The position numbers and the translations under genes were made by a program. A stretch of 64,000 bases of DNA from Aliarcobacter sp. Lineage in GTDB: Bacteria; Campylobacterota; Campylobacteria; Campylobacterales; Arcobacteraceae. Positions within the stretch are counted from its first letter, which is position 1, and each line of letters opens with the position of its first letter. Shown here piece by piece: positions 1 through 64,000 of the stretch. The stretch lies in the NCBI GenBank assembly GCA_028688995.1, contig JAQTXB010000008.1, forward strand, positions 57,050-121,049, given 5' to 3'. The notes under the pieces were generated by a model, which worked only from the letters and a program-made list of their open reading frames with translations, was not told the origin of the DNA and made no database searches.

Positions 1-458
1 TTGTTTATGAAATGTTAGGCGTTGAGCATTTAGAATATTATAATCATAAGTTTGATTTTATTTTTATGCTTGGTGTTTTATATCATAGACCAGATCCTGT
101 TGGAACTTTAAAGTCACTAGCTCGAGGATTAAATAGTAAAGGTGAGATTTTAATAGATACTTTTATGATAGATGGAGATGAAGAGTTGTGTTTAACTCCA
201 AATAAAAGATATTCAAAAATTCCAAATATCTATTTTATTCCAACAATTCCAGCGCTTAAAAACTGGCTTGAAAGGGCAGGGTTTGAGGATATTGAAGTTC
301 TTGCAACTACTATTACAACTTCTGAAGAGCAAAGAAAAACTGAATGGTCATTTGATCAAAGTTTAGAAGATTTTTTAGATGAAAATGATAAAACAAAAAC
401 AGTTGAAGGGTACCCAGCTCCCAAAAGAGTTTATGTAAAAGCTAGAAAAGTTTTATAA
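1..458 (+). CDS. cmoB: tRNA U34 carboxymethyltransferase CmoB, C-terminal part (5' end outside window)
   Basis: SAM methyltransferase-like C-terminus ([23 protein letters not shown]...[35 protein letters not shown]), typical of CmoB; the ORF-track ATG at 12 is internal. Confidence 0.85.
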
Positions 459-480
459 AAAACAAAAGAGATACTAAAGA

Positions 481-1455
481 TTAAAATAAATCAATAGTAT
501 CTTCATCACTTAAATCACTAAATTTAAATATTTGACTTCTTCCTTTGTTTTTTGCTTCATAAAGCGCAATATCAGCATTTTTAATACACTCAGTTATTGT
601 AATATCTGAGTGTATTCTATAAACTTCAAATCCAATACAGATAGTTTTTTTCAAAATTTGATTTCTTTCTTCATTAATCAAAATACTTACTTCTGCAAAA
701 TCTGAGATGATTTTCTTAGCAAGTTCTTCTGCTTGATATTCACTTGAATTATTAATTAATGAGACTAAAAATTCATCACCATTTAATCTTCCAACCATAT
801 CAAATTCATTTATATTTGAGTGGATGACTTTTGCAAGTTCAATTAGTACTTTATCTGCAATATCATAATCAAACTCATCAATTACTGCTTTAAAATGGTC
901 AATTCCAATCATTAAAAAATAGATTTCATCTTGAGTATTATTTGAAAGTCTTAAATGTGTTGTTAAATTTTCAATTAAATAATTTCTATTATAAACATTT
1001 GTTACAGAATCTAAAGATGATGATTCAATGAAGTTTTTCTTTAAAATACCACTTTGGATTATTGGAGAAACTTGAAAAAATGCAGCTTCAATTGTGTCAT
1101 ATTTTGTTTCTAAAATTTTAAAATGTACTTTAGAAGTAGCACAAAATGAAACAGTTGCATTTAAACTTGTATGAGTATTTATTATAAAGAAATACGATAA
1201 ATCATCATCTAAATAAAACTCTTCACCTTTTTTTAAAATCACTTCTTTATAATTTTTATTTACATCAAATAGTGAAAATGTAAGATTATCAATATTAAAC
1301 TCTTTATTTAACCAAGTAGATATATCTTCAGCCATCTGTTTAATATTTGTAGCATATTGCAATTGCTCATGAAGATTAAAAATACTAACTAATGATTTGT
1401 AGTCATCTTCATTTGTTGCTGATGATTTAATTAATTCTAAGATCTTATTTTTCAT
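481..1455 (-). CDS. GGDEF-domain protein (LNGDEF variant motif)
   Basis: C-terminal diguanylate-cyclase-like domain: SVTNVYNRNYL, DHFKAVIDEFDYDIADKVL, GRLNGDEFLVSL, ADIALYEAKNKGRSQ. Confidence 0.85.
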   Translation of the reverse strand: MKNKILELIKSSATNEDDYKSLVSIFNLHEQLQYATNIKQMAEDISTWLNKEFNIDNLTFSLFDVNKNYKEVILKKGEEFYLDDDLSYFFIINTHTSLNATVSFCATSKVHFKILETKYDTIEAAFFQVSPIIQSGILKKNFIESSSLDSVTNVYNRNYLIENLTTHLRLSNNTQDEIYFLMIGIDHFKAVIDEFDYDIADKVLIELAKVIHSNINEFDMVGRLNGDEFLVSLINNSSEYQAEELAKKIISDFAEVSILINEERNQILKKTICIGFEVYRIHSDITITECIKNADIALYEAKNKGRSQIFKFSDLSDEDTIDLF

Positions 1456-1465
1456 ACATTATTAC

Positions 1466-2368
1466 CTAAAAGAAATCTATTTTATTTGTATCTTCTTCAC
1501 TAAACATAAAAACTTGACTTCTTCCTCTGTTTCTAGCTTCATATAAAGCAATATCAGATTTTTTTATTATTTCATCAACTGTAGTAGCATTATCAGGATA
1601 TATTGAAATACCACCACAAATTGTTTTCATAAGTGTTTGTTTTGTTTGTTCATTTATTACAACTTCTTTTTTACTAAAGTTATTAATAAGTTTCTGAGAT
1701 ATGAGTATAGCATTGTTTTCATTAATTATATTCTGTAAAATAACTAAAAATTCATCATCAGAAATTTTAATAACTAAATCTGATTCTCTAACACTCTCTT
1801 TTAAAGTAGATGCAAGTGCTTTTAGAACTTTATCTCCAACTTCATAATCAAACTCATCTATAACTGCTCTGAATTGATCAATACCAACTTTAATAAAAGC
1901 GATTTTCTTTTGTTCTCTATTTGAAATACTAAGTAAATTCCCCGCGTAATTATCTAAATAGCATCTATTATACGAACCTGTTAAATGATCAACTAAAGAT
2001 AATTCATTTAAAGTTTTTTCCATAAATTTACTAAACAATGATTGAGAAAAAATTAGTAAAGACATTTTAATTGCATCTAAATGAGTTTTTACAGCTTCAA
2101 AATCATCTTGATTTTCCGACAAAAAATGAAAAATAATTTTAGTGTCACAATTTTGTTTGAATTCTAAAGTATTAACTAAATAATCTTCATTTGTTTCAGC
2201 ACATAAAAAAAGATTTTGAATATTGTCATTTTTCTTTATATCAATTTGCAAAAAATTTATATTATGATGTAACTTTAAATAATCAAAAATATTTAAACAA
2301 CTCTTATCTAAATCCGTTAATTTTAACTTTTCATTTTCATTAATAATTGTCTCACAAGAAAAATTCAT
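1466..2368 (-). CDS. GGDEF-domain protein with degenerate active site (ISDDEF)
   Basis: Paralogue of the 481-1455 protein: DHLTGSYNRCYLD, DQFRAVIDEFDYEVGDKVL, KISDDEFLVIL, SDIALYEARNRGRSQVF. Confidence 0.85.
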   Translation of the reverse strand: MNFSCETIINENEKLKLTDLDKSCLNIFDYLKLHHNINFLQIDIKKNDNIQNLFLCAETNEDYLVNTLEFKQNCDTKIIFHFLSENQDDFEAVKTHLDAIKMSLLIFSQSLFSKFMEKTLNELSLVDHLTGSYNRCYLDNYAGNLLSISNREQKKIAFIKVGIDQFRAVIDEFDYEVGDKVLKALASTLKESVRESDLVIKISDDEFLVILQNIINENNAILISQKLINNFSKKEVVINEQTKQTLMKTICGGISIYPDNATTVDEIIKKSDIALYEARNRGRSQVFMFSEEDTNKIDFF

Positions 2369-2384
2369 GAACTCATGCCTTTAT

Positions 2385-2978
2385 TTAAATATGTCTTTCC
2401 CATTGTTTTAGGGTTTGTATTTCACTTTTTAATGTTGTTTTATCCCCATGTCCTGGATAAATATGAAAATCTTCATTCCATTGTAATATTTTATTTAAAC
2501 TTCGTTTCATTAACATAGCATTTGAGTTAGGAAAATCAAATCTTCCAATTGTACCTTTAAAAATAAAATCACCAGTAAAAAGATGTTTATCAATTTGTAT
2601 TGCACTACATCCTGGTGTATGACCTGGAAAATGATGGAATTTTATTTTAATTCCTTCAATCTCTATCTCTTCATCAGGATTTACTAAAACATCTGCATAT
2701 GAAGGTGGCATTCCCATTCCATAAGGATCTAAAGTTAACATAAATTCATCATCTTTTGGAATATAGAGTTTTAAATTATAATTTTCTTTTACTTCTTGGT
2801 TTGACCAAACATGATCAAAATGTCCATGAGTATTTAAAATGGCAATTGGATTTTTTACATTTCCTTTAATCCAAGCGTAAGCATTAACACCTGGATCAAT
2901 AATTATATCTTTATCATTTATAGTAACTATATAACAATTTGTTTGATAATCGCCCATTGGCTGAACATTTATATTCAT
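2385..2978 (-). CDS. MBL-fold metallo-hydrolase (glyoxalase II-like)
   Basis: THGHFDH metal-binding motif, FPGHTPG, FTGDFIF, YPGHGDKTTL. Confidence 0.9.
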   Translation of the reverse strand: MNINVQPMGDYQTNCYIVTINDKDIIIDPGVNAYAWIKGNVKNPIAILNTHGHFDHVWSNQEVKENYNLKLYIPKDDEFMLTLDPYGMGMPPSYADVLVNPDEEIEIEGIKIKFHHFPGHTPGCSAIQIDKHLFTGDFIFKGTIGRFDFPNSNAMLMKRSLNKILQWNEDFHIYPGHGDKTTLKSEIQTLKQWERHI

Positions 2979-3032
2979 TTTTAACCTTACTTTGCTAAAA
3001 TTGTAAAGATTATATCAAAAAAGAGGTTATTT

Positions 3033-3851
3033 ATGGATTATTTTTTTGTATTGGAAGATATTTTAAATACAAGTAAACCAAAAGATAAAATAGAGAAGTT
3101 CAAAAGTTTTTATGATAAATTTTTGAATGATAATTATTTTATGGATGAATTTTATAAACCTTATACTTTTGATAAACCCTCTTATCATACATTTTTAGAA
3201 ATTGTAAAACCAACAGCTTTACCTCCAATAAAAAATTTCAAATCAATTGATGGAAAAAAATATCTTGTACATACAATTTTACATATTGAGTATTCTGCAA
3301 TTGATTTAGCTTTAGATGCAGCTTTAAGATTTAAAAATATGCCAAAAAAATATTATGAAGATTGGCTAGAAGTTGCAAATGATGAGATAAGACATTTTTT
3401 AATGCTTGAAGAGTTATTAAGTGAACTTGGAGGAGTTTATGGAGATTTCCCAGTTCATAAAAATCTTTTTGAAGCAATGGAAGCAACACCTACATTTTTA
3501 CGAAGAATGGCAGCAGTTCCTAGGTATCTTGAAGCAAATGGGCTTGATCAAAATCCAAAAATTATGGAAAAATTAAATTCAAATAGGGATGAGTTTAACA
3601 ATAAGTTTTTAAAAGCTTTACAAATTATCTTGGATGAAGAAGTTGACCATGTTAAAAAAGGTGATATTTGGTTTAAATATGAGTGTGATAGATTAAACTT
3701 AGAGCCTGAATCTGCATATTTACAAATAATTGAAGAAGTGTTTCCTGGAAGTACAAAAAGAAAAATGGATTTAAATTTTACAGCGAGAAAAGAGGCGGGT
3801 TTTTCTTGTAATGAATTGAAAATTTTATCAAAAAAAGAAGAATGTAACTAA
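3033..3851 (+). CDS. DUF455 family ferritin-like protein
   Basis: HIEYSAIDLALDAALRF, DEIRHFLMLEELL, DEEVDHVKKGDIWFKYEC: diiron ferritin-like carboxylates/histidines typical of DUF455. Confidence 0.85.
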   Translation: MDYFFVLEDILNTSKPKDKIEKFKSFYDKFLNDNYFMDEFYKPYTFDKPSYHTFLEIVKPTALPPIKNFKSIDGKKYLVHTILHIEYSAIDLALDAALRFKNMPKKYYEDWLEVANDEIRHFLMLEELLSELGGVYGDFPVHKNLFEAMEATPTFLRRMAAVPRYLEANGLDQNPKIMEKLNSNRDEFNNKFLKALQIILDEEVDHVKKGDIWFKYECDRLNLEPESAYLQIIEEVFPGSTKRKMDLNFTARKEAGFSCNELKILSKKEECN

Positions 3852-4516
3852 TGATAACTTCGAATATTGACTCTATTATGGCGAAAATTTCCAATTCAAC
3901 TAATTCATCTATTGGAACAACATCAAATCAATTTTTAAGTAATTTAGTTAATAGTTCAAATTCCACTCAATCTACAACAAGAACAAACTCCTTAACTTAC
4001 GAAAATATAAAAGGTATTTCTTTAGAAGAGATAGATACTTTATTTGTAAATGAAGATGATAAAAATATGGCAAAAAATCTAAGACTTGCTACACTTTTTT
4101 CAAATGATGATTATTTATCAAAAGCTTTATTTAATACAGTTTTAGGGCAACCATTTAATATAGGATATTCATATTTAAGTAATAGTTATAATGATAAAAA
4201 TATGTTTTTATCTTCAAATAATAGTAGTTTAGCAGATTTATTACATGAATCTATAACTCAAAAAATTGCTAATCCAAATGCAAAGTCAACAGATGTAATA
4301 TCACAAGATAAGTTAGATGAGATATTAACTGCTGTTAACTCTTTTAATTTTATAAGTGCTTTATCTAATAGTTCAAAAAAAGGTTATGATAAATATAAAG
4401 ATAAAAAAAATGATTATTCATTTTTGTATAATGACTATAATTTAAAATATCAAGAGTTAGTTTATAAATACCAAGAATTGGAAAATATAAACAAAACCTT
4501 GATTAAGCAGTTTTAA
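3851..4516 (+). CDS. Hypothetical Ser/Asn/Thr-rich protein with C-terminal coiled-coil tendency
   Basis: Full ORF, start overlaps the stop of the upstream DUF455 gene; no recognised domain. Confidence 0.6.
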   Translation: MITSNIDSIMAKISNSTNSSIGTTSNQFLSNLVNSSNSTQSTTRTNSLTYENIKGISLEEIDTLFVNEDDKNMAKNLRLATLFSNDDYLSKALFNTVLGQPFNIGYSYLSNSYNDKNMFLSSNNSSLADLLHESITQKIANPNAKSTDVISQDKLDEILTAVNSFNFISALSNSSKKGYDKYKDKKNDYSFLYNDYNLKYQELVYKYQELENINKTLIKQF

Positions 4517-5106
4517 TAAATATTAATATTAAGCATTGCTTTTAAAATTGTATCTTCTTCTACCATTTTTAGATTAGAATTTATTTTATGAGTTGATAAT
4601 TTTCCTTCAATTGTTTGAAGAATATGCCAAAATCTCTCATTAAAAGGAGTATCAAGCTCTTTTATTTTGTATTTAATAATTGTTTCAACAATTGTTTCAA
4701 TACAGTGAAAATAAAATATTTTATTTTTTGCTCTTTGAGTTTTATAATTTCTCATTAATTTTAAATTTGCAACAAATGTATCTTTCTCAATTTCTGATAA
4801 ATTTACTCTATTTCTAACAGCTTCTTCTTCACTATCTAAATGTTTTAAATAAGAGTCAATCTCCTGATTCATTGTATCTTCTAAATCAGGATGAAATTTT
4901 AGAAGTACATCAAGAATCTCATTTGGTTTTAATGGAGTCTCATTTAATTGGTGCGAATATTTCTTTTTTTGTTCATAAGTATGATTAATAGCATTTAACA
5001 TATCAACTGCAAAAGATAGATAAATGAATTTATCTTCTTTTCCATCTTTAAAAGATACACCATGTTCACTAATAACTGGTTTTAATCCTGCGTATTCTAA
5101 TTTCAT
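4513..5106 (-). CDS. Hypothetical protein
   Basis: Complete 197-aa ORF directly downstream of trpB on the same strand. Confidence 0.6.
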   Translation of the reverse strand: MKLEYAGLKPVISEHGVSFKDGKEDKFIYLSFAVDMLNAINHTYEQKKKYSHQLNETPLKPNEILDVLLKFHPDLEDTMNQEIDSYLKHLDSEEEAVRNRVNLSEIEKDTFVANLKLMRNYKTQRAKNKIFYFHCIETIVETIIKYKIKELDTPFNERFWHILQTIEGKLSTHKINSNLKMVEEDTILKAMLNINIY

Positions 5107-5125
5107 TTCTATTCCTTATTTTTAT

Positions 5126-6343
5126 TTAAAATTTAGCATTTGGAATAGGGTAGTTCTCTATTACAAAATCAATATCTTTATCTCCACGACCACTAAGACT
5201 TACTAAAATAGTTTTATCTTTTGGAAGTGTTTGTGCAAGTTTCATAGCAAATCCAACAGCATGAGCAGACTCAAGAGCTGGAATTATTCCTTCAAGTTGT
5301 GAAAGCTTATAAAAAGCATCAACTGCTTCATTATCATCACAAAGACCAACTTTACTTCTTCCAGATTCTTTTAAATAAGCATGTTCAGGACCAACAGATG
5401 GATAATCGATTCCACTTCCAATAGAGTAAACAGGAGCAGGATTTCCCTCTTTATCTTTTAGCATAATAGAATTAAACCCATGCATGATTCCTTCTTCACC
5501 ATAAGTTAAAGTTGCACTATGTTCACCAATTTTATCACCTTTTCCCATTGGCTCAACTCCATAAAGATTTACTTCTTTATCATCAATAAATCCTGAGAAT
5601 AACCCCATGGCATTACTTCCACCACCAACACAAGCTACAACATTATCTGGAAGTCTGTTTTCATGTTCAAAAAATTGTTCACGAGATTCAAATCCAATTA
5701 CACTTTGGAAATCTCTTACCATCATAGGAAATGGATGAGGACCAACAACTGAACCAATACAATAAATAGAGTTTTCTGTATCAGCTAAATATGCTTCAAA
5801 AGCTGAATCAACTGCCTCTTTTAAAGTTTTAAGACCATGAGTTGCAGGTACAACTTTTGCTCCAAGAATTTTCATTCTAACTACATTTGGATGTTCTTTT
5901 GCAATATCAACTTCACCCATGTGAATTTCACACTCTAAACCAAAATAAGCAGCTGCAGTTGCAAGTGCAACACCATGTTGTCCAGCACCTGTTTCAGCGA
6001 TTACTTTTTTCTTTCCTAGATGTTTAGCTAAGATTACTTCAGCCATACAATGATTTAATTTATGAGCACCAGTGTGATTTAAGTCTTCTCTTTTTAGATA
6101 GATTTTTGCACCACCACAAAAGTTTGTAAGATTTTTTGCAAAAGAAATAGGAGTAGGTCGCCCTTGATAGTGTTTTCTTACATATTTTAACTCTTCAATA
6201 AATTTAGGAGAGTTTTTTAGTTCTAAATAAGCTTTTGTAATTTCAGCAAAAGGTTTTTCTAAAACAGGAGGAATAAATGAACCTCCAAATTTACCAAAAA
6301 AACCATTAGCATCAGGCATTGTTTCTAAATATGTTTTGTTCAT
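5126..6343 (-). CDS. trpB: Tryptophan synthase beta chain
   Basis: [19 protein letters not shown]-lysine motif, [26 protein letters not shown]. Confidence 0.97.
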
Positions 6344-6366
6344 TTATTCCCTTTTATTTTAATTTT

Positions 6367-7491
6367 TTATGAAAACCACTTTTTAACTTTGTCAAACATT
6401 GATTCAAAACTAGATTCATGAGGTTTGCTTTCAACTCCAAAACTCTCTTGAAGTTTCTCTAAAAGCTCTTTTTGTTCGCTGTTTAATTCTTTTGGATATT
6501 CAATTTTAATTTGTACAACTAAATTACCTTTTCCATAACCTTGAACAGATTTTACACCTTCACCTTTGAAAGTAAATTGTTGTTTATCTTTTGCATTTTT
6601 TGGAATTTCAAGTTCAACTTCACCTCTTAAAGTTGGAACAGTGATTTTTCCACCAAGTGCAATTTGTGTAAAGAATATTGGAGCTTCATAATAAATGTCA
6701 TCATCATGTCTTACAAAATGAGAATCTTCTTTTACTTTTACTTGTAGATATAAATCACCTCTTGAGCCATCAGGTGCAATATTTCCCTTGTGCGAAACTC
6801 TGATTCTCATTCCATCATTTACACCCTCAGGTATATCAACTTTGAAAGAATCTTTTACTTCATCATAACCACTTCCACCACATGATTTACATGAAGCTGC
6901 TGCTGCTTGTCCACTTCCACCACATTTAGGACAAGTTTGAGCAAATGTCATAAATCCTTGTCTAGCATGAACTTGACCTTGTCCATTACAAGTAGTACAA
7001 GTTGCCAATTTTCCATCTTTTGCTCCCGTTCCAGAACAAGATTTACAAGCTGTTTTGTATTTATAATTGATTTCTTTTTTGCAACCAAATACAGCTTCAT
7101 TGAACTCTAATTTTACTTCAACTGTTACGTCTAGATTGTAATTGTAAGTTTTTCTTTGTTTTCTTCCTCTTGAGCTTCCACCAAAGGCACTTCCAAACAT
7201 CTCTTCAAAAACAGAACTTAAGTCATCAAAACCACCAGAGAATCCACCACCTCTTTGTCCATGACCTTCAAGTCCAGCTTTTCCGTATCTATCATAAACA
7301 GCTCTTTTTTCTTCATCACTTAATACTTGATACGCTTCATTTATAGCTTTGAATCTTTCTTCTGCTTCATTATCACCTGGATTTTTGTCAGGATGATATT
7401 TCATAGCCATTTGTCTATAAGCTTTTTTGATTGTACTTTTATCTGAACTTTTACTAACTTCTAGTAGTTCATAATAATCTATTTCAGTCAA
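6367..7491 (-). CDS. dnaJ: Molecular chaperone DnaJ
   Basis: J domain with HPD, Gly/Phe region, four CxxCxGxG zinc-finger repeats. Confidence 0.97.
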   Translation of the reverse strand: MTEIDYYELLEVSKSSDKSTIKKAYRQMAMKYHPDKNPGDNEAEERFKAINEAYQVLSDEEKRAVYDRYGKAGLEGHGQRGGGFSGGFDDLSSVFEEMFGSAFGGSSRGRKQRKTYNYNLDVTVEVKLEFNEAVFGCKKEINYKYKTACKSCSGTGAKDGKLATCTTCNGQGQVHARQGFMTFAQTCPKCGGSGQAAAASCKSCGGSGYDEVKDSFKVDIPEGVNDGMRIRVSHKGNIAPDGSRGDLYLQVKVKEDSHFVRHDDDIYYEAPIFFTQIALGGKITVPTLRGEVELEIPKNAKDKQQFTFKGEGVKSVQGYGKGNLVVQIKIEYPKELNSEQKELLEKLQESFGVESKPHESSFESMFDKVKKWFS

Positions 7492-7608
7492 TTTTATCCC
7501 CTTAAAAAATATTTGAATTAATGTAAATCGCGATTTTATCCAAAACTTTATAAATGTTGATTGAATTAATAAGTAGATAGTTTTATATAATTTATTAAAA
7601 ATCTTAGA

Positions 7609-7614
7609 TATAAT
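7609..7614 (+). promoter_or_regulatory. Putative -10 box (TATAAT) of recR
   Basis: Perfect TATAAT followed by CCCCCT and then the recR ATG at 7621. Confidence 0.6.
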
Positions 7615-7620
7615 CCCCCT

Positions 7621-8193
7621 ATGAATAAAGGATTAGAAAAATTTTACGAACTTGTTGAAGCATTTGAATCTTTACCTACTATTGGAAAAAAATCAGCTCT
7701 CAGACTTGCTTATCACATTGTTATGAATGACAACTATTGTGGGATTAAAATAGCTCACAGCATTGAAAGTGCACTTAAAAATATCACTAAATGTTCTAGA
7801 TGTGGTTCTATGAGTGAACATGAAATTTGCGAAGTTTGTTTGGATGAATCAAGGGATAGTTCAAAACTTTGTATTGTTCAAAGTGCTAAAGATATTTTTG
7901 TTATTGAAGACTCACGTCAGTTTGATGGAAAGTATTTTGTAATTGAAGAGTTGGATCAAGAGGTACTAGATTCTTTACACAAATTTATAAATGATAATGA
8001 AGTTGAAAATATTTTATTTGCAATAACTCCATCAATTGCAAATGATGCATTTATCTTGTTTATTGAAGATAAATTAAAAAATCATAATATAAAATTTACA
8101 AAAATTGCCCAAGGTGTACCAACAGGTGTTAGCTTAGAAAATGTAGATATTTTATCCCTCTCTAAAGCTATACAAAGTAAAGTTGAAATTTAA
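7621..8193 (+). CDS. recR: Recombination protein RecR
   Basis: FESLPTIGKKSALRLAYH HhH, CSRCGSMSEHEICEVC zinc finger, Toprim region ending GVPTGVSLENVD. Confidence 0.95.
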   Translation: MNKGLEKFYELVEAFESLPTIGKKSALRLAYHIVMNDNYCGIKIAHSIESALKNITKCSRCGSMSEHEICEVCLDESRDSSKLCIVQSAKDIFVIEDSRQFDGKYFVIEELDQEVLDSLHKFINDNEVENILFAITPSIANDAFILFIEDKLKNHNIKFTKIAQGVPTGVSLENVDILSLSKAIQSKVEI

Positions 8194-8208
8194 AATTAGA
8201 ATAAGAAT

Positions 8209-8382
8209 ATGGAAAAAAGAATAATTTGTCAAAAATGTGTTTATTATTTTGTAACGTGGGAAGCAGGTAAACCTCATGGTTGTAAAGCATATGGGTTTAA
8301 ATCTCAACTAATTCCATCAATGTCTGTAAAAAGAGCAAGTGGAGAAGATTGTAAATTATTTTCCTTGAAAAATCTAAAATAG
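8209..8382 (+). CDS. Small Cys-containing protein (57 aa), absent from the supplied ORF track
   Basis: Translation MEKRIICQKCVYYFVTWEAGKPHGCKAYGFKSQLIPSMSVKRASGEDCKLFSLKNLK; CxxC...C...C pattern; fits exactly between recR and the kinase gene. Confidence 0.75.
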   Translation: MEKRIICQKCVYYFVTWEAGKPHGCKAYGFKSQLIPSMSVKRASGEDCKLFSLKNLK

Positions 8383-8390
8383 CTGGGTAT

Positions 8391-9878
8391 ATGCAAATAA
8401 ATGACTTTATAGAAAAAATAGAAAAAGATAAAATCTCAATTATTAGAACTTGGATAAGTTCACCAACAGTAATGAAGATAATAAATGACTACTCTATTGA
8501 TAAAGATTTGTTTGTAAAAAGATATGCTTTTGGTGTTATTGAACACTATATTCAAGTTGTTAAAAAACAAGAAAAAATTGAGAATTGTCCTGTTATTATG
8601 GATTTTATAAAGTATTTAAAAAAACAAAATATAAAATCTAGTGAACTTTTTTTATTATGTTCATCTTTTAAAAGTGCATTAGTTGATTATGCTTTTAAAT
8701 TAAATATTCAATCTGTTGAGTTACTAGAGCGAATAGTTTATTATTTTGAGGAAAATTTTTCTGCTGTATTAGATATATATTCTAAATCAATTGCCCAGAT
8801 AGAAAATGCATTAAATAAATCTATCGATATTGTTGATAAATACGTGATTATGTCAAGAACCGATGCACGTGGAATTATTATGAGTGTTTCAAGTGCATTT
8901 TGTAAAATTTCTGGTTATGAATCTTTTGAATTAATTGGAAAATCTCACAATATTATTAGACATCCTGATATGTCAAAAAAGTTTTTTACTAATATGTGGG
9001 AGACAATAAATTCAGGTACTATGTGGCAAGGCGAAATAAAAAATCGTAAAAAAAATGGTGAGACTTATTGGGTGAAAACTACTATACAACCAAATATTGA
9101 TCACGCAGGAAATATTATAAGTTTTGATGCAATTAGAGAAGATATAACTTCTCAAGTTGAACTTAAAAATCAACAAAATCTATTGGTAGAGCAATCAAAA
9201 TCAGCTGCAATGGGTGAAATGATTAGTATGATAGCCCACCAATGGAGACAGCCATTACAAGCAGTTTCTATATTAATTCAGAAATTACCCTTATTAAAAA
9301 TGGTAAATGGTGATATTTCCGATGAAATGCTTGAAGATGTGGTTAAACAAGTGAGTTCTCAACTTGATTATATGTCTAAAACAATTGATGATTTTAGAGA
9401 TTACTTTAAACCAAATAAGAAAAAAGAAGAAGTTTTTATAAAAGAAATTATTGAAAAATCTATGGATTTTTTAGCATATTTATTTAAAATAAATTCTATT
9501 AAAGTAAACTATCAAAATAATTCTAATTCAAGGGTTGAAATATATCTAAATGAATTCGTTCAAGTGTTTATAAATTTAGCAAAAAATTCTTGTGATGCAA
9601 TGATTGAAAAGAATATTGAAAATAGGGTTATAACTATTACAACTTATGAAAAAGAGAAGAGTTTATTTGTTGAGTTTGAAGATAATGCAGGTGGAATAAA
9701 AAGCGATGTTTTGAGTAAAATATTTGATCCATATTTCTCAACAAAAAATAATAAGAATGGAACAGGATTAGGACTATACATGAGTAAAACCATTATAGAA
9801 GAACATAGTGGTGGAAAAATTAATGTATATAATACGGATTTTGGAACAAAATTCATTATAAAATTACCATTAAAATAG
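8391..9878 (+). CDS. PAS-domain sensor histidine kinase (soluble, Aer-like PAS)
   Basis: PAS: ISGYESFELIGKSHNIIRHPDM; HisKA: MIAHQWRQPLQAVS; HATPase_c: NLAKNSCDAM, EDNAGGI, TGLGLYMSKTIIE. Confidence 0.92.
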   Translation: MQINDFIEKIEKDKISIIRTWISSPTVMKIINDYSIDKDLFVKRYAFGVIEHYIQVVKKQEKIENCPVIMDFIKYLKKQNIKSSELFLLCSSFKSALVDYAFKLNIQSVELLERIVYYFEENFSAVLDIYSKSIAQIENALNKSIDIVDKYVIMSRTDARGIIMSVSSAFCKISGYESFELIGKSHNIIRHPDMSKKFFTNMWETINSGTMWQGEIKNRKKNGETYWVKTTIQPNIDHAGNIISFDAIREDITSQVELKNQQNLLVEQSKSAAMGEMISMIAHQWRQPLQAVSILIQKLPLLKMVNGDISDEMLEDVVKQVSSQLDYMSKTIDDFRDYFKPNKKKEEVFIKEIIEKSMDFLAYLFKINSIKVNYQNNSNSRVEIYLNEFVQVFINLAKNSCDAMIEKNIENRVITITTYEKEKSLFVEFEDNAGGIKSDVLSKIFDPYFSTKNNKNGTGLGLYMSKTIIEEHSGGKINVYNTDFGTKFIIKLPLK

Positions 9879-9887
9879 GAGTTAAAT

Positions 9888-10814
9888 TTGTTATATAAAG
9901 ATTTTAAAGAGAGTATTAAATCATTAGGTTTTGGAACTATTGAAGATTTTATGAATTATGCAGGCGTTACATCTGATGATGTTTTAAGTTGGGAAGAGAA
10001 AAATGAAGTTCCATATTTAGTTTCACTTATTATTCATCTTTTAAAGGGTGAAAAAGAGTTATTACTTACTAACTCTGCTTTAGATAATGTTATTGAAGAG
10101 TGTCTTCCTCTTGCTTCGTTATTAGAAGAAGTTTCATCTTTCCCTCATAAACTTGAAGAGATGTTTTTATTACAAAAAAAATTAAACGATTCTACAAATG
10201 GTAATAATTGGGAATTAGGTCTTAATAAATTTGGTAAAGAGATAAATTGGTTAAGATGTATACATATGGAAGTTGCAGAACTTATTGAATCAACTCCTTG
10301 GAAACATTGGAAAAATATTAACTCTGACCCTGATATGAATAATATTCATGTTGAGCTTGTTGATATTTGGCACTTTTTAATGTCTTATATTTTACAAGAA
10401 ACAAATGTTCCAAAAGCTGTATCATTAGTAAATACTCATTGTATTTATGAAGCATCACAAGATGTAGATGTAAAACTTATGGTAAAAGAGGCTGAGAAAT
10501 TATCTTATATTTCATTAGCAATTGATACTGGAAATATGCCATCATTTAGTGGAATAGAAAGATTTATTGACCAATTCTTTAGATGTTGTAAAATTGCAGG
10601 ATTATCTTTTATGTGGTTACAAAAACTTTATATTGGGAAAAACTGTTTAAATCAATTTAGACAAGATAATGGATATAAAGAAGGACATTATATAAAAGTT
10701 TGGAATGGTAATGAAGATAACGTTGTAATGGTTAGTTTACTTGAAAAAATGGATGATGTAAGTTTTGATGATTTATATTCTAAATTAAAAGAAGAGTACA
10801 GCAAAAATAAATAA
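9888..10814 (+). CDS. dut: Dimeric dUTPase-family protein (TTG start)
   Basis: EINWLRCIHMEVAELIESTPWKHWK...VELVDIWHFLMSYIL is typical of dimeric all-alpha dUTPases of Campylobacterota. Confidence 0.85.
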   Translation: MLYKDFKESIKSLGFGTIEDFMNYAGVTSDDVLSWEEKNEVPYLVSLIIHLLKGEKELLLTNSALDNVIEECLPLASLLEEVSSFPHKLEEMFLLQKKLNDSTNGNNWELGLNKFGKEINWLRCIHMEVAELIESTPWKHWKNINSDPDMNNIHVELVDIWHFLMSYILQETNVPKAVSLVNTHCIYEASQDVDVKLMVKEAEKLSYISLAIDTGNMPSFSGIERFIDQFFRCCKIAGLSFMWLQKLYIGKNCLNQFRQDNGYKEGHYIKVWNGNEDNVVMVSLLEKMDDVSFDDLYSKLKEEYSKNK

Positions 10815-10835
10815 TAGGTTTTAAACCTATTATTT
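10809..10835. terminator. Bidirectional hairpin between convergent dut and gamma-carbonic-anhydrase genes
   Basis: AAATAATAGGTT-TTAA-AACCTATTATTT perfect inverted repeat at a convergent junction. Confidence 0.75.
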
Positions 10836-10848
10836 ACAAAAACAAATT

Positions 10849-11349
10849 TTATCTATAATCGTTCTTATACTCTACATAATGAGCAGCGTGAGCTATTAAT
10901 TTATCAACATCTTCTTGTGTTAATTCTTTTACAACTTTTGCAGGACTTCCCATAATCATACTTCTTGGAGGAAATACTTTTCCAGCAGTTACAAGTGAAT
11001 TTGCCCCAACAATACTTCCCTCACCAATAACAGCACCATCAAGAATTGTTGCACTCATACCAATTAAACAATTATCTTCAATTTTGCAACCATGAAGCAT
11101 AACTTTATGTCCAACTGTTACGTTATCACCAATAATAGTTTTTGAGTTTGTATCTGTATGAATACAAGATAAATCTTGAATATTTGTATTTTTACCAATT
11201 CTTACTTCATTTACGTCTGATCTAATTACACAACCAAACCAAACAGATGAATCTTCACCAATTTGAATATTTCCAATTAAATCAGCACTTGGTGCAATCC
11301 AAGCACTAGAATGAATCTCTGGGTAAAACTCTTTAAATTTTAAAATCAC
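10849..11349 (-). CDS. Gamma carbonic anhydrase family protein (YrdA-like); GTG start proposed at 11349
   Basis: Left-handed beta-helix hexapeptide repeats (IGEDSSVWFGCVIRSDVNEVRIGKNTNIQD...VGHKVMLHGCKIEDNCLIGM); AAGGAG 7 nt before GTG; the longer ATG-started ORF (to 11445) adds a non-homologous-looking N-terminus. Confidence 0.85.
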   Translation of the reverse strand: MILKFKEFYPEIHSSAWIAPSADLIGNIQIGEDSSVWFGCVIRSDVNEVRIGKNTNIQDLSCIHTDTNSKTIIGDNVTVGHKVMLHGCKIEDNCLIGMSATILDGAVIGEGSIVGANSLVTAGKVFPPRSMIMGSPAKVVKELTQEDVDKLIAHAAHYVEYKNDYR

Positions 11350-11490
11350 AGCTTTTCTCCTTAGCTTTATTTTATTTATTATAGCAAAGGAATTTTTATT
11401 TTTATATATTAAATAAATCATATTATGGATAATTATTATCAACAAATAAAATATTTTAATTATTAATTAACATTTCTAAGAGTAGAATCA

Positions 11491-13734
<2,244 letters not shown>

Positions 13735-13765
13735 AAGATATAGCAGTTTTTTACTGCTATATCTT
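13735..13765. terminator. Bidirectional terminator between katG and the M14 peptidase gene
   Basis: AAGATATAGCAGT-TTTTT-ACTGCTATATCTT perfect 13-bp stem followed by ATTTTG. Confidence 0.85.
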
Positions 13766-16348
13766 ATTTTGTTTATATTCTAAAATCACAGCTTGGGAAT
13801 AATTTGGAACATCATCGTATGTAAATATTGCATAATATTTATCTATATCTGTTGCTCCAAAATCATCTAAAGTATACTCATCAATTCCTGCATAAAGTTT
13901 TTGTCCATCTTGAGCAGATAGAGGTTTTCTAAAGGGATTTTTTATTACTTTTGCACCTTTAAAATCTGGATTTTTAGGATTTGTCCAAGAGATTTTTATT
14001 TTTCCATTTTCAAGAGATAATTTTGCATTTGTAACTTTTTCAACAGGAAATCTTCTTTTTGGAATATGTTCAAGGATAAGTTTTGGACACAAAGAGTTAT
14101 TAGATACTTCCCAAGAAACTGTTTTGTTTTTTATGATTTTTACAGCTGATGTTGGTTTTAAAACAAATGAAATATCAGACTTACTTTTTAGTTTTTCATT
14201 TAAGATAATTTCAGAAAATGAATCAAACATAAAATATTGAGTTTGATTGTTTTTTAACTCTGTGGCACTCACATCATAACCGATATTTTGAATTACTTCT
14301 CTATTTGTAATATCTTCAAAATTTTTATTGATATTTTCATCAACAAACTCCAAATGAAATCTAATATCATCTTTTATATAAATTTTTGTAGAGTTTAACT
14401 CAAAATAGGCTTTTGTAATCATTGTGTCATTGTATGGTGGAAGAGACGATAAATTAAACTGAAAAGTTGAATATATTTTATTTCCCTCTTCATCAAAACC
14501 AGCTGTAATTAAATCATCTATAACCTCAGCTTTACTAACCGTTTTAATTGATTTTGCATAAAGAGTTGTAGTTGTTGGCTCTATTGTATAAGTTAATTCT
14601 AATCTTGGTCTATACGCTAATCCAAAACCAAATGAACCATAACCAATATCCCATTGCATCATCTGTTTTGTTCTTCCAATTCTTAGCTCTTTAGGCCCTT
14701 CAACCCTTAAAACTATAGTGTCATTTTTGATTGATTTTTTTAAATCATTACACTCTAAACCAGATAAAATCCAATTTCTCCAAATTCCTTGGGTTAGTTG
14801 ATGAGACTCTGTTGGACGTCCTACATATCTTATTATTTGCATATTATCTACATCATCAAAATTTGTAATATCTCCCATAGTTTCTTGATTTACAAGTCCT
14901 ATGTTCCATTCACCATATTTTTCAATAGTTGTTGAGACTCTATTTATTGGATATAAATTAATTGAAGCTAGTTTTATTATTGCATTTGATGGAAGTGATT
15001 TTACATTTATTGAAATAACTGCGTATGAAATTCCTTTATTATCATCAACTCCTACAAATAGCGAGTTTACTCCAAAATGACTAGGATTATTATTTAGATT
15101 TTCAGCCACATATCCAGTTCCTTTTGCATTTGCAAAGTAGGTTCTACTATATTCATCATATTCTATTAAAGTACGGATTTTTATTTGTGGATAAAAGGGT
15201 GATTTTTGGTTTGTTTTTTTATTTACAACTCTGATATTGTAGTAATAATCTTTATTTGAACTTAGATTTATATCATTAAATTCTAAGCTTTGAGTTTTTG
15301 TGATTAAATTTGAACTATTGCAAAATTGTTTATCTTTTGTGCTTCTAAAAATTTCAAAATATATATTTTTGTTTAATTCATAATCCCATTTTAGATTTAC
15401 ATGATTTGAGCCAATTTCTGTTGCATTAAAAGAGTTAACTCTCTTCATAATATTGTCTTTTGCGTAATTATCAACTTCTTTTAGTGCATAAATAAGTGCT
15501 GGAATATGTTCTCTAATATTTTCATTCATATCTTCCATATAATCACTTATATTTCTAGTTCCAACTTCTACAACAGATGAAATAATGCCATTGGAATAAT
15601 AAAACTCTCTAGCACTTCCTGAGATTAATTTTGCTGGTGGTTTACCTTGATGTATTCCATACTCTTTACCTGATATTTTTCTAATCTCTTCGGCCATATT
15701 CGCACATAAAGTATTCATATCCGTTGTATCAATAGTATCTTCATGTCTAAAGTCATGGGCTGGAAAAAATACATTTCCTTGACTATGATAATCTAAAGCT
15801 ATTGTAATATTTGAATGACTTAAAACAAAATCCCTAAGAGCTTGGGTTTCAGGTTCAGAAAATGGTTCAGGTCCTCCATAAACATTTGAAGTTGTAGCAG
15901 TTGATTTTACAAAACCTATAGGAAAGTTTCTATTTAAATCAACTCCATAAGTTCCATCAGCATTTTGTCTTCTATTTTTTCTCCAAAAAGAGAAGTGTTT
16001 TCTTGAATACTCATAACCATCAGGATTGACACAAGGAACCATATAAACTGTACTCTCATTTAAGTAAGTTTGTAAAGTAGGGTCAGTTTCAAGATTTTTC
16101 AATACATATATTGCAAATTCAATAGCTAATTCATGACCAATCCACTCTCTAGCATGAATAGTTCCCGTATAAAATAGTGCTGGTTTTGAGTCAGCTGTTT
16201 TAATGTTTTTTGAAATTGTGATTAGATTTATCTCTCTATTTTCCCAAGTATTACCTATTGATTCAATTTTGAAATAATTAGGATATTTAGCTTCTAATTC
16301 TTTAAAAATATTTGTTGATGCTTCATATGACCTATATAATCTTTTCAA
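13757..16348 (-). CDS. M14-family zinc carboxypeptidase with fibronectin-III-like and DNRLRE-like domains (863 aa)
   Basis: M14 residues: GTIHAREWIGHELA (HxxE), NPDGYEYS, DLNRNFP, LDYHSQG, SVVEVGT; downstream beta-rich repeats (ISINVKSLPSNAIIKLASINLYPI; FQFNLSSLPPYNDTMITKAYFEL) resemble DNRLRE; C-terminal fn3-like region. Confidence 0.85.
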   Translation of the reverse strand: MKRLYRSYEASTNIFKELEAKYPNYFKIESIGNTWENREINLITISKNIKTADSKPALFYTGTIHAREWIGHELAIEFAIYVLKNLETDPTLQTYLNESTVYMVPCVNPDGYEYSRKHFSFWRKNRRQNADGTYGVDLNRNFPIGFVKSTATTSNVYGGPEPFSEPETQALRDFVLSHSNITIALDYHSQGNVFFPAHDFRHEDTIDTTDMNTLCANMAEEIRKISGKEYGIHQGKPPAKLISGSAREFYYSNGIISSVVEVGTRNISDYMEDMNENIREHIPALIYALKEVDNYAKDNIMKRVNSFNATEIGSNHVNLKWDYELNKNIYFEIFRSTKDKQFCNSSNLITKTQSLEFNDINLSSNKDYYYNIRVVNKKTNQKSPFYPQIKIRTLIEYDEYSRTYFANAKGTGYVAENLNNNPSHFGVNSLFVGVDDNKGISYAVISINVKSLPSNAIIKLASINLYPINRVSTTIEKYGEWNIGLVNQETMGDITNFDDVDNMQIIRYVGRPTESHQLTQGIWRNWILSGLECNDLKKSIKNDTIVLRVEGPKELRIGRTKQMMQWDIGYGSFGFGLAYRPRLELTYTIEPTTTTLYAKSIKTVSKAEVIDDLITAGFDEEGNKIYSTFQFNLSSLPPYNDTMITKAYFELNSTKIYIKDDIRFHLEFVDENINKNFEDITNREVIQNIGYDVSATELKNNQTQYFMFDSFSEIILNEKLKSKSDISFVLKPTSAVKIIKNKTVSWEVSNNSLCPKLILEHIPKRRFPVEKVTNAKLSLENGKIKISWTNPKNPDFKGAKVIKNPFRKPLSAQDGQKLYAGIDEYTLDDFGATDIDKYYAIFTYDDVPNYSQAVILEYKQNKI

Positions 16349-16352
16349 GAAC

Positions 16353-17849
16353 TTATTCTCCTATTTTTAATCGGGATTTTAATTGGGCAAATTTATTTTT
16401 ACCAATTCCTTCTATATTTTTCAAATCCTCTATATCTTTAAAATATCCATGTTCTTCTCTATAATCAGAGATTATTTTTGCAAGTTTTTTACCAATACCT
16501 TTTATTTTTCTCAAATTATCTTTATCAATTCTATTTATATCTACTCTCATATCATCAATATTTCTATCCCAAGATTTAAGCATTTGCTCATCTATAGCTT
16601 CAAGTTCTAATAAATCAGAGCTATCAGTAATGATATTGTCTTGTAGATACTCTTGGATTTGTAAAGCTAAATCCTCTTCCATTCCATAAAGAGTCATTAA
16701 ATCAGTTAGTGTTGCATTATTGAAATTTATTTTGTTTATTTCAAATATCTTATCTTTTGTATAAACTTTGTTAGCCTCTAATTGTATACAATCTTCTGGT
16801 TTTTGAGGAACATCTGATTCATTCGATAAAAGTGCTAGTTCCATTTCATAGGTATCTTTTTTATCATTGATAAAATACTCACCATCATAACTAGCTGTAT
16901 ATTTACTAAAGCCAATATGTCTTAAAGTTCTTAATAAATTTGAATCAATTTTTCCTAACTCTTCCCAAGAAAATAGAGGAATATGAGGTTTGCTAAATCT
17001 TCCTTTTGAAAAATCCCACATTAAATATTGACAAATCCAATCTCTAATATATGGAAATGCAGCAAAAGCAGTTGCACACTCTAAAATATAAGCTTTTCCA
17101 GTTTTTGCACAAATAGCAATATCACAAGCCCAATATTCAGCTTTTGCAGCTTTTGAAGCCTTTACGGCTAGTTCTAGCGCATTCATTGGAACATTATCAT
17201 AAGACATTGAACCACCTTGTGAAGTGTTTGTAATCCATTGGTTTTTACCTGAATATCTCCAAAAGGCACAAATTGGTTTATGACCAATAAGCATTACTCT
17301 AATATCACCAGAATCTTTTAAATCAATGGCATTTTGAGTATAAATTGGATTGTATTTTTTCTCATCAAGAAGTTTTTTTGCTTCTTTGAAATTATTAGCT
17401 TTATGTACAAAATATCCACCGTAATTTGATGGTCCGTAAGATCTTTTGATGATTTGAGGATAAGAGGCTTTCTCTTTTAAATATTTATAACCTTTTTCTT
17501 TATCATAAAATATTTTTGTTTTAGGAATTGCTAAATCAAATTTTTTACAAAATAGGGTAACATTTTCTTTAGATTTATTTGAAAATTGTGTTTCAATAGA
17601 TGGAACAAATCGAACATTTGGTAACTCTTTTGATATTTCCACAAAGGTTTCATAGGCAGTTGCTGGAATATTCCCAACTAGAATCTCAATTTTTTTTCTT
17701 TTTACCTCTTCAATAAATCTTTTCTTATCATTTTTCCAATGATATGTAACAGATTCTATTTTGTCAGGCCAACCTTTGAAATTAGATTTATTAAAGAATT
17801 GTAATACGAAATCTAAATATAAAAATCCTATTTTTGGTAATTTTTTCAT
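16353..17849 (-). CDS. ATP-grasp domain protein with C-terminal tandem helix-hairpin-helix region (498 aa)
   Basis: ATP-grasp-like: YPQIIKRSYGPSNYGGYFVHK, SGDIRVMLIG, WACDIAICAKTGKAYILECATAFAAFPYI; C-terminus VDINRIDKDNLRKIKGIGKKLAKIISDYREEHGYFKDIEDLKNIEGIGKNKFAQLK is ComEA-like HhH. Confidence 0.8.
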   Translation of the reverse strand: MKKLPKIGFLYLDFVLQFFNKSNFKGWPDKIESVTYHWKNDKKRFIEEVKRKKIEILVGNIPATAYETFVEISKELPNVRFVPSIETQFSNKSKENVTLFCKKFDLAIPKTKIFYDKEKGYKYLKEKASYPQIIKRSYGPSNYGGYFVHKANNFKEAKKLLDEKKYNPIYTQNAIDLKDSGDIRVMLIGHKPICAFWRYSGKNQWITNTSQGGSMSYDNVPMNALELAVKASKAAKAEYWACDIAICAKTGKAYILECATAFAAFPYIRDWICQYLMWDFSKGRFSKPHIPLFSWEELGKIDSNLLRTLRHIGFSKYTASYDGEYFINDKKDTYEMELALLSNESDVPQKPEDCIQLEANKVYTKDKIFEINKINFNNATLTDLMTLYGMEEDLALQIQEYLQDNIITDSSDLLELEAIDEQMLKSWDRNIDDMRVDINRIDKDNLRKIKGIGKKLAKIISDYREEHGYFKDIEDLKNIEGIGKNKFAQLKSRLKIGE

Positions 17850-18775
17850 TTTTCATTTTCCTTTTTAATAGTTTTTCTATCTATTAAATCAACGATTAAA
17901 TCTATTTTCTTATCGTTAAAATTTAAGCCCATTTTTTCTTGTTCAGGAGTTGCAAAAGCAGGAATTCCATTTACTTCTAAAACTATATATTCCTCTTTTT
18001 TTCTATCAAAAATAATATCAACACCAGCAATATCTAATCCTAAAGTTTTAGTAGCTTTTATTGCTAGATTAACAATCTCATCATTTGCTTCTCTTAAAAA
18101 TACACTTCCACCACTTGTTACATTTGTTTTCCAATGTCCAGTTGCTGCTTTTCTTCCATAACAGCCAACATATTGTCCATCTACAATATCTACTCTATAA
18201 TCTGTGTTATCATAATCAACATATTTTTCCACATAAAAATGCTTAAGATTTATTTGGCTTAAAAAAGGAATTAACATATTTAATGCTTCTTCATTCTCTA
18301 TTTTTGTAACTCCAATTCCTCCCCAACCATCAACAGGTTTATATACCATTTTCTCCCATTTTTTCATGATAGTATTTAATCTGTGAGTATCATTGCTGTG
18401 GCAAAGTTTATAATCAGCTGTTCTTATTCCATGTTTTCGCAAATAAAATGAAGTTTGAAATTTGTCTTCACTTAATTCAAAGGCTTCATAAGAGTTTATC
18501 ATTGGAATGATTCTATTTAGGGCTTTATATAAATAGACTTGATATGGAGTTTGTTCTCCTGCGTTGTAAGAAAAAAACAGATCTAATTTATCAAGTTTTA
18601 CATTTTTATCTTTCATCTCATAAATAATATGACCATTTTTTGCAATAGCATTTTTTAAATTTACATTTGCGAGAACATCAATATCTCTTTCTTTTAACAA
18701 CTTAATCATTTTTTTTTGAATTTGCTCTCCACCACTATTTTGATATAACCACATACCAATATTTCTTTTTCCCAT
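17846..18775 (-). CDS. ATP-grasp domain ligase (RimK-like fold)
   Basis: WEKMVYKPVDGWGGIGVTKI, DNTDYRVDIVDGQYVGCYGRKAATGHWKTNVTSGGSV, GLDIAGVDIIFDRKKEEYIVLEVNGIPAFA (canonical E-x-N). Confidence 0.85.
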   Translation of the reverse strand: MGKRNIGMWLYQNSGGEQIQKKMIKLLKERDIDVLANVNLKNAIAKNGHIIYEMKDKNVKLDKLDLFFSYNAGEQTPYQVYLYKALNRIIPMINSYEAFELSEDKFQTSFYLRKHGIRTADYKLCHSNDTHRLNTIMKKWEKMVYKPVDGWGGIGVTKIENEEALNMLIPFLSQINLKHFYVEKYVDYDNTDYRVDIVDGQYVGCYGRKAATGHWKTNVTSGGSVFLREANDEIVNLAIKATKTLGLDIAGVDIIFDRKKEEYIVLEVNGIPAFATPEQEKMGLNFNDKKIDLIVDLIDRKTIKKENEK

Positions 18776-18786
18776 TTTGTCCCCTT

Positions 18787-19881
18787 TTATAAATTTTTTT
18801 GAAAATGATTTAATATTTCTGTTGTAAAAGCTATTCTTGACTCAAAACTACTTTTTAAAGCTCTCTCTTTTATAGTGTGATCACCATCACCAAAAGGTCC
18901 AAAACCATCTAAAGTAGTTACTCCACAACTAGCAACTATATTCGCATCACTAACACCACCTCTTTTTTCAGTCAAGATTTTAGAGTTTGTGATAGTTTCT
19001 AACTCTTTTATTAATTCCAGTTGTTTGGGATTTTCTTGCATTACATCTCTTTGGATTGAACCACTTAAAGTTGAAATAGTTCCACTAACATAAGAAGTGT
19101 TTGTGATTTTATTTAAGGCATTTAAAACTCTTATTTTTTCATCATTTGTGGTGTATCTAATTTCTAAAAGTAGTTCGCATTTTGGAGAGATTGTATTTGC
19201 ACCAATTCCACCATTTATTTTTCCAACATTAACTGTTGTTTGAAGTTCTAAATTTGTAAGTTTTACTAACTCTTGAAGTTTATAACTAGCTTCTAAATTA
19301 GCATCAATTCCTTTATCATAATGATTTCCAGCATGAGCTGCTAAGCCATCAATAGTAATTGTAAAAGTTCCAACACCTTTTCTTTGGGTTACAACTTCCA
19401 TATTAGTTCCTGCTGCTTCAAAAACAAAACAGTAGTCATAACTTGGTGCAAGTAAAGCTGTTATCTCTTTTGAATCATCACTTCCTGTTTCTTCATCGGA
19501 AACCAGTAAAAAGTCTATATTAGATATTTCATTATTTTTTTTGTGTATATTTCTTAAAGCTTGAAGGGCAACAATATTTCCACCTTTCATATCACAAACC
19601 CCAGGTCCATAAACCCAAGTTTCATCTTGAAAAAATCCCTCAAAACTATTTGGTGGGAAAACAGTATCATTGTGTCCTAATAAAAGTATTTTTTTTCCCG
19701 ATTTCTTTTCAGAGGTAAAAAGTAGATGATTACCAATTAGTTCTTTTTTATAAGTTGTTAACTTAAAGCCTAACTCTTCTAGCCATTTAGACATTATAGA
19801 ACCAACTTCATCTACACCTTTTTTATTTTTTGTATATGAGTTGATACTAATGATTTTTTCTAAATCTTCTAAATAATTCAT
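18787..19881 (-). CDS. M20-family metallopeptidase (carboxypeptidase G2/ArgE-DapE-like)
   Basis: LLLGHNDTVFPP, GPGVCDMKGGNIVALQAL, LVSDEETGSDDSKE, GLAAHAG, GPFGDGDHTIKE. Confidence 0.9.
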   Translation of the reverse strand: MNYLEDLEKIISINSYTKNKKGVDEVGSIMSKWLEELGFKLTTYKKELIGNHLLFTSEKKSGKKILLLGHNDTVFPPNSFEGFFQDETWVYGPGVCDMKGGNIVALQALRNIHKKNNEISNIDFLLVSDEETGSDDSKEITALLAPSYDYCFVFEAAGTNMEVVTQRKGVGTFTITIDGLAAHAGNHYDKGIDANLEASYKLQELVKLTNLELQTTVNVGKINGGIGANTISPKCELLLEIRYTTNDEKIRVLNALNKITNTSYVSGTISTLSGSIQRDVMQENPKQLELIKELETITNSKILTEKRGGVSDANIVASCGVTTLDGFGPFGDGDHTIKERALKSSFESRIAFTTEILNHFQKNL

Positions 19882-20164
19882 GATACATCCATTAGTAAGG
19901 TGAACAATTTTATTTGTTAAAGATTACAATTAAGAGACAATTACAGTCGGGTTACAAAAGGTAAGGAATATAAATGAAAGTGAGGATATAGAAGAAAACA
20001 TACAATATTAGGATATTTTATCTCTTCAAAATATGATGACATAATTAAATCTATAAATAAGAACTTTATCAAAAATTAGAATCAAAGAAAGAATTGCAAA
20101 ACTAACAGATGATGAATATAATCAAGTAATTGAAAATCTTTGTAAAAATTTTCATTAGGAGATT

Positions 20165-20397
20165 ATGATGTTAATAGGATATGCAAGAATTTCAAGAACT
20201 TAAAAGATGCTTTGCAAAAAGCTAGACTTGAAACTGCAAAAAAAACTTGGTCGTGTTGCTGGAAGAAAAAGAACTATGACAGATAGTAAACTTGCAAGTG
20301 CAAAAAAACTTTTAAACTCTGGTGTTCCACCAAAGATGTAGCTAAAGATTTAGGAGTTTCTTTAGCTACTCTTTATAGATGGATTCCTGCTAATTAA
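20165..20397 (+). pseudogene. Serine recombinase (resolvase/invertase) remnant, internally deleted and frameshifted
   Basis: MMLIGYARISRT* (catalytic N-terminus start) followed by LGRVAGRKRTMTDSKLASAKKLLNSGVPPK/DVAKDLGVSLATLYRWIPAN (C-terminal HTH) in broken frames. Confidence 0.8.
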
Positions 20398-21406
20398 CCG
20401 AATCTGAAATTACTTTATTTTCTTTTAACTTACCATTATAAACATCAACTTCTTTTTTTAAATTATCAATTAAAGAATTTAAACCATCTCTTACTTCATG
20501 ATAATCAGGAGTATCTTCAGGAGGTTTATTTGCAACATAGTAATCTAATTTTTCAATTCTATCTTCAAAGAATTTGATTAAAGTATCAAAGATAAAGTTG
20601 TTGTATTCTTTAGAATCAGTTCCATCTTTTAAATTTACATCACCTGTAAAAGTAAATTTATCATTTTTATGTTCTTCAGGATTCAGTTTTTTTAACTCTT
20701 CTAGTTTTACTCCAAAATCATCAAGTAGTTTTTGGAAACTTGATGGCACTCCTTTATTTTCAGGATAACCATCAAAAATTGAAGATACCAATTCAGCTGC
20801 ATCACCGACACTTAAATTATCAAGAGTTTTTATTACAGCATTTTTTAATGGTTCATTATTGATTAGATGAAAACCATGTTGTTTTATATCTCCATAAGGT
20901 AATTGACCCATTGATATTGCTCTTTGTTTTCCATAATCAAGTAATCCTACTTGTGCATAAATCATAGCTCTTTCTGTAGCCATATCTTCACTTTCCCCTT
21001 TACCCATCCATTTTTTTACAAAGGCTTCAAACTCAGGAGCATCTTCATATTTATTCCCATTTGTTGCTTTCATCATTTGAGTTTGCCATTCGTAAATATT
21101 AGGATCATAAGATTGTATATTTTTGTATCCCTCGTAAGCTCCTGGATCGAAGTCATATTTATTCATAGTTGGATAAAGTAATTGATCTTCCCATTTAACT
21201 GGTATTGATTTTTCATAAGTTACACTTGAAGTTGAAGGAATATTTGAAGTTTCAAAGTATGCTGAATTTTTTATATCAGTAGCTTTTGATTTATCTATTA
21301 GCTTTTCAAATATACTTAAAATATCACTATTTGAATCTTCATCAACTTTTTTAGTTGATGAAGATTTTTGATATAAATTTTGTGAATAAGAATTATTTAT
21401 TTCCAT
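20390..21406 (-). CDS. Hypothetical protein (338 aa)
   Basis: Long ORF with RBS-like GGAGGAAAAT before ATG; no family recognised. Confidence 0.65.
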   Translation of the reverse strand: MEINNSYSQNLYQKSSSTKKVDEDSNSDILSIFEKLIDKSKATDIKNSAYFETSNIPSTSSVTYEKSIPVKWEDQLLYPTMNKYDFDPGAYEGYKNIQSYDPNIYEWQTQMMKATNGNKYEDAPEFEAFVKKWMGKGESEDMATERAMIYAQVGLLDYGKQRAISMGQLPYGDIKQHGFHLINNEPLKNAVIKTLDNLSVGDAAELVSSIFDGYPENKGVPSSFQKLLDDFGVKLEELKKLNPEEHKNDKFTFTGDVNLKDGTDSKEYNNFIFDTLIKFFEDRIEKLDYYVANKPPEDTPDYHEVRDGLNSLIDNLKKEVDVYNGKLKENKVISDSVN

Positions 21407-21427
21407 ATTTTCCTCCTTTATATTAAT

Positions 21428-22159
21428 CTAATTTTTAATACATCTAATTCCTCTACCAATTGCTCTTAAATCACCATTATTTTGGCTACCTGTGTATTGT
21501 TCATAAAGTAAACTTGTTCCATATTTTTGATTTGTATTATCAGGAGTTAAAGACCAACCACCTGTATAACCCTTATAATATACTTTATTTGCTGTATTAT
21601 ATGATTTATATCCATTTAATGGAAATTTTAAGACATCTATTAAATTTGTCATATTTGATGCTTCTGCAACTAATTCACTCATTGTTGGTACTCTAAATCC
21701 TACTGGACATATATATGTTCCATCTGTTTTTACTAGAAAAGAAAATCTTTTTTGTTCATTTGTGTCACCTGTTGCCCAATCATAATAGGTATTAGCTGCA
21801 TCTGTTAATACAAATGAACTAGTAGGCGTTGAAGGAGGGAATGATATTAAATATGAAGTAGTAGCACTAGATACTAACTGATGTCCATCTGCACCTCTCC
21901 CCCATTGGTAATAATCTCCAAAACAATCTTTTTGAGAAGTTTCATAAGCTAAATCCGATGGAAACATATTTCTATTTTGATCACAAGCTTTTGAAGCTCC
22001 TAAATTTCTATCTAACCATACTTTATTTGTTGTTGGTGATGTAACTTTTTTATAATTAAATCCTCTATAAATAATATCTGGTTCCTCTGTCGAAACTGTA
22101 CAGCTTCCTGTTGCATTTACGATAAAACCTTGACCTTATAAAATTAATTTCTTTTTCAT
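21428..22159 (-). pseudogene. FISUMP-domain (Fibrobacter succinogenes major paralogous domain) protein with in-frame stop at codon 8
   Basis: RBS AAAGGA, then ATG gives MKKKLIL*GQGFIVNATGSCTVSTEEPDIIYRGFNYKKVTSPTTNKVWLDRNLGASKACDQNRNMFPSDLAYE...; one reading frame over 244 codons except a TAA; ends AIGRGIRCIKN. Confidence 0.75.
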
Positions 22160-22270
22160 TTATTTCCTTTATGTAGTACTAATAAAAGTATATAAATATC
22201 TCGTCACAATTAGTGTCACAAATTACTAAATAAATTTTTTAAAAGAGGAATTTCTAAATTTTTTATAATT

Positions 22271-22338
22271 TGTTCTGATATTTAGTTAAATTTTGTTCTG
22301 ATATTTAGTTAAATTTTGTTCTGATATTTAGTTAAATT
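22271..22338. repeat. Three tandem copies of a 23-bp unit (TGTTCTGATATTTAGTTAAATTT)
   Basis: TGTTCTGATATTTAGTTAAATT begins at 22271, 22294 and 22317. Confidence 0.95.
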
Positions 22339-22345
22339 AGGAAGT

Positions 22346-22465
22346 ATGTTTATGCCACTTATAAAAATTCTTACTTATACTCAAAAAAAAGAGTTTAAAG
22401 AACCACCTGTTTTAAATCAAGAATTAAAAAGTGAAGTTTTTAAATTACCAATTGAGTTAGAATAA
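22346..22465 (+). pseudogene. Short ORF (39 aa), possible N-terminal remnant of a Tn3-family transposase
   Basis: AGGAAG RBS then MFMPLIKILTYTQKKEFKEPPVLNQELKSEVFKLPIELE*; resembles the DUF4158-type N-terminus from memory only. Confidence 0.35.
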
Positions 22466-22653
22466 CAAGTTTATTCATTGCAAGAATAGAAACAAATAAA
22501 AAAGAGTTTGAATTTAATTTAGAGAAAATTATTGATTTTAAAGTGAAAGATAATTAGAAGAGATAGAAAAACCATTTTAAAGTTCTTCTTTAGTATTTTA
22601 AGCTTAGTTTAAATATTGTTGGAAAAAATCCCTTTATAGGTCTATCCCCAATA

Positions 22654-22674
22654 TAAGGTGGAAAATCCACCTTA
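22654..22674. terminator. Hairpin downstream of argG
   Basis: TAAGGTGGA-AAA-TCCACCTTA perfect stem next to the argG stop. Confidence 0.65.
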
Positions 22675-22677
22675 ATA

Positions 22678-23919
22678 TTAGTTTCTGTTTTGGTTTTTAC
22701 CAGCGATGATAAATCTTAATGCATTAAGTCTAATAAATCCTTCTGCATCTTTTTGGTTATAAACTTCATCTTTTTCAAAAGTTGAATAAGCGTCATTGTA
22801 TAGTGATTTTTTAGATTCTCTACCAATAACTGTTACATTTCCTTTATAAAGTTTAATTTTAACATTTCCTTCAACATGTTTTTGAGTTGCATCAATAGCA
22901 GCTTGTAACATTTCTCTTTCAGGAGAGAACCAATATCCTTGGTAAATTAACTTAGCATATCTTGGCATTAACTCATCTTTTAAGTGAGCAGCTTCTCTAT
23001 CTAGTGTAATCGATTCAATTGCTCTGTGAGCTTTTAACATGATAGTTCCACCTGGAGTTTCATAACAACCTCTAGCTTTCATTCCAACATATCTATTTTC
23101 AACAATATCAGCTCTTCCGATACCATTTCTATTTCCATACTCATTTAATTTTGCAAGTAATGTAGCTGGTGACATTTCAACACCATCAATAGCAACAGGG
23201 TCACCATTTTTGTATGTTATAGTTAAATATTCAGGAACATCAGGAGCTTTTTCAGGAGCTGTTGTCCATAACCACATTGATTCTTCAGGCTCATTTGCTG
23301 GATTTTCTAAATGTAAACCTTCATAAGAGATATGTAAAAGGTTAGCATCCATTGAATAAGGGCTGATTTTTGGATTACCATTTTCATCAACATGTTTTTG
23401 AGCAATTTCAATTCCATTTTTTCTTGCATATTCAAGTAAACTCTCTCTTGAATTTAAATCCCACTCTCTCCATGGAGCAATAACTTTAATATCAGGTCTT
23501 AATGCTAAAGCACCTAATTCAAATCTAACTTGGTCATTTCCTTTTCCAGTTGCACCGTGTGAAACAGCATCTGCACCTTTTTCATTTGCAATATCAATTA
23601 ACTTTTTAGCAATTAAAGGTCTAGCAATTGAAGTTCCAAGTAAATACTCACCTTCATAAATTGCATTTGCTCTAAACATAGGGAAAACATAATCTTTAAC
23701 AAACTCTTCTTTAATATCTAAAATAAAAACATTTTCAGGTTTAATACCACAAGCTATTGCTTTAGTTCTTGCTGGTTCAACTTCTTCACCTTGACCTAAA
23801 TCAGCTGTGAAAGTGATAACTTCAGCGTTATATTCATCTTGAAGCCATTTTAAAATAATAGAAGTATCAAGACCTCCACTATACGCTAAAACTACTTTTT
23901 TAACATCTTTTTTACTCAT
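22678..23919 (-). CDS. argG: Argininosuccinate synthase
   Basis: [50 protein letters not shown]. Confidence 0.98.
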
Positions 23920-24100
23920 AAATTTATCCTATGTTACATTATTTTTAAGGCACATATTTTAACGAATTTTTACTATAAAGAAATTTAATTTATTAAATAG
24001 CAAATAGAGTTGGTTACTAAGATGTAATTTTTTAAGTCTTGAAATTATTATTTGAATAATTTTAGAATTTTCTTAAAAGACCTATTTAATTAATTTTAGC

Positions 24101-24106
24101 TATAAT
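24101..24106 (+). promoter_or_regulatory. Putative -10 box (TATAAT) of the S4-domain gene
   Basis: TATAAT-CTAAGCT-ATG(24114), no room for a conventional RBS. Confidence 0.55.
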
Positions 24107-24113
24107 CTAAGCT

Positions 24114-24362
24114 ATGAGAATAGATAAATTTTTAAATGCCGTTAATATTACAAAACGAAGAGCAGTAGCTGAGGATATGCTTGAGCACAAGGTTGTTTTT
24201 ATAAATGATCAAGCTGTAAAAAAAGCAAAAGAAGTTAAGGTTGGAGACACAATCGAGATTAGGTATTTAGAAAAAACTGAAAAATTCAAAGTCTTACAAA
24301 TACCAATTACTAAATCAACTCCAAAATCAAAAATTGAAGAATATGTACAAAGGATCGACTAA
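24114..24362 (+). CDS. S4 RNA-binding domain protein (HslR/RqcP-like)
   Basis: MRIDKFLNAVNITKRRAVAEDMLEHKVVFINDQAVKKAKEVKVGDTIEIRY. Confidence 0.9.
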   Translation: MRIDKFLNAVNITKRRAVAEDMLEHKVVFINDQAVKKAKEVKVGDTIEIRYLEKTEKFKVLQIPITKSTPKSKIEEYVQRID

Positions 24363-25346
24363 ATGTTTAATGCAGCTAAATTAAAATTTGATGATATTTT
24401 TGAAAATAGATTATCACAAGAAGAAGTTAGAGAATATTTACTTGAACTTTACGAAAGAGGTGAAACAGCAGCTGAAATTGCCGGAGCTGCAAGCGCAATG
24501 AGAGATCATCTTATTCCACTTCCAATACATGAAGATTTAAGAGCAAAAGCTATTGATGTTGTAGGAACTGGTGGAGATAAAAGTTATAGTTTTAATATAT
24601 CTAGTACAGTTTCTATTTTATTAGCAGCTTGTGGTTCTTATGTTGCAAAACATGGAAATAGAAGTGTAACAAGTAAATCTGGAAGTGCTGATATGCTTGA
24701 AGCTTTGGGTATGAATTTAAATTTGAGTTTGGAAAGTACTGCAAAAATGCTTGAAGAAACTGGATTTGCTTTTATGTTTGCAGCTAATCATCATCCAGCA
24801 ATGAAATATATTACACCAGTTAGAAAAACAATTCCTCACAGAACTATTATGAATATTTTAGGACCTTTGTGTAATCCAGCAGGTGTTACAAAACAAGTAA
24901 TAGGTGTTTTTGATAAAGATTATATTAATAGAATTGCAGCTGCTCTTGATATGCTTGATACAAAAAGAGCAATGATTTTATCTTCAAATGATGGAATGGA
25001 TGAAATTTCAGTTTCAGATATTACTTATGCAACACTTTTAATAAATGGAAAAATTACAGATATTGAAATCAATCCTGAAAATTATGGTATTCCAATGGCT
25101 TCAAAAGATGATATTATTGGTGAAGGTCCAGAGTTTAATGCAAAACTTACTAGAGACATTCTATCTAAAAAAATTGTTGGAGCGAAACTAGATATTGTTT
25201 TACTAAATACTGCAGCTGCTTTAATTATTGATGAAAAAGCTAGAGACTTTAAAGATGGTATTGATATGGCAAAATGGGCTATTGTAAGTGGAGCGGCACA
25301 AGAGAAGTTAGAACAAATAATAAAAGTTTCTAATCAATTAAGTTAA
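24363..25346 (+). CDS. trpD: Anthranilate phosphoribosyltransferase
   Basis: DVVGTGGDKSYSFNISSTVSILLAACG, KHGNRSVTSKSGSADMLEALG, HRTIMNILGPLCNPA. Confidence 0.97.
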   Translation: MFNAAKLKFDDIFENRLSQEEVREYLLELYERGETAAEIAGAASAMRDHLIPLPIHEDLRAKAIDVVGTGGDKSYSFNISSTVSILLAACGSYVAKHGNRSVTSKSGSADMLEALGMNLNLSLESTAKMLEETGFAFMFAANHHPAMKYITPVRKTIPHRTIMNILGPLCNPAGVTKQVIGVFDKDYINRIAAALDMLDTKRAMILSSNDGMDEISVSDITYATLLINGKITDIEINPENYGIPMASKDDIIGEGPEFNAKLTRDILSKKIVGAKLDIVLLNTAAALIIDEKARDFKDGIDMAKWAIVSGAAQEKLEQIIKVSNQLS

Positions 25347-25354
25347 GGTTTTGT

Positions 25355-25768
25355 TTGAAAAAAGAGTTTGAATTAGAATTAAATCAATTAGAAATTTTAA
25401 CTAATTGTCTAAAAGAAATTATTATTGAAGATTGTATAGTAATTTTAAGAGGTGATTTAGCAAGTGGAAAAACCACTCTAGTTAAAAATTATGTAAAAGC
25501 TTTAGGTTTAGATGATTTAGTAACTTCTCCCACTTTTTCTCTACAAGCTATTTATTCAAATGATATTTTTCATTATGATGTTTATAACAAAACATTAAGT
25601 GAATTTATCAGTCTAGGTATGCTTGAAGAGTTTGAAAAACAAGGGGTTCATTTTGTAGAGTGGGGCGATGAAAAACTTGAAGAGATTTTAAATGATTATG
25701 GATATAAAGTGATTTTAGTTGAAATAGAAAAAAAAGATAATAAAAGGCTATATAAGATAAATGCATAA
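25355..25768 (+). CDS. tsaE: tRNA t6A37 biosynthesis ATPase TsaE
   Basis: [21 protein letters not shown] Walker [22 protein letters not shown]. Confidence 0.93.
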
Positions 25769-26483
25769 ATTACATATAAAAGATATAACAAAAACTATCA
25801 AAAAAACACAAATACTTCATGGTATTTCACTGGAAGTAAACTCAGGAGAAATAGTTGGTTTATTAGGGCCAAATGGAGCTGGAAAAACAACAACATTTTA
25901 TACTGTTTGTGGATTAGTTAAACCAACTGCAGGAAATGTTTTTTTTGATGATAAAGATATAACAGCCCTTCCTTTACATAAAAGAGCTTTAAAAGGAATT
26001 GGTTATTTACCTCAAGAATCTTCAATTTTTAAAGATTTATCAGTTGAAGATAATTTAATGTTAGCAGCCCAAATTGTTACAAAAGATAAAGATGAACAAC
26101 ATAAAAGAGTAGAAGAATTACTTGAACTTTTTAATATTGAACCGATTCGTCAAAGATTAGGTGTTTCACTTTCAGGAGGAGAAAGAAGAAGAACAGAAAT
26201 TGCTAGAGCATTAGTATCTCAACCAAAATTTCTACTTCTTGATGAGCCATTTGCAGGAGTTGATCCAATAGCTGTAAAAGATATTCAGGAGATAATTCAT
26301 CAATTAACAAAAATAAATATTGGAGTATTAATAACAGACCACAATGTTAGAGAAACTCTACAAATTTGTGATAGAGCATATGTTATGAAAGCAGGAAGCT
26401 TATTATCAAGTGGAACAAGTGAAGAGATTAGAAATGACGTAAAAGTGCGAGAACACTATTTAGGAGAAGATTTTAATTTCTAG
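25761..26483 (+). CDS. lptB: LPS export ABC transporter ATP-binding protein
   Basis: [72 protein letters not shown]. Confidence 0.97.
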
Positions 26484-26488
26484 TTTTT

Positions 26489-26522
26489 AATAAAGTAACT
26501 CTATTTAAGAGATTACTTTATT
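26489..26522. terminator. Hairpin (single bulge) at the lptB / response-regulator convergent junction
   Basis: AATAAAGTAACTCT...AGAGATTACTTTATT followed by TTTT. Confidence 0.5.
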
Positions 26523-27851
26523 TTTTCCTGTTTTTTTAGCTTCATATAAAAATTTATCTGCTCTTAAAATAAAATCTTTTTCACTATCTTCATTTAAAAG
26601 TTGAGCAACACCAAAACTTCCAGTTATTGCTAAAGACTTATCTGTAAAAGAGTGTTCATTTATAGCTGTTTTTATTTTATTTGCAGCTAAAATAGCTCCC
26701 TCTAAATTTGTTTGTGGTAAAAGTATTAAGAACTCTTCTCCACCCCATCTCACAGTTATATCTTGTTCTCTAACGTTATTTAACATAAGTTGAGATATCT
26801 CTTTTAAAACTTCATCTCCAACTTGATGTCCATAAGTATCATTTACTATTTTAAAATCATCAACATCAAAAATAATAATTGATAAATCATTTTCATATCT
26901 TCTTGCTCGTTTTATTTCTTTTTCATAAATCTCATCAAATCTATTTCTATTAAATAAACCTGTTAATTTATCATGACTTGCTTGATACTCTAAAAGATTT
27001 GATTTTTCTTTTAATTTTGTTATATCAGTTAATGAAAAAACATAATAGTCATCTTTATTATCATAATAATCAACATTAATTGCAAAGATTTTTTCTTCTT
27101 CTGAAGCACCTCTTATCTTAACAATTCTATCAATTTCATGTAACTCTTTTATATATTTTATCCATGATTCTTGTTTATTAATTTGTTCTTTTGTGATAAA
27201 TCCAAACTCTTCTTCAAAAAAATCAAAAATATTTTTTTTGGTTGCAATAAATTCATCAAAATTATCTACACCAAAAAAATCAAGGAATTTTTTATTTACA
27301 TTAGTAATTTCTTCTTTATTTGTAACAATAATAATATTATCTTGAGCATCTAAAATAGATTTGATCTTGCTAATTTCTTGCTCAATTTTACTCTCTAGTG
27401 AAAGATTTAGTTCTATTAATTTTCTTTTTAAAATAATTGGTTCCATAGCTTTAACAATACTCTCAATCAACTGATACAAGTCAATTGGTTTCATAGCATA
27501 AGTTGTCACTCCAATTTCAATAGATCTTTTAAGAAAATTAGTATCATTATGTGCACTTGTAATTACAAGAGGAATTTCAGGATTAATTTTTTTGATAGCT
27601 TCACACATAGATAAACCATCCATTTTAGGCATATTTATATCTGAAACAATTAAATCTATATCATCTTTATGTTCTTCAAATATTTTCAAACCCTCAAGTC
27701 CATTTTGTGCAACATAAACATTTTGAAGTAAAGAAGATAATAATTTTGAAGTAAATTCTCTTACATCATTTTCATCTTCAACATATAAAACTGAAATAGT
27801 TTTTAAAATCTCTTTATTCATCATTTTTATCCGCACTTTCATTATATTCAA
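26505..27851 (-). CDS. Response regulator with PAS-like and GGDEF domains (diguanylate cyclase)
   Basis: REC: SVLYVEDENDVREFTSKLL, DLIVSDINMPKMDGL; GGDEF: DKLTGLFNRNRFDE, TVRWGGEEFLILLP. Confidence 0.93.
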   Translation of the reverse strand: MNIMKVRIKMMNKEILKTISVLYVEDENDVREFTSKLLSSLLQNVYVAQNGLEGLKIFEEHKDDIDLIVSDINMPKMDGLSMCEAIKKINPEIPLVITSAHNDTNFLKRSIEIGVTTYAMKPIDLYQLIESIVKAMEPIILKRKLIELNLSLESKIEQEISKIKSILDAQDNIIIVTNKEEITNVNKKFLDFFGVDNFDEFIATKKNIFDFFEEEFGFITKEQINKQESWIKYIKELHEIDRIVKIRGASEEEKIFAINVDYYDNKDDYYVFSLTDITKLKEKSNLLEYQASHDKLTGLFNRNRFDEIYEKEIKRARRYENDLSIIIFDVDDFKIVNDTYGHQVGDEVLKEISQLMLNNVREQDITVRWGGEEFLILLPQTNLEGAILAANKIKTAINEHSFTDKSLAITGSFGVAQLLNEDSEKDFILRADKFLYEAKKTGKNKVIS

Positions 27852-29808
27852 CTATATTTGGGGCTGAAATAGGAGCTGAGAAAAAATAGCCTTGAGAATA
27901 ATCAGCTCCTAAATTTCTAACAATATTAAATATCTCTTCATTTTCAACATATTCAGCAATTGTTTTAAGATTTAAATTTTTTGCAAATTCTATAATAGTT
28001 TTTGTAATTTTATAAGAATTTTCATTTATTGCAATGTTTTTTATTAAAGATGCATCAATTTTTAAATAATCAATATTCATTTTTAAAAGATGCTCGAAAT
28101 TTGAATATCCACTTCCAAAATCATCAATAGCAACTTTGCATCCTAGAGATTTTACTTCATCAACAAAAGAAATTAGAAGATTATAGTTTTTAATGCTTTC
28201 ATCTTCAAGTATTTCAAATACAACTCTATTTTTTACATTATATTTTTGAAGTAACTCTTTTATAAAATCGAGAAAATCAGGATTCTCAATATCTTCATAT
28301 GAAATATTTACAGAAAATTCAAAGGGTAAATGTTCAAATTTCTGAAAGGATTTTTCTAATACAATTTTTGTAAGTTTTGTATACTGATTAGATTTTTTTG
28401 AAATATCAAGGAAAAAATAAGGTGCAACAACTTTTCCTTCTTCATCAATTAATCTTACTAAACACTCGTATTTATCAACTTTTAGAGTTCTATTATTTAC
28501 AAGTGGTTGAAAATATACTTCAATATTATCATTAATAAATGCTGACTTTAATTTTTTTGTCCAAAGCATATTATTTTCATATTCTCTAAACTTATCAAGT
28601 TCATCGTAAAAAACAAGATAATCTTTATGGTCTTTTTTTGCAGATTGTAGAGCAATATCTGCTGTGATTAATTTATTATTTTTATTTGAAAAAGAGATAC
28701 CAGCTGTTATTCTAATATCGATTTCATATAATTCATAAACAAATACTTTTTTATAAACTGACTCAACTATATTTTTAATAAGCTCAATAAAACTATGTTG
28801 GCAATCTTTTGTATTTGTAATACAATAATTATCAGATGGGAATTTATATAGTTTTATATGATTTCCCTCTTGTTTTATTTTTTCTTCAATCAATTTAGCA
28901 ACATCAATTAATATTGCATCTCCAACTTTATGTCCAAAAAAATCATTTACTTCTTTAAATGAATTAATATTTAGTAGACAAACAGCTTCCAAATTTAAAT
29001 TATTTGTATGTAAATCTTCAATTAATTTAGCTCTATTTGGGAATTTTGTTAAATTATCAGTATATAAAAGCTTATACAATTCATGTTTGTGCTCAACTTC
29101 ATGGCTTATATCATGCAAAATGATAATAGAAGTATTGTTATGAGATAAAAGAATCTTTTGTAAAGAAAAATATTTCTTTATATTATTGCTATTGATACAA
29201 ACTTTGATATTTTTATTTTCATTTTTTTCAAATAATTTATCATCAAAGCTAGTAAAACAACCTTCTTCTTCTTGAAAAATATTTGCAATATTTTTATATT
29301 TACTATTAATTTCCTCTAAAGAATGACAATCTAAAAGTTTAAAAAAATGGTCATTTGAAAAAATCACTTTCTCATTATCAACAGAAAAAATAGGATAATC
29401 AATATTATTTATTATTGAATTTGAGAACTCTTCCTCTTTTTTTAAAACAATATTTGTATCAACTAAATTTGTATAATGTTTAATTTTTAAAATTAATTTA
29501 TCTAAATCTAGAGGTTTATATAAAACGTCTTCTTGTTTTATAATTGAATATTTTTCCAAGTGTAAATCAGTATCAACTAAAAAAATTGCATGAATATTCT
29601 TTTCTAAATACTCTTCTAAAGGATTGAAATAACTATGTACGTTAATATCAATTATAAGTAAATCAGCATATTCAATGGCATCATATATATCATCACACTC
29701 AAAAGAGAGAGTAATGTTTATATTTTTCATTGTTTTAGAAGCATATTTTTTGAAATTCTTAAATTGCTCTTGCTCATCTGTTACTATTAGCACGTCATAA
29801 CGCATCAA
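27814..29808 (-). CDS. Receiver-like / degenerate GGDEF / EAL-domain protein
   Basis: EAL: KYECLVRLIDEEGKVVAPYFFLDISKKSNQYTKL, VNISYEDIENPDF, IDDFGSGYSNFEHLLKMNIDYLKID; GGDEF active-site position reads KFPSDNYCI. Confidence 0.9.
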   Translation of the reverse strand: MMRYDVLIVTDEQEQFKNFKKYASKTMKNINITLSFECDDIYDAIEYADLLIIDINVHSYFNPLEEYLEKNIHAIFLVDTDLHLEKYSIIKQEDVLYKPLDLDKLILKIKHYTNLVDTNIVLKKEEEFSNSIINNIDYPIFSVDNEKVIFSNDHFFKLLDCHSLEEINSKYKNIANIFQEEEGCFTSFDDKLFEKNENKNIKVCINSNNIKKYFSLQKILLSHNNTSIIILHDISHEVEHKHELYKLLYTDNLTKFPNRAKLIEDLHTNNLNLEAVCLLNINSFKEVNDFFGHKVGDAILIDVAKLIEEKIKQEGNHIKLYKFPSDNYCITNTKDCQHSFIELIKNIVESVYKKVFVYELYEIDIRITAGISFSNKNNKLITADIALQSAKKDHKDYLVFYDELDKFREYENNMLWTKKLKSAFINDNIEVYFQPLVNNRTLKVDKYECLVRLIDEEGKVVAPYFFLDISKKSNQYTKLTKIVLEKSFQKFEHLPFEFSVNISYEDIENPDFLDFIKELLQKYNVKNRVVFEILEDESIKNYNLLISFVDEVKSLGCKVAIDDFGSGYSNFEHLLKMNIDYLKIDASLIKNIAINENSYKITKTIIEFAKNLNLKTIAEYVENEEIFNIVRNLGADYSQGYFFSAPISAPNIVEYNESADKNDE

Positions 29809-29904
29809 TTACCTTAGTTTATATTTTAGTTATCTTAAGTTTTCCATAAAATTACTTTAAAATTACTTTATCAAATAAATATTGATAATAAAGCAATAAA
29901 AAAA

Positions 29905-30630
29905 TTATTTTCCGAAGATTTTGATTGCATTATCTAAATCTGCTTGTGTATCAATTCCAAAAGATTTAGAAGTAACTTTTACCATTGCAATTTTATGACC
30001 ATTATCAATAGCTCTTAATTGTTCAAGTTTTTCTATATTTTCTAATTTTGAAGAGTTTAATTTACAAAAATCATTTAATGATTTTTTAGTAAATCCATAA
30101 ATTCCCAAATGTCCACTATAATTTGTCACTTCATGGTGATCTCTGTGGTATGGCACTTTTGCCCGTGAGAAATAAATAGCATTTGAATGTTCATCTAAAA
30201 CAACTTTTACATGATTTGGGTCATCTGCTAACTCTGAACTTATCTCTTTGTAACATGAAGTAATCATAATATCTTCATCATTTTCTTTTATTTGTTTTAC
30301 TCTATTTATTACAGCTTCTACAACTTCAACTTCGATAAAAGGTTCGTCACCTTGAACATTTACAATAATTTCATCTTCACTTAAATTTAAAATATTTACT
30401 GCTTCATTAATTCTATCTGTTCCACTATTATGTGAACTAGAAGTAAGCACTGCATCAAAACCATATTTTGAAGCTAAATCTATAACCTCTTGTGAATCTG
30501 TAGCAATTACAACTTTATCTAAACTACTTACTTGTTTAGCAGTTCTAATTACCATTGGTAATCCTAAAATATCAACCATTATTTTATTTGCAAATCTACT
30601 TGAATTTAACCTTGCAGGTATAATTATCAT
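29905..30630 (-). CDS. kdsB: 3-deoxy-manno-octulosonate cytidylyltransferase
   Basis: IIIPARLNSSRFANKIMVDILGLPMV, NVQGDEPFIE. Confidence 0.95.
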   Translation of the reverse strand: MIIIPARLNSSRFANKIMVDILGLPMVIRTAKQVSSLDKVVIATDSQEVIDLASKYGFDAVLTSSSHNSGTDRINEAVNILNLSEDEIIVNVQGDEPFIEVEVVEAVINRVKQIKENDEDIMITSCYKEISSELADDPNHVKVVLDEHSNAIYFSRAKVPYHRDHHEVTNYSGHLGIYGFTKKSLNDFCKLNSSKLENIEKLEQLRAIDNGHKIAMVKVTSKSFGIDTQADLDNAIKIFGK

Positions 30631-30726
30631 TTATGTTCCTTTTATCACTTTATAATTGTAAAACCTTATTTTTAGTGACATTATTATAATATAAAATCTT
30701 TAAACAAGCATATGAAAGAGAAAATT

Positions 30727-33411
30727 ATGAAAAAAACAATTACAGTAATTGATACATTTGGATTTTTATTTAGAAGTTATTTTGCCCTTCCTCCATTAAA
30801 ATCAAAAGATGGTTTTCCAACAGGTTTATTAACAGGTTTTATAAATTTTATAGCAAATATTGGAAAAGATTTTCAAACAGATTATATAGTTTTTGCACTT
30901 GATGCAAAAGGAAATACTTTTAGAAATGATCTTTATGATGGATATAAAGCACACAGACCTGATGTTCCTGAAGATTTATTAAAACAACTTCCAATAGCAA
31001 TCTCTTGGATTGATTTAATGGGATTTAAAACAGCAATTAGAACAGGTTTTGAAGCCGATGATATTGTGGCTTCAATTGCTCATGATGCAAAATTAAAAGG
31101 TTTGGAAGTTCGAATTGTATCTCACGATAAAGATTTATATCAATTAATTGAAGATGATACTATTTATCTATTTGACCCAACTAAAAGAGTTGTAATAAAT
31201 GAAGCAAAATGTATAGAAAAATATGGAGTTCATCCCTCACAATTTACAGATTATCAATCACTTTTAGGTGATAGTGCTGATAATATTCCAGGAGTAAAAG
31301 GAATTGGAGCAAAAACAGCAGAAGCTTTAATTCAACAATTTGGAAGTTTGGAAAATATTTATGCAAATCTTGAAAATATTGAGAAAAAAAGATGGAAAAC
31401 TCTTTTAGAAGAGAGTAGGGAAATGGCATTTATTTCAAAACAACTTGTAACATTATCAAGAGATTGCCACATAATCGATGATTTAGATACTTTTTCACTA
31501 CCAATTGAAAATCCAATTTTAAAAATCAGTGATATTTTACACCAATATGATATGGCAAAAATACTTGATAGAATAAATAAAAATGGGATGAGTTTTAAAA
31601 CGGAAATTCCAGTAGAAAAAGAAAAAAATGATGATATTGAGTATGTTTTATTAAATGATGAAAATAAACTTTCGTTAGCTATAAATACAATTCCAAGAGA
31701 TGCAATTGTTGCATTTGACACAGAAACGACAGATGTTGATACTCAAAAAGCTCAAATAGTTGGTTTCTCTTTTGCTTATGAAAAAAATAAAGCTTATTAT
31801 GTTCCTATTTCTCATTTTTATTTAGGAGCTCCAGAACAAATATCAAAAGATGCTGCATTTCAGGCAATTACTCAGTTAAATAGACATAAATTAGTATTGC
31901 AAAATTTTAAATATGATTATGCTGTAGTAAAACATAATTTTGGAATAGAATTGAAACTTTATGCAGATACAATGATTTTATCTTGGCTTTTAGATACAAA
32001 TGAAAAAGTAGGGCTTGATTATCAAGTTGATAAATATTTCAACCATAAAATGATTTCATTTAAAGATGTTGTAAAAAAAGGTGAAAATTTTTCAAATGTA
32101 GATGTCTATAAAGCTTGTGAATATGCAGCAGAAGATGCATTAATGACTCTTAAACTATTTAATAAACAATTAGAAGTTTTCAAAGAAAAAGAGAGTGAAG
32201 ATTTATTAAAACTCGCCTTTGACTTAGAGTTTGAATTTATTTATGTTTTAGCTGATATGGAAAATAATGGAATTAAAGTTGATGTTAATTTATTACAAGA
32301 ATTAAAAAATACTAACAATAAATATATTCAAGAGCTTACATCAAATATATATGAAGTGGCGGGTGTAGAGTTTAATATTAATTCTCCAAAACAATTAGGA
32401 GTTGTTTTATTTGAGACATTAGGACTTGCAACATCTAAAAAAACAAAAACAGGTTATAGTACAGATGAAGCTGTTTTAAGTGGCTTAGTAAATGAACATG
32501 ATGTAATTCCTCTTTTATTAAACTATAGGGAAGCCTATAAACTTCAATCAACTTATATTGAACCATTATTAGAACTTGGATTAAAAAATCCGGATAATAG
32601 AATTCATACTTCTTTTTTACATACAGGAACTGCAACAGGGAGATTAAGTTCAAAAAACCCTAACTTACAAAATATTCCAGTTAGAGCAGGAAGTGGTTCA
32701 AAAATTAGAGAAGCCTTTATTCCTAAAGATGGATATAAGCTTGTGGGAATTGACTACTCACAAATAGAATTAAGATTATTGGCACATTACAGTGAAGATG
32801 AAGCTTTAGTTGATGCATTTAAAAATGATTTGGATATTCACTACCAAACAGCTGTTAAAATTTTTGGAGAAGCTCAGGCAAAAGAGAAAAGAAATATTGC
32901 AAAATCTATAAACTTTGGATTATTATATGGAATGGGAAGCAAAAAACTAGGTGATACTTTAGGAATCCCTTCAAAAGAAGCAAAACTTTATATAGATTCA
33001 TATTTTGAAGCTTTTAAAAGTGTAAAAGATTATCTAAAATCAATAGAAGATTTTGCCCAAAGAAATTGCTACATTAAAACATTATTAAACAGAAAACGAT
33101 TATTCGATTTTGACTCTGCAAATGCAATGATTAAAGCTGCATACTTAAGAGAAGCTGTTAATACACTATTTCAAGGAAGTGCAGCAGATTTAATAAAATT
33201 ATCTATGGTTAAAATTTATGAAAAATATAAAAATAATAATAATATGAGGATGTTATTGCAAATCCATGATGAACTTATTTTCGAAGTTAAAGAAGATCTT
33301 ATAGATGAAATAACTGGCGATTTAAAAGCTATTATGGAAAATGTGTATAAATTAAACATACCTTTAAAAGTATCGGTTTCAATAGGAAATTCTTGGCAAG
33401 AATTGAAGTAA
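30727..33411 (+). CDS. polA: DNA polymerase I (ORF-track start 30712; ATG at 30727 has the better upstream spacing)
   Basis: 5'-3' exo: KTITVIDTFGFLFRSYFALPP; 3'-5' exo: VAFDTETTDVD; polymerase: RLSSKNPNLQNIPVR, LVGIDYSQIELRLLAHYS, LLQIHDELIFEV. Confidence 0.97.
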   Translation: MKKTITVIDTFGFLFRSYFALPPLKSKDGFPTGLLTGFINFIANIGKDFQTDYIVFALDAKGNTFRNDLYDGYKAHRPDVPEDLLKQLPIAISWIDLMGFKTAIRTGFEADDIVASIAHDAKLKGLEVRIVSHDKDLYQLIEDDTIYLFDPTKRVVINEAKCIEKYGVHPSQFTDYQSLLGDSADNIPGVKGIGAKTAEALIQQFGSLENIYANLENIEKKRWKTLLEESREMAFISKQLVTLSRDCHIIDDLDTFSLPIENPILKISDILHQYDMAKILDRINKNGMSFKTEIPVEKEKNDDIEYVLLNDENKLSLAINTIPRDAIVAFDTETTDVDTQKAQIVGFSFAYEKNKAYYVPISHFYLGAPEQISKDAAFQAITQLNRHKLVLQNFKYDYAVVKHNFGIELKLYADTMILSWLLDTNEKVGLDYQVDKYFNHKMISFKDVVKKGENFSNVDVYKACEYAAEDALMTLKLFNKQLEVFKEKESEDLLKLAFDLEFEFIYVLADMENNGIKVDVNLLQELKNTNNKYIQELTSNIYEVAGVEFNINSPKQLGVVLFETLGLATSKKTKTGYSTDEAVLSGLVNEHDVIPLLLNYREAYKLQSTYIEPLLELGLKNPDNRIHTSFLHTGTATGRLSSKNPNLQNIPVRAGSGSKIREAFIPKDGYKLVGIDYSQIELRLLAHYSEDEALVDAFKNDLDIHYQTAVKIFGEAQAKEKRNIAKSINFGLLYGMGSKKLGDTLGIPSKEAKLYIDSYFEAFKSVKDYLKSIEDFAQRNCYIKTLLNRKRLFDFDSANAMIKAAYLREAVNTLFQGSAADLIKLSMVKIYEKYKNNNNMRMLLQIHDELIFEVKEDLIDEITGDLKAIMENVYKLNIPLKVSVSIGNSWQELK

Positions 33412-33516
33412 ACTTAAATTTTGCAAAATATTTTCTGATTTATTAATAATATTTTGACAAATTAATAAATTTTAGTTATTATTATGTTTTAAACCAATAT
33501 TATAAAGAGAATTATT

Positions 33517-34221
33517 ATGTTAAAAACAGTAAAAAATATTAGAAAATTATATAATGCAAAACTACTTTTTATAAGTAGTGATGAAAAAATCAATGAAGCA
33601 ATTGGAAATGAATTTGATGATTATTTTAAAGAATTAAAAATTGCTTCAAATTTAAAAGATGCTTTATCTCTAGCTTGTTCAAATAATTATGATATGGCTA
33701 TTATTGATACAGATATTATTGGAGTTTCATTTTCTGAATTATGTTCTGAATTATCAACATTAGCTCCAAGTTTACCAAAAATTGTTATTTCAGAGTCAGA
33801 TAGCAATGAAAATATTGTTACAGCAATCAATTCTGGTGCATATACATTTTTATCAAAACCATTAAGAGCAAAAGATTTAAAACTAGCTGTTATTATGTGT
33901 TTAAATCAAACAAAAAGAGGTGATAAAATCGAGTTTGAAAATGGAATCTATTTTGATGAATATAGAGATCAATTTTTCAAATCGGGAGGAGTATTAATTG
34001 ATTTTACTAGATTAGAAAAATCTTTTCTAAAATTATTAATTGCTAAGCGAAATGAAATAACAGATTATGATATAATCAGAGACGTAGTTTGGAAAGGTAA
34101 AGATATGTCTATTTATACTATGAGAAATATAGTTAATAAAATAAGACAAAAAACATATTATGAAATTATCAAAAACCACTCTAACAAGGGCTATACAATA
34201 GATATTCTTAAGTCAAATTAA
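33517..34221 (+). CDS. Response-regulator-like protein with winged-helix output domain
   Basis: REC-like: AKLLFISSDEKINEAI, DMAIIDTDIIGVSF, FLSKPLRAKDLKLAV; C-terminal Trans_reg_C-like: LTRLEKSFLKLLIAKRNEITDYDIIRDVVW...IRQKTYYEIIKNHSNKGYTI. Confidence 0.8.
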   Translation: MLKTVKNIRKLYNAKLLFISSDEKINEAIGNEFDDYFKELKIASNLKDALSLACSNNYDMAIIDTDIIGVSFSELCSELSTLAPSLPKIVISESDSNENIVTAINSGAYTFLSKPLRAKDLKLAVIMCLNQTKRGDKIEFENGIYFDEYRDQFFKSGGVLIDFTRLEKSFLKLLIAKRNEITDYDIIRDVVWKGKDMSIYTMRNIVNKIRQKTYYEIIKNHSNKGYTIDILKSN

Positions 34222-34260
34222 GGATGTCTATTTGCAAAATCTTAATAAAAAAGTTATAAT

Positions 34261-34455
34261 ATGGAAGAACTACTTATTTCTAAAGAAGAATTAATCCAAC
34301 TGTTTGAAAGCCAAGTAATAGTTGATACTGGACGAGGTTGGTTAATGGAAGGTAAAGTTGTTGATATCATAGCTTTACATGATATAGAACCAAAATTTCT
34401 TCAAGATGTTACTAATGCAAAGTTCTACAAACTAATAATCAAAGGTAATAAATAA
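34261..34455 (+). CDS. Hypothetical protein (64 aa)
   Basis: Complete small ORF overlapping the next gene by 1 nt. Confidence 0.65.
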   Translation: MEELLISKEELIQLFESQVIVDTGRGWLMEGKVVDIIALHDIEPKFLQDVTNAKFYKLIIKGNK

Positions 34456-34727
34456 TGTCGCATTGCCCTTTCTGCAAAAAAAAGATTGCTATGAGTAAGG
34501 CTTTTTGCTCAAGAAGCTGTAAAGAGAATTATTTTCAATTAATAGCTATACAAGTACCAAAACCTTTTTTAAAAAGGATTTTTGTATTTTGTACTCCTGA
34601 ACAAAGAGATGCTGAAATAGAAAATTTTGCAGGTAGACACGGTTGGAGATTAGACTTATTAAGAAACAAAATTGCAGAACTAGCAGTTGATGCTGGTTAT
34701 ACTAAAGAACTTAAAATAAATAGTTAA
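34455..34727 (+). CDS. Small zinc-ribbon-like protein
   Basis: MSHCPFCKKKIAMSKAFCSRSCKENYF, CxxC...CxxxC pattern. Confidence 0.65.
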   Translation: MSHCPFCKKKIAMSKAFCSRSCKENYFQLIAIQVPKPFLKRIFVFCTPEQRDAEIENFAGRHGWRLDLLRNKIAELAVDAGYTKELKINS

Positions 34728-34744
34728 ATTTTAACTATTTATTT
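34714..34744. terminator. Bidirectional hairpin between the convergent 34455 gene and lgt
   Basis: AAATAAATAGTTAAA-T-TTTAACTATTTATTT perfect inverted repeat with flanking T-tract. Confidence 0.75.
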
Positions 34745-35541
34745 TTTATTTTTATATATAAAATCCCACAAAGTACTAATATAATAAAAGATTGTAAAAT
34801 CCCCATTGTAAGCCAAGTACTATAAATAAATCCTAATTGACTATCTGGTTGTCTGAAAAATTCTGCAATAATTCTAGCTGTTGAATATAATATTCCATAA
34901 GTTAAAGCTAATTGACCATCAAAGGTTTTTCTTTTTCTAATGTAAACTAATATTACAAAAACCAATAAACCTTCAAGAATTGCTTCATAAATTTGTGATG
35001 GATGTCTTAATACTTGTCCAACGTAAATTCCCCAAGGAACATCAGTTATTCGACCTACAAGTTCTTGATTAAAGAAATTTCCTAATCGTCCAAATACATA
35101 AGCTGCTGAAACACCAAGAACAGCAATATCAGTTATAAACCAAAAAGAGATTTTATTTTTTCTACAAAATAGATATGAAGCAAATATAAATCCAAAAAAA
35201 GCACCATGATAACTCATACCTGAAATTCCTGCATAAATACCATCTATATAAGGATTAAATATTTGCCATGGATGAGTTAAATAGTACATTGTATGTGTGT
35301 CATAAAATAATACATATCCTAATCTTGCACCTAAAATTACCCCAATTTCTGCCCACCAAATATATGAGTCAAATAACTCATTTGAAATAGGTAATTTATC
35401 ATGTTTTATAAACCATTTAGCAATAAAGATTGCACTAATTAGAGCAAGTGCATACATAAGTCCATACCAATGAACAGCAATTGGCCCTAAATTAAAAGCA
35501 ATTGGATTAAAGTGAGAATATATATTTTGCCAATATTCCAT
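34735..35541 (-). CDS. lgt: Prolipoprotein diacylglyceryl transferase
   Basis: VHWYGLMYALALI, GVILGARLGYVLFYD, GMSYHGAFFGFI, GRLGNFFNQELVGR, RHPSQIYEAILEG. Confidence 0.97.
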   Translation of the reverse strand: MEYWQNIYSHFNPIAFNLGPIAVHWYGLMYALALISAIFIAKWFIKHDKLPISNELFDSYIWWAEIGVILGARLGYVLFYDTHTMYYLTHPWQIFNPYIDGIYAGISGMSYHGAFFGFIFASYLFCRKNKISFWFITDIAVLGVSAAYVFGRLGNFFNQELVGRITDVPWGIYVGQVLRHPSQIYEAILEGLLVFVILVYIRKRKTFDGQLALTYGILYSTARIIAEFFRQPDSQLGFIYSTWLTMGILQSFIILVLCGILYIKIKNK

Positions 35542-36839
35542 TAGTTCTCCAATGCTTCAGCAATTAATTCAATTGGATTTTTAAATTGAACATCTACATT
35601 TGCTAAATATAAAGAGTTTGTAATTTGCATTCTACATGCACTACATTCAGCACTTACAATTTGAGCTTTTGTCTCTTTTATCATAGCAGCTTTTGGTGCA
35701 CCTGCTGCCTTTGCAAAATCATATTTTTCTGTTTGCATTGTAACTCCACCAAAACCACAACATCTATTTGAATCACTCATCTCAGTTAATACATAGTTTT
35801 GTTTTAAAAGAGTTCTGGGCTCTTGCCAAACACCTTGCATTTTTTTTGCATGACAAGGATCATGATAAGTTACTAATTGGTCAAACTTTTTACCGCTAGT
35901 TGCTAGTAGATTTTTTAAATCTGTACTATTTTCTAGCCATTTCGTAGCCATAAATATTTTTTTAGATAGTTTTACAGCTCTTTCTTTCCATTCTGGCTGA
36001 TTATGGAAATAATGTTCCCAATCTTGTTTTATCATTGCACTACAAGTTGCTTCTGGGATAATTACAGCATCTACTTCATCAATCCAAGTTTCAAAATACT
36101 CAATATTCTTTTTCGCAAGAAAATCAACCGTATCAAAAGCTCCTGTAAAATAGGCAGGTGCACCACAGCAAAGTTGTTTTTTTGGAATCATAATATCAAG
36201 TTCAAGTTTTTTTAGAATTTTAACTAAAGAATCTCCAGTATTTGTGTAAGTGTAATTACTCATACAACCTATAAAAATTGCAACTTTATTTTTCTTTGTT
36301 TCTTCAATTTTCTTATTTTTTGCAAATATATTTGCTGGATATTTATTTAAAAAACTTCTAGCATCTGCAAATGGTAGAACTCTTCCTTTTTTTACAATTG
36401 GAAGAGAAAATCTTGGTAATGCTGATTGTTTTTTATCATCTAATTTTAAAGCACATGTTTGAAATACCCAACCTAGTTTTGATAAAAAATCCATAGTTTT
36501 TCTGTGTCTTAATAAAAAGAAAAATAATCTTTTATACCAAGCAATTCCAAATTTCTTTGCAATATCGCTTCTTACTTGCTCAATTATCATATCTGTTGGC
36601 AAGTCATTTGGACACACTTCAACACAGTTTGTACATAAAAAACATGATTCAAAAATATCTTTTGCTGTTTTATCTAACTCTAATTCATCTCTCTCATAAG
36701 CTCCTAGTAAATCGATAAATCCTCTAGGACTTGTTGCTTCATCTTGATTTATATTAAAGATTGTACAAACAGGTTTACACTTTCCACACTTTACACAGTC
36801 ATCAGAAATAGCTGTATAATTAAATTTATTCATTGACAC
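35541..36839 (-). CDS. (Fe-S)-binding oxidoreductase subunit, GlcF/HdrD-like
   Basis: CVKCGKCKPVC and CFLCTNCVEVCP [4Fe-4S] motifs; two CCG-type motifs (LCCGAPAYFTG, RCCGFGGVTMQ). Confidence 0.88.
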   Translation of the reverse strand: MSMNKFNYTAISDDCVKCGKCKPVCTIFNINQDEATSPRGFIDLLGAYERDELELDKTAKDIFESCFLCTNCVEVCPNDLPTDMIIEQVRSDIAKKFGIAWYKRLFFFLLRHRKTMDFLSKLGWVFQTCALKLDDKKQSALPRFSLPIVKKGRVLPFADARSFLNKYPANIFAKNKKIEETKKNKVAIFIGCMSNYTYTNTGDSLVKILKKLELDIMIPKKQLCCGAPAYFTGAFDTVDFLAKKNIEYFETWIDEVDAVIIPEATCSAMIKQDWEHYFHNQPEWKERAVKLSKKIFMATKWLENSTDLKNLLATSGKKFDQLVTYHDPCHAKKMQGVWQEPRTLLKQNYVLTEMSDSNRCCGFGGVTMQTEKYDFAKAAGAPKAAMIKETKAQIVSAECSACRMQITNSLYLANVDVQFKNPIELIAEALEN

Positions 36840-36936
36840 CTTATCTAACCTTTTAAGTTTAAAAATTTTAATATTTATAATAAAAATTTAATATACAAAA
36901 ATAATGGTTAAAAGTTGTTAAATAGCGATTTTATAG

Positions 36937-37920
36937 CTATGGCAATTGTGATTTAGCTTTTATTTTTTCTTCTAAATTTCTACTTGTTCTATTAATTCCA
37001 TAATTAGCTAAATCTAAATATTTAACATTTAAAGTTAATGTTTTCGCTTCATTATAAAGTTGATTTGCAATTTGAAGCTGATTATATGCTTCATTTATTA
37101 ATGCTAAATTATAAACAACTTCAAAACTTTTTCCATTAAATTCACTATCTAGTTTTTCAAGTTCTGCTTTTGCTAAATCAAGATTTTTAGTCATAATCAA
37201 TTCAACAACTTTTTCAAATCTCTTTTCTTGCTCTTTTGAAAAGACTAAAGTATCTTTATCTAACTCTTCAATAATTTCAATATCATAATATACGTAGTGT
37301 GGTGATATATCATCTAAAATATTATTTGCTATGTCATCTGCTATTTGACTATTTACCCTGAATACATCCCTTGAATCTGTATACATAGGATAATATGGAC
37401 GTCGGTCATAACACATATCATCAAAACTTGATTTATCATAAGTTTTTGAGAATATTACAATGTTTGTTATTGGTTTTATTAATTTTATATTTGTTGTAAC
37501 GTTATATTCTCTTTTTTCACAAGGAATTTGTCTAATTTGATACTCAATACACTCTCTTGTTCGATTTCTTTCATCATATCTATAAAATCTACATCTTGAA
37601 TAATCAACTTCAGTTCTATAATATACTTGAGTATTTAAAGATGAATTTAAAACTTCACCACTTAAGATTGCATCTGTTCCAAAATCACCATCTCTTAATT
37701 CAAATATTCTTTGATTATCTATTATGTTATTTGCTATTTTATTTGCAACAGCGACTGTTTGATTTATATCATCCCTATAAAATCTTTCTACTCTTATTGT
37801 ATGTATTTTATTATTTTCAATTTTTGATGGATAAAGTGCTTTTACAGTTAGTTTTTTAGAACTACAACCACTAATAAACAGAATAAAAACTATTAAAAAC
37901 ATATTTAAAAAAAACTTCAT
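36937..37920 (-). CDS. Putative lipoprotein
   Basis: N-terminal MKFFLNMFLIVFILFISGC lipobox; TPR-like tail FEVVYNLALINEAYNQLQIANQLYNEA. Confidence 0.75.
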   Translation of the reverse strand: MKFFLNMFLIVFILFISGCSSKKLTVKALYPSKIENNKIHTIRVERFYRDDINQTVAVANKIANNIIDNQRIFELRDGDFGTDAILSGEVLNSSLNTQVYYRTEVDYSRCRFYRYDERNRTRECIEYQIRQIPCEKREYNVTTNIKLIKPITNIVIFSKTYDKSSFDDMCYDRRPYYPMYTDSRDVFRVNSQIADDIANNILDDISPHYVYYDIEIIEELDKDTLVFSKEQEKRFEKVVELIMTKNLDLAKAELEKLDSEFNGKSFEVVYNLALINEAYNQLQIANQLYNEAKTLTLNVKYLDLANYGINRTSRNLEEKIKAKSQLP

Positions 37921-38056
37921 ATTAATCCTTTGAAAAAAAATATTATATCTTATTTGTATAAATAATGTGAAAGCTAAATAATCAAATAAGAATAATTTAA
38001 TAGTAAAATGAGATAATAATGCATTTTAATGAATTTAAATAAAAGGAAATATAATT

Positions 38057-38536
38057 ATGGGATTTTTTACAGCAGATTTATGTGATATTTTTAGCAACAA
38101 AACAGAAGTTTTGGGACCAGATTTTAACTCTTATGGAGGAAATAAAAAATTTAAAGGTGAAGTTGTAACTGTAAAACTTGATAAAAACAATAAAGATTTA
38201 GCAACACTTTTAAAAGATACTGAAGGTTCTGGAAAAGTTGTAATTGTTGATGTAAATATGAGATATTTTGCCGTTGTTGGTGATAATTTAATGAAATTTG
38301 CAAGTGATAATAAATATGAAGGAATTATTGTAAATGGTTATGTAAGAGATACGGTAACTACAAAAGAGTTTGATATTGGATTAGTTGCAAAAGGAACTTG
38401 TCCTAGAAAATATATTCCTGCTCAAGAAGCTCAAATCAATGTTCCAATTACAATTGATGATGTTGAGATTAATCCAGGTGATTTTGTTTATGTTGATCCT
38501 GATGGTATAGTAATTTCAAAAGTAAAATTAGTTTAA
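38057..38536 (+). CDS. rraA: RraA family protein (annotated as ribonuclease E activity regulator)
   Basis: TADLCDIFSNKTEVLGPDFNSYGG, VVIVDVNMRYFAVVGDNLMKFASDNKYEGIIVNGYVRD. Confidence 0.85.
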   Translation: MGFFTADLCDIFSNKTEVLGPDFNSYGGNKKFKGEVVTVKLDKNNKDLATLLKDTEGSGKVVIVDVNMRYFAVVGDNLMKFASDNKYEGIIVNGYVRDTVTTKEFDIGLVAKGTCPRKYIPAQEAQINVPITIDDVEINPGDFVYVDPDGIVISKVKLV

Positions 38537-38538
38537 TT

Positions 38539-39114
38539 ATGTATCTTTTTGGTTTTGGTTCTTTAATAAACCTTGCATCTGCTCAAAAATCTTTTAAAAG
38601 AGTTTTAACTCAAAATGATTTAATACCTATTAAAATAAAAGGGTATGAAAGAATTTGGAATGCAATTGAATCTATTCAGTTCGGAAATGAAATTGTAAAT
38701 GGAGTTTTTTTAAATATTCAAAAAAATGAAAATTCAATTTTAAATGGAGTTATAATTGAAATTTCTCAAGAAGAGTTAGAAATTCTAAAATTAAGAGAGA
38801 AAAACTATAGTTGTATAACTATAAAATCAAAAGATGTTTTAAGTGAAAAATTCAAGAGTGATTTAATAGCTTTTATGACTACAAATGAAAACAAACTTGC
38901 AAAAGAAGGTGATATAAACACTTTTATTCCAAGTAAATATATAGAAGTTGTAAAAGAGGCTTTAAAAAATTACTCCGATGATTTTGTAAAGGAGTTTGAA
39001 AAATCCTTTACAAATTATCCATTTCCTCTAAAAGATGGCTCTTACACATTCACAGATCCTATACAAAATTGCATTGCAAGAGAAGGAATAGAAAACTACA
39101 ATGATAGAAAATAA
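38539..39114 (+). CDS. Gamma-glutamylcyclotransferase-like protein
   Basis: YLFGFGSLINLASAQKSF N-terminal motif, GYERIWNAIESIQ, ISQEELEILKLREKNY. Confidence 0.8.
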   Translation: MYLFGFGSLINLASAQKSFKRVLTQNDLIPIKIKGYERIWNAIESIQFGNEIVNGVFLNIQKNENSILNGVIIEISQEELEILKLREKNYSCITIKSKDVLSEKFKSDLIAFMTTNENKLAKEGDINTFIPSKYIEVVKEALKNYSDDFVKEFEKSFTNYPFPLKDGSYTFTDPIQNCIAREGIENYNDRK

Positions 39115-41323
39115 CTGCTTTATCCATATATCAAAACTTTTTAATTCAAAAAGAAAGACCATTGACGAAAGTTGTATTGTAAAAAGAAATAATGAGCTTC
39201 ATATAACTTATTGCGAAAATGATAATTTAGATAAATTTGAAGCTGATGTTAATTTATTAGCTGGAAGTTCTTCTTTTTTTTATTTCTTTAGAAAAAGATT
39301 CTCAACAATTTTAATCTCAATAATCTCAGTTTTTGTTATATTAATAGCTATTTTATCAGTTTCAATTTATGAAGATTTTTTAAAGAAGATTATTTTTGAA
39401 ATGCCTTCTTCTTTGGATTTAAATGATTATATAGCTTTAATCTTTGTGTCTATCTTTTTCTTAGGTTTATTAATGATGCCTTCAGTTTTAGAAGGTGAGG
39501 GAAGTGAGTTTAAAAGTTTGTTATTCTCTTGGTTTAATAAAGATGCTAGAAAGTTAAGAAAACTAGAATTAGCCCTCTCAAATTTTGATAAAAATACAGA
39601 AATTCATCTTTATAATTTTGATTTAGAAGATTCAAATCATTGGCTTTGGAAGATTTTTACAAGTACGATTTTAAATAAATTCTCAAATATACATTTTTAT
39701 ATTAGAAATGATAAATTGCAAAATGTCACAAAAAGATTAAAAAAATTAAATATTTTAACAACTGAATTAATCAATGAAGAGATAATTCCGAAAAAATGTG
39801 ATGTTGAGATATTACTTTCATCAAAGGAACAAAAGCTCTATTCATTAATGCAACTTTGTTCTACTTCAATTGTAAAACAAAGGGATAAAAAGAGTTTTAT
39901 ATCTTTAGAACTTTTTGAATATTGTGGTAAGAACTTTATAAAAGAGGAACAAGATTCTAAAAATCAACTAATTTTTGGTTTTCAAAACTTTATAAATAGA
40001 AGTTTTGATGATTTTAAATTTTTAGCTCAAGAAAAATCTTTACAAGTTTTTTTTACTTCAAATGTTACTTTTAAAGATTTAAGTGATGAAGAAAAAAGAT
40101 TATCTTATTATTTAAGAAATCATATTGAAGAGTGTGTAACTAATTTTGAAAATCCAATTTCACTTTTGATTTTATACTATTATGTAAAAGATATTGTTTT
40201 AGATCAAAGAAGAACTATTAAGATTTTAGAAAAATTTATAAATGCAGTAAAACAAAAACAACAATATGAATTGATAAATTTTTATTGGTTTGAAATAGCT
40301 GGGTTTATGTTTGATTTTAATGATGTAAATACTTTTGAAAGCTCAAACAACTCATATTATAGAAAATTATCAATAAATGCTTTAGATGAATTGGCATTTT
40401 TATTTGAAAGAAATGGGCATTTTGAACAAGCTCTTTTATTAACAAAATATTTATATGAAATAAATCCAAATAAATACTCTTTAAATATATGTTCATTGTA
40501 TGAAAGAATGGGACAGTTTGAACTAGCATATAATAGTTTACCAAAAAACTTACATATAGGAAAAAATCATAAACCTTCTGATATTGAAATTAGATATTAC
40601 CAAAGAAAAGCTGCTTGGATTTTAATTTCTCAAAGAAATGAAGAGTTGAAAGATGAAGGAATAGAGTCTTTAAATAAGTTAGAAGAGTTACTATTATCAC
40701 ATAATGAAGATAATGAACCATTGTGGTTATGGCATTTTTACAATATAAAAGCAAATTTAGAAGAGTGGAATGAAAATCTTGATGAAGCAATAAAATATTA
40801 CAAAAAATGTTTATCAATACCAACATTAGGTGCTTTTGAATATGGAGCAACTTTTGTTAATATGGCAATAACATACAGATGTAAATATATCCAACAAACT
40901 CAAAGAGAGTTAAAAACAATAAATAAATCTATCAAACTAGGAAGATTGGGGAAAGTTCTAAAAGAATCAGTTGGTGATAGGGATGAAATGCCAGTTGTTT
41001 TACATAATTTTGCATTAAATATATTATATAAAATTTCAAATACAATGGATGTTGCTTTATGTAATGAAGTTTTAGAAACAACAAATGAAGCATTGCTTAT
41101 CTTAGATAAAACAAAATCTGTAAAAAGATTAGGAATGGTTTTAATTGAAAACCTTATAGTAAAAGATTTATTGAAAATAAACAATAAAGACATTGTTTCA
41201 AGATTAGAAAATCATTTGCCAACTCTTGGGCAAAGTGAGTTGAATCAACTATTAAACATATACAAAGAGTTTAAAAAATCAAATAAAATAAAAAGTTTAG
41301 AATTTTTAGAAAAAATATTATAA
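39101..41323 (+). CDS. Membrane-anchored TPR protein
   Basis: Two hydrophobic helices (TILISIISVFVILIAILSVSIY; YIALIFVSIFFLGLLMM), then TPR-like repeats (FEQALLLTKYLYEINPNKYSLNICSLYERMGQFELAY; LDEAIKYYKKCL). Confidence 0.75.
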   Translation: MIENNCFIHISKLFNSKRKTIDESCIVKRNNELHITYCENDNLDKFEADVNLLAGSSSFFYFFRKRFSTILISIISVFVILIAILSVSIYEDFLKKIIFEMPSSLDLNDYIALIFVSIFFLGLLMMPSVLEGEGSEFKSLLFSWFNKDARKLRKLELALSNFDKNTEIHLYNFDLEDSNHWLWKIFTSTILNKFSNIHFYIRNDKLQNVTKRLKKLNILTTELINEEIIPKKCDVEILLSSKEQKLYSLMQLCSTSIVKQRDKKSFISLELFEYCGKNFIKEEQDSKNQLIFGFQNFINRSFDDFKFLAQEKSLQVFFTSNVTFKDLSDEEKRLSYYLRNHIEECVTNFENPISLLILYYYVKDIVLDQRRTIKILEKFINAVKQKQQYELINFYWFEIAGFMFDFNDVNTFESSNNSYYRKLSINALDELAFLFERNGHFEQALLLTKYLYEINPNKYSLNICSLYERMGQFELAYNSLPKNLHIGKNHKPSDIEIRYYQRKAAWILISQRNEELKDEGIESLNKLEELLLSHNEDNEPLWLWHFYNIKANLEEWNENLDEAIKYYKKCLSIPTLGAFEYGATFVNMAITYRCKYIQQTQRELKTINKSIKLGRLGKVLKESVGDRDEMPVVLHNFALNILYKISNTMDVALCNEVLETTNEALLILDKTKSVKRLGMVLIENLIVKDLLKINNKDIVSRLENHLPTLGQSELNQLLNIYKEFKKSNKIKSLEFLEKIL

Positions 41324-41348
41324 AGTATAGGAATAAAAAAGGAAAATA

Positions 41349-43439
41349 ATGAATTATATAAAAGATAGCGTAAATTTAACTACGGGCACGTGTGATGAGA
41401 AAAGAGAAGAGATAAAAAAACAGTTTTTACAAACCTATGAATTAGATGAAAAGTTGTTTGACTTATTAAAAGATAAAAAACATTTATATGAACAACCAAA
41501 TACATTAAGACATCCATTAATTTTTTATTATGGACATACTGCAACTTTTTTTGTAAATAAATTAATATTAGCAAATATTTTAAAACAAAGAGTAAATCCA
41601 GAATTTGAATCAATTTTTGCAATAGGTGTTGATGAGATGTCTTGGGATGATTTAAATCACAAACACTACACTTGGCCAACTTATGAGCAAACAAAGGCTT
41701 ATAGGGATGAAGTAAAACAAATTATGTTAAATCTAATTGATACTTTAGAATTCTCTATACCAATAAATTGGGATTCACCAATGTGGATTATTTTAATGGG
41801 AATTGAACATGAGAATATTCATATAGAAACTTCATCAGTACTACTTAGAGAACTTGATATTCAATTTCTAAAAAAAGATGAAATTTTTACTTATATAAAT
41901 GAAGGAACAAATTCTTACCCTAAAAATGAGTTAGTTAAAGTTGAGGGTTCAACAGTAGTTTTAGAAAAAAATAGACAAAATCCAATCTATTATGGTTGGG
42001 ATAATGAATTTTCTTTTCATAAAGCAGAGATAAAAGATTTTGAGGCTTCTAAATATTTAGTTTCAAATGGTGAATTTTTAGAGTTTGTAAAAGAGGGTGG
42101 TTATAATAAATCTGAGCTATTTTCAGATGAAGGAAAAGAGTGGTTGGATTTTACTCAAGCAAAATATCCAACTTTTTGGGTAAAAAAAGAAAATGAATTT
42201 TTCCTAAGAGAAATAAATAGAGAAATTCCATTACCACTTAATTATCCTGTTGATATAAATATTTATGAAGCAGAAGCTTTTTGTAAATATAAATCACAAA
42301 AGCTAGGTTTTGAAGTTAGACTTCCATCTGAAGATGAATATTACGCTTTATATGAATATACAAAAGCGGGAGAAAAAGAGGCAAATATTGGACTTATTCA
42401 GTTTAATCAAAGTCCAGTAGACAAGTATAAATTTAACAATTTTTATGATGTAATTGGTAATGTTTGGCAATGGAGTTTAACTCCAACTTATCCTTTTGAT
42501 GATTTTATTACTCATCCAATTTATGATGATTTTACAACACCAACTTTTGATGATAGACATGCACTTATGAAAGGTGGTTCATTTATTTCATTGGGAAATG
42601 AAACCTTAAAAGAGGCAAGATATGCCTTTAGAAAACACTTTTTCCAACATGCTGGATTTAGATATGTAAAATCTTCAAATGAATATAGAACAAAATTAAA
42701 TGACAATGTTTATGAAACAGATGAACTAATTTCTCAATATTGTGAATTTCACTATGGAAGTGAGAATTTTGGAGTTAAAAATTTCTGTTTAAATTCAGTT
42801 GAACTTTTAAAACCATATTTAAAAGATATAAAATCTAAAAAAGCTTTAGATTTAGGTTGTTCTGTTGGACGATCAACTTTTGAATTGGCAAAAGATTTTG
42901 ATGAAGTAATTGGAATCGATTTCTCTGCAAATTTCATAAATGTTGGAGTAAAACTAAAAACTTATGACTCTTTAATTTACAAAGTAAAAAAAGAGGGTGA
43001 GATTTTTGAAGAAAAAACTGTTTCCCTTGAAAGTTTAGGTTTAGAAGAGATAAAAGAAAAAGTAACTTTCATGCAAGGTGATGCTTGTAATTTAAAAGAT
43101 ATTTATACTGGATTTGATTTGATTTTCTGCTCAAACTTAATTGATAGATTATATTATCCTTTAAAATTCTTACAAGATATTCCAAGTAGGGTAAATGAAA
43201 ATGGTTTATTAGTTCTTTTAAGCCCGTATACATGGCTTGAAGATTATACTTTAAAAGAGAATTGGCTTGGTGGTTACATCAAAGATAACAAAGAAGTTTA
43301 TACTTTAGATACCCTAAAAGAGACTCTTGTTGATTTTGAACTTTTAGAAACAATAGATGTTCCTTTTGTAATAAAAGAGACTTCTCGAAAATACCAACAT
43401 ACTATTTCACAAATGAGTATTTGGAAGAAAAAAGCATAA
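41349..43439 (+). CDS. ovoA: 5-histidylcysteine sulfoxide synthase / methyltransferase OvoA (ovothiol biosynthesis)
   Basis: DinB-like N-terminus (LRHPLIFYYGHTATFFVNKL, GIEHENIHIETSS), sulfatase-modifying-factor/EgtB-like fold (VIGNVWQWSLTPTYPF, MKGGSFISLGNE), C-terminal SAM methyltransferase (ALDLGCSVGRSTFELAK, IFCSNLIDRLYYP). Confidence 0.9.
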   Translation: MNYIKDSVNLTTGTCDEKREEIKKQFLQTYELDEKLFDLLKDKKHLYEQPNTLRHPLIFYYGHTATFFVNKLILANILKQRVNPEFESIFAIGVDEMSWDDLNHKHYTWPTYEQTKAYRDEVKQIMLNLIDTLEFSIPINWDSPMWIILMGIEHENIHIETSSVLLRELDIQFLKKDEIFTYINEGTNSYPKNELVKVEGSTVVLEKNRQNPIYYGWDNEFSFHKAEIKDFEASKYLVSNGEFLEFVKEGGYNKSELFSDEGKEWLDFTQAKYPTFWVKKENEFFLREINREIPLPLNYPVDINIYEAEAFCKYKSQKLGFEVRLPSEDEYYALYEYTKAGEKEANIGLIQFNQSPVDKYKFNNFYDVIGNVWQWSLTPTYPFDDFITHPIYDDFTTPTFDDRHALMKGGSFISLGNETLKEARYAFRKHFFQHAGFRYVKSSNEYRTKLNDNVYETDELISQYCEFHYGSENFGVKNFCLNSVELLKPYLKDIKSKKALDLGCSVGRSTFELAKDFDEVIGIDFSANFINVGVKLKTYDSLIYKVKKEGEIFEEKTVSLESLGLEEIKEKVTFMQGDACNLKDIYTGFDLIFCSNLIDRLYYPLKFLQDIPSRVNENGLLVLLSPYTWLEDYTLKENWLGGYIKDNKEVYTLDTLKETLVDFELLETIDVPFVIKETSRKYQHTISQMSIWKKKA

Positions 43440-43448
43440 AAATTAATT

Positions 43449-43492
43449 AAAAATTATTGTATTAAACTTCTAGTTTATGTACAATAATTTTT
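43449..43492. terminator. Long hairpin ending immediately before the comEC start codon
   Basis: AAAAATTATTGTA...TACAATAATTTTT, 13-bp perfect arms, inner TAAAC/GTTTA arms. Confidence 0.75.
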
Positions 43493-44731
43493 ATGATTAT
43501 TAATATAAAAAACTACAATAAAGAATTTCTTGCAATTCTTTTTATATCTTTTATTTTTATAATAAATCTTTCTATTGAATATAGCAAATATTTAGAATTT
43601 ATCGATGAAGAGATTTATGAAACAAAAGTAGAAGTTTTAAATATTTATAAAAAACCTACAAAACAAATTTTAAGGCTAAAAGCTAAAAATTTCGATTTTT
43701 TTACTGACTTAGAAAAAGATGAAAATATTCAAAAATCTGACTTTTTAAATATAGCTATAATTTCTCAAAACATCACTTTTTTAGATTATTTAAAAGGTTT
43801 TTATACCCAAACTATCTATTTTGATTATTTAGAAAAAACTCCTAAATTTAGTGATAAAATTGTAAAAAAGATAGAATTAAATCACCAAGATGAAATGATA
43901 AATGAGTTATTCCAAGCTCTTTTTTTAGCAACTCCCATTTCCCAAGAGTTAAGAAATATTTGTACAAATTATGGAATAAGTCACTTGATAGCCCTTTCTG
44001 GTTTTCACCTAGTTGTCTTATCTTTTGTAATTTATTGGTTTTTATATTATCCTTACTCTTATTTTCACCAAAAATATTTTTTATATAGAAATAAAAAATT
44101 TGATTTACTTTTAGTTTCTATATTTTTACTTTTTTGTTATTTGATTTTAACAGGAATAGTAGCTTCTCTTCTTAGAGCTTTTGTAATGTTTGTTTTAACA
44201 ATATTTTTACTTCGTTCAAATATAAAAATTGTTTCATTTATGAATCTATTTTTTACTTTTTTAATAGTGATTTCATTATTCCCTAAATTCCTATTTTCTT
44301 TGGGATTTTGGTTTTCAATAATGGCTGTTTTTTATATTTTTTTATTTATAAAATATTTTTCAAATCTAAATAAATATCTGCAAATTATATTTTTTAATGT
44401 TTGGATGTTTTTGATTTTTAATCCAATAGTGCATTTTTATTTTCCCCAAACTTCTTATGAACAGTTTTTATCAATAATAATTACAATATTTTTTACATTT
44501 TTTTATCCATTTGAAATATTTGTCCATATTTTTGATTTTGCTATATATTTTGATGGATTTATAAAAAACTTTTTAGATTATAAAATGTATGTTTATGAAG
44601 TTTTTACGCCTTTTTATTTTTTTGTAACTTATCTAATTTTGTCATTAGCTTCAATTTTTTATAAAAAGGCATTTATTGGCTTAAATATTATGATGATAAT
44701 ATTTAATTTTTATCTATTTTTTAGAGTCTAG
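43493..44731 (+). CDS. comEC: ComEC/Rec2 family competence protein
   Basis: CTNYGISHLIALSGFHLVVLSFVIYWFL, GIVASLLRAFVMFVL, multiple TM helices. Confidence 0.85.
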   Translation: MIINIKNYNKEFLAILFISFIFIINLSIEYSKYLEFIDEEIYETKVEVLNIYKKPTKQILRLKAKNFDFFTDLEKDENIQKSDFLNIAIISQNITFLDYLKGFYTQTIYFDYLEKTPKFSDKIVKKIELNHQDEMINELFQALFLATPISQELRNICTNYGISHLIALSGFHLVVLSFVIYWFLYYPYSYFHQKYFLYRNKKFDLLLVSIFLLFCYLILTGIVASLLRAFVMFVLTIFLLRSNIKIVSFMNLFFTFLIVISLFPKFLFSLGFWFSIMAVFYIFLFIKYFSNLNKYLQIIFFNVWMFLIFNPIVHFYFPQTSYEQFLSIIITIFFTFFYPFEIFVHIFDFAIYFDGFIKNFLDYKMYVYEVFTPFYFFVTYLILSLASIFYKKAFIGLNIMMIIFNFYLFFRV

Positions 44732-44744
44732 ATAATATTTTGAG

Positions 44745-45482
44745 TTATTTTAAAACTTTATCAAGAGTGTATCTTAAATCTTCATCCAGTTCCATATTAC
44801 TTCTCATCCAGTTTAAGTATCCTGCATCTTCTCTTGCAACTTGCTCAACATCTTTACCTTTGTATTTTCCAAATTTAAAAGTTTGTATAAACACAGGAGT
44901 TTTTGTTAAATCTACAAGTTTCTCTATTGGATTATAATCAGGATAAATTTCTCTACATTTCCCAACAAGTTTTGTTAAAAATAGTTTCATTACAAGTACA
45001 TCACCAATTGCATCATGAGCTTTTATAGTGATATTATGTTTAGCAGCTTCAGCTTCTTCAATTTTATAAAGTTCAAGGGCATATCTTATATATTGAAGTC
45101 TATGGTATGGAAGTTCAGGAAATAGATGTTTTGCACATCTTAAAGTATCAATTAATTGATATTGATTTACAAATCCCTCTTTTTTTATCATTCCCATATC
45201 AAAAGAGATATTGTGAGCTATTAGATAATTTTCATTTGAATTTAAGTCTTCAAGTTTTTTATAAAAGTTTGTTTCAACTGCTTTTGGTTTCCCTACTAAT
45301 AAATCAGGAGTAATATTGTGAACTTCCATAGCTTCAAGTTTTATTTTAACATCGCTTGAACATAATTCATCAAAAGCTTCAACTTTTCCTGATTTGTCAA
45401 CAACCATTGCTCCAAATTGGATAACTTTATCATCTTCTTGATTTCCTGTAGTTTCTGTATCAAACAGTACATAATATGCCAT
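44745..45482 (-). CDS. DEDDh 3'-5' exonuclease (DNA polymerase III epsilon-like)
   Basis: YVLFDTETTGNQEDDKVIQFGA, AHNISFDMGMIKKE, AHDAIGDVLVMKLFL; C-terminal GKYKGKDVEQVA domain. Confidence 0.9.
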   Translation of the reverse strand: MAYYVLFDTETTGNQEDDKVIQFGAMVVDKSGKVEAFDELCSSDVKIKLEAMEVHNITPDLLVGKPKAVETNFYKKLEDLNSNENYLIAHNISFDMGMIKKEGFVNQYQLIDTLRCAKHLFPELPYHRLQYIRYALELYKIEEAEAAKHNITIKAHDAIGDVLVMKLFLTKLVGKCREIYPDYNPIEKLVDLTKTPVFIQTFKFGKYKGKDVEQVAREDAGYLNWMRSNMELDEDLRYTLDKVLK

Positions 45483-45499
45483 ATTAATTATTCCCTTTT

Positions 45500-46522
45500 T
45501 TATATAATCAACATACCATCACCATAAGAGTAAAATCTATAATTCTCTTTTATGGCTTCATGGTAAATTTCAAGTGTTTTTTCTAGTCCTACAAATGATG
45601 CAACAAGCATAATAAGTGTAGATTTTGGTAAGTGAAAGTTTGTTAGTAAATAATCAACTTTAATTGGTTTATTCGCTGGATTTAAAAACAAGTCACATTC
45701 ACCTTGTATTTTATTTGTTCTTGCATAATATTCAACAGTTCTAGTTACCGTTGTTCCAACAGCTAAAACTTTTTGTGCTTTATCCAAAGCTTTTTTAGCT
45801 TCGATGCCAATTTCAAAATACTCACTATGCATTGGGTGATTTAAAATATCATCCACATCAACTGGTTTAAAAGTTCCAGCTCCCACATGAAGTGTCAAAT
45901 AATTTACACTATATTTTGCATTTATTTTTTCTAATAATTCAGGTGTAAAATGAAGTGATGCTGTAGGAGCTGCAACTGCCCCATAGTTTTTAGCAAATAA
46001 AGTTTGATAATCTTGTTCATCTTTTTTATCATCACTTCTATTCATATAAGGGGGAAGTGGTAAATGACCAATTTTATTTAAAATATCAACAAGCTCTAAA
46101 AAGTCCAATTTTTTATCATTTTGAAAAAATTGCACAACACGACTTCCATCTTCATTTACTTCTAAAACTTCAGCATTTAGATTTTCATCAAAAAAAAGTT
46201 TTGTTCCAACTCTTACTTTTCCACCTATCATTACTAAGTATCTATCCATAAACAAAGGTTTATTTAGAAGTAATTCTATTTTTCCACCTGTCTCTTTTGT
46301 TCCAAAAATTCTAGCTTTTATAACTTTTGTATCATTTAGAAAAATAGATAATTCATTTGGTAAAAAATCCATCAGATTTTTAAAAGTAGTGTGAGTTATT
46401 GAATCTGTAGCTCTATTATAAACTAAAAGCCTAGCAGAGTCTGCTGGGCTTACTGGATGAGTTGCTATTAACTCTTTTGGTAATTCATAATCATAACTTG
46501 TAGTTTTTAGTGGGTCAAGCAA
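45500..46522 (-). CDS. queA: S-adenosylmethionine:tRNA ribosyltransferase-isomerase
   Basis: YDYELPKELIATHPVSPADSARLLVY, APTASLHFTPELLEKI, LHVGAGTFKPV, LLTNFHLPKSTLIMLVASF. Confidence 0.98.
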   Translation of the reverse strand: MLDPLKTTSYDYELPKELIATHPVSPADSARLLVYNRATDSITHTTFKNLMDFLPNELSIFLNDTKVIKARIFGTKETGGKIELLLNKPLFMDRYLVMIGGKVRVGTKLFFDENLNAEVLEVNEDGSRVVQFFQNDKKLDFLELVDILNKIGHLPLPPYMNRSDDKKDEQDYQTLFAKNYGAVAAPTASLHFTPELLEKINAKYSVNYLTLHVGAGTFKPVDVDDILNHPMHSEYFEIGIEAKKALDKAQKVLAVGTTVTRTVEYYARTNKIQGECDLFLNPANKPIKVDYLLTNFHLPKSTLIMLVASFVGLEKTLEIYHEAIKENYRFYSYGDGMLII

Positions 46523-46524
46523 TT

Positions 46525-47262
46525 TTACTCTTCCTCATCTTCATCATCTTCTTTAACAGCAGGATTAAATACTTTTGCTACATAAATTGATAAACCATAA
46601 AGTAAAAGTAATGGAGCAGCCATTAAAAGTTGACTTAAAACATCTGGTGGAGTTAAAATTGCTGCAACTATAAAAATAATTACAATTGCATATCTAAAAA
46701 AATCTTTTAACATTTTATCATTAACTAAACCTACTTTTGCAAGTAAAAAAGTTATAACAGGCAATTCAAAAGCAATACCAAATCCAAATAATAGTTTAGT
46801 AAAAAAATCTACATATTTACCAATACTTGGTAATACTGTAACTACCGTTGAACCAAATGCAATTAAAAAATCAAAACCTATAGGAACAACTACATAATAA
46901 GCAAATGCAGCACCAATTAAAAACATAATTGTTCCAGAAAGTACAAAGGGAACAACTAATTTTTTTTCATGATCATAAAGCCCTGGTGCAAAGAACAACC
47001 ACATTTGCCAAAATATTACAGGTAAAGAGATAATAAAAGCTGAAAAAAATGCAACTTGTAAAGCTGTAAAAAATGTTTCTTGAATTTCAACAGCAACCAT
47101 TTGAGAATTTTTAGGAAGTGCACTCTCAACTGGTACCATCATCCAGTTTAAGATTGGTTCATAAAATGAAAAACAAACAAAAAACATCACAACAACTGTG
47201 ATTGCAGATATAACTAATCTTTTTCTTAAGTCTGCTATATGTGGTTTTAAATCTTCAAACAT
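46525..47262 (-). CDS. tatC: Sec-independent protein translocase TatC
   Basis: MFEDLKPHIADLRKRLVISA, QMWLFFAPGLYDHEKK, GFGIAFELPVITFLL, ILTPPDVLSQLLMA. Confidence 0.97.
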   Translation of the reverse strand: MFEDLKPHIADLRKRLVISAITVVVMFFVCFSFYEPILNWMMVPVESALPKNSQMVAVEIQETFFTALQVAFFSAFIISLPVIFWQMWLFFAPGLYDHEKKLVVPFVLSGTIMFLIGAAFAYYVVVPIGFDFLIAFGSTVVTVLPSIGKYVDFFTKLLFGFGIAFELPVITFLLAKVGLVNDKMLKDFFRYAIVIIFIVAAILTPPDVLSQLLMAAPLLLLYGLSIYVAKVFNPAVKEDDEDEEE

Positions 47263-47663
47263 TAAGCATTATCCTCTTTCTTTTCATCTAAATTAACTTT
47301 TAATTTATCTTCTTTTTTAAATGATACTTTTTCTTGTTTTGGCTCTTCTATTTTATTTTCTCTTGAAGAAGATACGTTCAAGTCATCATTCATAATCTCT
47401 TTTAATCCTAAATCAATTTTTGAATCAATTGATAAAGAAGCTTTTGTCTCTTCAATTTGAGATTTAAATTTAGTAGCTTCTGCTTTCATTTCTGATATAT
47501 TAAGTTCACTATCTAAAGTAGATTTTGCATCTGAAAGAGCATTTCTAAATTTGTTGATAAACTTTGCAATTTGTACCATTGCAGTAGGTAGTTTTTCAGG
47601 TCCCAGTGCGATAATTGCAACTATTGCAATTAATAAAATTTCCATAAAACCCATTCCAAACAT
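47262..47663 (-). CDS. tatB: Sec-independent protein translocase TatB
   Basis: MGFMEILLIAIVAIIALGPEKLPTAMVQIAKFINKFR; overlaps tatC start. Confidence 0.9.
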   Translation of the reverse strand: MFGMGFMEILLIAIVAIIALGPEKLPTAMVQIAKFINKFRNALSDAKSTLDSELNISEMKAEATKFKSQIEETKASLSIDSKIDLGLKEIMNDDLNVSSSRENKIEEPKQEKVSFKKEDKLKVNLDEKKEDNA

Positions 47664-47749
47664 TTATAACTCCATTGTATAATTAAAGGAAGTGATTTTA
47701 TCTAAAATTTGATAAAATCCACCCAAATCTAAAAATAGCGATATGAAGG

Positions 47750-48511
47750 GTGAATATGGAAATAGTTGTTCTATTGGTTGTTATAGCAATTTTGTTTTTT
47801 ATTGGCAAAAACTATAAAACAGAAGAGTTTGTAAATATAAATTTAAAAAGAAAAGATAGATTTGAGGGTGATTTATTGCACCATGAAGCTGGCCTTTTAG
47901 TAGCACTTATGGCAAAAGTTTCAAAAGCAGATGGAAAGATTAGTGAGCTTGAAGCTGAAGTTTTAAAACATACTTTTACGGATATTTCAAGTCATTTTGA
48001 AAATCATGAAGAAATTAGAGGAAAACTTAAAACAATATATGAAAATGAAAAAGAGAATTTTAACAACTTAATAGATATTTCAAATAAATTATATGGTTTG
48101 ACAAAAAATGATTATTCTAAACGAATGAAAATTATGGAATATTTATTAAATTTAGCTTTTATTGATAAAGAGTTTTCAAATTCTGAAAGAATGATTACAG
48201 AAGATATTTCAAATGCCTTAAAAATTAAAATAGAAGATTTTAATAATTTGATTAAAACTTTTGAAAATTTCTATGCTCAACAAGCTTCAAATAAAGCAAT
48301 TACATTAGAAAAAGCTTATGAAATCTTAGAATCAAATTCATCAGATGATGCTACAACTTTAAAGAAAAATTACAGAACATTGGTAAAAAAACATCATCCA
48401 GATATTATTTCAGGGCAGGGTGCATCTCAAAATATTATAGATGAAGCAACAAAAAAACTTCAAGAAATAAATGAAGCATATGAACTTATAAAAAAAGATA
48501 GAGGTTTATAG
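47750..48511 (+). CDS. TerB + DnaJ domain protein (DjlA-like)
   Basis: N-terminal TM; TerB-like LLVALMAKVSKADGKISELEAEVLKH; C-terminal J domain with YRTLVKKHHPDI (HPD). Confidence 0.85.
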   Translation: MNMEIVVLLVVIAILFFIGKNYKTEEFVNINLKRKDRFEGDLLHHEAGLLVALMAKVSKADGKISELEAEVLKHTFTDISSHFENHEEIRGKLKTIYENEKENFNNLIDISNKLYGLTKNDYSKRMKIMEYLLNLAFIDKEFSNSERMITEDISNALKIKIEDFNNLIKTFENFYAQQASNKAITLEKAYEILESNSSDDATTLKKNYRTLVKKHHPDIISGQGASQNIIDEATKKLQEINEAYELIKKDRGL

Positions 48512-48513
48512 AA

Positions 48514-48753
48514 TTGCTAAATTTTGAAGAAAATTATGAAGTATGTAATTGTAAAAAAGTTACAATACAAGATATTACAAATGCAATAATAAACCAAAAA
48601 GCCTCAACACTTAGGGAAATCCAAGACTTAACAACAGCTGGAACAGAGTGTAGACATTGTATTTTTCCTGAGGGTGATTTTGGAAAAATGAAAAAAAAGA
48701 TTTATTGCAAAGATATTTTAAATGAAATAAAAAAAGGATTAGAAAATGGCTAG
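48514..48753 (+). CDS. BFD-like [2Fe-2S]-binding domain mini-protein 1 (TTG start)
   Basis: YEVCNCKKVTIQDITNAIINQKASTLREIQDLTTAGTECRHC, CxC...CxxC. Confidence 0.75.
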   Translation: MLNFEENYEVCNCKKVTIQDITNAIINQKASTLREIQDLTTAGTECRHCIFPEGDFGKMKKKIYCKDILNEIKKGLENG

Positions 48754-48976
48754 AAATTTTCCACACTCTTTTGAAGTTTGTACATGCAAACATGTAACAT
48801 TGGGTGAAATAATTTATGCTATAAAAGAAAAAGGCGCAAAAACTCTTGAAAGTCTAGGAGACTTAACAGATGCAGGAACTTGTTGTAAATCTTGTAAAAA
48901 TAAAGAAAGTGATATTGGAGTAGAAAAAATGGAGTTATACCTAGAAGAGATTTTGAAAAAATTTAATAAAGAATGA
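48746..48976 (+). CDS. BFD-like [2Fe-2S]-binding domain mini-protein 2
   Basis: FEVCTCKHVTLGEIIYAIKEKGAKTLESLGDLTDAGTCCKSC; paralogous to the preceding ORF and overlapping it. Confidence 0.78.
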   Translation: MARNFPHSFEVCTCKHVTLGEIIYAIKEKGAKTLESLGDLTDAGTCCKSCKNKESDIGVEKMELYLEEILKKFNKE

Positions 48977-49191
48977 AAATGAAAACGCAAATTATAGAAA
49001 ATATAAAAAAACTTATAAAAATAAACCCCGAAGAAAATATTGAGATAAATCCAAATTATTTGGAGTATTTCGATGTTGAAGAATTATTAGATATTCAGAA
49101 ACAATTAGAATATAAAAAAGAGAATATTTCTAAAATAAGTAATAATTATTTAGATGAAATTTATCAAAAAACAAAAAAAGATGAGATATAA
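48973..49191 (+). CDS. Small hypothetical protein
   Basis: 72-aa ORF overlapping the upstream stop; no recognised domain. Confidence 0.6.
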   Translation: MKMKTQIIENIKKLIKINPEENIEINPNYLEYFDVEELLDIQKQLEYKKENISKISNNYLDEIYQKTKKDEI

Positions 49192-49212
49192 TTACTTAAT
49201 AAAGGATTAAAT

Positions 49213-49974
49213 GTGACAGATTGGAAAAAAATTAAGGAAGATTTAATTTCATTTTTAAAAACTGAAGTTGAAAAAACTGGTCTAAAAAAAGTTACTGTTG
49301 GGCTTTCAGGTGGCCTTGATTCAGCAGTTGTTGCAATTTTATGTAAAGAAGCTTTTGGCGATAATTTAAACTGTGTATTAATGCCATCTCAGTTTTCTTC
49401 AAAAAGTTCGACGGAACATGCTATTGAAGTTTGTGAAAAATTTAATATTAAATATGAAATTATTTCAATTGAACCTATGGTTAGTGGTTTCATAAAAAAC
49501 ATGGATGATGATAAGCTTAGAATTGGAAACTTTAGTGCCAGAATGAGAATGTCAGTTTTATATGATGTATCTTCAAGAGAAAAATCATTAGTTGTTGGAA
49601 CTTCAAATAGAAGTGAATTACTTTTAGGTTATGGAACAATTTTTGGTGATATTGCATGTGCAATTAATCCAATAGGTGAAATTTATAAAAGTGATGAATT
49701 TGAATTTGCAAGACTTTTAGGTGTTCCTGATTCTATTTTAAATAAAGCTCCAAGTGCTGATTTATGGGAAGGTCAAAGTGATGAAGAAGAACTTGGTTAC
49801 TCTTATAAACACATGGATGAAGTTTTAAAAGTAATGGTTGATGAAAATAAATCAAAAGAAGAGTTAATAAAATTAGGTTTTGAAGAAGATTTAATAAATA
49901 GATTAGAATATAGAATAAAAGCAAATGCTTTTAAAGGTAAATTACCAACAATAGCAAAAATAAGGTGGAATTAA
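49213..49974 (+). CDS. nadE: NH3-dependent NAD+ synthetase (GTG start)
   Basis: TVGLSGGLDSAVVAILCKEAFG, ARMRMSVLYDVSSREKSLVVGTSNRSELLLGYGT, PSADLWEGQSDEEELG. Confidence 0.95.
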   Translation: MTDWKKIKEDLISFLKTEVEKTGLKKVTVGLSGGLDSAVVAILCKEAFGDNLNCVLMPSQFSSKSSTEHAIEVCEKFNIKYEIISIEPMVSGFIKNMDDDKLRIGNFSARMRMSVLYDVSSREKSLVVGTSNRSELLLGYGTIFGDIACAINPIGEIYKSDEFEFARLLGVPDSILNKAPSADLWEGQSDEEELGYSYKHMDEVLKVMVDENKSKEELIKLGFEEDLINRLEYRIKANAFKGKLPTIAKIRWN

Positions 49975-49977
49975 TTA

Positions 49978-51117
49978 ATGGCTAAAAATATTGCAATATA
50001 CAAAGCATCAATAGACAATGACGAATTAAATCAAATTAGATCAGTTTTAGAATCAAAAAATGATTTATCAAAAGTTTTAGAATTTGAAGATGGAATAAAA
50101 AAATATATTGGTGCGAAATATGCAATTGCAACTGCAACTTCAACAGCAGCCATTCATTTAGCTTTAAGTGCTATAAAATTAAAAAGAGGTGATAAGATAC
50201 TTATGTCTGTTAACTCTTTTATTAATTTACCTGAAGTTGTAAGACATTTTGATGCTGAACCTATATTTATTGACATAAATATGGAAGATATGAATATTGA
50301 TATTGATAAATTTGAAGAAGCACTAGCAGCTAATGATTCTAAAAAATTAAGAGGTGCAATCATTACATTTATTGGTGGTCAAGCTCCTGATTTAGATAGA
50401 ATTTATGATATTGTAGAAAAATACGGAATTATTTTAATTGAAGATTGTAGAGCCTCTTTAGGTGCAACTTATAAGGGTAAAAAGATTGGAAATTTAAGAG
50501 CTGATATGACTGTATTTTCAACAAATCCTTCACCTTCAAAATACGCAATTAGTCGTTCTGGTGTAATTGTAACAAATAATGAAGAGATAGCAAATCGTGC
50601 AAAACTTTTAAGAACGCATGCTCTTACAACTGCATACGATAGTTATGGAAACTTAGATTACGTATATGATGTTGTTGATATTGGACATAAATATGATTTA
50701 TCTGAATTAGATGCTGCTTATTCCTTAGCTCAATTAAATAAAACAGATAAATTTATAAAAAGAAGAAAAGAGATAGCAAAACTTTATGAAACTAGATTAT
50801 CAAATGTAAAACATATTACAATTTTAGCTCATAAAGATGAACATATTTTCACGCAATTTATCATAAAAATTTCAAGAAATAGGGATGCTTTTGCTAGAGC
50901 TCTAAAAGAAAGAGGAGTATCAACTGGACTTAATTATATTCCATTACATCTTTTATCTTATTATAAAACAAAATATTCAATAAAAATTACAGCTTTCCCA
51001 AATGCATTAAATAATTATCAACAAATTCTGTCACTTCCAATTTATGCTGGTCTTAGTGATGAAGATGTAAATTATGTTTGCGACCAAGTTATTGATGTTG
51101 CATCACAATGGGTTTGA
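49978..51117 (+). CDS. DegT/DnrJ/EryC1/StrS family aminotransferase
   Basis: ATATSTAAIHLALSAIKLKRGDKIL, IILIEDCRASLGATYKGKKIGNL, FSTNPSPSKYA, HKYDLSELDAAYSLAQL. Confidence 0.92.
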   Translation: MAKNIAIYKASIDNDELNQIRSVLESKNDLSKVLEFEDGIKKYIGAKYAIATATSTAAIHLALSAIKLKRGDKILMSVNSFINLPEVVRHFDAEPIFIDINMEDMNIDIDKFEEALAANDSKKLRGAIITFIGGQAPDLDRIYDIVEKYGIILIEDCRASLGATYKGKKIGNLRADMTVFSTNPSPSKYAISRSGVIVTNNEEIANRAKLLRTHALTTAYDSYGNLDYVYDVVDIGHKYDLSELDAAYSLAQLNKTDKFIKRRKEIAKLYETRLSNVKHITILAHKDEHIFTQFIIKISRNRDAFARALKERGVSTGLNYIPLHLLSYYKTKYSIKITAFPNALNNYQQILSLPIYAGLSDEDVNYVCDQVIDVASQWV

Positions 51118-51123
51118 TTTAAT

Positions 51124-52083
51124 TTGAAACAAAAAATATACTTATGGATTGAAGATTATCTCTTCTTTCCAAATAGTTTCCAAAAACTTATCTCTTTTTT
51201 ACTTCTTCCTTTAACTTTTATTTATATGTTAATTATTTTAACTAAAAGGGCAATGGCAAAGCCAATTGAGTTTGGACTTCCTATTATTTCAGTTGGAAAT
51301 ATAATAGTTGGAGGAAGTGGAAAAACACCAATTACAATTAAATTAGCTTCAAGATATGAAAAGGCTTGTATAATTTTAAGAGGTTATGGAAGAGCTTCAA
51401 AAGGTTTATATGTAGTTTCTTTAAATGGTAAAATTTTAGAAGATGTAAAAACAAGTGGCGATGAAGCAATGCTTTTAGCAAATTCTTTACCAAAAGCTAC
51501 AATAATTGTAAGTGAAGATAGAATAAAAGCTATTTTAAAAGCAAAAGAGCTAGGATGCAAAATTATATTTTTAGATGATGGTTTTTCAAAATATCAAATA
51601 TCAAAATTTAATATTCTTTTACGACCCAAAGATGAACCTACAAATATTTTTTGTCTGCCAAGTGGTGGATATAGAGAACCAAAAGGTTTTTATGCCCAAG
51701 CTGATATTGAACTACTTGAAGGAAGTGATTTTAAAAGAGTTATTAGTATTAAAAAAGATGGAATCATTAGTGAACTTCCTTCTAAAACTCTATTAATTAC
51801 AGCTATTTCAAAACCAAAAAGATTATTAGAATTTTTACCAAAAAACATTAAAATGATTAGTTTTCCAGATCATTATGATTTTACTAAAGAAGATATTAGT
51901 AAAATTCAAGAAGAGTATAAAGATTATTCATTTATTACAACAGGAAAAGATTTTGTAAAATTAGAAAAGTTCAATCTAAAAAACTTATATTTAATGGATT
52001 TAGAAATAAAAATTGATGAAAAAGTAAATTTTTCTTTAATGGATGAGTATATAAAAAAATTTGAAAAAGGAGTTGAAAAATGA
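51124..52083 (+). CDS. lpxK: Tetraacyldisaccharide 4'-kinase
   Basis: PIISVGNIIVGGSGKTPITIKLA Walker A, ILRGYGRASKG, DEAMLLAN, IIFLDDGFSKYQI. Confidence 0.93.
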   Translation: MKQKIYLWIEDYLFFPNSFQKLISFLLLPLTFIYMLIILTKRAMAKPIEFGLPIISVGNIIVGGSGKTPITIKLASRYEKACIILRGYGRASKGLYVVSLNGKILEDVKTSGDEAMLLANSLPKATIIVSEDRIKAILKAKELGCKIIFLDDGFSKYQISKFNILLRPKDEPTNIFCLPSGGYREPKGFYAQADIELLEGSDFKRVISIKKDGIISELPSKTLLITAISKPKRLLEFLPKNIKMISFPDHYDFTKEDISKIQEEYKDYSFITTGKDFVKLEKFNLKNLYLMDLEIKIDEKVNFSLMDEYIKKFEKGVEK

Positions 52084-52280
52084 TGAGTATAATGGTCTCT
52101 TCTTTTTTAATGGTATTTGTGGTTTTTACTTTTATTCTATATATTTATATTTTAATAGATATTCTAAAACATGAATTTACAGGTTACAATAAAATTATTT
52201 GGATTCTTGTTCTTATATTTTTCCCAGTTTTAGGAGCACTTTTGTATTTAGTTTTTGGAAGGTCTCAAAGAATAAAGTAG
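52080..52280 (+). CDS. Small membrane protein with PLDc_N-like domain
   Basis: ILIDILKHEFTGYNKIIWILVLIFFPVLGALLYLVFGRSQ. Confidence 0.85.
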   Translation: MMSIMVSSFLMVFVVFTFILYIYILIDILKHEFTGYNKIIWILVLIFFPVLGALLYLVFGRSQRIK

Positions 52281-52297
52281 CATTTATAGCTACTTTA
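52273..52297. terminator. Hairpin between convergent PLDc_N gene and hemN
   Basis: TAAAGTAGC-ATTTATA-GCTACTTTA. Confidence 0.7.
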
Positions 52298-52300
52298 AAT

Positions 52301-53668
52301 TTATATAGTTTTAGAAAATCTTCTTTTATCTTCAGGGATTTTATTTAAATATGCATCAAAAGGCATACAAATATTTCTAATAAGCATAGTTCCTGTTTGT
52401 GACACTTTTATTTTATCATCACTAATTTCTATTAGTTCTGCATCTTGGAACTCTTTAAGAGCTTCTAATGCATCTGAAAAATACTCTTTGAAGTTTATTT
52501 TAAACTCTTGTTCAACTCTTGTGATATTTAAAGAAAAATTACTCATTAATTCCATTATTACAAATTGTCTTAATTGGTCATCATCACTTAATCTATAACC
52601 TTTAAATACCGGTAAATCTCCATTATCTAAAGCGTTTTCCCAAGGTTCTAAATCTTTGAAATTTTGTGCATAATAATCAACGCCATTTCCAATTGATGTA
52701 AGTCCAATTCCAATTAAATCAGCTCCACCTTTTGTTGTATAACCTTGGAAATTTCTATGTAATTCACCTTTTTCAATTGCTTTAAACAATTCATCTTCAG
52801 GTTTTGCAAAGTGATCCATTCCAACCATTTTATAACCATTTGATGTAAAGAAATCAATAGTATCTTTTAACATCTCTAATTTTTCTTGAGGTGCTGGGAA
52901 AGTTGATTCATCAAATTTTCTCATAGTTTTCATAAGCCAAGGAACATGAGCATAATTAAACACAGCAAATCTATCAGTATTTAATGTAAGCATTTTTTCT
53001 AAAGTTTTTTTGAAACTCTCTCTTGTTTGATGTGGCAAACCATAAATTAAATCAGTATTAACAGAGTGAATTCCTGCATTTCTTGCTATGTTTATTACAT
53101 TTTGAGTTAATTCAAATGGTTGAATTCTATGAATTGTTTTTTGAACAGTTTCATCTAAATCTTGAACTCCAAAACTTAATCGATTACAACCACCAGCTTT
53201 TAAAACATTCATATGTTCAACTGTAAAATATCGGGGATCCACTTCACATGAAACTTCTGCATCAAGAGCAAAATTTGGAAAAATCTCTTTTACAGCACTA
53301 ATTACTTCTTGTAATTGTTCAGGAGTAAAATATGTTGGAGTTCCTCCACCAAAATGCATTTGAGTTACAACTCTTGAAGTATTCAAATGATTTTTTAATA
53401 TATTTAACTCTTTTTTCAAATATTCAATATATCTTGTTTTTTTATCTTCTTTTGAAGTAAAAATTGTATTACATCCACAAAAATAACAGGCACTTCTACA
53501 AAATGGCATGTGAATATAAAGAGATATTGCTCTATCATCACTTTGATTTTTGTAATACTCTTTTAAATCTTCTTGGGTAAATAATTCACTAAACTCAGGA
53601 GCAGTAGGATAAGAAGTATATCGCGGACCTGGTCGCGAATACTTCTCGAATTTTTTAAAATCTATCAT
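52301..53668 (-). CDS. hemN: Oxygen-independent coproporphyrinogen III oxidase
   Basis: YTSYPTAPEF, IHMPFCRSACYFCGCN radical-SAM cluster, FGGGTPTYF, RLSFGVQDLDETVQKTIHRIQP. Confidence 0.96.
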   Translation of the reverse strand: MIDFKKFEKYSRPGPRYTSYPTAPEFSELFTQEDLKEYYKNQSDDRAISLYIHMPFCRSACYFCGCNTIFTSKEDKKTRYIEYLKKELNILKNHLNTSRVVTQMHFGGGTPTYFTPEQLQEVISAVKEIFPNFALDAEVSCEVDPRYFTVEHMNVLKAGGCNRLSFGVQDLDETVQKTIHRIQPFELTQNVINIARNAGIHSVNTDLIYGLPHQTRESFKKTLEKMLTLNTDRFAVFNYAHVPWLMKTMRKFDESTFPAPQEKLEMLKDTIDFFTSNGYKMVGMDHFAKPEDELFKAIEKGELHRNFQGYTTKGGADLIGIGLTSIGNGVDYYAQNFKDLEPWENALDNGDLPVFKGYRLSDDDQLRQFVIMELMSNFSLNITRVEQEFKINFKEYFSDALEALKEFQDAELIEISDDKIKVSQTGTMLIRNICMPFDAYLNKIPEDKRRFSKTI

Positions 53669-54631
53669 TTATGCTTCGTCTCTTTTTCTATCAAGCCAAA
53701 CCATAACACCTTTTTGAGCATGTAGTCTATTTTCTGCTTCTTCAAAAATTAAACTTTGTTTGCTTTCCATAACTTCATCACTAACTTCATAACCTCTATA
53801 TGCTGGTAAACAATGTAAGAAAATTGCCTTATCTTGTGCTAATTTCATCATTTCACTATCAACCATATATCCAGCAAAATCTTTTACTCTTTTCTCTTTT
53901 TCAGACTCTTGTCCCATTGAAACCCAAGTATCAGTTGTTACTACAGTTGAGCCTTTTATTGCTTCTTTTGGATCATTTGTAATAGTAATTTTTGCACCAC
54001 TTAATTTTGCCATTTCAAGAGATTTTGCTAAAATATCTGCATCAACTTCGTAACCTTTTGGAGTTGCAATTCTAAGTTCAAAACCTAATTTTGCAGCAAG
54101 ATTAAGCCATGAATGAGCCATGTTATTTCCATCACCCACATAAGCAGCAACTAAATCTTTATCTAAGTTTGCTTCTTGAATTGTCATATAATCAGCCATA
54201 AGTTGAACAGGATGATATTCAGTTGTTAAACCATTTATTACAGGAACTTTTGAATATTTAGCAAATTCTTCAATTTTAGCTTGCTCAAAAGTTCTAATCA
54301 TCACCATATCAACCATTCTTGAAATTACTCTTGAAGTGTCACTCATTGGCTCACCTCGACCTAGTTGAATATCATTTGATGAAAGAAATAAACCAATACC
54401 ACCTAACTGATAAATACCTGTTTCAAAAGATACTCTAGTTCTTGTAGAACTTTTTTCAAAAATCATTCCTAAAGTTTTTTTAGGCATATAATCTTTAAAT
54501 TCTCTTCGTTTAGTTTCATCTTTGATTTGTTTAGCTAAAGCAAGTATTTCTAAGATTTCCTCTTTAGAATAGTCAGCTAATGTTAAGAAGTGTCTCATTT
54601 TATTTCCTCTGTAATTAATAAAAACAAACAT
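53669..54631 (-). CDS. argF: Ornithine carbamoyltransferase (ORF-track start is probably upstream; [11 protein letters not shown] start likely)
   Basis: [52 protein letters not shown]. Confidence 0.96.
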
Positions 54632-54646
54632 TCTATTTAATTTAAC

Positions 54647-54671
54647 TTTAGAGTTTCTTAAAAACTCTAAA
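54647..54671. terminator. Hairpin downstream of hemB
   Basis: TTTAGAGTTT-CTTAA-AAACTCTAAA in the hemB-argF gap. Confidence 0.5.
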
Positions 54672-54705
54672 ATTTATTGTTAAAATAGTATCCAATTTGT
54701 AATTT

Positions 54706-55680
54706 TTATTTGTTTCTTAATATTTCACAAACCTCTTTTGCATGGTAAGAGATGATAATATTTGCTCCAGCTCTCTTAAATGCAATCATTGTTTCCATCA
54801 TAACTCTTTCATAATCAATTAATCCAGCAATTCCAGCATGTTTTAGCATTGCATACTCTCCACTTACATTATAAACACATAAAGGAAGATTTGTTTCATT
54901 TCTTATGTCTCTTACAATATCTAAAAATGCAAGGGCTGGTTTTACCATTAAAATATCAGCACCTTCTTTTTCATCTTCTAGTGATTCAGATATTGCTTCA
55001 AGTCTATTTGCAGGATTCATTTGATAAGTTCTTCTATCTCCAAAAGATGGAGTTGATTCTGCAACATCTCTAAATGGCCCATAATATCCACTTGCAAATT
55101 TTGTTGAATAAGCCATAATAGGAAGATTTTTAAATCCATTTTCATCTAAAGCATTTCTAAGCGTTGTAATAATTCCATCCATCATTCCTGAAGGTGCAAT
55201 CATATCAGCACCAGCTCGAGCATGAACTAATGCTTGTTGTGCAGAGATTTCTAATGTTTTATCATTATCAACTGTTTGAGTTTTTGGATCAAGTATTCCA
55301 CAATGTCCATGGTCTGTATATTCACAAAAACATAAATCAGTTACAATAAACATTTGTGGAAATTTTGTTTTTATTGCTTTAATAGTTCTAGCAATTATAC
55401 TTTCACCACATAAACATTCACTTCCAACAGAATCTTTAACATCCGGAATTGCAAATAAGATAATTGCTTTTAAATTAATACTTATTAAATATTCACACTC
55501 TTTTAATATTTCATCAAGACTCATTTGATAAACACCTGGCATCGAAGAAACTTCAGTTTTTATACCACTTCCTTCTCTTACAAATAATGGATATATAAAA
55601 TCATCAGGAGTTATTGTAGTCTCTTGAACCAAATTTCTTAAAGTCTCATTTATTCTTAGTCTTCTAAATCGTTTAAACAT
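54706..55680 (-). CDS. hemB: Porphobilinogen synthase (delta-aminolevulinic acid dehydratase)
   Basis: [69 protein letters not shown]. Confidence 0.98.
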
Positions 55681-55739
55681 TCTATTTACCTCTTTTGGTT
55701 ATAATCCTAGGATTTTAACAGTTTAAGGTTTAAATACAA

Positions 55740-56315
55740 ATGAATATAATACAATCAAATATAGCTAATCTACCTACAAAATACGGAAAATTCAAAATAA
55801 AAGCTTACAAAGACGGCAATCAAGAACACTTAGCAATTATGAGTCAAGATTTTGAAAACATTGATGCTCCTTATGTAAGAATACACTCAGAATGCTTAAC
55901 AGGTGACACTCTTGGAAGTTTAAAGTGTGATTGCCAAAATCAATTAGACTTATCATTAAAGTTTATAGCAGAGCAGGGTGGTTTAGTAATTTACCATAGA
56001 CAAGAGGGCAGAAATATAGGTTTAGTAAATAAAGTAAATGCCTATGCACTTCAAGACCAAGGAAGAAATACAATTCAAGCTAATTTAGAATTAGGTTTTG
56101 GTGAAGATGATAGAGATTACTCAATAGTTGGGCATATTTTTAAAGATTTGGGTGTAAAAAAGTTAAAACTAATAACTAATAACCCTAAAAAAATAGAATA
56201 TGTTGAATCTTTAGGAGTTGAAATTGTAGAGAGAATTCCTGCAATTACAAAATCAAATAAATATAATGAAGGTTATTTGCTAACAAAAAAAGAGCAAATG
56301 GGACATATTCTTTAA
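55740..56315 (+). CDS. ribA: GTP cyclohydrolase II
   Basis: RIHSECLTGDTLGSLKCDCQNQL zinc motif, VIYHRQEGRNIGLVNKVNAYALQDQGRNT. Confidence 0.95.
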   Translation: MNIIQSNIANLPTKYGKFKIKAYKDGNQEHLAIMSQDFENIDAPYVRIHSECLTGDTLGSLKCDCQNQLDLSLKFIAEQGGLVIYHRQEGRNIGLVNKVNAYALQDQGRNTIQANLELGFGEDDRDYSIVGHIFKDLGVKKLKLITNNPKKIEYVESLGVEIVERIPAITKSNKYNEGYLLTKKEQMGHIL

Positions 56316-56899
56316 TGTTTTTAAAACAATTATTAGAAGAAAACAATCTTCATTTTGATGATAAATTCTATGAAGATTGTGAAGTTTTTGTAAAATTACT
56401 TCAACAATGGGGTATGGTTCACAATCTTAGTGGAAGACTTACAAGAAGTGACATAGAAGAAAATATTTTAGATTCTGTATATCCTTTAATATTTATTAAT
56501 AAATATACAAGTTTTGCAGATATTGGAACAGGAGCTGGTTATCCAGGTCTTATTCTTGCTATGGCTTTAAGAGATGTTAAATCATACTTAATTGAGCCTA
56601 GAATCAAAAGAGTTTCATTTCTAAATTTTGTAAAAGCAACTTTAAAATTAGATAATTTAACAGTTATTTGTAATAGAGTAGAGAATGTTAAAGATTTACA
56701 AGTTGATTTGATAACTTCACGAGCAGTTACAAATACTTCTTTACTTTTAGATATTACAAAAAATATCAAAAAAGAGAATAGTTCTTATCTTTTTTACAAA
56801 GGTTCTATGTTAGAAAACGAGATTGAAACAGCAAAATTAAATGATTATAAAATTGTAAATAGAAAAGATAGAAACTATCTTTATATTAAAGGTAATTAA
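56315..56899 (+). CDS. rsmG: 16S rRNA (guanine527-N7)-methyltransferase
   Basis: HNLSGRLTRSDIEENILDSVYPL, ADIGTGAGYPGLILAMA, LITSRAVTNTSLLL. Confidence 0.95.
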   Translation: MFLKQLLEENNLHFDDKFYEDCEVFVKLLQQWGMVHNLSGRLTRSDIEENILDSVYPLIFINKYTSFADIGTGAGYPGLILAMALRDVKSYLIEPRIKRVSFLNFVKATLKLDNLTVICNRVENVKDLQVDLITSRAVTNTSLLLDITKNIKKENSSYLFYKGSMLENEIETAKLNDYKIVNRKDRNYLYIKGN

Positions 56900-57117
56900 T
56901 GGTTTTAAAAATAGTTGCAGTAATAATTATGGCTTTTTTAGTCTATATACTTTTTTTTAAAAGGAATAGAGAAAGAGAAATGTTTGCAAAAAAGAATGAA
57001 AAAATTACAGATGAGATGGTAGAGTGTCCAACTTGTAAAACTTACGTTTCTCAAAAAGAAGCAATTGTGAGTAATGGAAAGTTTTATTGCTCACAAGAGT
57101 GTTTAGAAAATAAATAA
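56899..57117 (+). CDS. PP0621-like small membrane protein with zinc ribbon
   Basis: N-terminal TM then MVECPTCKTYVSQKEAIVSNGKFYCSQECLENK. Confidence 0.8.
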   Translation: MVLKIVAVIIMAFLVYILFFKRNREREMFAKKNEKITDEMVECPTCKTYVSQKEAIVSNGKFYCSQECLENK

Positions 57118-57126
57118 GGATACTAA

Positions 57127-57498
57127 ATGATAATTATTGGTGATAAGTTAGTTCCTTTTGAAAAAATTCAATATATTCAATATGTTGAAAATATCAAAGA
57201 GACTAAAGCGAATTCAACGATAATATTTAATTATGATGAAGAAGTTTTAAAATATTGTTATGAAAATGAAATATCTTTAGCAGTTATTGTAACTTCAATA
57301 AAAGAGGCAATTTACTGCAATAGTTTAAATGTAAAATATATAATTTCAGAAAAAGAATTAGCTAAACAAATACAAAAAATAGCAGATAATTACATGTATG
57401 ACTCAAAAAATTTAGCAATAATTGATTCAAATGAAGAGTTCGAAGATATAGTTAAAAATGAGATAGACGGTGTAATTTATCGAGATTTAATCCAGTAG
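57127..57498 (+). CDS. Hypothetical protein
   Basis: Complete 123-aa ORF, no recognised domain. Confidence 0.65.
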   Translation: MIIIGDKLVPFEKIQYIQYVENIKETKANSTIIFNYDEEVLKYCYENEISLAVIVTSIKEAIYCNSLNVKYIISEKELAKQIQKIADNYMYDSKNLAIIDSNEEFEDIVKNEIDGVIYRDLIQ

Positions 57499-57504
57499 AT
57501 ATTA

Positions 57505-57849
57505 ATGATAAAAAAGATTATATTAATTCTTACTTTTTGTGTTTATTCTTTTGCTTGTAGTGGTGATTGTATGGCTTGCCATCCAATTTTAAAAGAATCT
57601 ATAAAAGAGAAACATCATCAAGTTTTAACAACTTGTATTGCTTGCCATACCAAGACTCCTACAACAATGGTTGAGTGTGGAGGAGATTGTTTTGCTTGCC
57701 ATTCTCAAAATAAACTTATAGAATCAAACAGAATAGAACATCAAAATTTAGCATCTTGTAAAGGATGTCATATAAATAAAGAAGATTTATTTAATACATC
57801 TTCTTTAAACAGTGGTTCAACGTTAATGGATTTACTTAAGAATAAGTGA
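57505..57849 (+). CDS. Small exported multiheme c-type cytochrome (four CxxCH)
   Basis: Signal-like N-terminus MIKKIILILTFCVYSFACS; CMACH, CIACH, CFACH, CKGCH. Confidence 0.85.
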   Translation: MIKKIILILTFCVYSFACSGDCMACHPILKESIKEKHHQVLTTCIACHTKTPTTMVECGGDCFACHSQNKLIESNRIEHQNLASCKGCHINKEDLFNTSSLNSGSTLMDLLKNK

Positions 57850-57897
57850 TTATTAGCTAAAATAATGGCCTTTTATTAGATAAAACTTAGGATAAAT

Positions 57898-58053
57898 GTG
57901 AAAGATATATTAGACACAATAATACTTATTATGTTCGTTATTATGGTTGCAATGTTTATAATCAACTTTAATAGACAACAAATAAAAAAACATACAGACA
58001 AAATTGAAGAAAATGAAAATAAGAACTCTAACAAGGATAAAATAGATGAATAA
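57898..58053 (+). CDS. Small single-TM protein (51 aa, GTG start), not in ORF track
   Basis: VKDILDTIILIMFVIMVAMFIINFNRQQIKKHTDKIEENENKNSNKDKIDE; stop overlaps the glyS start region. Confidence 0.65.
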   Translation: MKDILDTIILIMFVIMVAMFIINFNRQQIKKHTDKIEENENKNSNKDKIDE

Positions 58054-60061
58054 ACCATTATTAATTGAGATTGGTGTAGAAGAATTACCAGCGATTCCAT
58101 TTTTAAATGAATTACCAAATATTGAAAAAAAATGGAGTGATATATTAGAAAAAAATAGATTACTTTGTGAATTTGATTTCTTTTATACACCAAGAAGATT
58201 AGTATTATGGCACAGAGAATTTCAAGTTGCTCAAGAAGATTCAACTGTAGAACAGTTTGGTGCTCCTATAAAAATAGCTTATAAAGATGGTGTTCCAACT
58301 GGTGCTGCTATTAGTTTTGCTAGTAAATGTGGTGTTGATGTTTCAGAACTTGGAAAAATTGATTTAGGAAAAGGTGAAGTTCTTTATTTCAAACAAGAAG
58401 TAAAAGGAAGTGAGTCTAAAACTTTATTAAATGAAATGGTTAATGAATTTGTTCATTCATTAAATTTTGGAAAATCAATGAGATGGGCAAGTAGAACAGA
58501 CAGTTTTATTAGACCAATTAGAAGTTTATCTATTCTTTTGGGCGAAGAAATAGTTGATGCTGAACTTTTTGGAGTTAAATCATCAAATTTTTCATTTGCA
58601 CATAGAATGGTTTCTTACGAACCTTTTACATACTCTTTTGCAGGAGATTATTTCTGTAAACTTGATAAAAATGGAGTAATTTTATATCCAGATGATAGAA
58701 GAACAAGAATTCTTTCTCAAATGAAAGATATTGAACAAAGACACAATATTAAAATAGAGATTGATACAGAACTTTTAGAAGAGGTTGTTGCAATTACTGA
58801 GTATCCAACAGCTTTAATTGGAAAATTTGATGAGGATTTTTTAGAGCTTCCACCTGAAGTAATCGTAACTTCTATGAAAGAAAATCAAAGATATTTTGCT
58901 GTTTATAAAGATGGAAAATTAACAAATAATTTTATTGTTGTTTCAAACTCTAAAACAGAAGATTTTGGTTATATAATTGCAGGAAATGAAAAAGTATTAA
59001 GACCAAGACTTGCTGATGCAATGTTCTTTTATAAAAATGACATAAAAAATGGTTTATCAAATGAGGGTCTTAAAAAACTTGTATTTGTTGAAGGTTTAGG
59101 CTCAATGTATGATAAATGTGAAAGAGAAGCAAAAATAGCTTCTTATTTAGCAGATATTTTTGAATTAAAAGAGAAAGAACTTTTACAAAAAGCTGTAATG
59201 CTTTCAAAAGCAGATTTAATGTCAGAGATGGTTTATGAATTCACAGAACTTCAAGGGTTAATGGGTTATTACTATGCAAAAATTGCAGGTGAAGATAAAC
59301 TTTTAACTACTGCTTTAAAAGAACAATATTTACCAGATGGTGAAGATTCTGAACTTCCATCAAATGTATTCTCATCTATTGTTGCTTTATCAAATAAATT
59401 AGATAATCTAATGGGATTATTTAGTGCAGGTAAAATTCCAACAGGTTCAAAAGATCCATTTGGATTAAGACGAGCAGCTGCAGGAATTGTAAAAATAGCA
59501 ATGGAACATAAATTAGCAATTGATTTATCTAAAATAGTTGATGAATTATCTCATAATTATAAAAATTTAGACAAAAAAGTTTTAATAGAATTTTTCAATG
59601 AAAGATTATTTAAGATTTTTGAAGTAAATCCAACTGTATTAAAAGCTGTTCTTGCAAATGGAGAAACAGATATTTACAAAATTTCTCAAAAAATTTGTGC
59701 TCTAAATCCAATAGTTCAAAGTGATAATTTTAAAGAATATGTTGCTACTTTTAAAAGAGTTGCAAATATTATAAAAGATGTTGATGTAAATACAAAACTT
59801 GGAATTGATGAAGATTTATTTGAAAATAATGAAGAAAAAGAGTTATATTTAAAATACAATGAAGTAAGATTTAAATCTTATGAAACTTATGATGAAGAAC
59901 TTGAAGCTTTATTTGCATTAAAACCACAATTAGATAGTTTTTTTGATAATGTATTTGTAAATCATGAAAATGAAAAAATTAAAATTAATAGAAAAAATTT
60001 AATTGGATTAGTATATCAAGGGTTTAGAAAAATTGCTGATATAAAAGAGATTACAATTTAA
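58046..60061 (+). CDS. glyS: Glycine--tRNA ligase beta subunit
   Basis: LLIEIGVEELPAIPF, FYTPRRLVLW, RWASRTDSFIRPIRSL, GSKDPFGLRRAAAGIVKI. Confidence 0.97.
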   Translation: MNKPLLIEIGVEELPAIPFLNELPNIEKKWSDILEKNRLLCEFDFFYTPRRLVLWHREFQVAQEDSTVEQFGAPIKIAYKDGVPTGAAISFASKCGVDVSELGKIDLGKGEVLYFKQEVKGSESKTLLNEMVNEFVHSLNFGKSMRWASRTDSFIRPIRSLSILLGEEIVDAELFGVKSSNFSFAHRMVSYEPFTYSFAGDYFCKLDKNGVILYPDDRRTRILSQMKDIEQRHNIKIEIDTELLEEVVAITEYPTALIGKFDEDFLELPPEVIVTSMKENQRYFAVYKDGKLTNNFIVVSNSKTEDFGYIIAGNEKVLRPRLADAMFFYKNDIKNGLSNEGLKKLVFVEGLGSMYDKCEREAKIASYLADIFELKEKELLQKAVMLSKADLMSEMVYEFTELQGLMGYYYAKIAGEDKLLTTALKEQYLPDGEDSELPSNVFSSIVALSNKLDNLMGLFSAGKIPTGSKDPFGLRRAAAGIVKIAMEHKLAIDLSKIVDELSHNYKNLDKKVLIEFFNERLFKIFEVNPTVLKAVLANGETDIYKISQKICALNPIVQSDNFKEYVATFKRVANIIKDVDVNTKLGIDEDLFENNEEKELYLKYNEVRFKSYETYDEELEALFALKPQLDSFFDNVFVNHENEKIKINRKNLIGLVYQGFRKIADIKEITI

Positions 60062-60070
60062 TTAAATTCT

Positions 60071-60097
60071 TATTTTTCGGAATTTCTCCGAAAAATA
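60071..60097 (+). terminator. glyS terminator
   Basis: TATTTTTCGGA-ATTTC-TCCGAAAAATA stem. Confidence 0.7.
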
Positions 60098-60174
60098 AAA
60101 AATAAAGCCAATGTTCGCACGCATTATTTTTATAATATATAAATTTTGTTTGTGAAAAAAAGATTGAATTTTAG

Positions 60175-60251
60175 TGGAGCTGGTGAAGGGAGTCGAACCC
60201 CCGACCTGCTGATTACAAATCAGCTGCTCTAGCCAACTGAGCTACACCAGC
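60175..60251 (-). tRNA. tRNA-Thr (TGT)
   Basis: Minus strand GCTGGTGTAGCTCAGTTGGCTAGAGCAGCTGATTTGTAATCAGCAGGTCGGGGGTTCGACTCCCTTCACCAGCTCCA; cloverleaf, anticodon loop TTTGTAA, CCA encoded. Confidence 0.95.
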
Positions 60252-60282
60252 GCCTAAGAAAGCGTTGTTATTTGCTTTAAAA

Positions 60283-60359
60283 TGGTGTCAAGAGAGGGAC
60301 TCGAACCCTCGACCTCCGGCTTATGAGACCAGCGCTCTAACCAGCTGAGCTACCTTGAC
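60283..60359 (-). tRNA. tRNA with CAT anticodon (elongator Met, or Ile2)
   Basis: Minus strand GTCAAGGTAGCTCAGCTGGTTAGAGCGCTGGTCTCATAAGCCGGAGGTCGAGGGTTCGAGTCCCTCTCTTGACACCA; anticodon loop CTCATAA. Confidence 0.93.
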
Positions 60360-60394
60360 CTAAGACAACATTTTAAAACAAATAACTATCAATT

Positions 60395-60471
<77 letters not shown>

Positions 60472-60654
60472 TTAATAAATTGAAGAAGGATTTAATCCCT
60501 ATTTCAGTACTTAAAACTATTTAGCTAAGCCACGTCTTTAAGTGCTGGAATTATAGTTAAATAGCTCCTTATTGTCAAGCCTTTTTATATTATTTTTTGG
60601 ATTTTTTGATATAATAAATAAATATAAAATAATCAATTATAAAGAAGAACTAAT

Positions 60655-61686
60655 ATGAATGCAATACAAAGAGTACAAGAGGCTATAAAAGAGATTCAAA
60701 AAGGTAATATGGTAATAATGTTGGATGATGAGGATAGAGAAAATGAAGGTGATTTAGTTTATGCAGCACCTTTAAGTAGTCCTGAAAAAGTTAATTTTAT
60801 GGCAACTCATGCAAAAGGACTGATTTGTGTGGCTGTTACAAAAGAAACTGCGAATAGACTACAATTAAATCCCATGGTTAGTTCTAATACTTCATCTTAT
60901 GAAACTGCATTTACTGTTTCAGTTGATGCAGCAGATGCAAGTACAGGAATTAGTGCAAAAGAGAGAGATGATACGATAAAGATTCTTTCAAATCCTATTT
61001 CTAATTCAGTTGAACTTGTACGTCCAGGTCATATATTTCCATTAATTGCAAAAGATGGAGGAGTATTAGTAAGAACAGGACATACAGAGGGAAGTGTAGA
61101 TTTATGTAAATTAGCAGGTCTTAATGGAGAAGCTGTAATTTGTGAAATCATGAAAGAAGATGGAACAATGGCTAGACGTGATGATTTAGATGTTTTTGCT
61201 GACAAACATAATATGAAACAAATATATATTTCAGATTTAGTAGAATACAGATTATCTCATGAAAAACTAGTTGAAGAAATTTCAAGTGTAAATAAAAAAT
61301 TCTTTTCTTCTGATGTAATACAAAAAGAGTTTAAAGATCATTTAGGAAATGTTCATACTGCTATAATATTTGGAGAAATAAAACAAATTACTCATGTTAA
61401 ATTTCATACAATTAATCCAGATATTAATCTTTTTTTAAATGATGAAAAGTTACATTCTATGTTAAAAACTATTAATTTTTTACAATCAAAAGGTGGAATA
61501 TTAATATTTTTAAGTGATGAAATGAGAAATAAAGAGTCTAAAAAAGATTATGGAATAGGGGCTCAAATCCTAAATTGTTTAAATATAAAACAAATAAAAC
61601 TAATGACAAGTGGAGGAAAACACTCTTTTGTTGGTTTACAAGGTTTTGGATTAGAAATAGTTGAAGAGATACAAATAGAGTGTTAA
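60655..61686 (+). CDS. ribB: 3,4-dihydroxy-2-butanone-4-phosphate synthase with degenerate RibA-like C-terminal domain
   Basis: MLDDEDRENEGDLVYAA, RPGHIFPLIAKDGGVLVRTGHTEGSVDLCKLAGL; C-terminal half lacks the GCHII zinc motif CxxGDxxxSxxCDC. Confidence 0.93.
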   Translation: MNAIQRVQEAIKEIQKGNMVIMLDDEDRENEGDLVYAAPLSSPEKVNFMATHAKGLICVAVTKETANRLQLNPMVSSNTSSYETAFTVSVDAADASTGISAKERDDTIKILSNPISNSVELVRPGHIFPLIAKDGGVLVRTGHTEGSVDLCKLAGLNGEAVICEIMKEDGTMARRDDLDVFADKHNMKQIYISDLVEYRLSHEKLVEEISSVNKKFFSSDVIQKEFKDHLGNVHTAIIFGEIKQITHVKFHTINPDINLFLNDEKLHSMLKTINFLQSKGGILIFLSDEMRNKESKKDYGIGAQILNCLNIKQIKLMTSGGKHSFVGLQGFGLEIVEEIQIEC

Positions 61687-61698
61687 AACACTCTATTT
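61673..61698. terminator. ribB terminator / bidirectional hairpin
   Basis: AAATAGAGTGTT-AA-AACACTCTATTT overlapping the ribB stop, convergent junction. Confidence 0.65.
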
Positions 61699-61701
61699 AA
61701 A

Positions 61702-62196
61702 TTAATAAAGTCCAGCTGCAGATTTTATTAATTCTAAAGTTCTTTGAGGAATTATAAGATTTGGAGATAATTTATCTTCATTCTCTTTATAATATTTTGA
61801 TTCTAAAATAGTATTAATCTTATCTTCAAATTTTTGTATTACAGTTTCTTGCGTATCTTTATCTTCAATATCTAAAAACTGTCTTGGTTCTTGATTTTGA
61901 ACTCTTGCTAATCTATAGTTAAATAAATAGACATTATCTGAATCTTCATTAAATGTTTTGCATATTGATTTATAAACATCATTCAACTCTGCTTCATATT
62001 TTTTATAAATTACTCCTGCACTATCATTCAATGCTTTTGTAAAATTTTCATAATTTACAAATAATTCTTTTAATAGTTCATTATCAACTGAATCTTCAGT
62101 TATATTATACTTTTTTGATAATAAATGATTACAACAATAATAAACAACTTCTTCTTGAGTACTTTTAATGTTTTCTAAAAATTCTGATAATTTCAT
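61702..62196 (-). CDS. Hypothetical protein
   Basis: Complete 164-aa ORF with GGAGATTAAAT upstream of ATG. Confidence 0.7.
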   Translation of the reverse strand: MKLSEFLENIKSTQEEVVYYCCNHLLSKKYNITEDSVDNELLKELFVNYENFTKALNDSAGVIYKKYEAELNDVYKSICKTFNEDSDNVYLFNYRLARVQNQEPRQFLDIEDKDTQETVIQKFEDKINTILESKYYKENEDKLSPNLIIPQRTLELIKSAAGLY

Positions 62197-62212
62197 ATTT
62201 AATCTCCTATAT

Positions 62213-62246
62213 ATTATAAAAAGAGAAATAAATCTCTTTTTATAAT
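62213..62246 (-). terminator. pckA terminator hairpin
   Basis: ATTATAAAAAGAGA-AATAAA-TCTCTTTTTATAAT. Confidence 0.7.
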
Positions 62247-62268
62247 TAAATTTATAGGAAATTGTATC

Positions 62269-63849
62269 TTATAAAGATGGTCCTGCAGCTGTGAAATCAA
62301 ATTCACTTTCTAAAGTTAAGTATTTTTTAAAGTTTTTAATATACATAGAAGCTAATTTTCTTTTTGTTTCATCATAAGATTCTTTATCTTTCCATGTGTT
62401 TCGAGGATTTAATACTTCAGTATCAACACCTTTTAATGTTTTTGGTATTTTTAAATTAAATACTGGTAAATTTTCAAATTCTGATTCATTTATTGAACCA
62501 TCAAGAATACCATTAATACAAGCTCTTGTATTTTTGATACTCATTCTTTTTCCAACGCCATAAGGACCACCAGTCCATCCTGTATTTACAAGATATACAT
62601 TTACTTTATGTTGATCGATTTTTCTACCTAATAATTCTGCATAAACAGTAGGATTTAAAGGTAAAAATGCTTCACCAAAACATGAAGAGAATGTTGCAAC
62701 TGGTTCAGTAATTCCTCTTTCTGTTCCTGCAACTTTTGCAGTATATCCACTTAAAAAGTAATACATAGCTTGTTGTTTATCAAGTTTTGCTACTGGAGGT
62801 AAAACCCCAAAAGCATCTGCACATAAGAAAATAATGTTAGTAGGGTGTCCACCTCTCATGTCTGGAGTATGATTTTCTATATGACATAAAGGATATGAAA
62901 CCCTAGTATTTTCAGTTTTTGAACCATCTGTATAATCAACAACTCCATTTTCATCAGCAACTACATTTTCTAAAATAGCACCTTTTTTAATAGCATTAAA
63001 AATTTCTGGTTCAGAACTTCCATCAAGGTTAATTACTTTTGCATAGCATCCACCCTCAAAGTTAAAAATACCTTCATCATCCCAACCATGTTCATCATCA
63101 CCAATTAAAGCTCTATTTGGATCTGTAGAAAGTGTAGTTTTTCCTGTTCCTGAAAGACCAAAGAATAGGGCAGTATCACCATCTTTTCCAATATTAGCAG
63201 AACAGTGCATTGATAATTTTCCTTCTAATGGAAGCCAGTAATTCATCATAGAGAACACACCTTTTTTCATTTCACCAGCATACCAAGTTCCACCAATAAT
63301 TGCTACATTTTCTTCTACGTTAAAGATTACATAAACTTCAGAATGTAAACCATGACTAGCATATGCCATATCAACTGTTTTACAAGAGTTATATATAGTA
63401 AAATCAGGTTTAAAGTTATCTAATTCTTCTTGTGTTTGAGGCATAATAAACATATTTTGAATAAAATGTGCCTGCCAAGCAACTTCAGTGATAAATCTAA
63501 CAGATTTTCTTGAATCAAGTGAAGCACCACAATATACATCAGTTACATAAAGGTCTTTATTACTTAATTGTTTTTTAGAAGTTTTAAATAAATCTTCATA
63601 AACTTCTTTTGATACTTTGTGATTAATATCACCCCAAGCAATATATTTATTTGATGGATCTTGATTTACAAAAAACTTATCTTTAGGACTTCTTCCTGTA
63701 AAAATACCTGTATCAATCATCAATGCACCAGTTGAAGATATTTTTGCACCTTCTTTTTCAACAGCATCTTTTATTAATGTGTCTACATCTAAATTTCTTT
63801 TGATAATTCCAACATTTTCTAAACCTAATGAGTCTTTAATTCCAGACAT
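62269..63849 (-). CDS. pckA: Phosphoenolpyruvate carboxykinase (ATP)
   Basis: [71 protein letters not shown]. Confidence 0.98.
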
Positions 63850-63875
63850 AATTTAACTTTCCTACTTGTTAATTT

Positions 63876-64000
63876 TTATTTAAATATCGATAAAAGTACA
63901 CCAGCCGCAACTGCTGAACCAATAACACCAGCTACATTAGGACCCATCGCATGCATTAATAAAATGTTCGATTTGTCATATAACTGACCTTCTTTACTTA
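63876..64000 (-). CDS. oadB: Oxaloacetate decarboxylase / Na+-translocating decarboxylase beta subunit, C-terminal fragment (continues beyond window)
   Basis: Minus-strand translation [40 protein letters not shown]. Confidence 0.85.

Follow-up and report, generated by a model that had tools for sequence, protein, structure and literature searches.

The four genes that lie in tight succession on the minus strand of an Aliarcobacter sp. contig, encoding an M20 metallopeptidase, two ATP-grasp proteins (AGa and AGb), and an M14 carboxypeptidase, are a horizontally mobile cassette with an empty site. The interpretation preferred here, to which a probability of about one half is assigned, is that this cassette encodes a cytoplasmic cycle in which an amide of an acidic amino acid (Glu/Asp) is made and unmade. 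Conserved and self-contained, the cassette has moved laterally as a unit in a phylum some of whose important members live at vents, in sediments, or with hosts, and the residues of its proteins yield a specific prediction, namely that acidic amino acids are added at the cost of ATP and removed by zinc enzymes. Should this hold, either marine sulfur bacteria would have a peptide metabolite not described before, or bacteria would possess an equivalent of reversible polyglutamylation. The gene families are known singly, and the earlier note on this DNA was aware of no product for the four together; the open-access literature searched likewise yielded no description of the M20/ATP-grasp/M14 combination, which is previously undescribed in those sources.

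Organisation, distribution, and insertion site of the cassette

The window, which is the whole stretch of 64,000 nucleotides analysed, contains the features collected in Table 1. The M20 and AGa genes are separated by 11 bp, the AGa and AGb genes overlap by 4 bp, and 4 bp lie between AGb and M14; the ORF coordinates agree with the close packing of minus-strand genes described in the earlier note, whose family assignments (M20, two ATP-grasp, and M14) are upheld by domain searches. The terminator on the katG side has a 13-bp stem with T-runs on either strand and includes the last codons of M14, and beyond the M20 gene a frame-shifted serine-resolvase remnant on the plus strand, at ~20.2-20.4 kb, reads GRVAGRKRTMTDSKLASAKKLL and STKDVAKDLGVSLATLYRWIPAN. 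A promoter consensus scan gave 42 matches against 40.6 expected, with no excess. The strong terminator and the decayed mobile DNA, which had been taken as the limits of the operon, are both real, but neither boundary belongs to it. In most Arcobacteraceae relatives the immediate neighbours of the cassette are argG on one side and a gamma-carbonic-anhydrase-like gene on the other; the segments with katG and the resolvase were added around it in this genome.

Table 1. Position of the cassette genes and of the terminator in the window.
Feature	Position	Strand	Remarks
M20 gene	18787..19881	-	364 aa; ORF listing, domain call
AGa (ATP-grasp A) gene	17846..18775	-	309 aa; ORF listing, domain call
AGb (ATP-grasp B) gene	16353..17849	-	498 aa; ORF listing, domain call
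M14 gene	13757..16348	-	863 aa, TTG start; ORF listing, domain call
Bidirectional intrinsic terminator, common to M14 (-) and katG (+)	13735..13765		folding z-score -7.0

AGb is encoded in 53 of 397 Campylobacterota genomes, belonging to 25 of 68 genera, and M14 in 54 of the 397, with 52 genomes common to both. Among the 30 loci obtained by searching for AGb, AGa adjoins AGb in every case, and M20 and M14 are present wherever the ~4-kb locus extends far enough, with the exception of one locus whose genome carries M14 on a different contig; in wider loci only the four cassette genes are in common, the neighbours differing between genera. A scan of the genome collection gave 326 relatives and, among the best 80 of these, which were retained, a lack of joint conservation, the result named in the earlier note as a refutation, was sought and not found: about 65 keep all four in the order M20-AGa-AGb-M14, and the remaining loci are mostly interrupted by contig ends. 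This order cannot be due to chance because it recurs in scores of genomes. Three lone copies of AGb come from assemblies that carry cassette genes on another contig.

The exceptions concern few genomes. Of 52 AGb-bearing relatives, 51 possess M14 and 50 possess AGa, and in the genome devoid of M14 the AGb gene is only a broken fragment with internal stops. In four genomes, Sulfurimonas-type ones among them, the locus reads M20-AGa-M14 and AGb is found elsewhere in the genome; the retention of AGb after it has moved away, while the other three genes stay together, speaks for a linkage that is functional and not merely positional. One further genome has M20-AGa-M14 with no AGb detected, and another has M14 on its own. 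Mirror-tree distance correlations among the cassette genes are moderate (0.36-0.67) and give no strong support; in particular, AGa has not evolved in parallel with its partners in some clades (0.36-0.43).

The empty site is seen in four cassette-free congeners, where argG is followed by the gamma-carbonic-anhydrase-like gene with ~90-115 bp between them; in two other genomes the four cassette genes are located between the same two neighbours. In the M14 tree, Sulfurospirillum arcachonense is nested in Arcobacteraceae, and Thiomicrorhabdus and one Desulfuromonadales genome are placed amid Helicobacteraceae/Sulfurimonas sequences, as is expected of lateral transfer, although support for some of these placements is limited. 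Outside Campylobacterota the cassette is rare, being found in Desulfuromonadales, Thiomicrorhabdus, and Photobacterium, and no further cassette genome beyond two centres was detected in a sample comprising 369 genomes of Gammaproteobacteria and 247 from the phylum of Desulfuromusa. A phage origin was rejected, no match of AGb being present in the phage and IMG/VR viral-contig collections searched.

Features of the four proteins

The M14 protein matches the Peptidase_M14 domain in profile searches (E 5e-61) and is composed of a catalytic domain at residues 1-295 followed by an FN3 domain, two DNRLRE-like beta domains, and a terminal FN3-like domain, which together form a tail of about 560 residues. 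FN3 and DNRLRE domains are found more often at the cell surface than in cytosolic proteins; hydropathy analysis revealed no signal peptide in M14, and signal peptides and membrane spans are lacking in all four cassette proteins. The AlphaFold model has a mean pLDDT of 83.8; as its confidence is low for some regions of the active site, the pocket was assigned from sequence. Residues H65, E68, H188, R123, N139, R140, and E261, each present in 72/72 homologues, are the equivalents of the zinc ligands H69, E72, and H196, of R127, N144, and R145, and of E270 that define the A/B subfamily. The S1' residue R247, corresponding to position 255 of CPA, is Arg in 71 of the 72 homologues and Lys in the other one. 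Arg255 in the CPA/B subfamily determines a specificity for acidic C-terminal residues (PMC9925722), and CPO, which has the same residue, shows the same specificity (PMC6214572); R247 thus places the cassette enzyme with the acid-specific, CPO-like M14 peptidases, characterised by Arg or Lys at 255, and predicts that it cleaves C-terminal Glu/Asp. The resemblance to carboxypeptidase O extends to the zinc ligands and the other catalytic equivalents, and the deglutamylating CCPs offer a functional analogy. In contrast to M14 A/B carboxypeptidases, the cassette enzyme carries the long FN3/DNRLRE tail, has no signal or pro-peptide, is encoded in a bacterial operon, and does not conserve Tyr248 of CPA, the corresponding position 240 being Lys, His, or another residue in the sequence alignment of the 72 homologues. 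The viral fold matches of M14 comprise phage M14 enzymes and tail Ig/FN3 proteins with low TM-scores and are not informative.

The M20 protein contains Peptidase_M20 and M20_dimer domains, and its nearest solved relative is carboxypeptidase G2 (1cg2; E 1.9e-23, 86.7 bits, a moderate similarity), an M20 enzyme that removes C-terminal Glu from folates. The di-zinc and catalytic residues of this family, H70, D72, D97, E130, E131, E155, and H335, are kept in at least 98% of the homologues, the protein being divergent in one sub-clade and in Photobacterium. These features point to a glutamate-carboxypeptidase-like enzyme with predicted cleavage of C-terminal Glu, which differs from carboxypeptidase G2 in the absence of a signal peptide and in its location in a ligase operon.

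AGa consists of a RimK ATP-grasp domain and scores 145.3 bits, narrowly above the cut-off of 143.4 for the RimK family alpha-L-glutamate ligases (NCBIfam TIGR00768). Its metal motif is the canonical LEVN, with E267 and N269 in at least 98% of the homologues, and it is probably an amide ligase of the RimK type with a predicted glutamate-type substrate. AGb includes a RimK/LysX/ArgX-like ATP-grasp region from residue 1 to about 330 and a helix-hairpin-helix (HhH) tail at about 390-495, which matches HHH_3 in profile searches; the RimK domain is found in 36/36 homologues and HhH-type tails in most of them, the N-terminal two-thirds of the protein being strongly conserved. The nearest folds in structure comparison (model pLDDT 79) are ArgX, LysX, and RimK, which are glutamate or aminoadipate ligases, and the score of 66.3 bits is below the TIGR00768 cut-off. 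An invariant LECATAFAAFP is present where the usual E-x-N metal motif is expected: in the Asp...Glu-x-Asn site D243 and E257 are retained and the Asn is replaced by Ala259 in all 36 homologues; AGb could be a non-catalytic partner.

AGa and AGb thus share the fold of the RimK/RimABK system, AGa being a member of its ligase family; the cassette differs from it in having no S6 tail to extend and no adjacent RimA or RimB, with M14 and M20 as partners instead. RimK and LysX, in contrast to both cassette proteins, have Arg in the [S/T]N-x-x-RGG motif.

Proposed function and its alternatives

The presence of two glutamate-family ligases together with an acid-selecting M14 and a carboxypeptidase G2-like M20 suggests the ATP-driven addition and the hydrolytic removal of acidic residues. 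In the proposed cycle AGa would spend ATP to join amino acids of the glutamate type, or aspartate, to a carboxylate, and AGb would probably be its partner in this ligation; M14 would strip C-terminal acidic residues from the ligase product, its beta-domain tail probably holding a large or polymeric substrate, and M20 may split smaller N-acyl-glutamate or dipeptide pieces. The cycle would be cytoplasmic. Several observations count against this reading: the FN3/DNRLRE domains, more usual at the surface, the loss of the metal-binding Asn from AGb and of Tyr248 from M14, the divergent evolution of AGa in some clades, and the genomes with M14 alone or with no AGb detected. The earlier note had proposed that ligases and carboxypeptidases synthesise and trim a peptide metabolite or a protein tag; this idea has come through every test made and is partly supported overall, now narrowed to acidic amino acids because the S1' residue of M14 is Arg or Lys in 72/72 homologues, AGa exceeds the RimK cut-off, and M20 is similar to carboxypeptidase G2.

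The preferred product of the cycle would be an oligo- or poly-acidic peptide metabolite, serving as compatible solute or nitrogen reserve, a use suggested by the provenance of the hosts: among the best 80 of the 326 relatives, most of the named ones come from marine, vent, or saline settings. An osmolyte, in particular, would fit these impressions of habitat. BCCT transporters, taken as a proxy for salinity (12/15 vs 12/28 within Arcobacteraceae and 3/38 outside), show no clear association with the cassette, and no transporter, substrate, or acceptor gene is co-conserved with it.

A similar logic of ligase plus peptidase is known in the cluster for the osmolyte N-acetylglutaminylglutamine amide (NAGGN), in which an ATP-grasp ligase and a peptidase make a small acidic/amide peptide; the cassette differs in having neither an asparagine-synthetase-like amidotransferase nor a GNAT fusion. 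The cassette was rejected as a NAGGN cluster, AGa scoring 30.8 against the TIGR03103 cut-off of 569, and as a GAK system, AGa and AGb scoring 58.2 and 40.4 against the TIGR04356 cut-off of 300.

More tentatively, the cassette might be a new class of bacterial acidic-polymer or polyglutamylation system. The two RimK-like ligases would extend a primer or a protein by an oligo- or poly-Glu/Asp chain, the acid-specific M14 with its beta domains and M20 would recycle this chain, and marine Campylobacterota would have passed the genes among themselves as a cassette. This possibility, whose logic recalls that of cyanophycin storage or of polyglutamylation and deglutamylation in tubulin, is clearly less probable than the general cycle described above.

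Slightly more doubtful is a reversible acidic tagging of proteins, in which AGa/AGb would add Glu/Asp to a C-terminus or side chain and M14, with M20, would remove it, in a manner resembling the tubulin TTLL ligases and CCP carboxypeptidases; the HhH tail might steer AGb to a nucleoprotein or to the ribosome. RimK-type ligases do act on proteins, the S1' Arg of M14 is that of acid-specific carboxypeptidases, most AGb homologues bear HhH domains, and in Sulfurimonas-type genomes the cassette sits after the rplS operon, with the relocated AGb adjoining efp; this adjacency to translation genes is, however, limited to one lineage, and no target gene is co-conserved. Ribosomal protein S6 is the classical target of RimK, but its C-terminus is equally non-acidic with or without the cassette, ending in -AN, -K, or similar in 14/15 cassette-bearing and in all cassette-free Arcobacteraceae examined, the exception being a cassette-bearing genome with an unusual long tail; S6 glutamylation by a RimK system was therefore rejected, as the tails do not follow the presence or absence of the cassette. 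The preference for a peptide or polymer metabolite, with a reversible protein tag in second place, is based on the lack of a co-conserved target, on S6 tails that do not vary with the cassette, and on the likeness of the M14 beta domains to large-substrate modules.

A stress or defence cassette of other chemistry, with AGb as a kinase or an HhH-guided nucleic-acid ligase and M14/M20 as accessory proteins, is unlikely. Kinases and RNA ligases are also included in the ATP-grasp fold, AGb has the HhH tail, and gain and loss affect the cassette as a whole, an empty site being known; on the other hand, none of the four proteins matches PADLOC models (0/4), which led to the rejection of a known anti-phage defence system, phage and viral collections contain no matches, and most genes next to the cassette in the loci read have housekeeping roles.

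Even less probable is an amino-group-carrier system of the LysW/ArgW type, in which a ligase would attach an amino acid to a carrier protein at its C-terminal Glu and M20 would release the product, as in the LysX/LysK pair. ArgX and LysX are the best structural matches of AGb, M20 enzymes catalyse the release step of this pathway, and AGb ends in ..GE in Arcobacteraceae; this ending is missing in the other clades, no conserved small ORF that could encode a carrier lies in the cassette or within 1 kb, and an adjacent carrier pathway was accordingly disfavoured. Enzymes that would alter the amino acid after its loading and before its release are likewise missing from the cassette, the metal-binding Asn is lost in AGb, and the additional M14 would be unexplained.

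A RiPP or graspetide route, in which ATP-grasp enzymes would modify a precursor peptide matured by the peptidases, is the least credible alternative and was rejected: clusters of ATP-grasp enzymes and peptidases for such products exist, but 72 cassettes have no conserved precursor ORF in their gaps or 1-kb flanks and no transporter, and the cassette proteins are 43-98% identical across three phyla, unlike fast-evolving peptide systems. M14, M20, and Arcobacter are, moreover, not mentioned in a survey of graspetides (PMC8939145). The small-ORF clusters that do occur are located in the flanks only, in 11-15 of the 72 loci, each confined to a single lineage, and appear to be by-products of the adjacent genes.

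Flanks of the cassette in the window

The cassette of four minus-strand genes (M20-AGa-AGb-M14) is separated from the gamma-carbonic-anhydrase-like gene by a katG insertion, and katG was not found at this junction in the relatives whose loci were read. On the other side, the stretch between argG and M20 is found in this genome alone.

Features flanking the cassette and related loci
Feature	Location	Remark
katG insertion	window 11527-13734	
argG to M20 stretch	window 19882-22677	
Serine-resolvase remnant	within 19882-22677	
338-aa ORF	within 19882-22677	no match to any family
179-aa ORF	within 19882-22677	FISUMP-like
~23-bp repeat	window about 22280-22340	three tandem copies
Relocated AGb, putative efp	L049:8103-10180; L130:8352-11407; L048:5573-11156	
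Putative ffh-rpsP-KH-rimM-trmD-rplS, then cassette	L043:4384-13973; L085:4069-14123	genes named by eye
Solitary M14	G256:C7:99090-101669 (L177)	
Broken AGb	G037:C1:157122-157466	

Additional, solitary and decayed genes

Additional copies of AGa, the RimK-type ligase gene, lie in tandem with the cassette at L072, L089, and L070, forming third-ligase variants; at L070 the second AGa is followed by a diverged AGb-like fragment. A cassette-family M14 occurs in G256 with no other cassette genes nearby. The broken AGb of G037, whose genome lacks M14 and AGa, is the remnant of a decayed cassette.

Neighbouring putative translation genes, and an unusual S6

In Sulfurimonas-type genomes, a putative efp (elongation factor P, called by eye) adjoins or neighbours the relocated AGb, and in one case AGb follows it in the same orientation after only ~40 bp; this proximity may reflect either a link to translation or chance synteny. 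In one Sulfurimonas/Helicobacteraceae lineage, the cassette follows a series of genes that were named by eye as ffh-rpsP-KH-rimM-trmD-rplS. The ribosomal protein S6 of G218, a small-genome Arcobacteraceae relative (L156), carries a long Thr/Glu-rich tail that differs from every other S6 examined.
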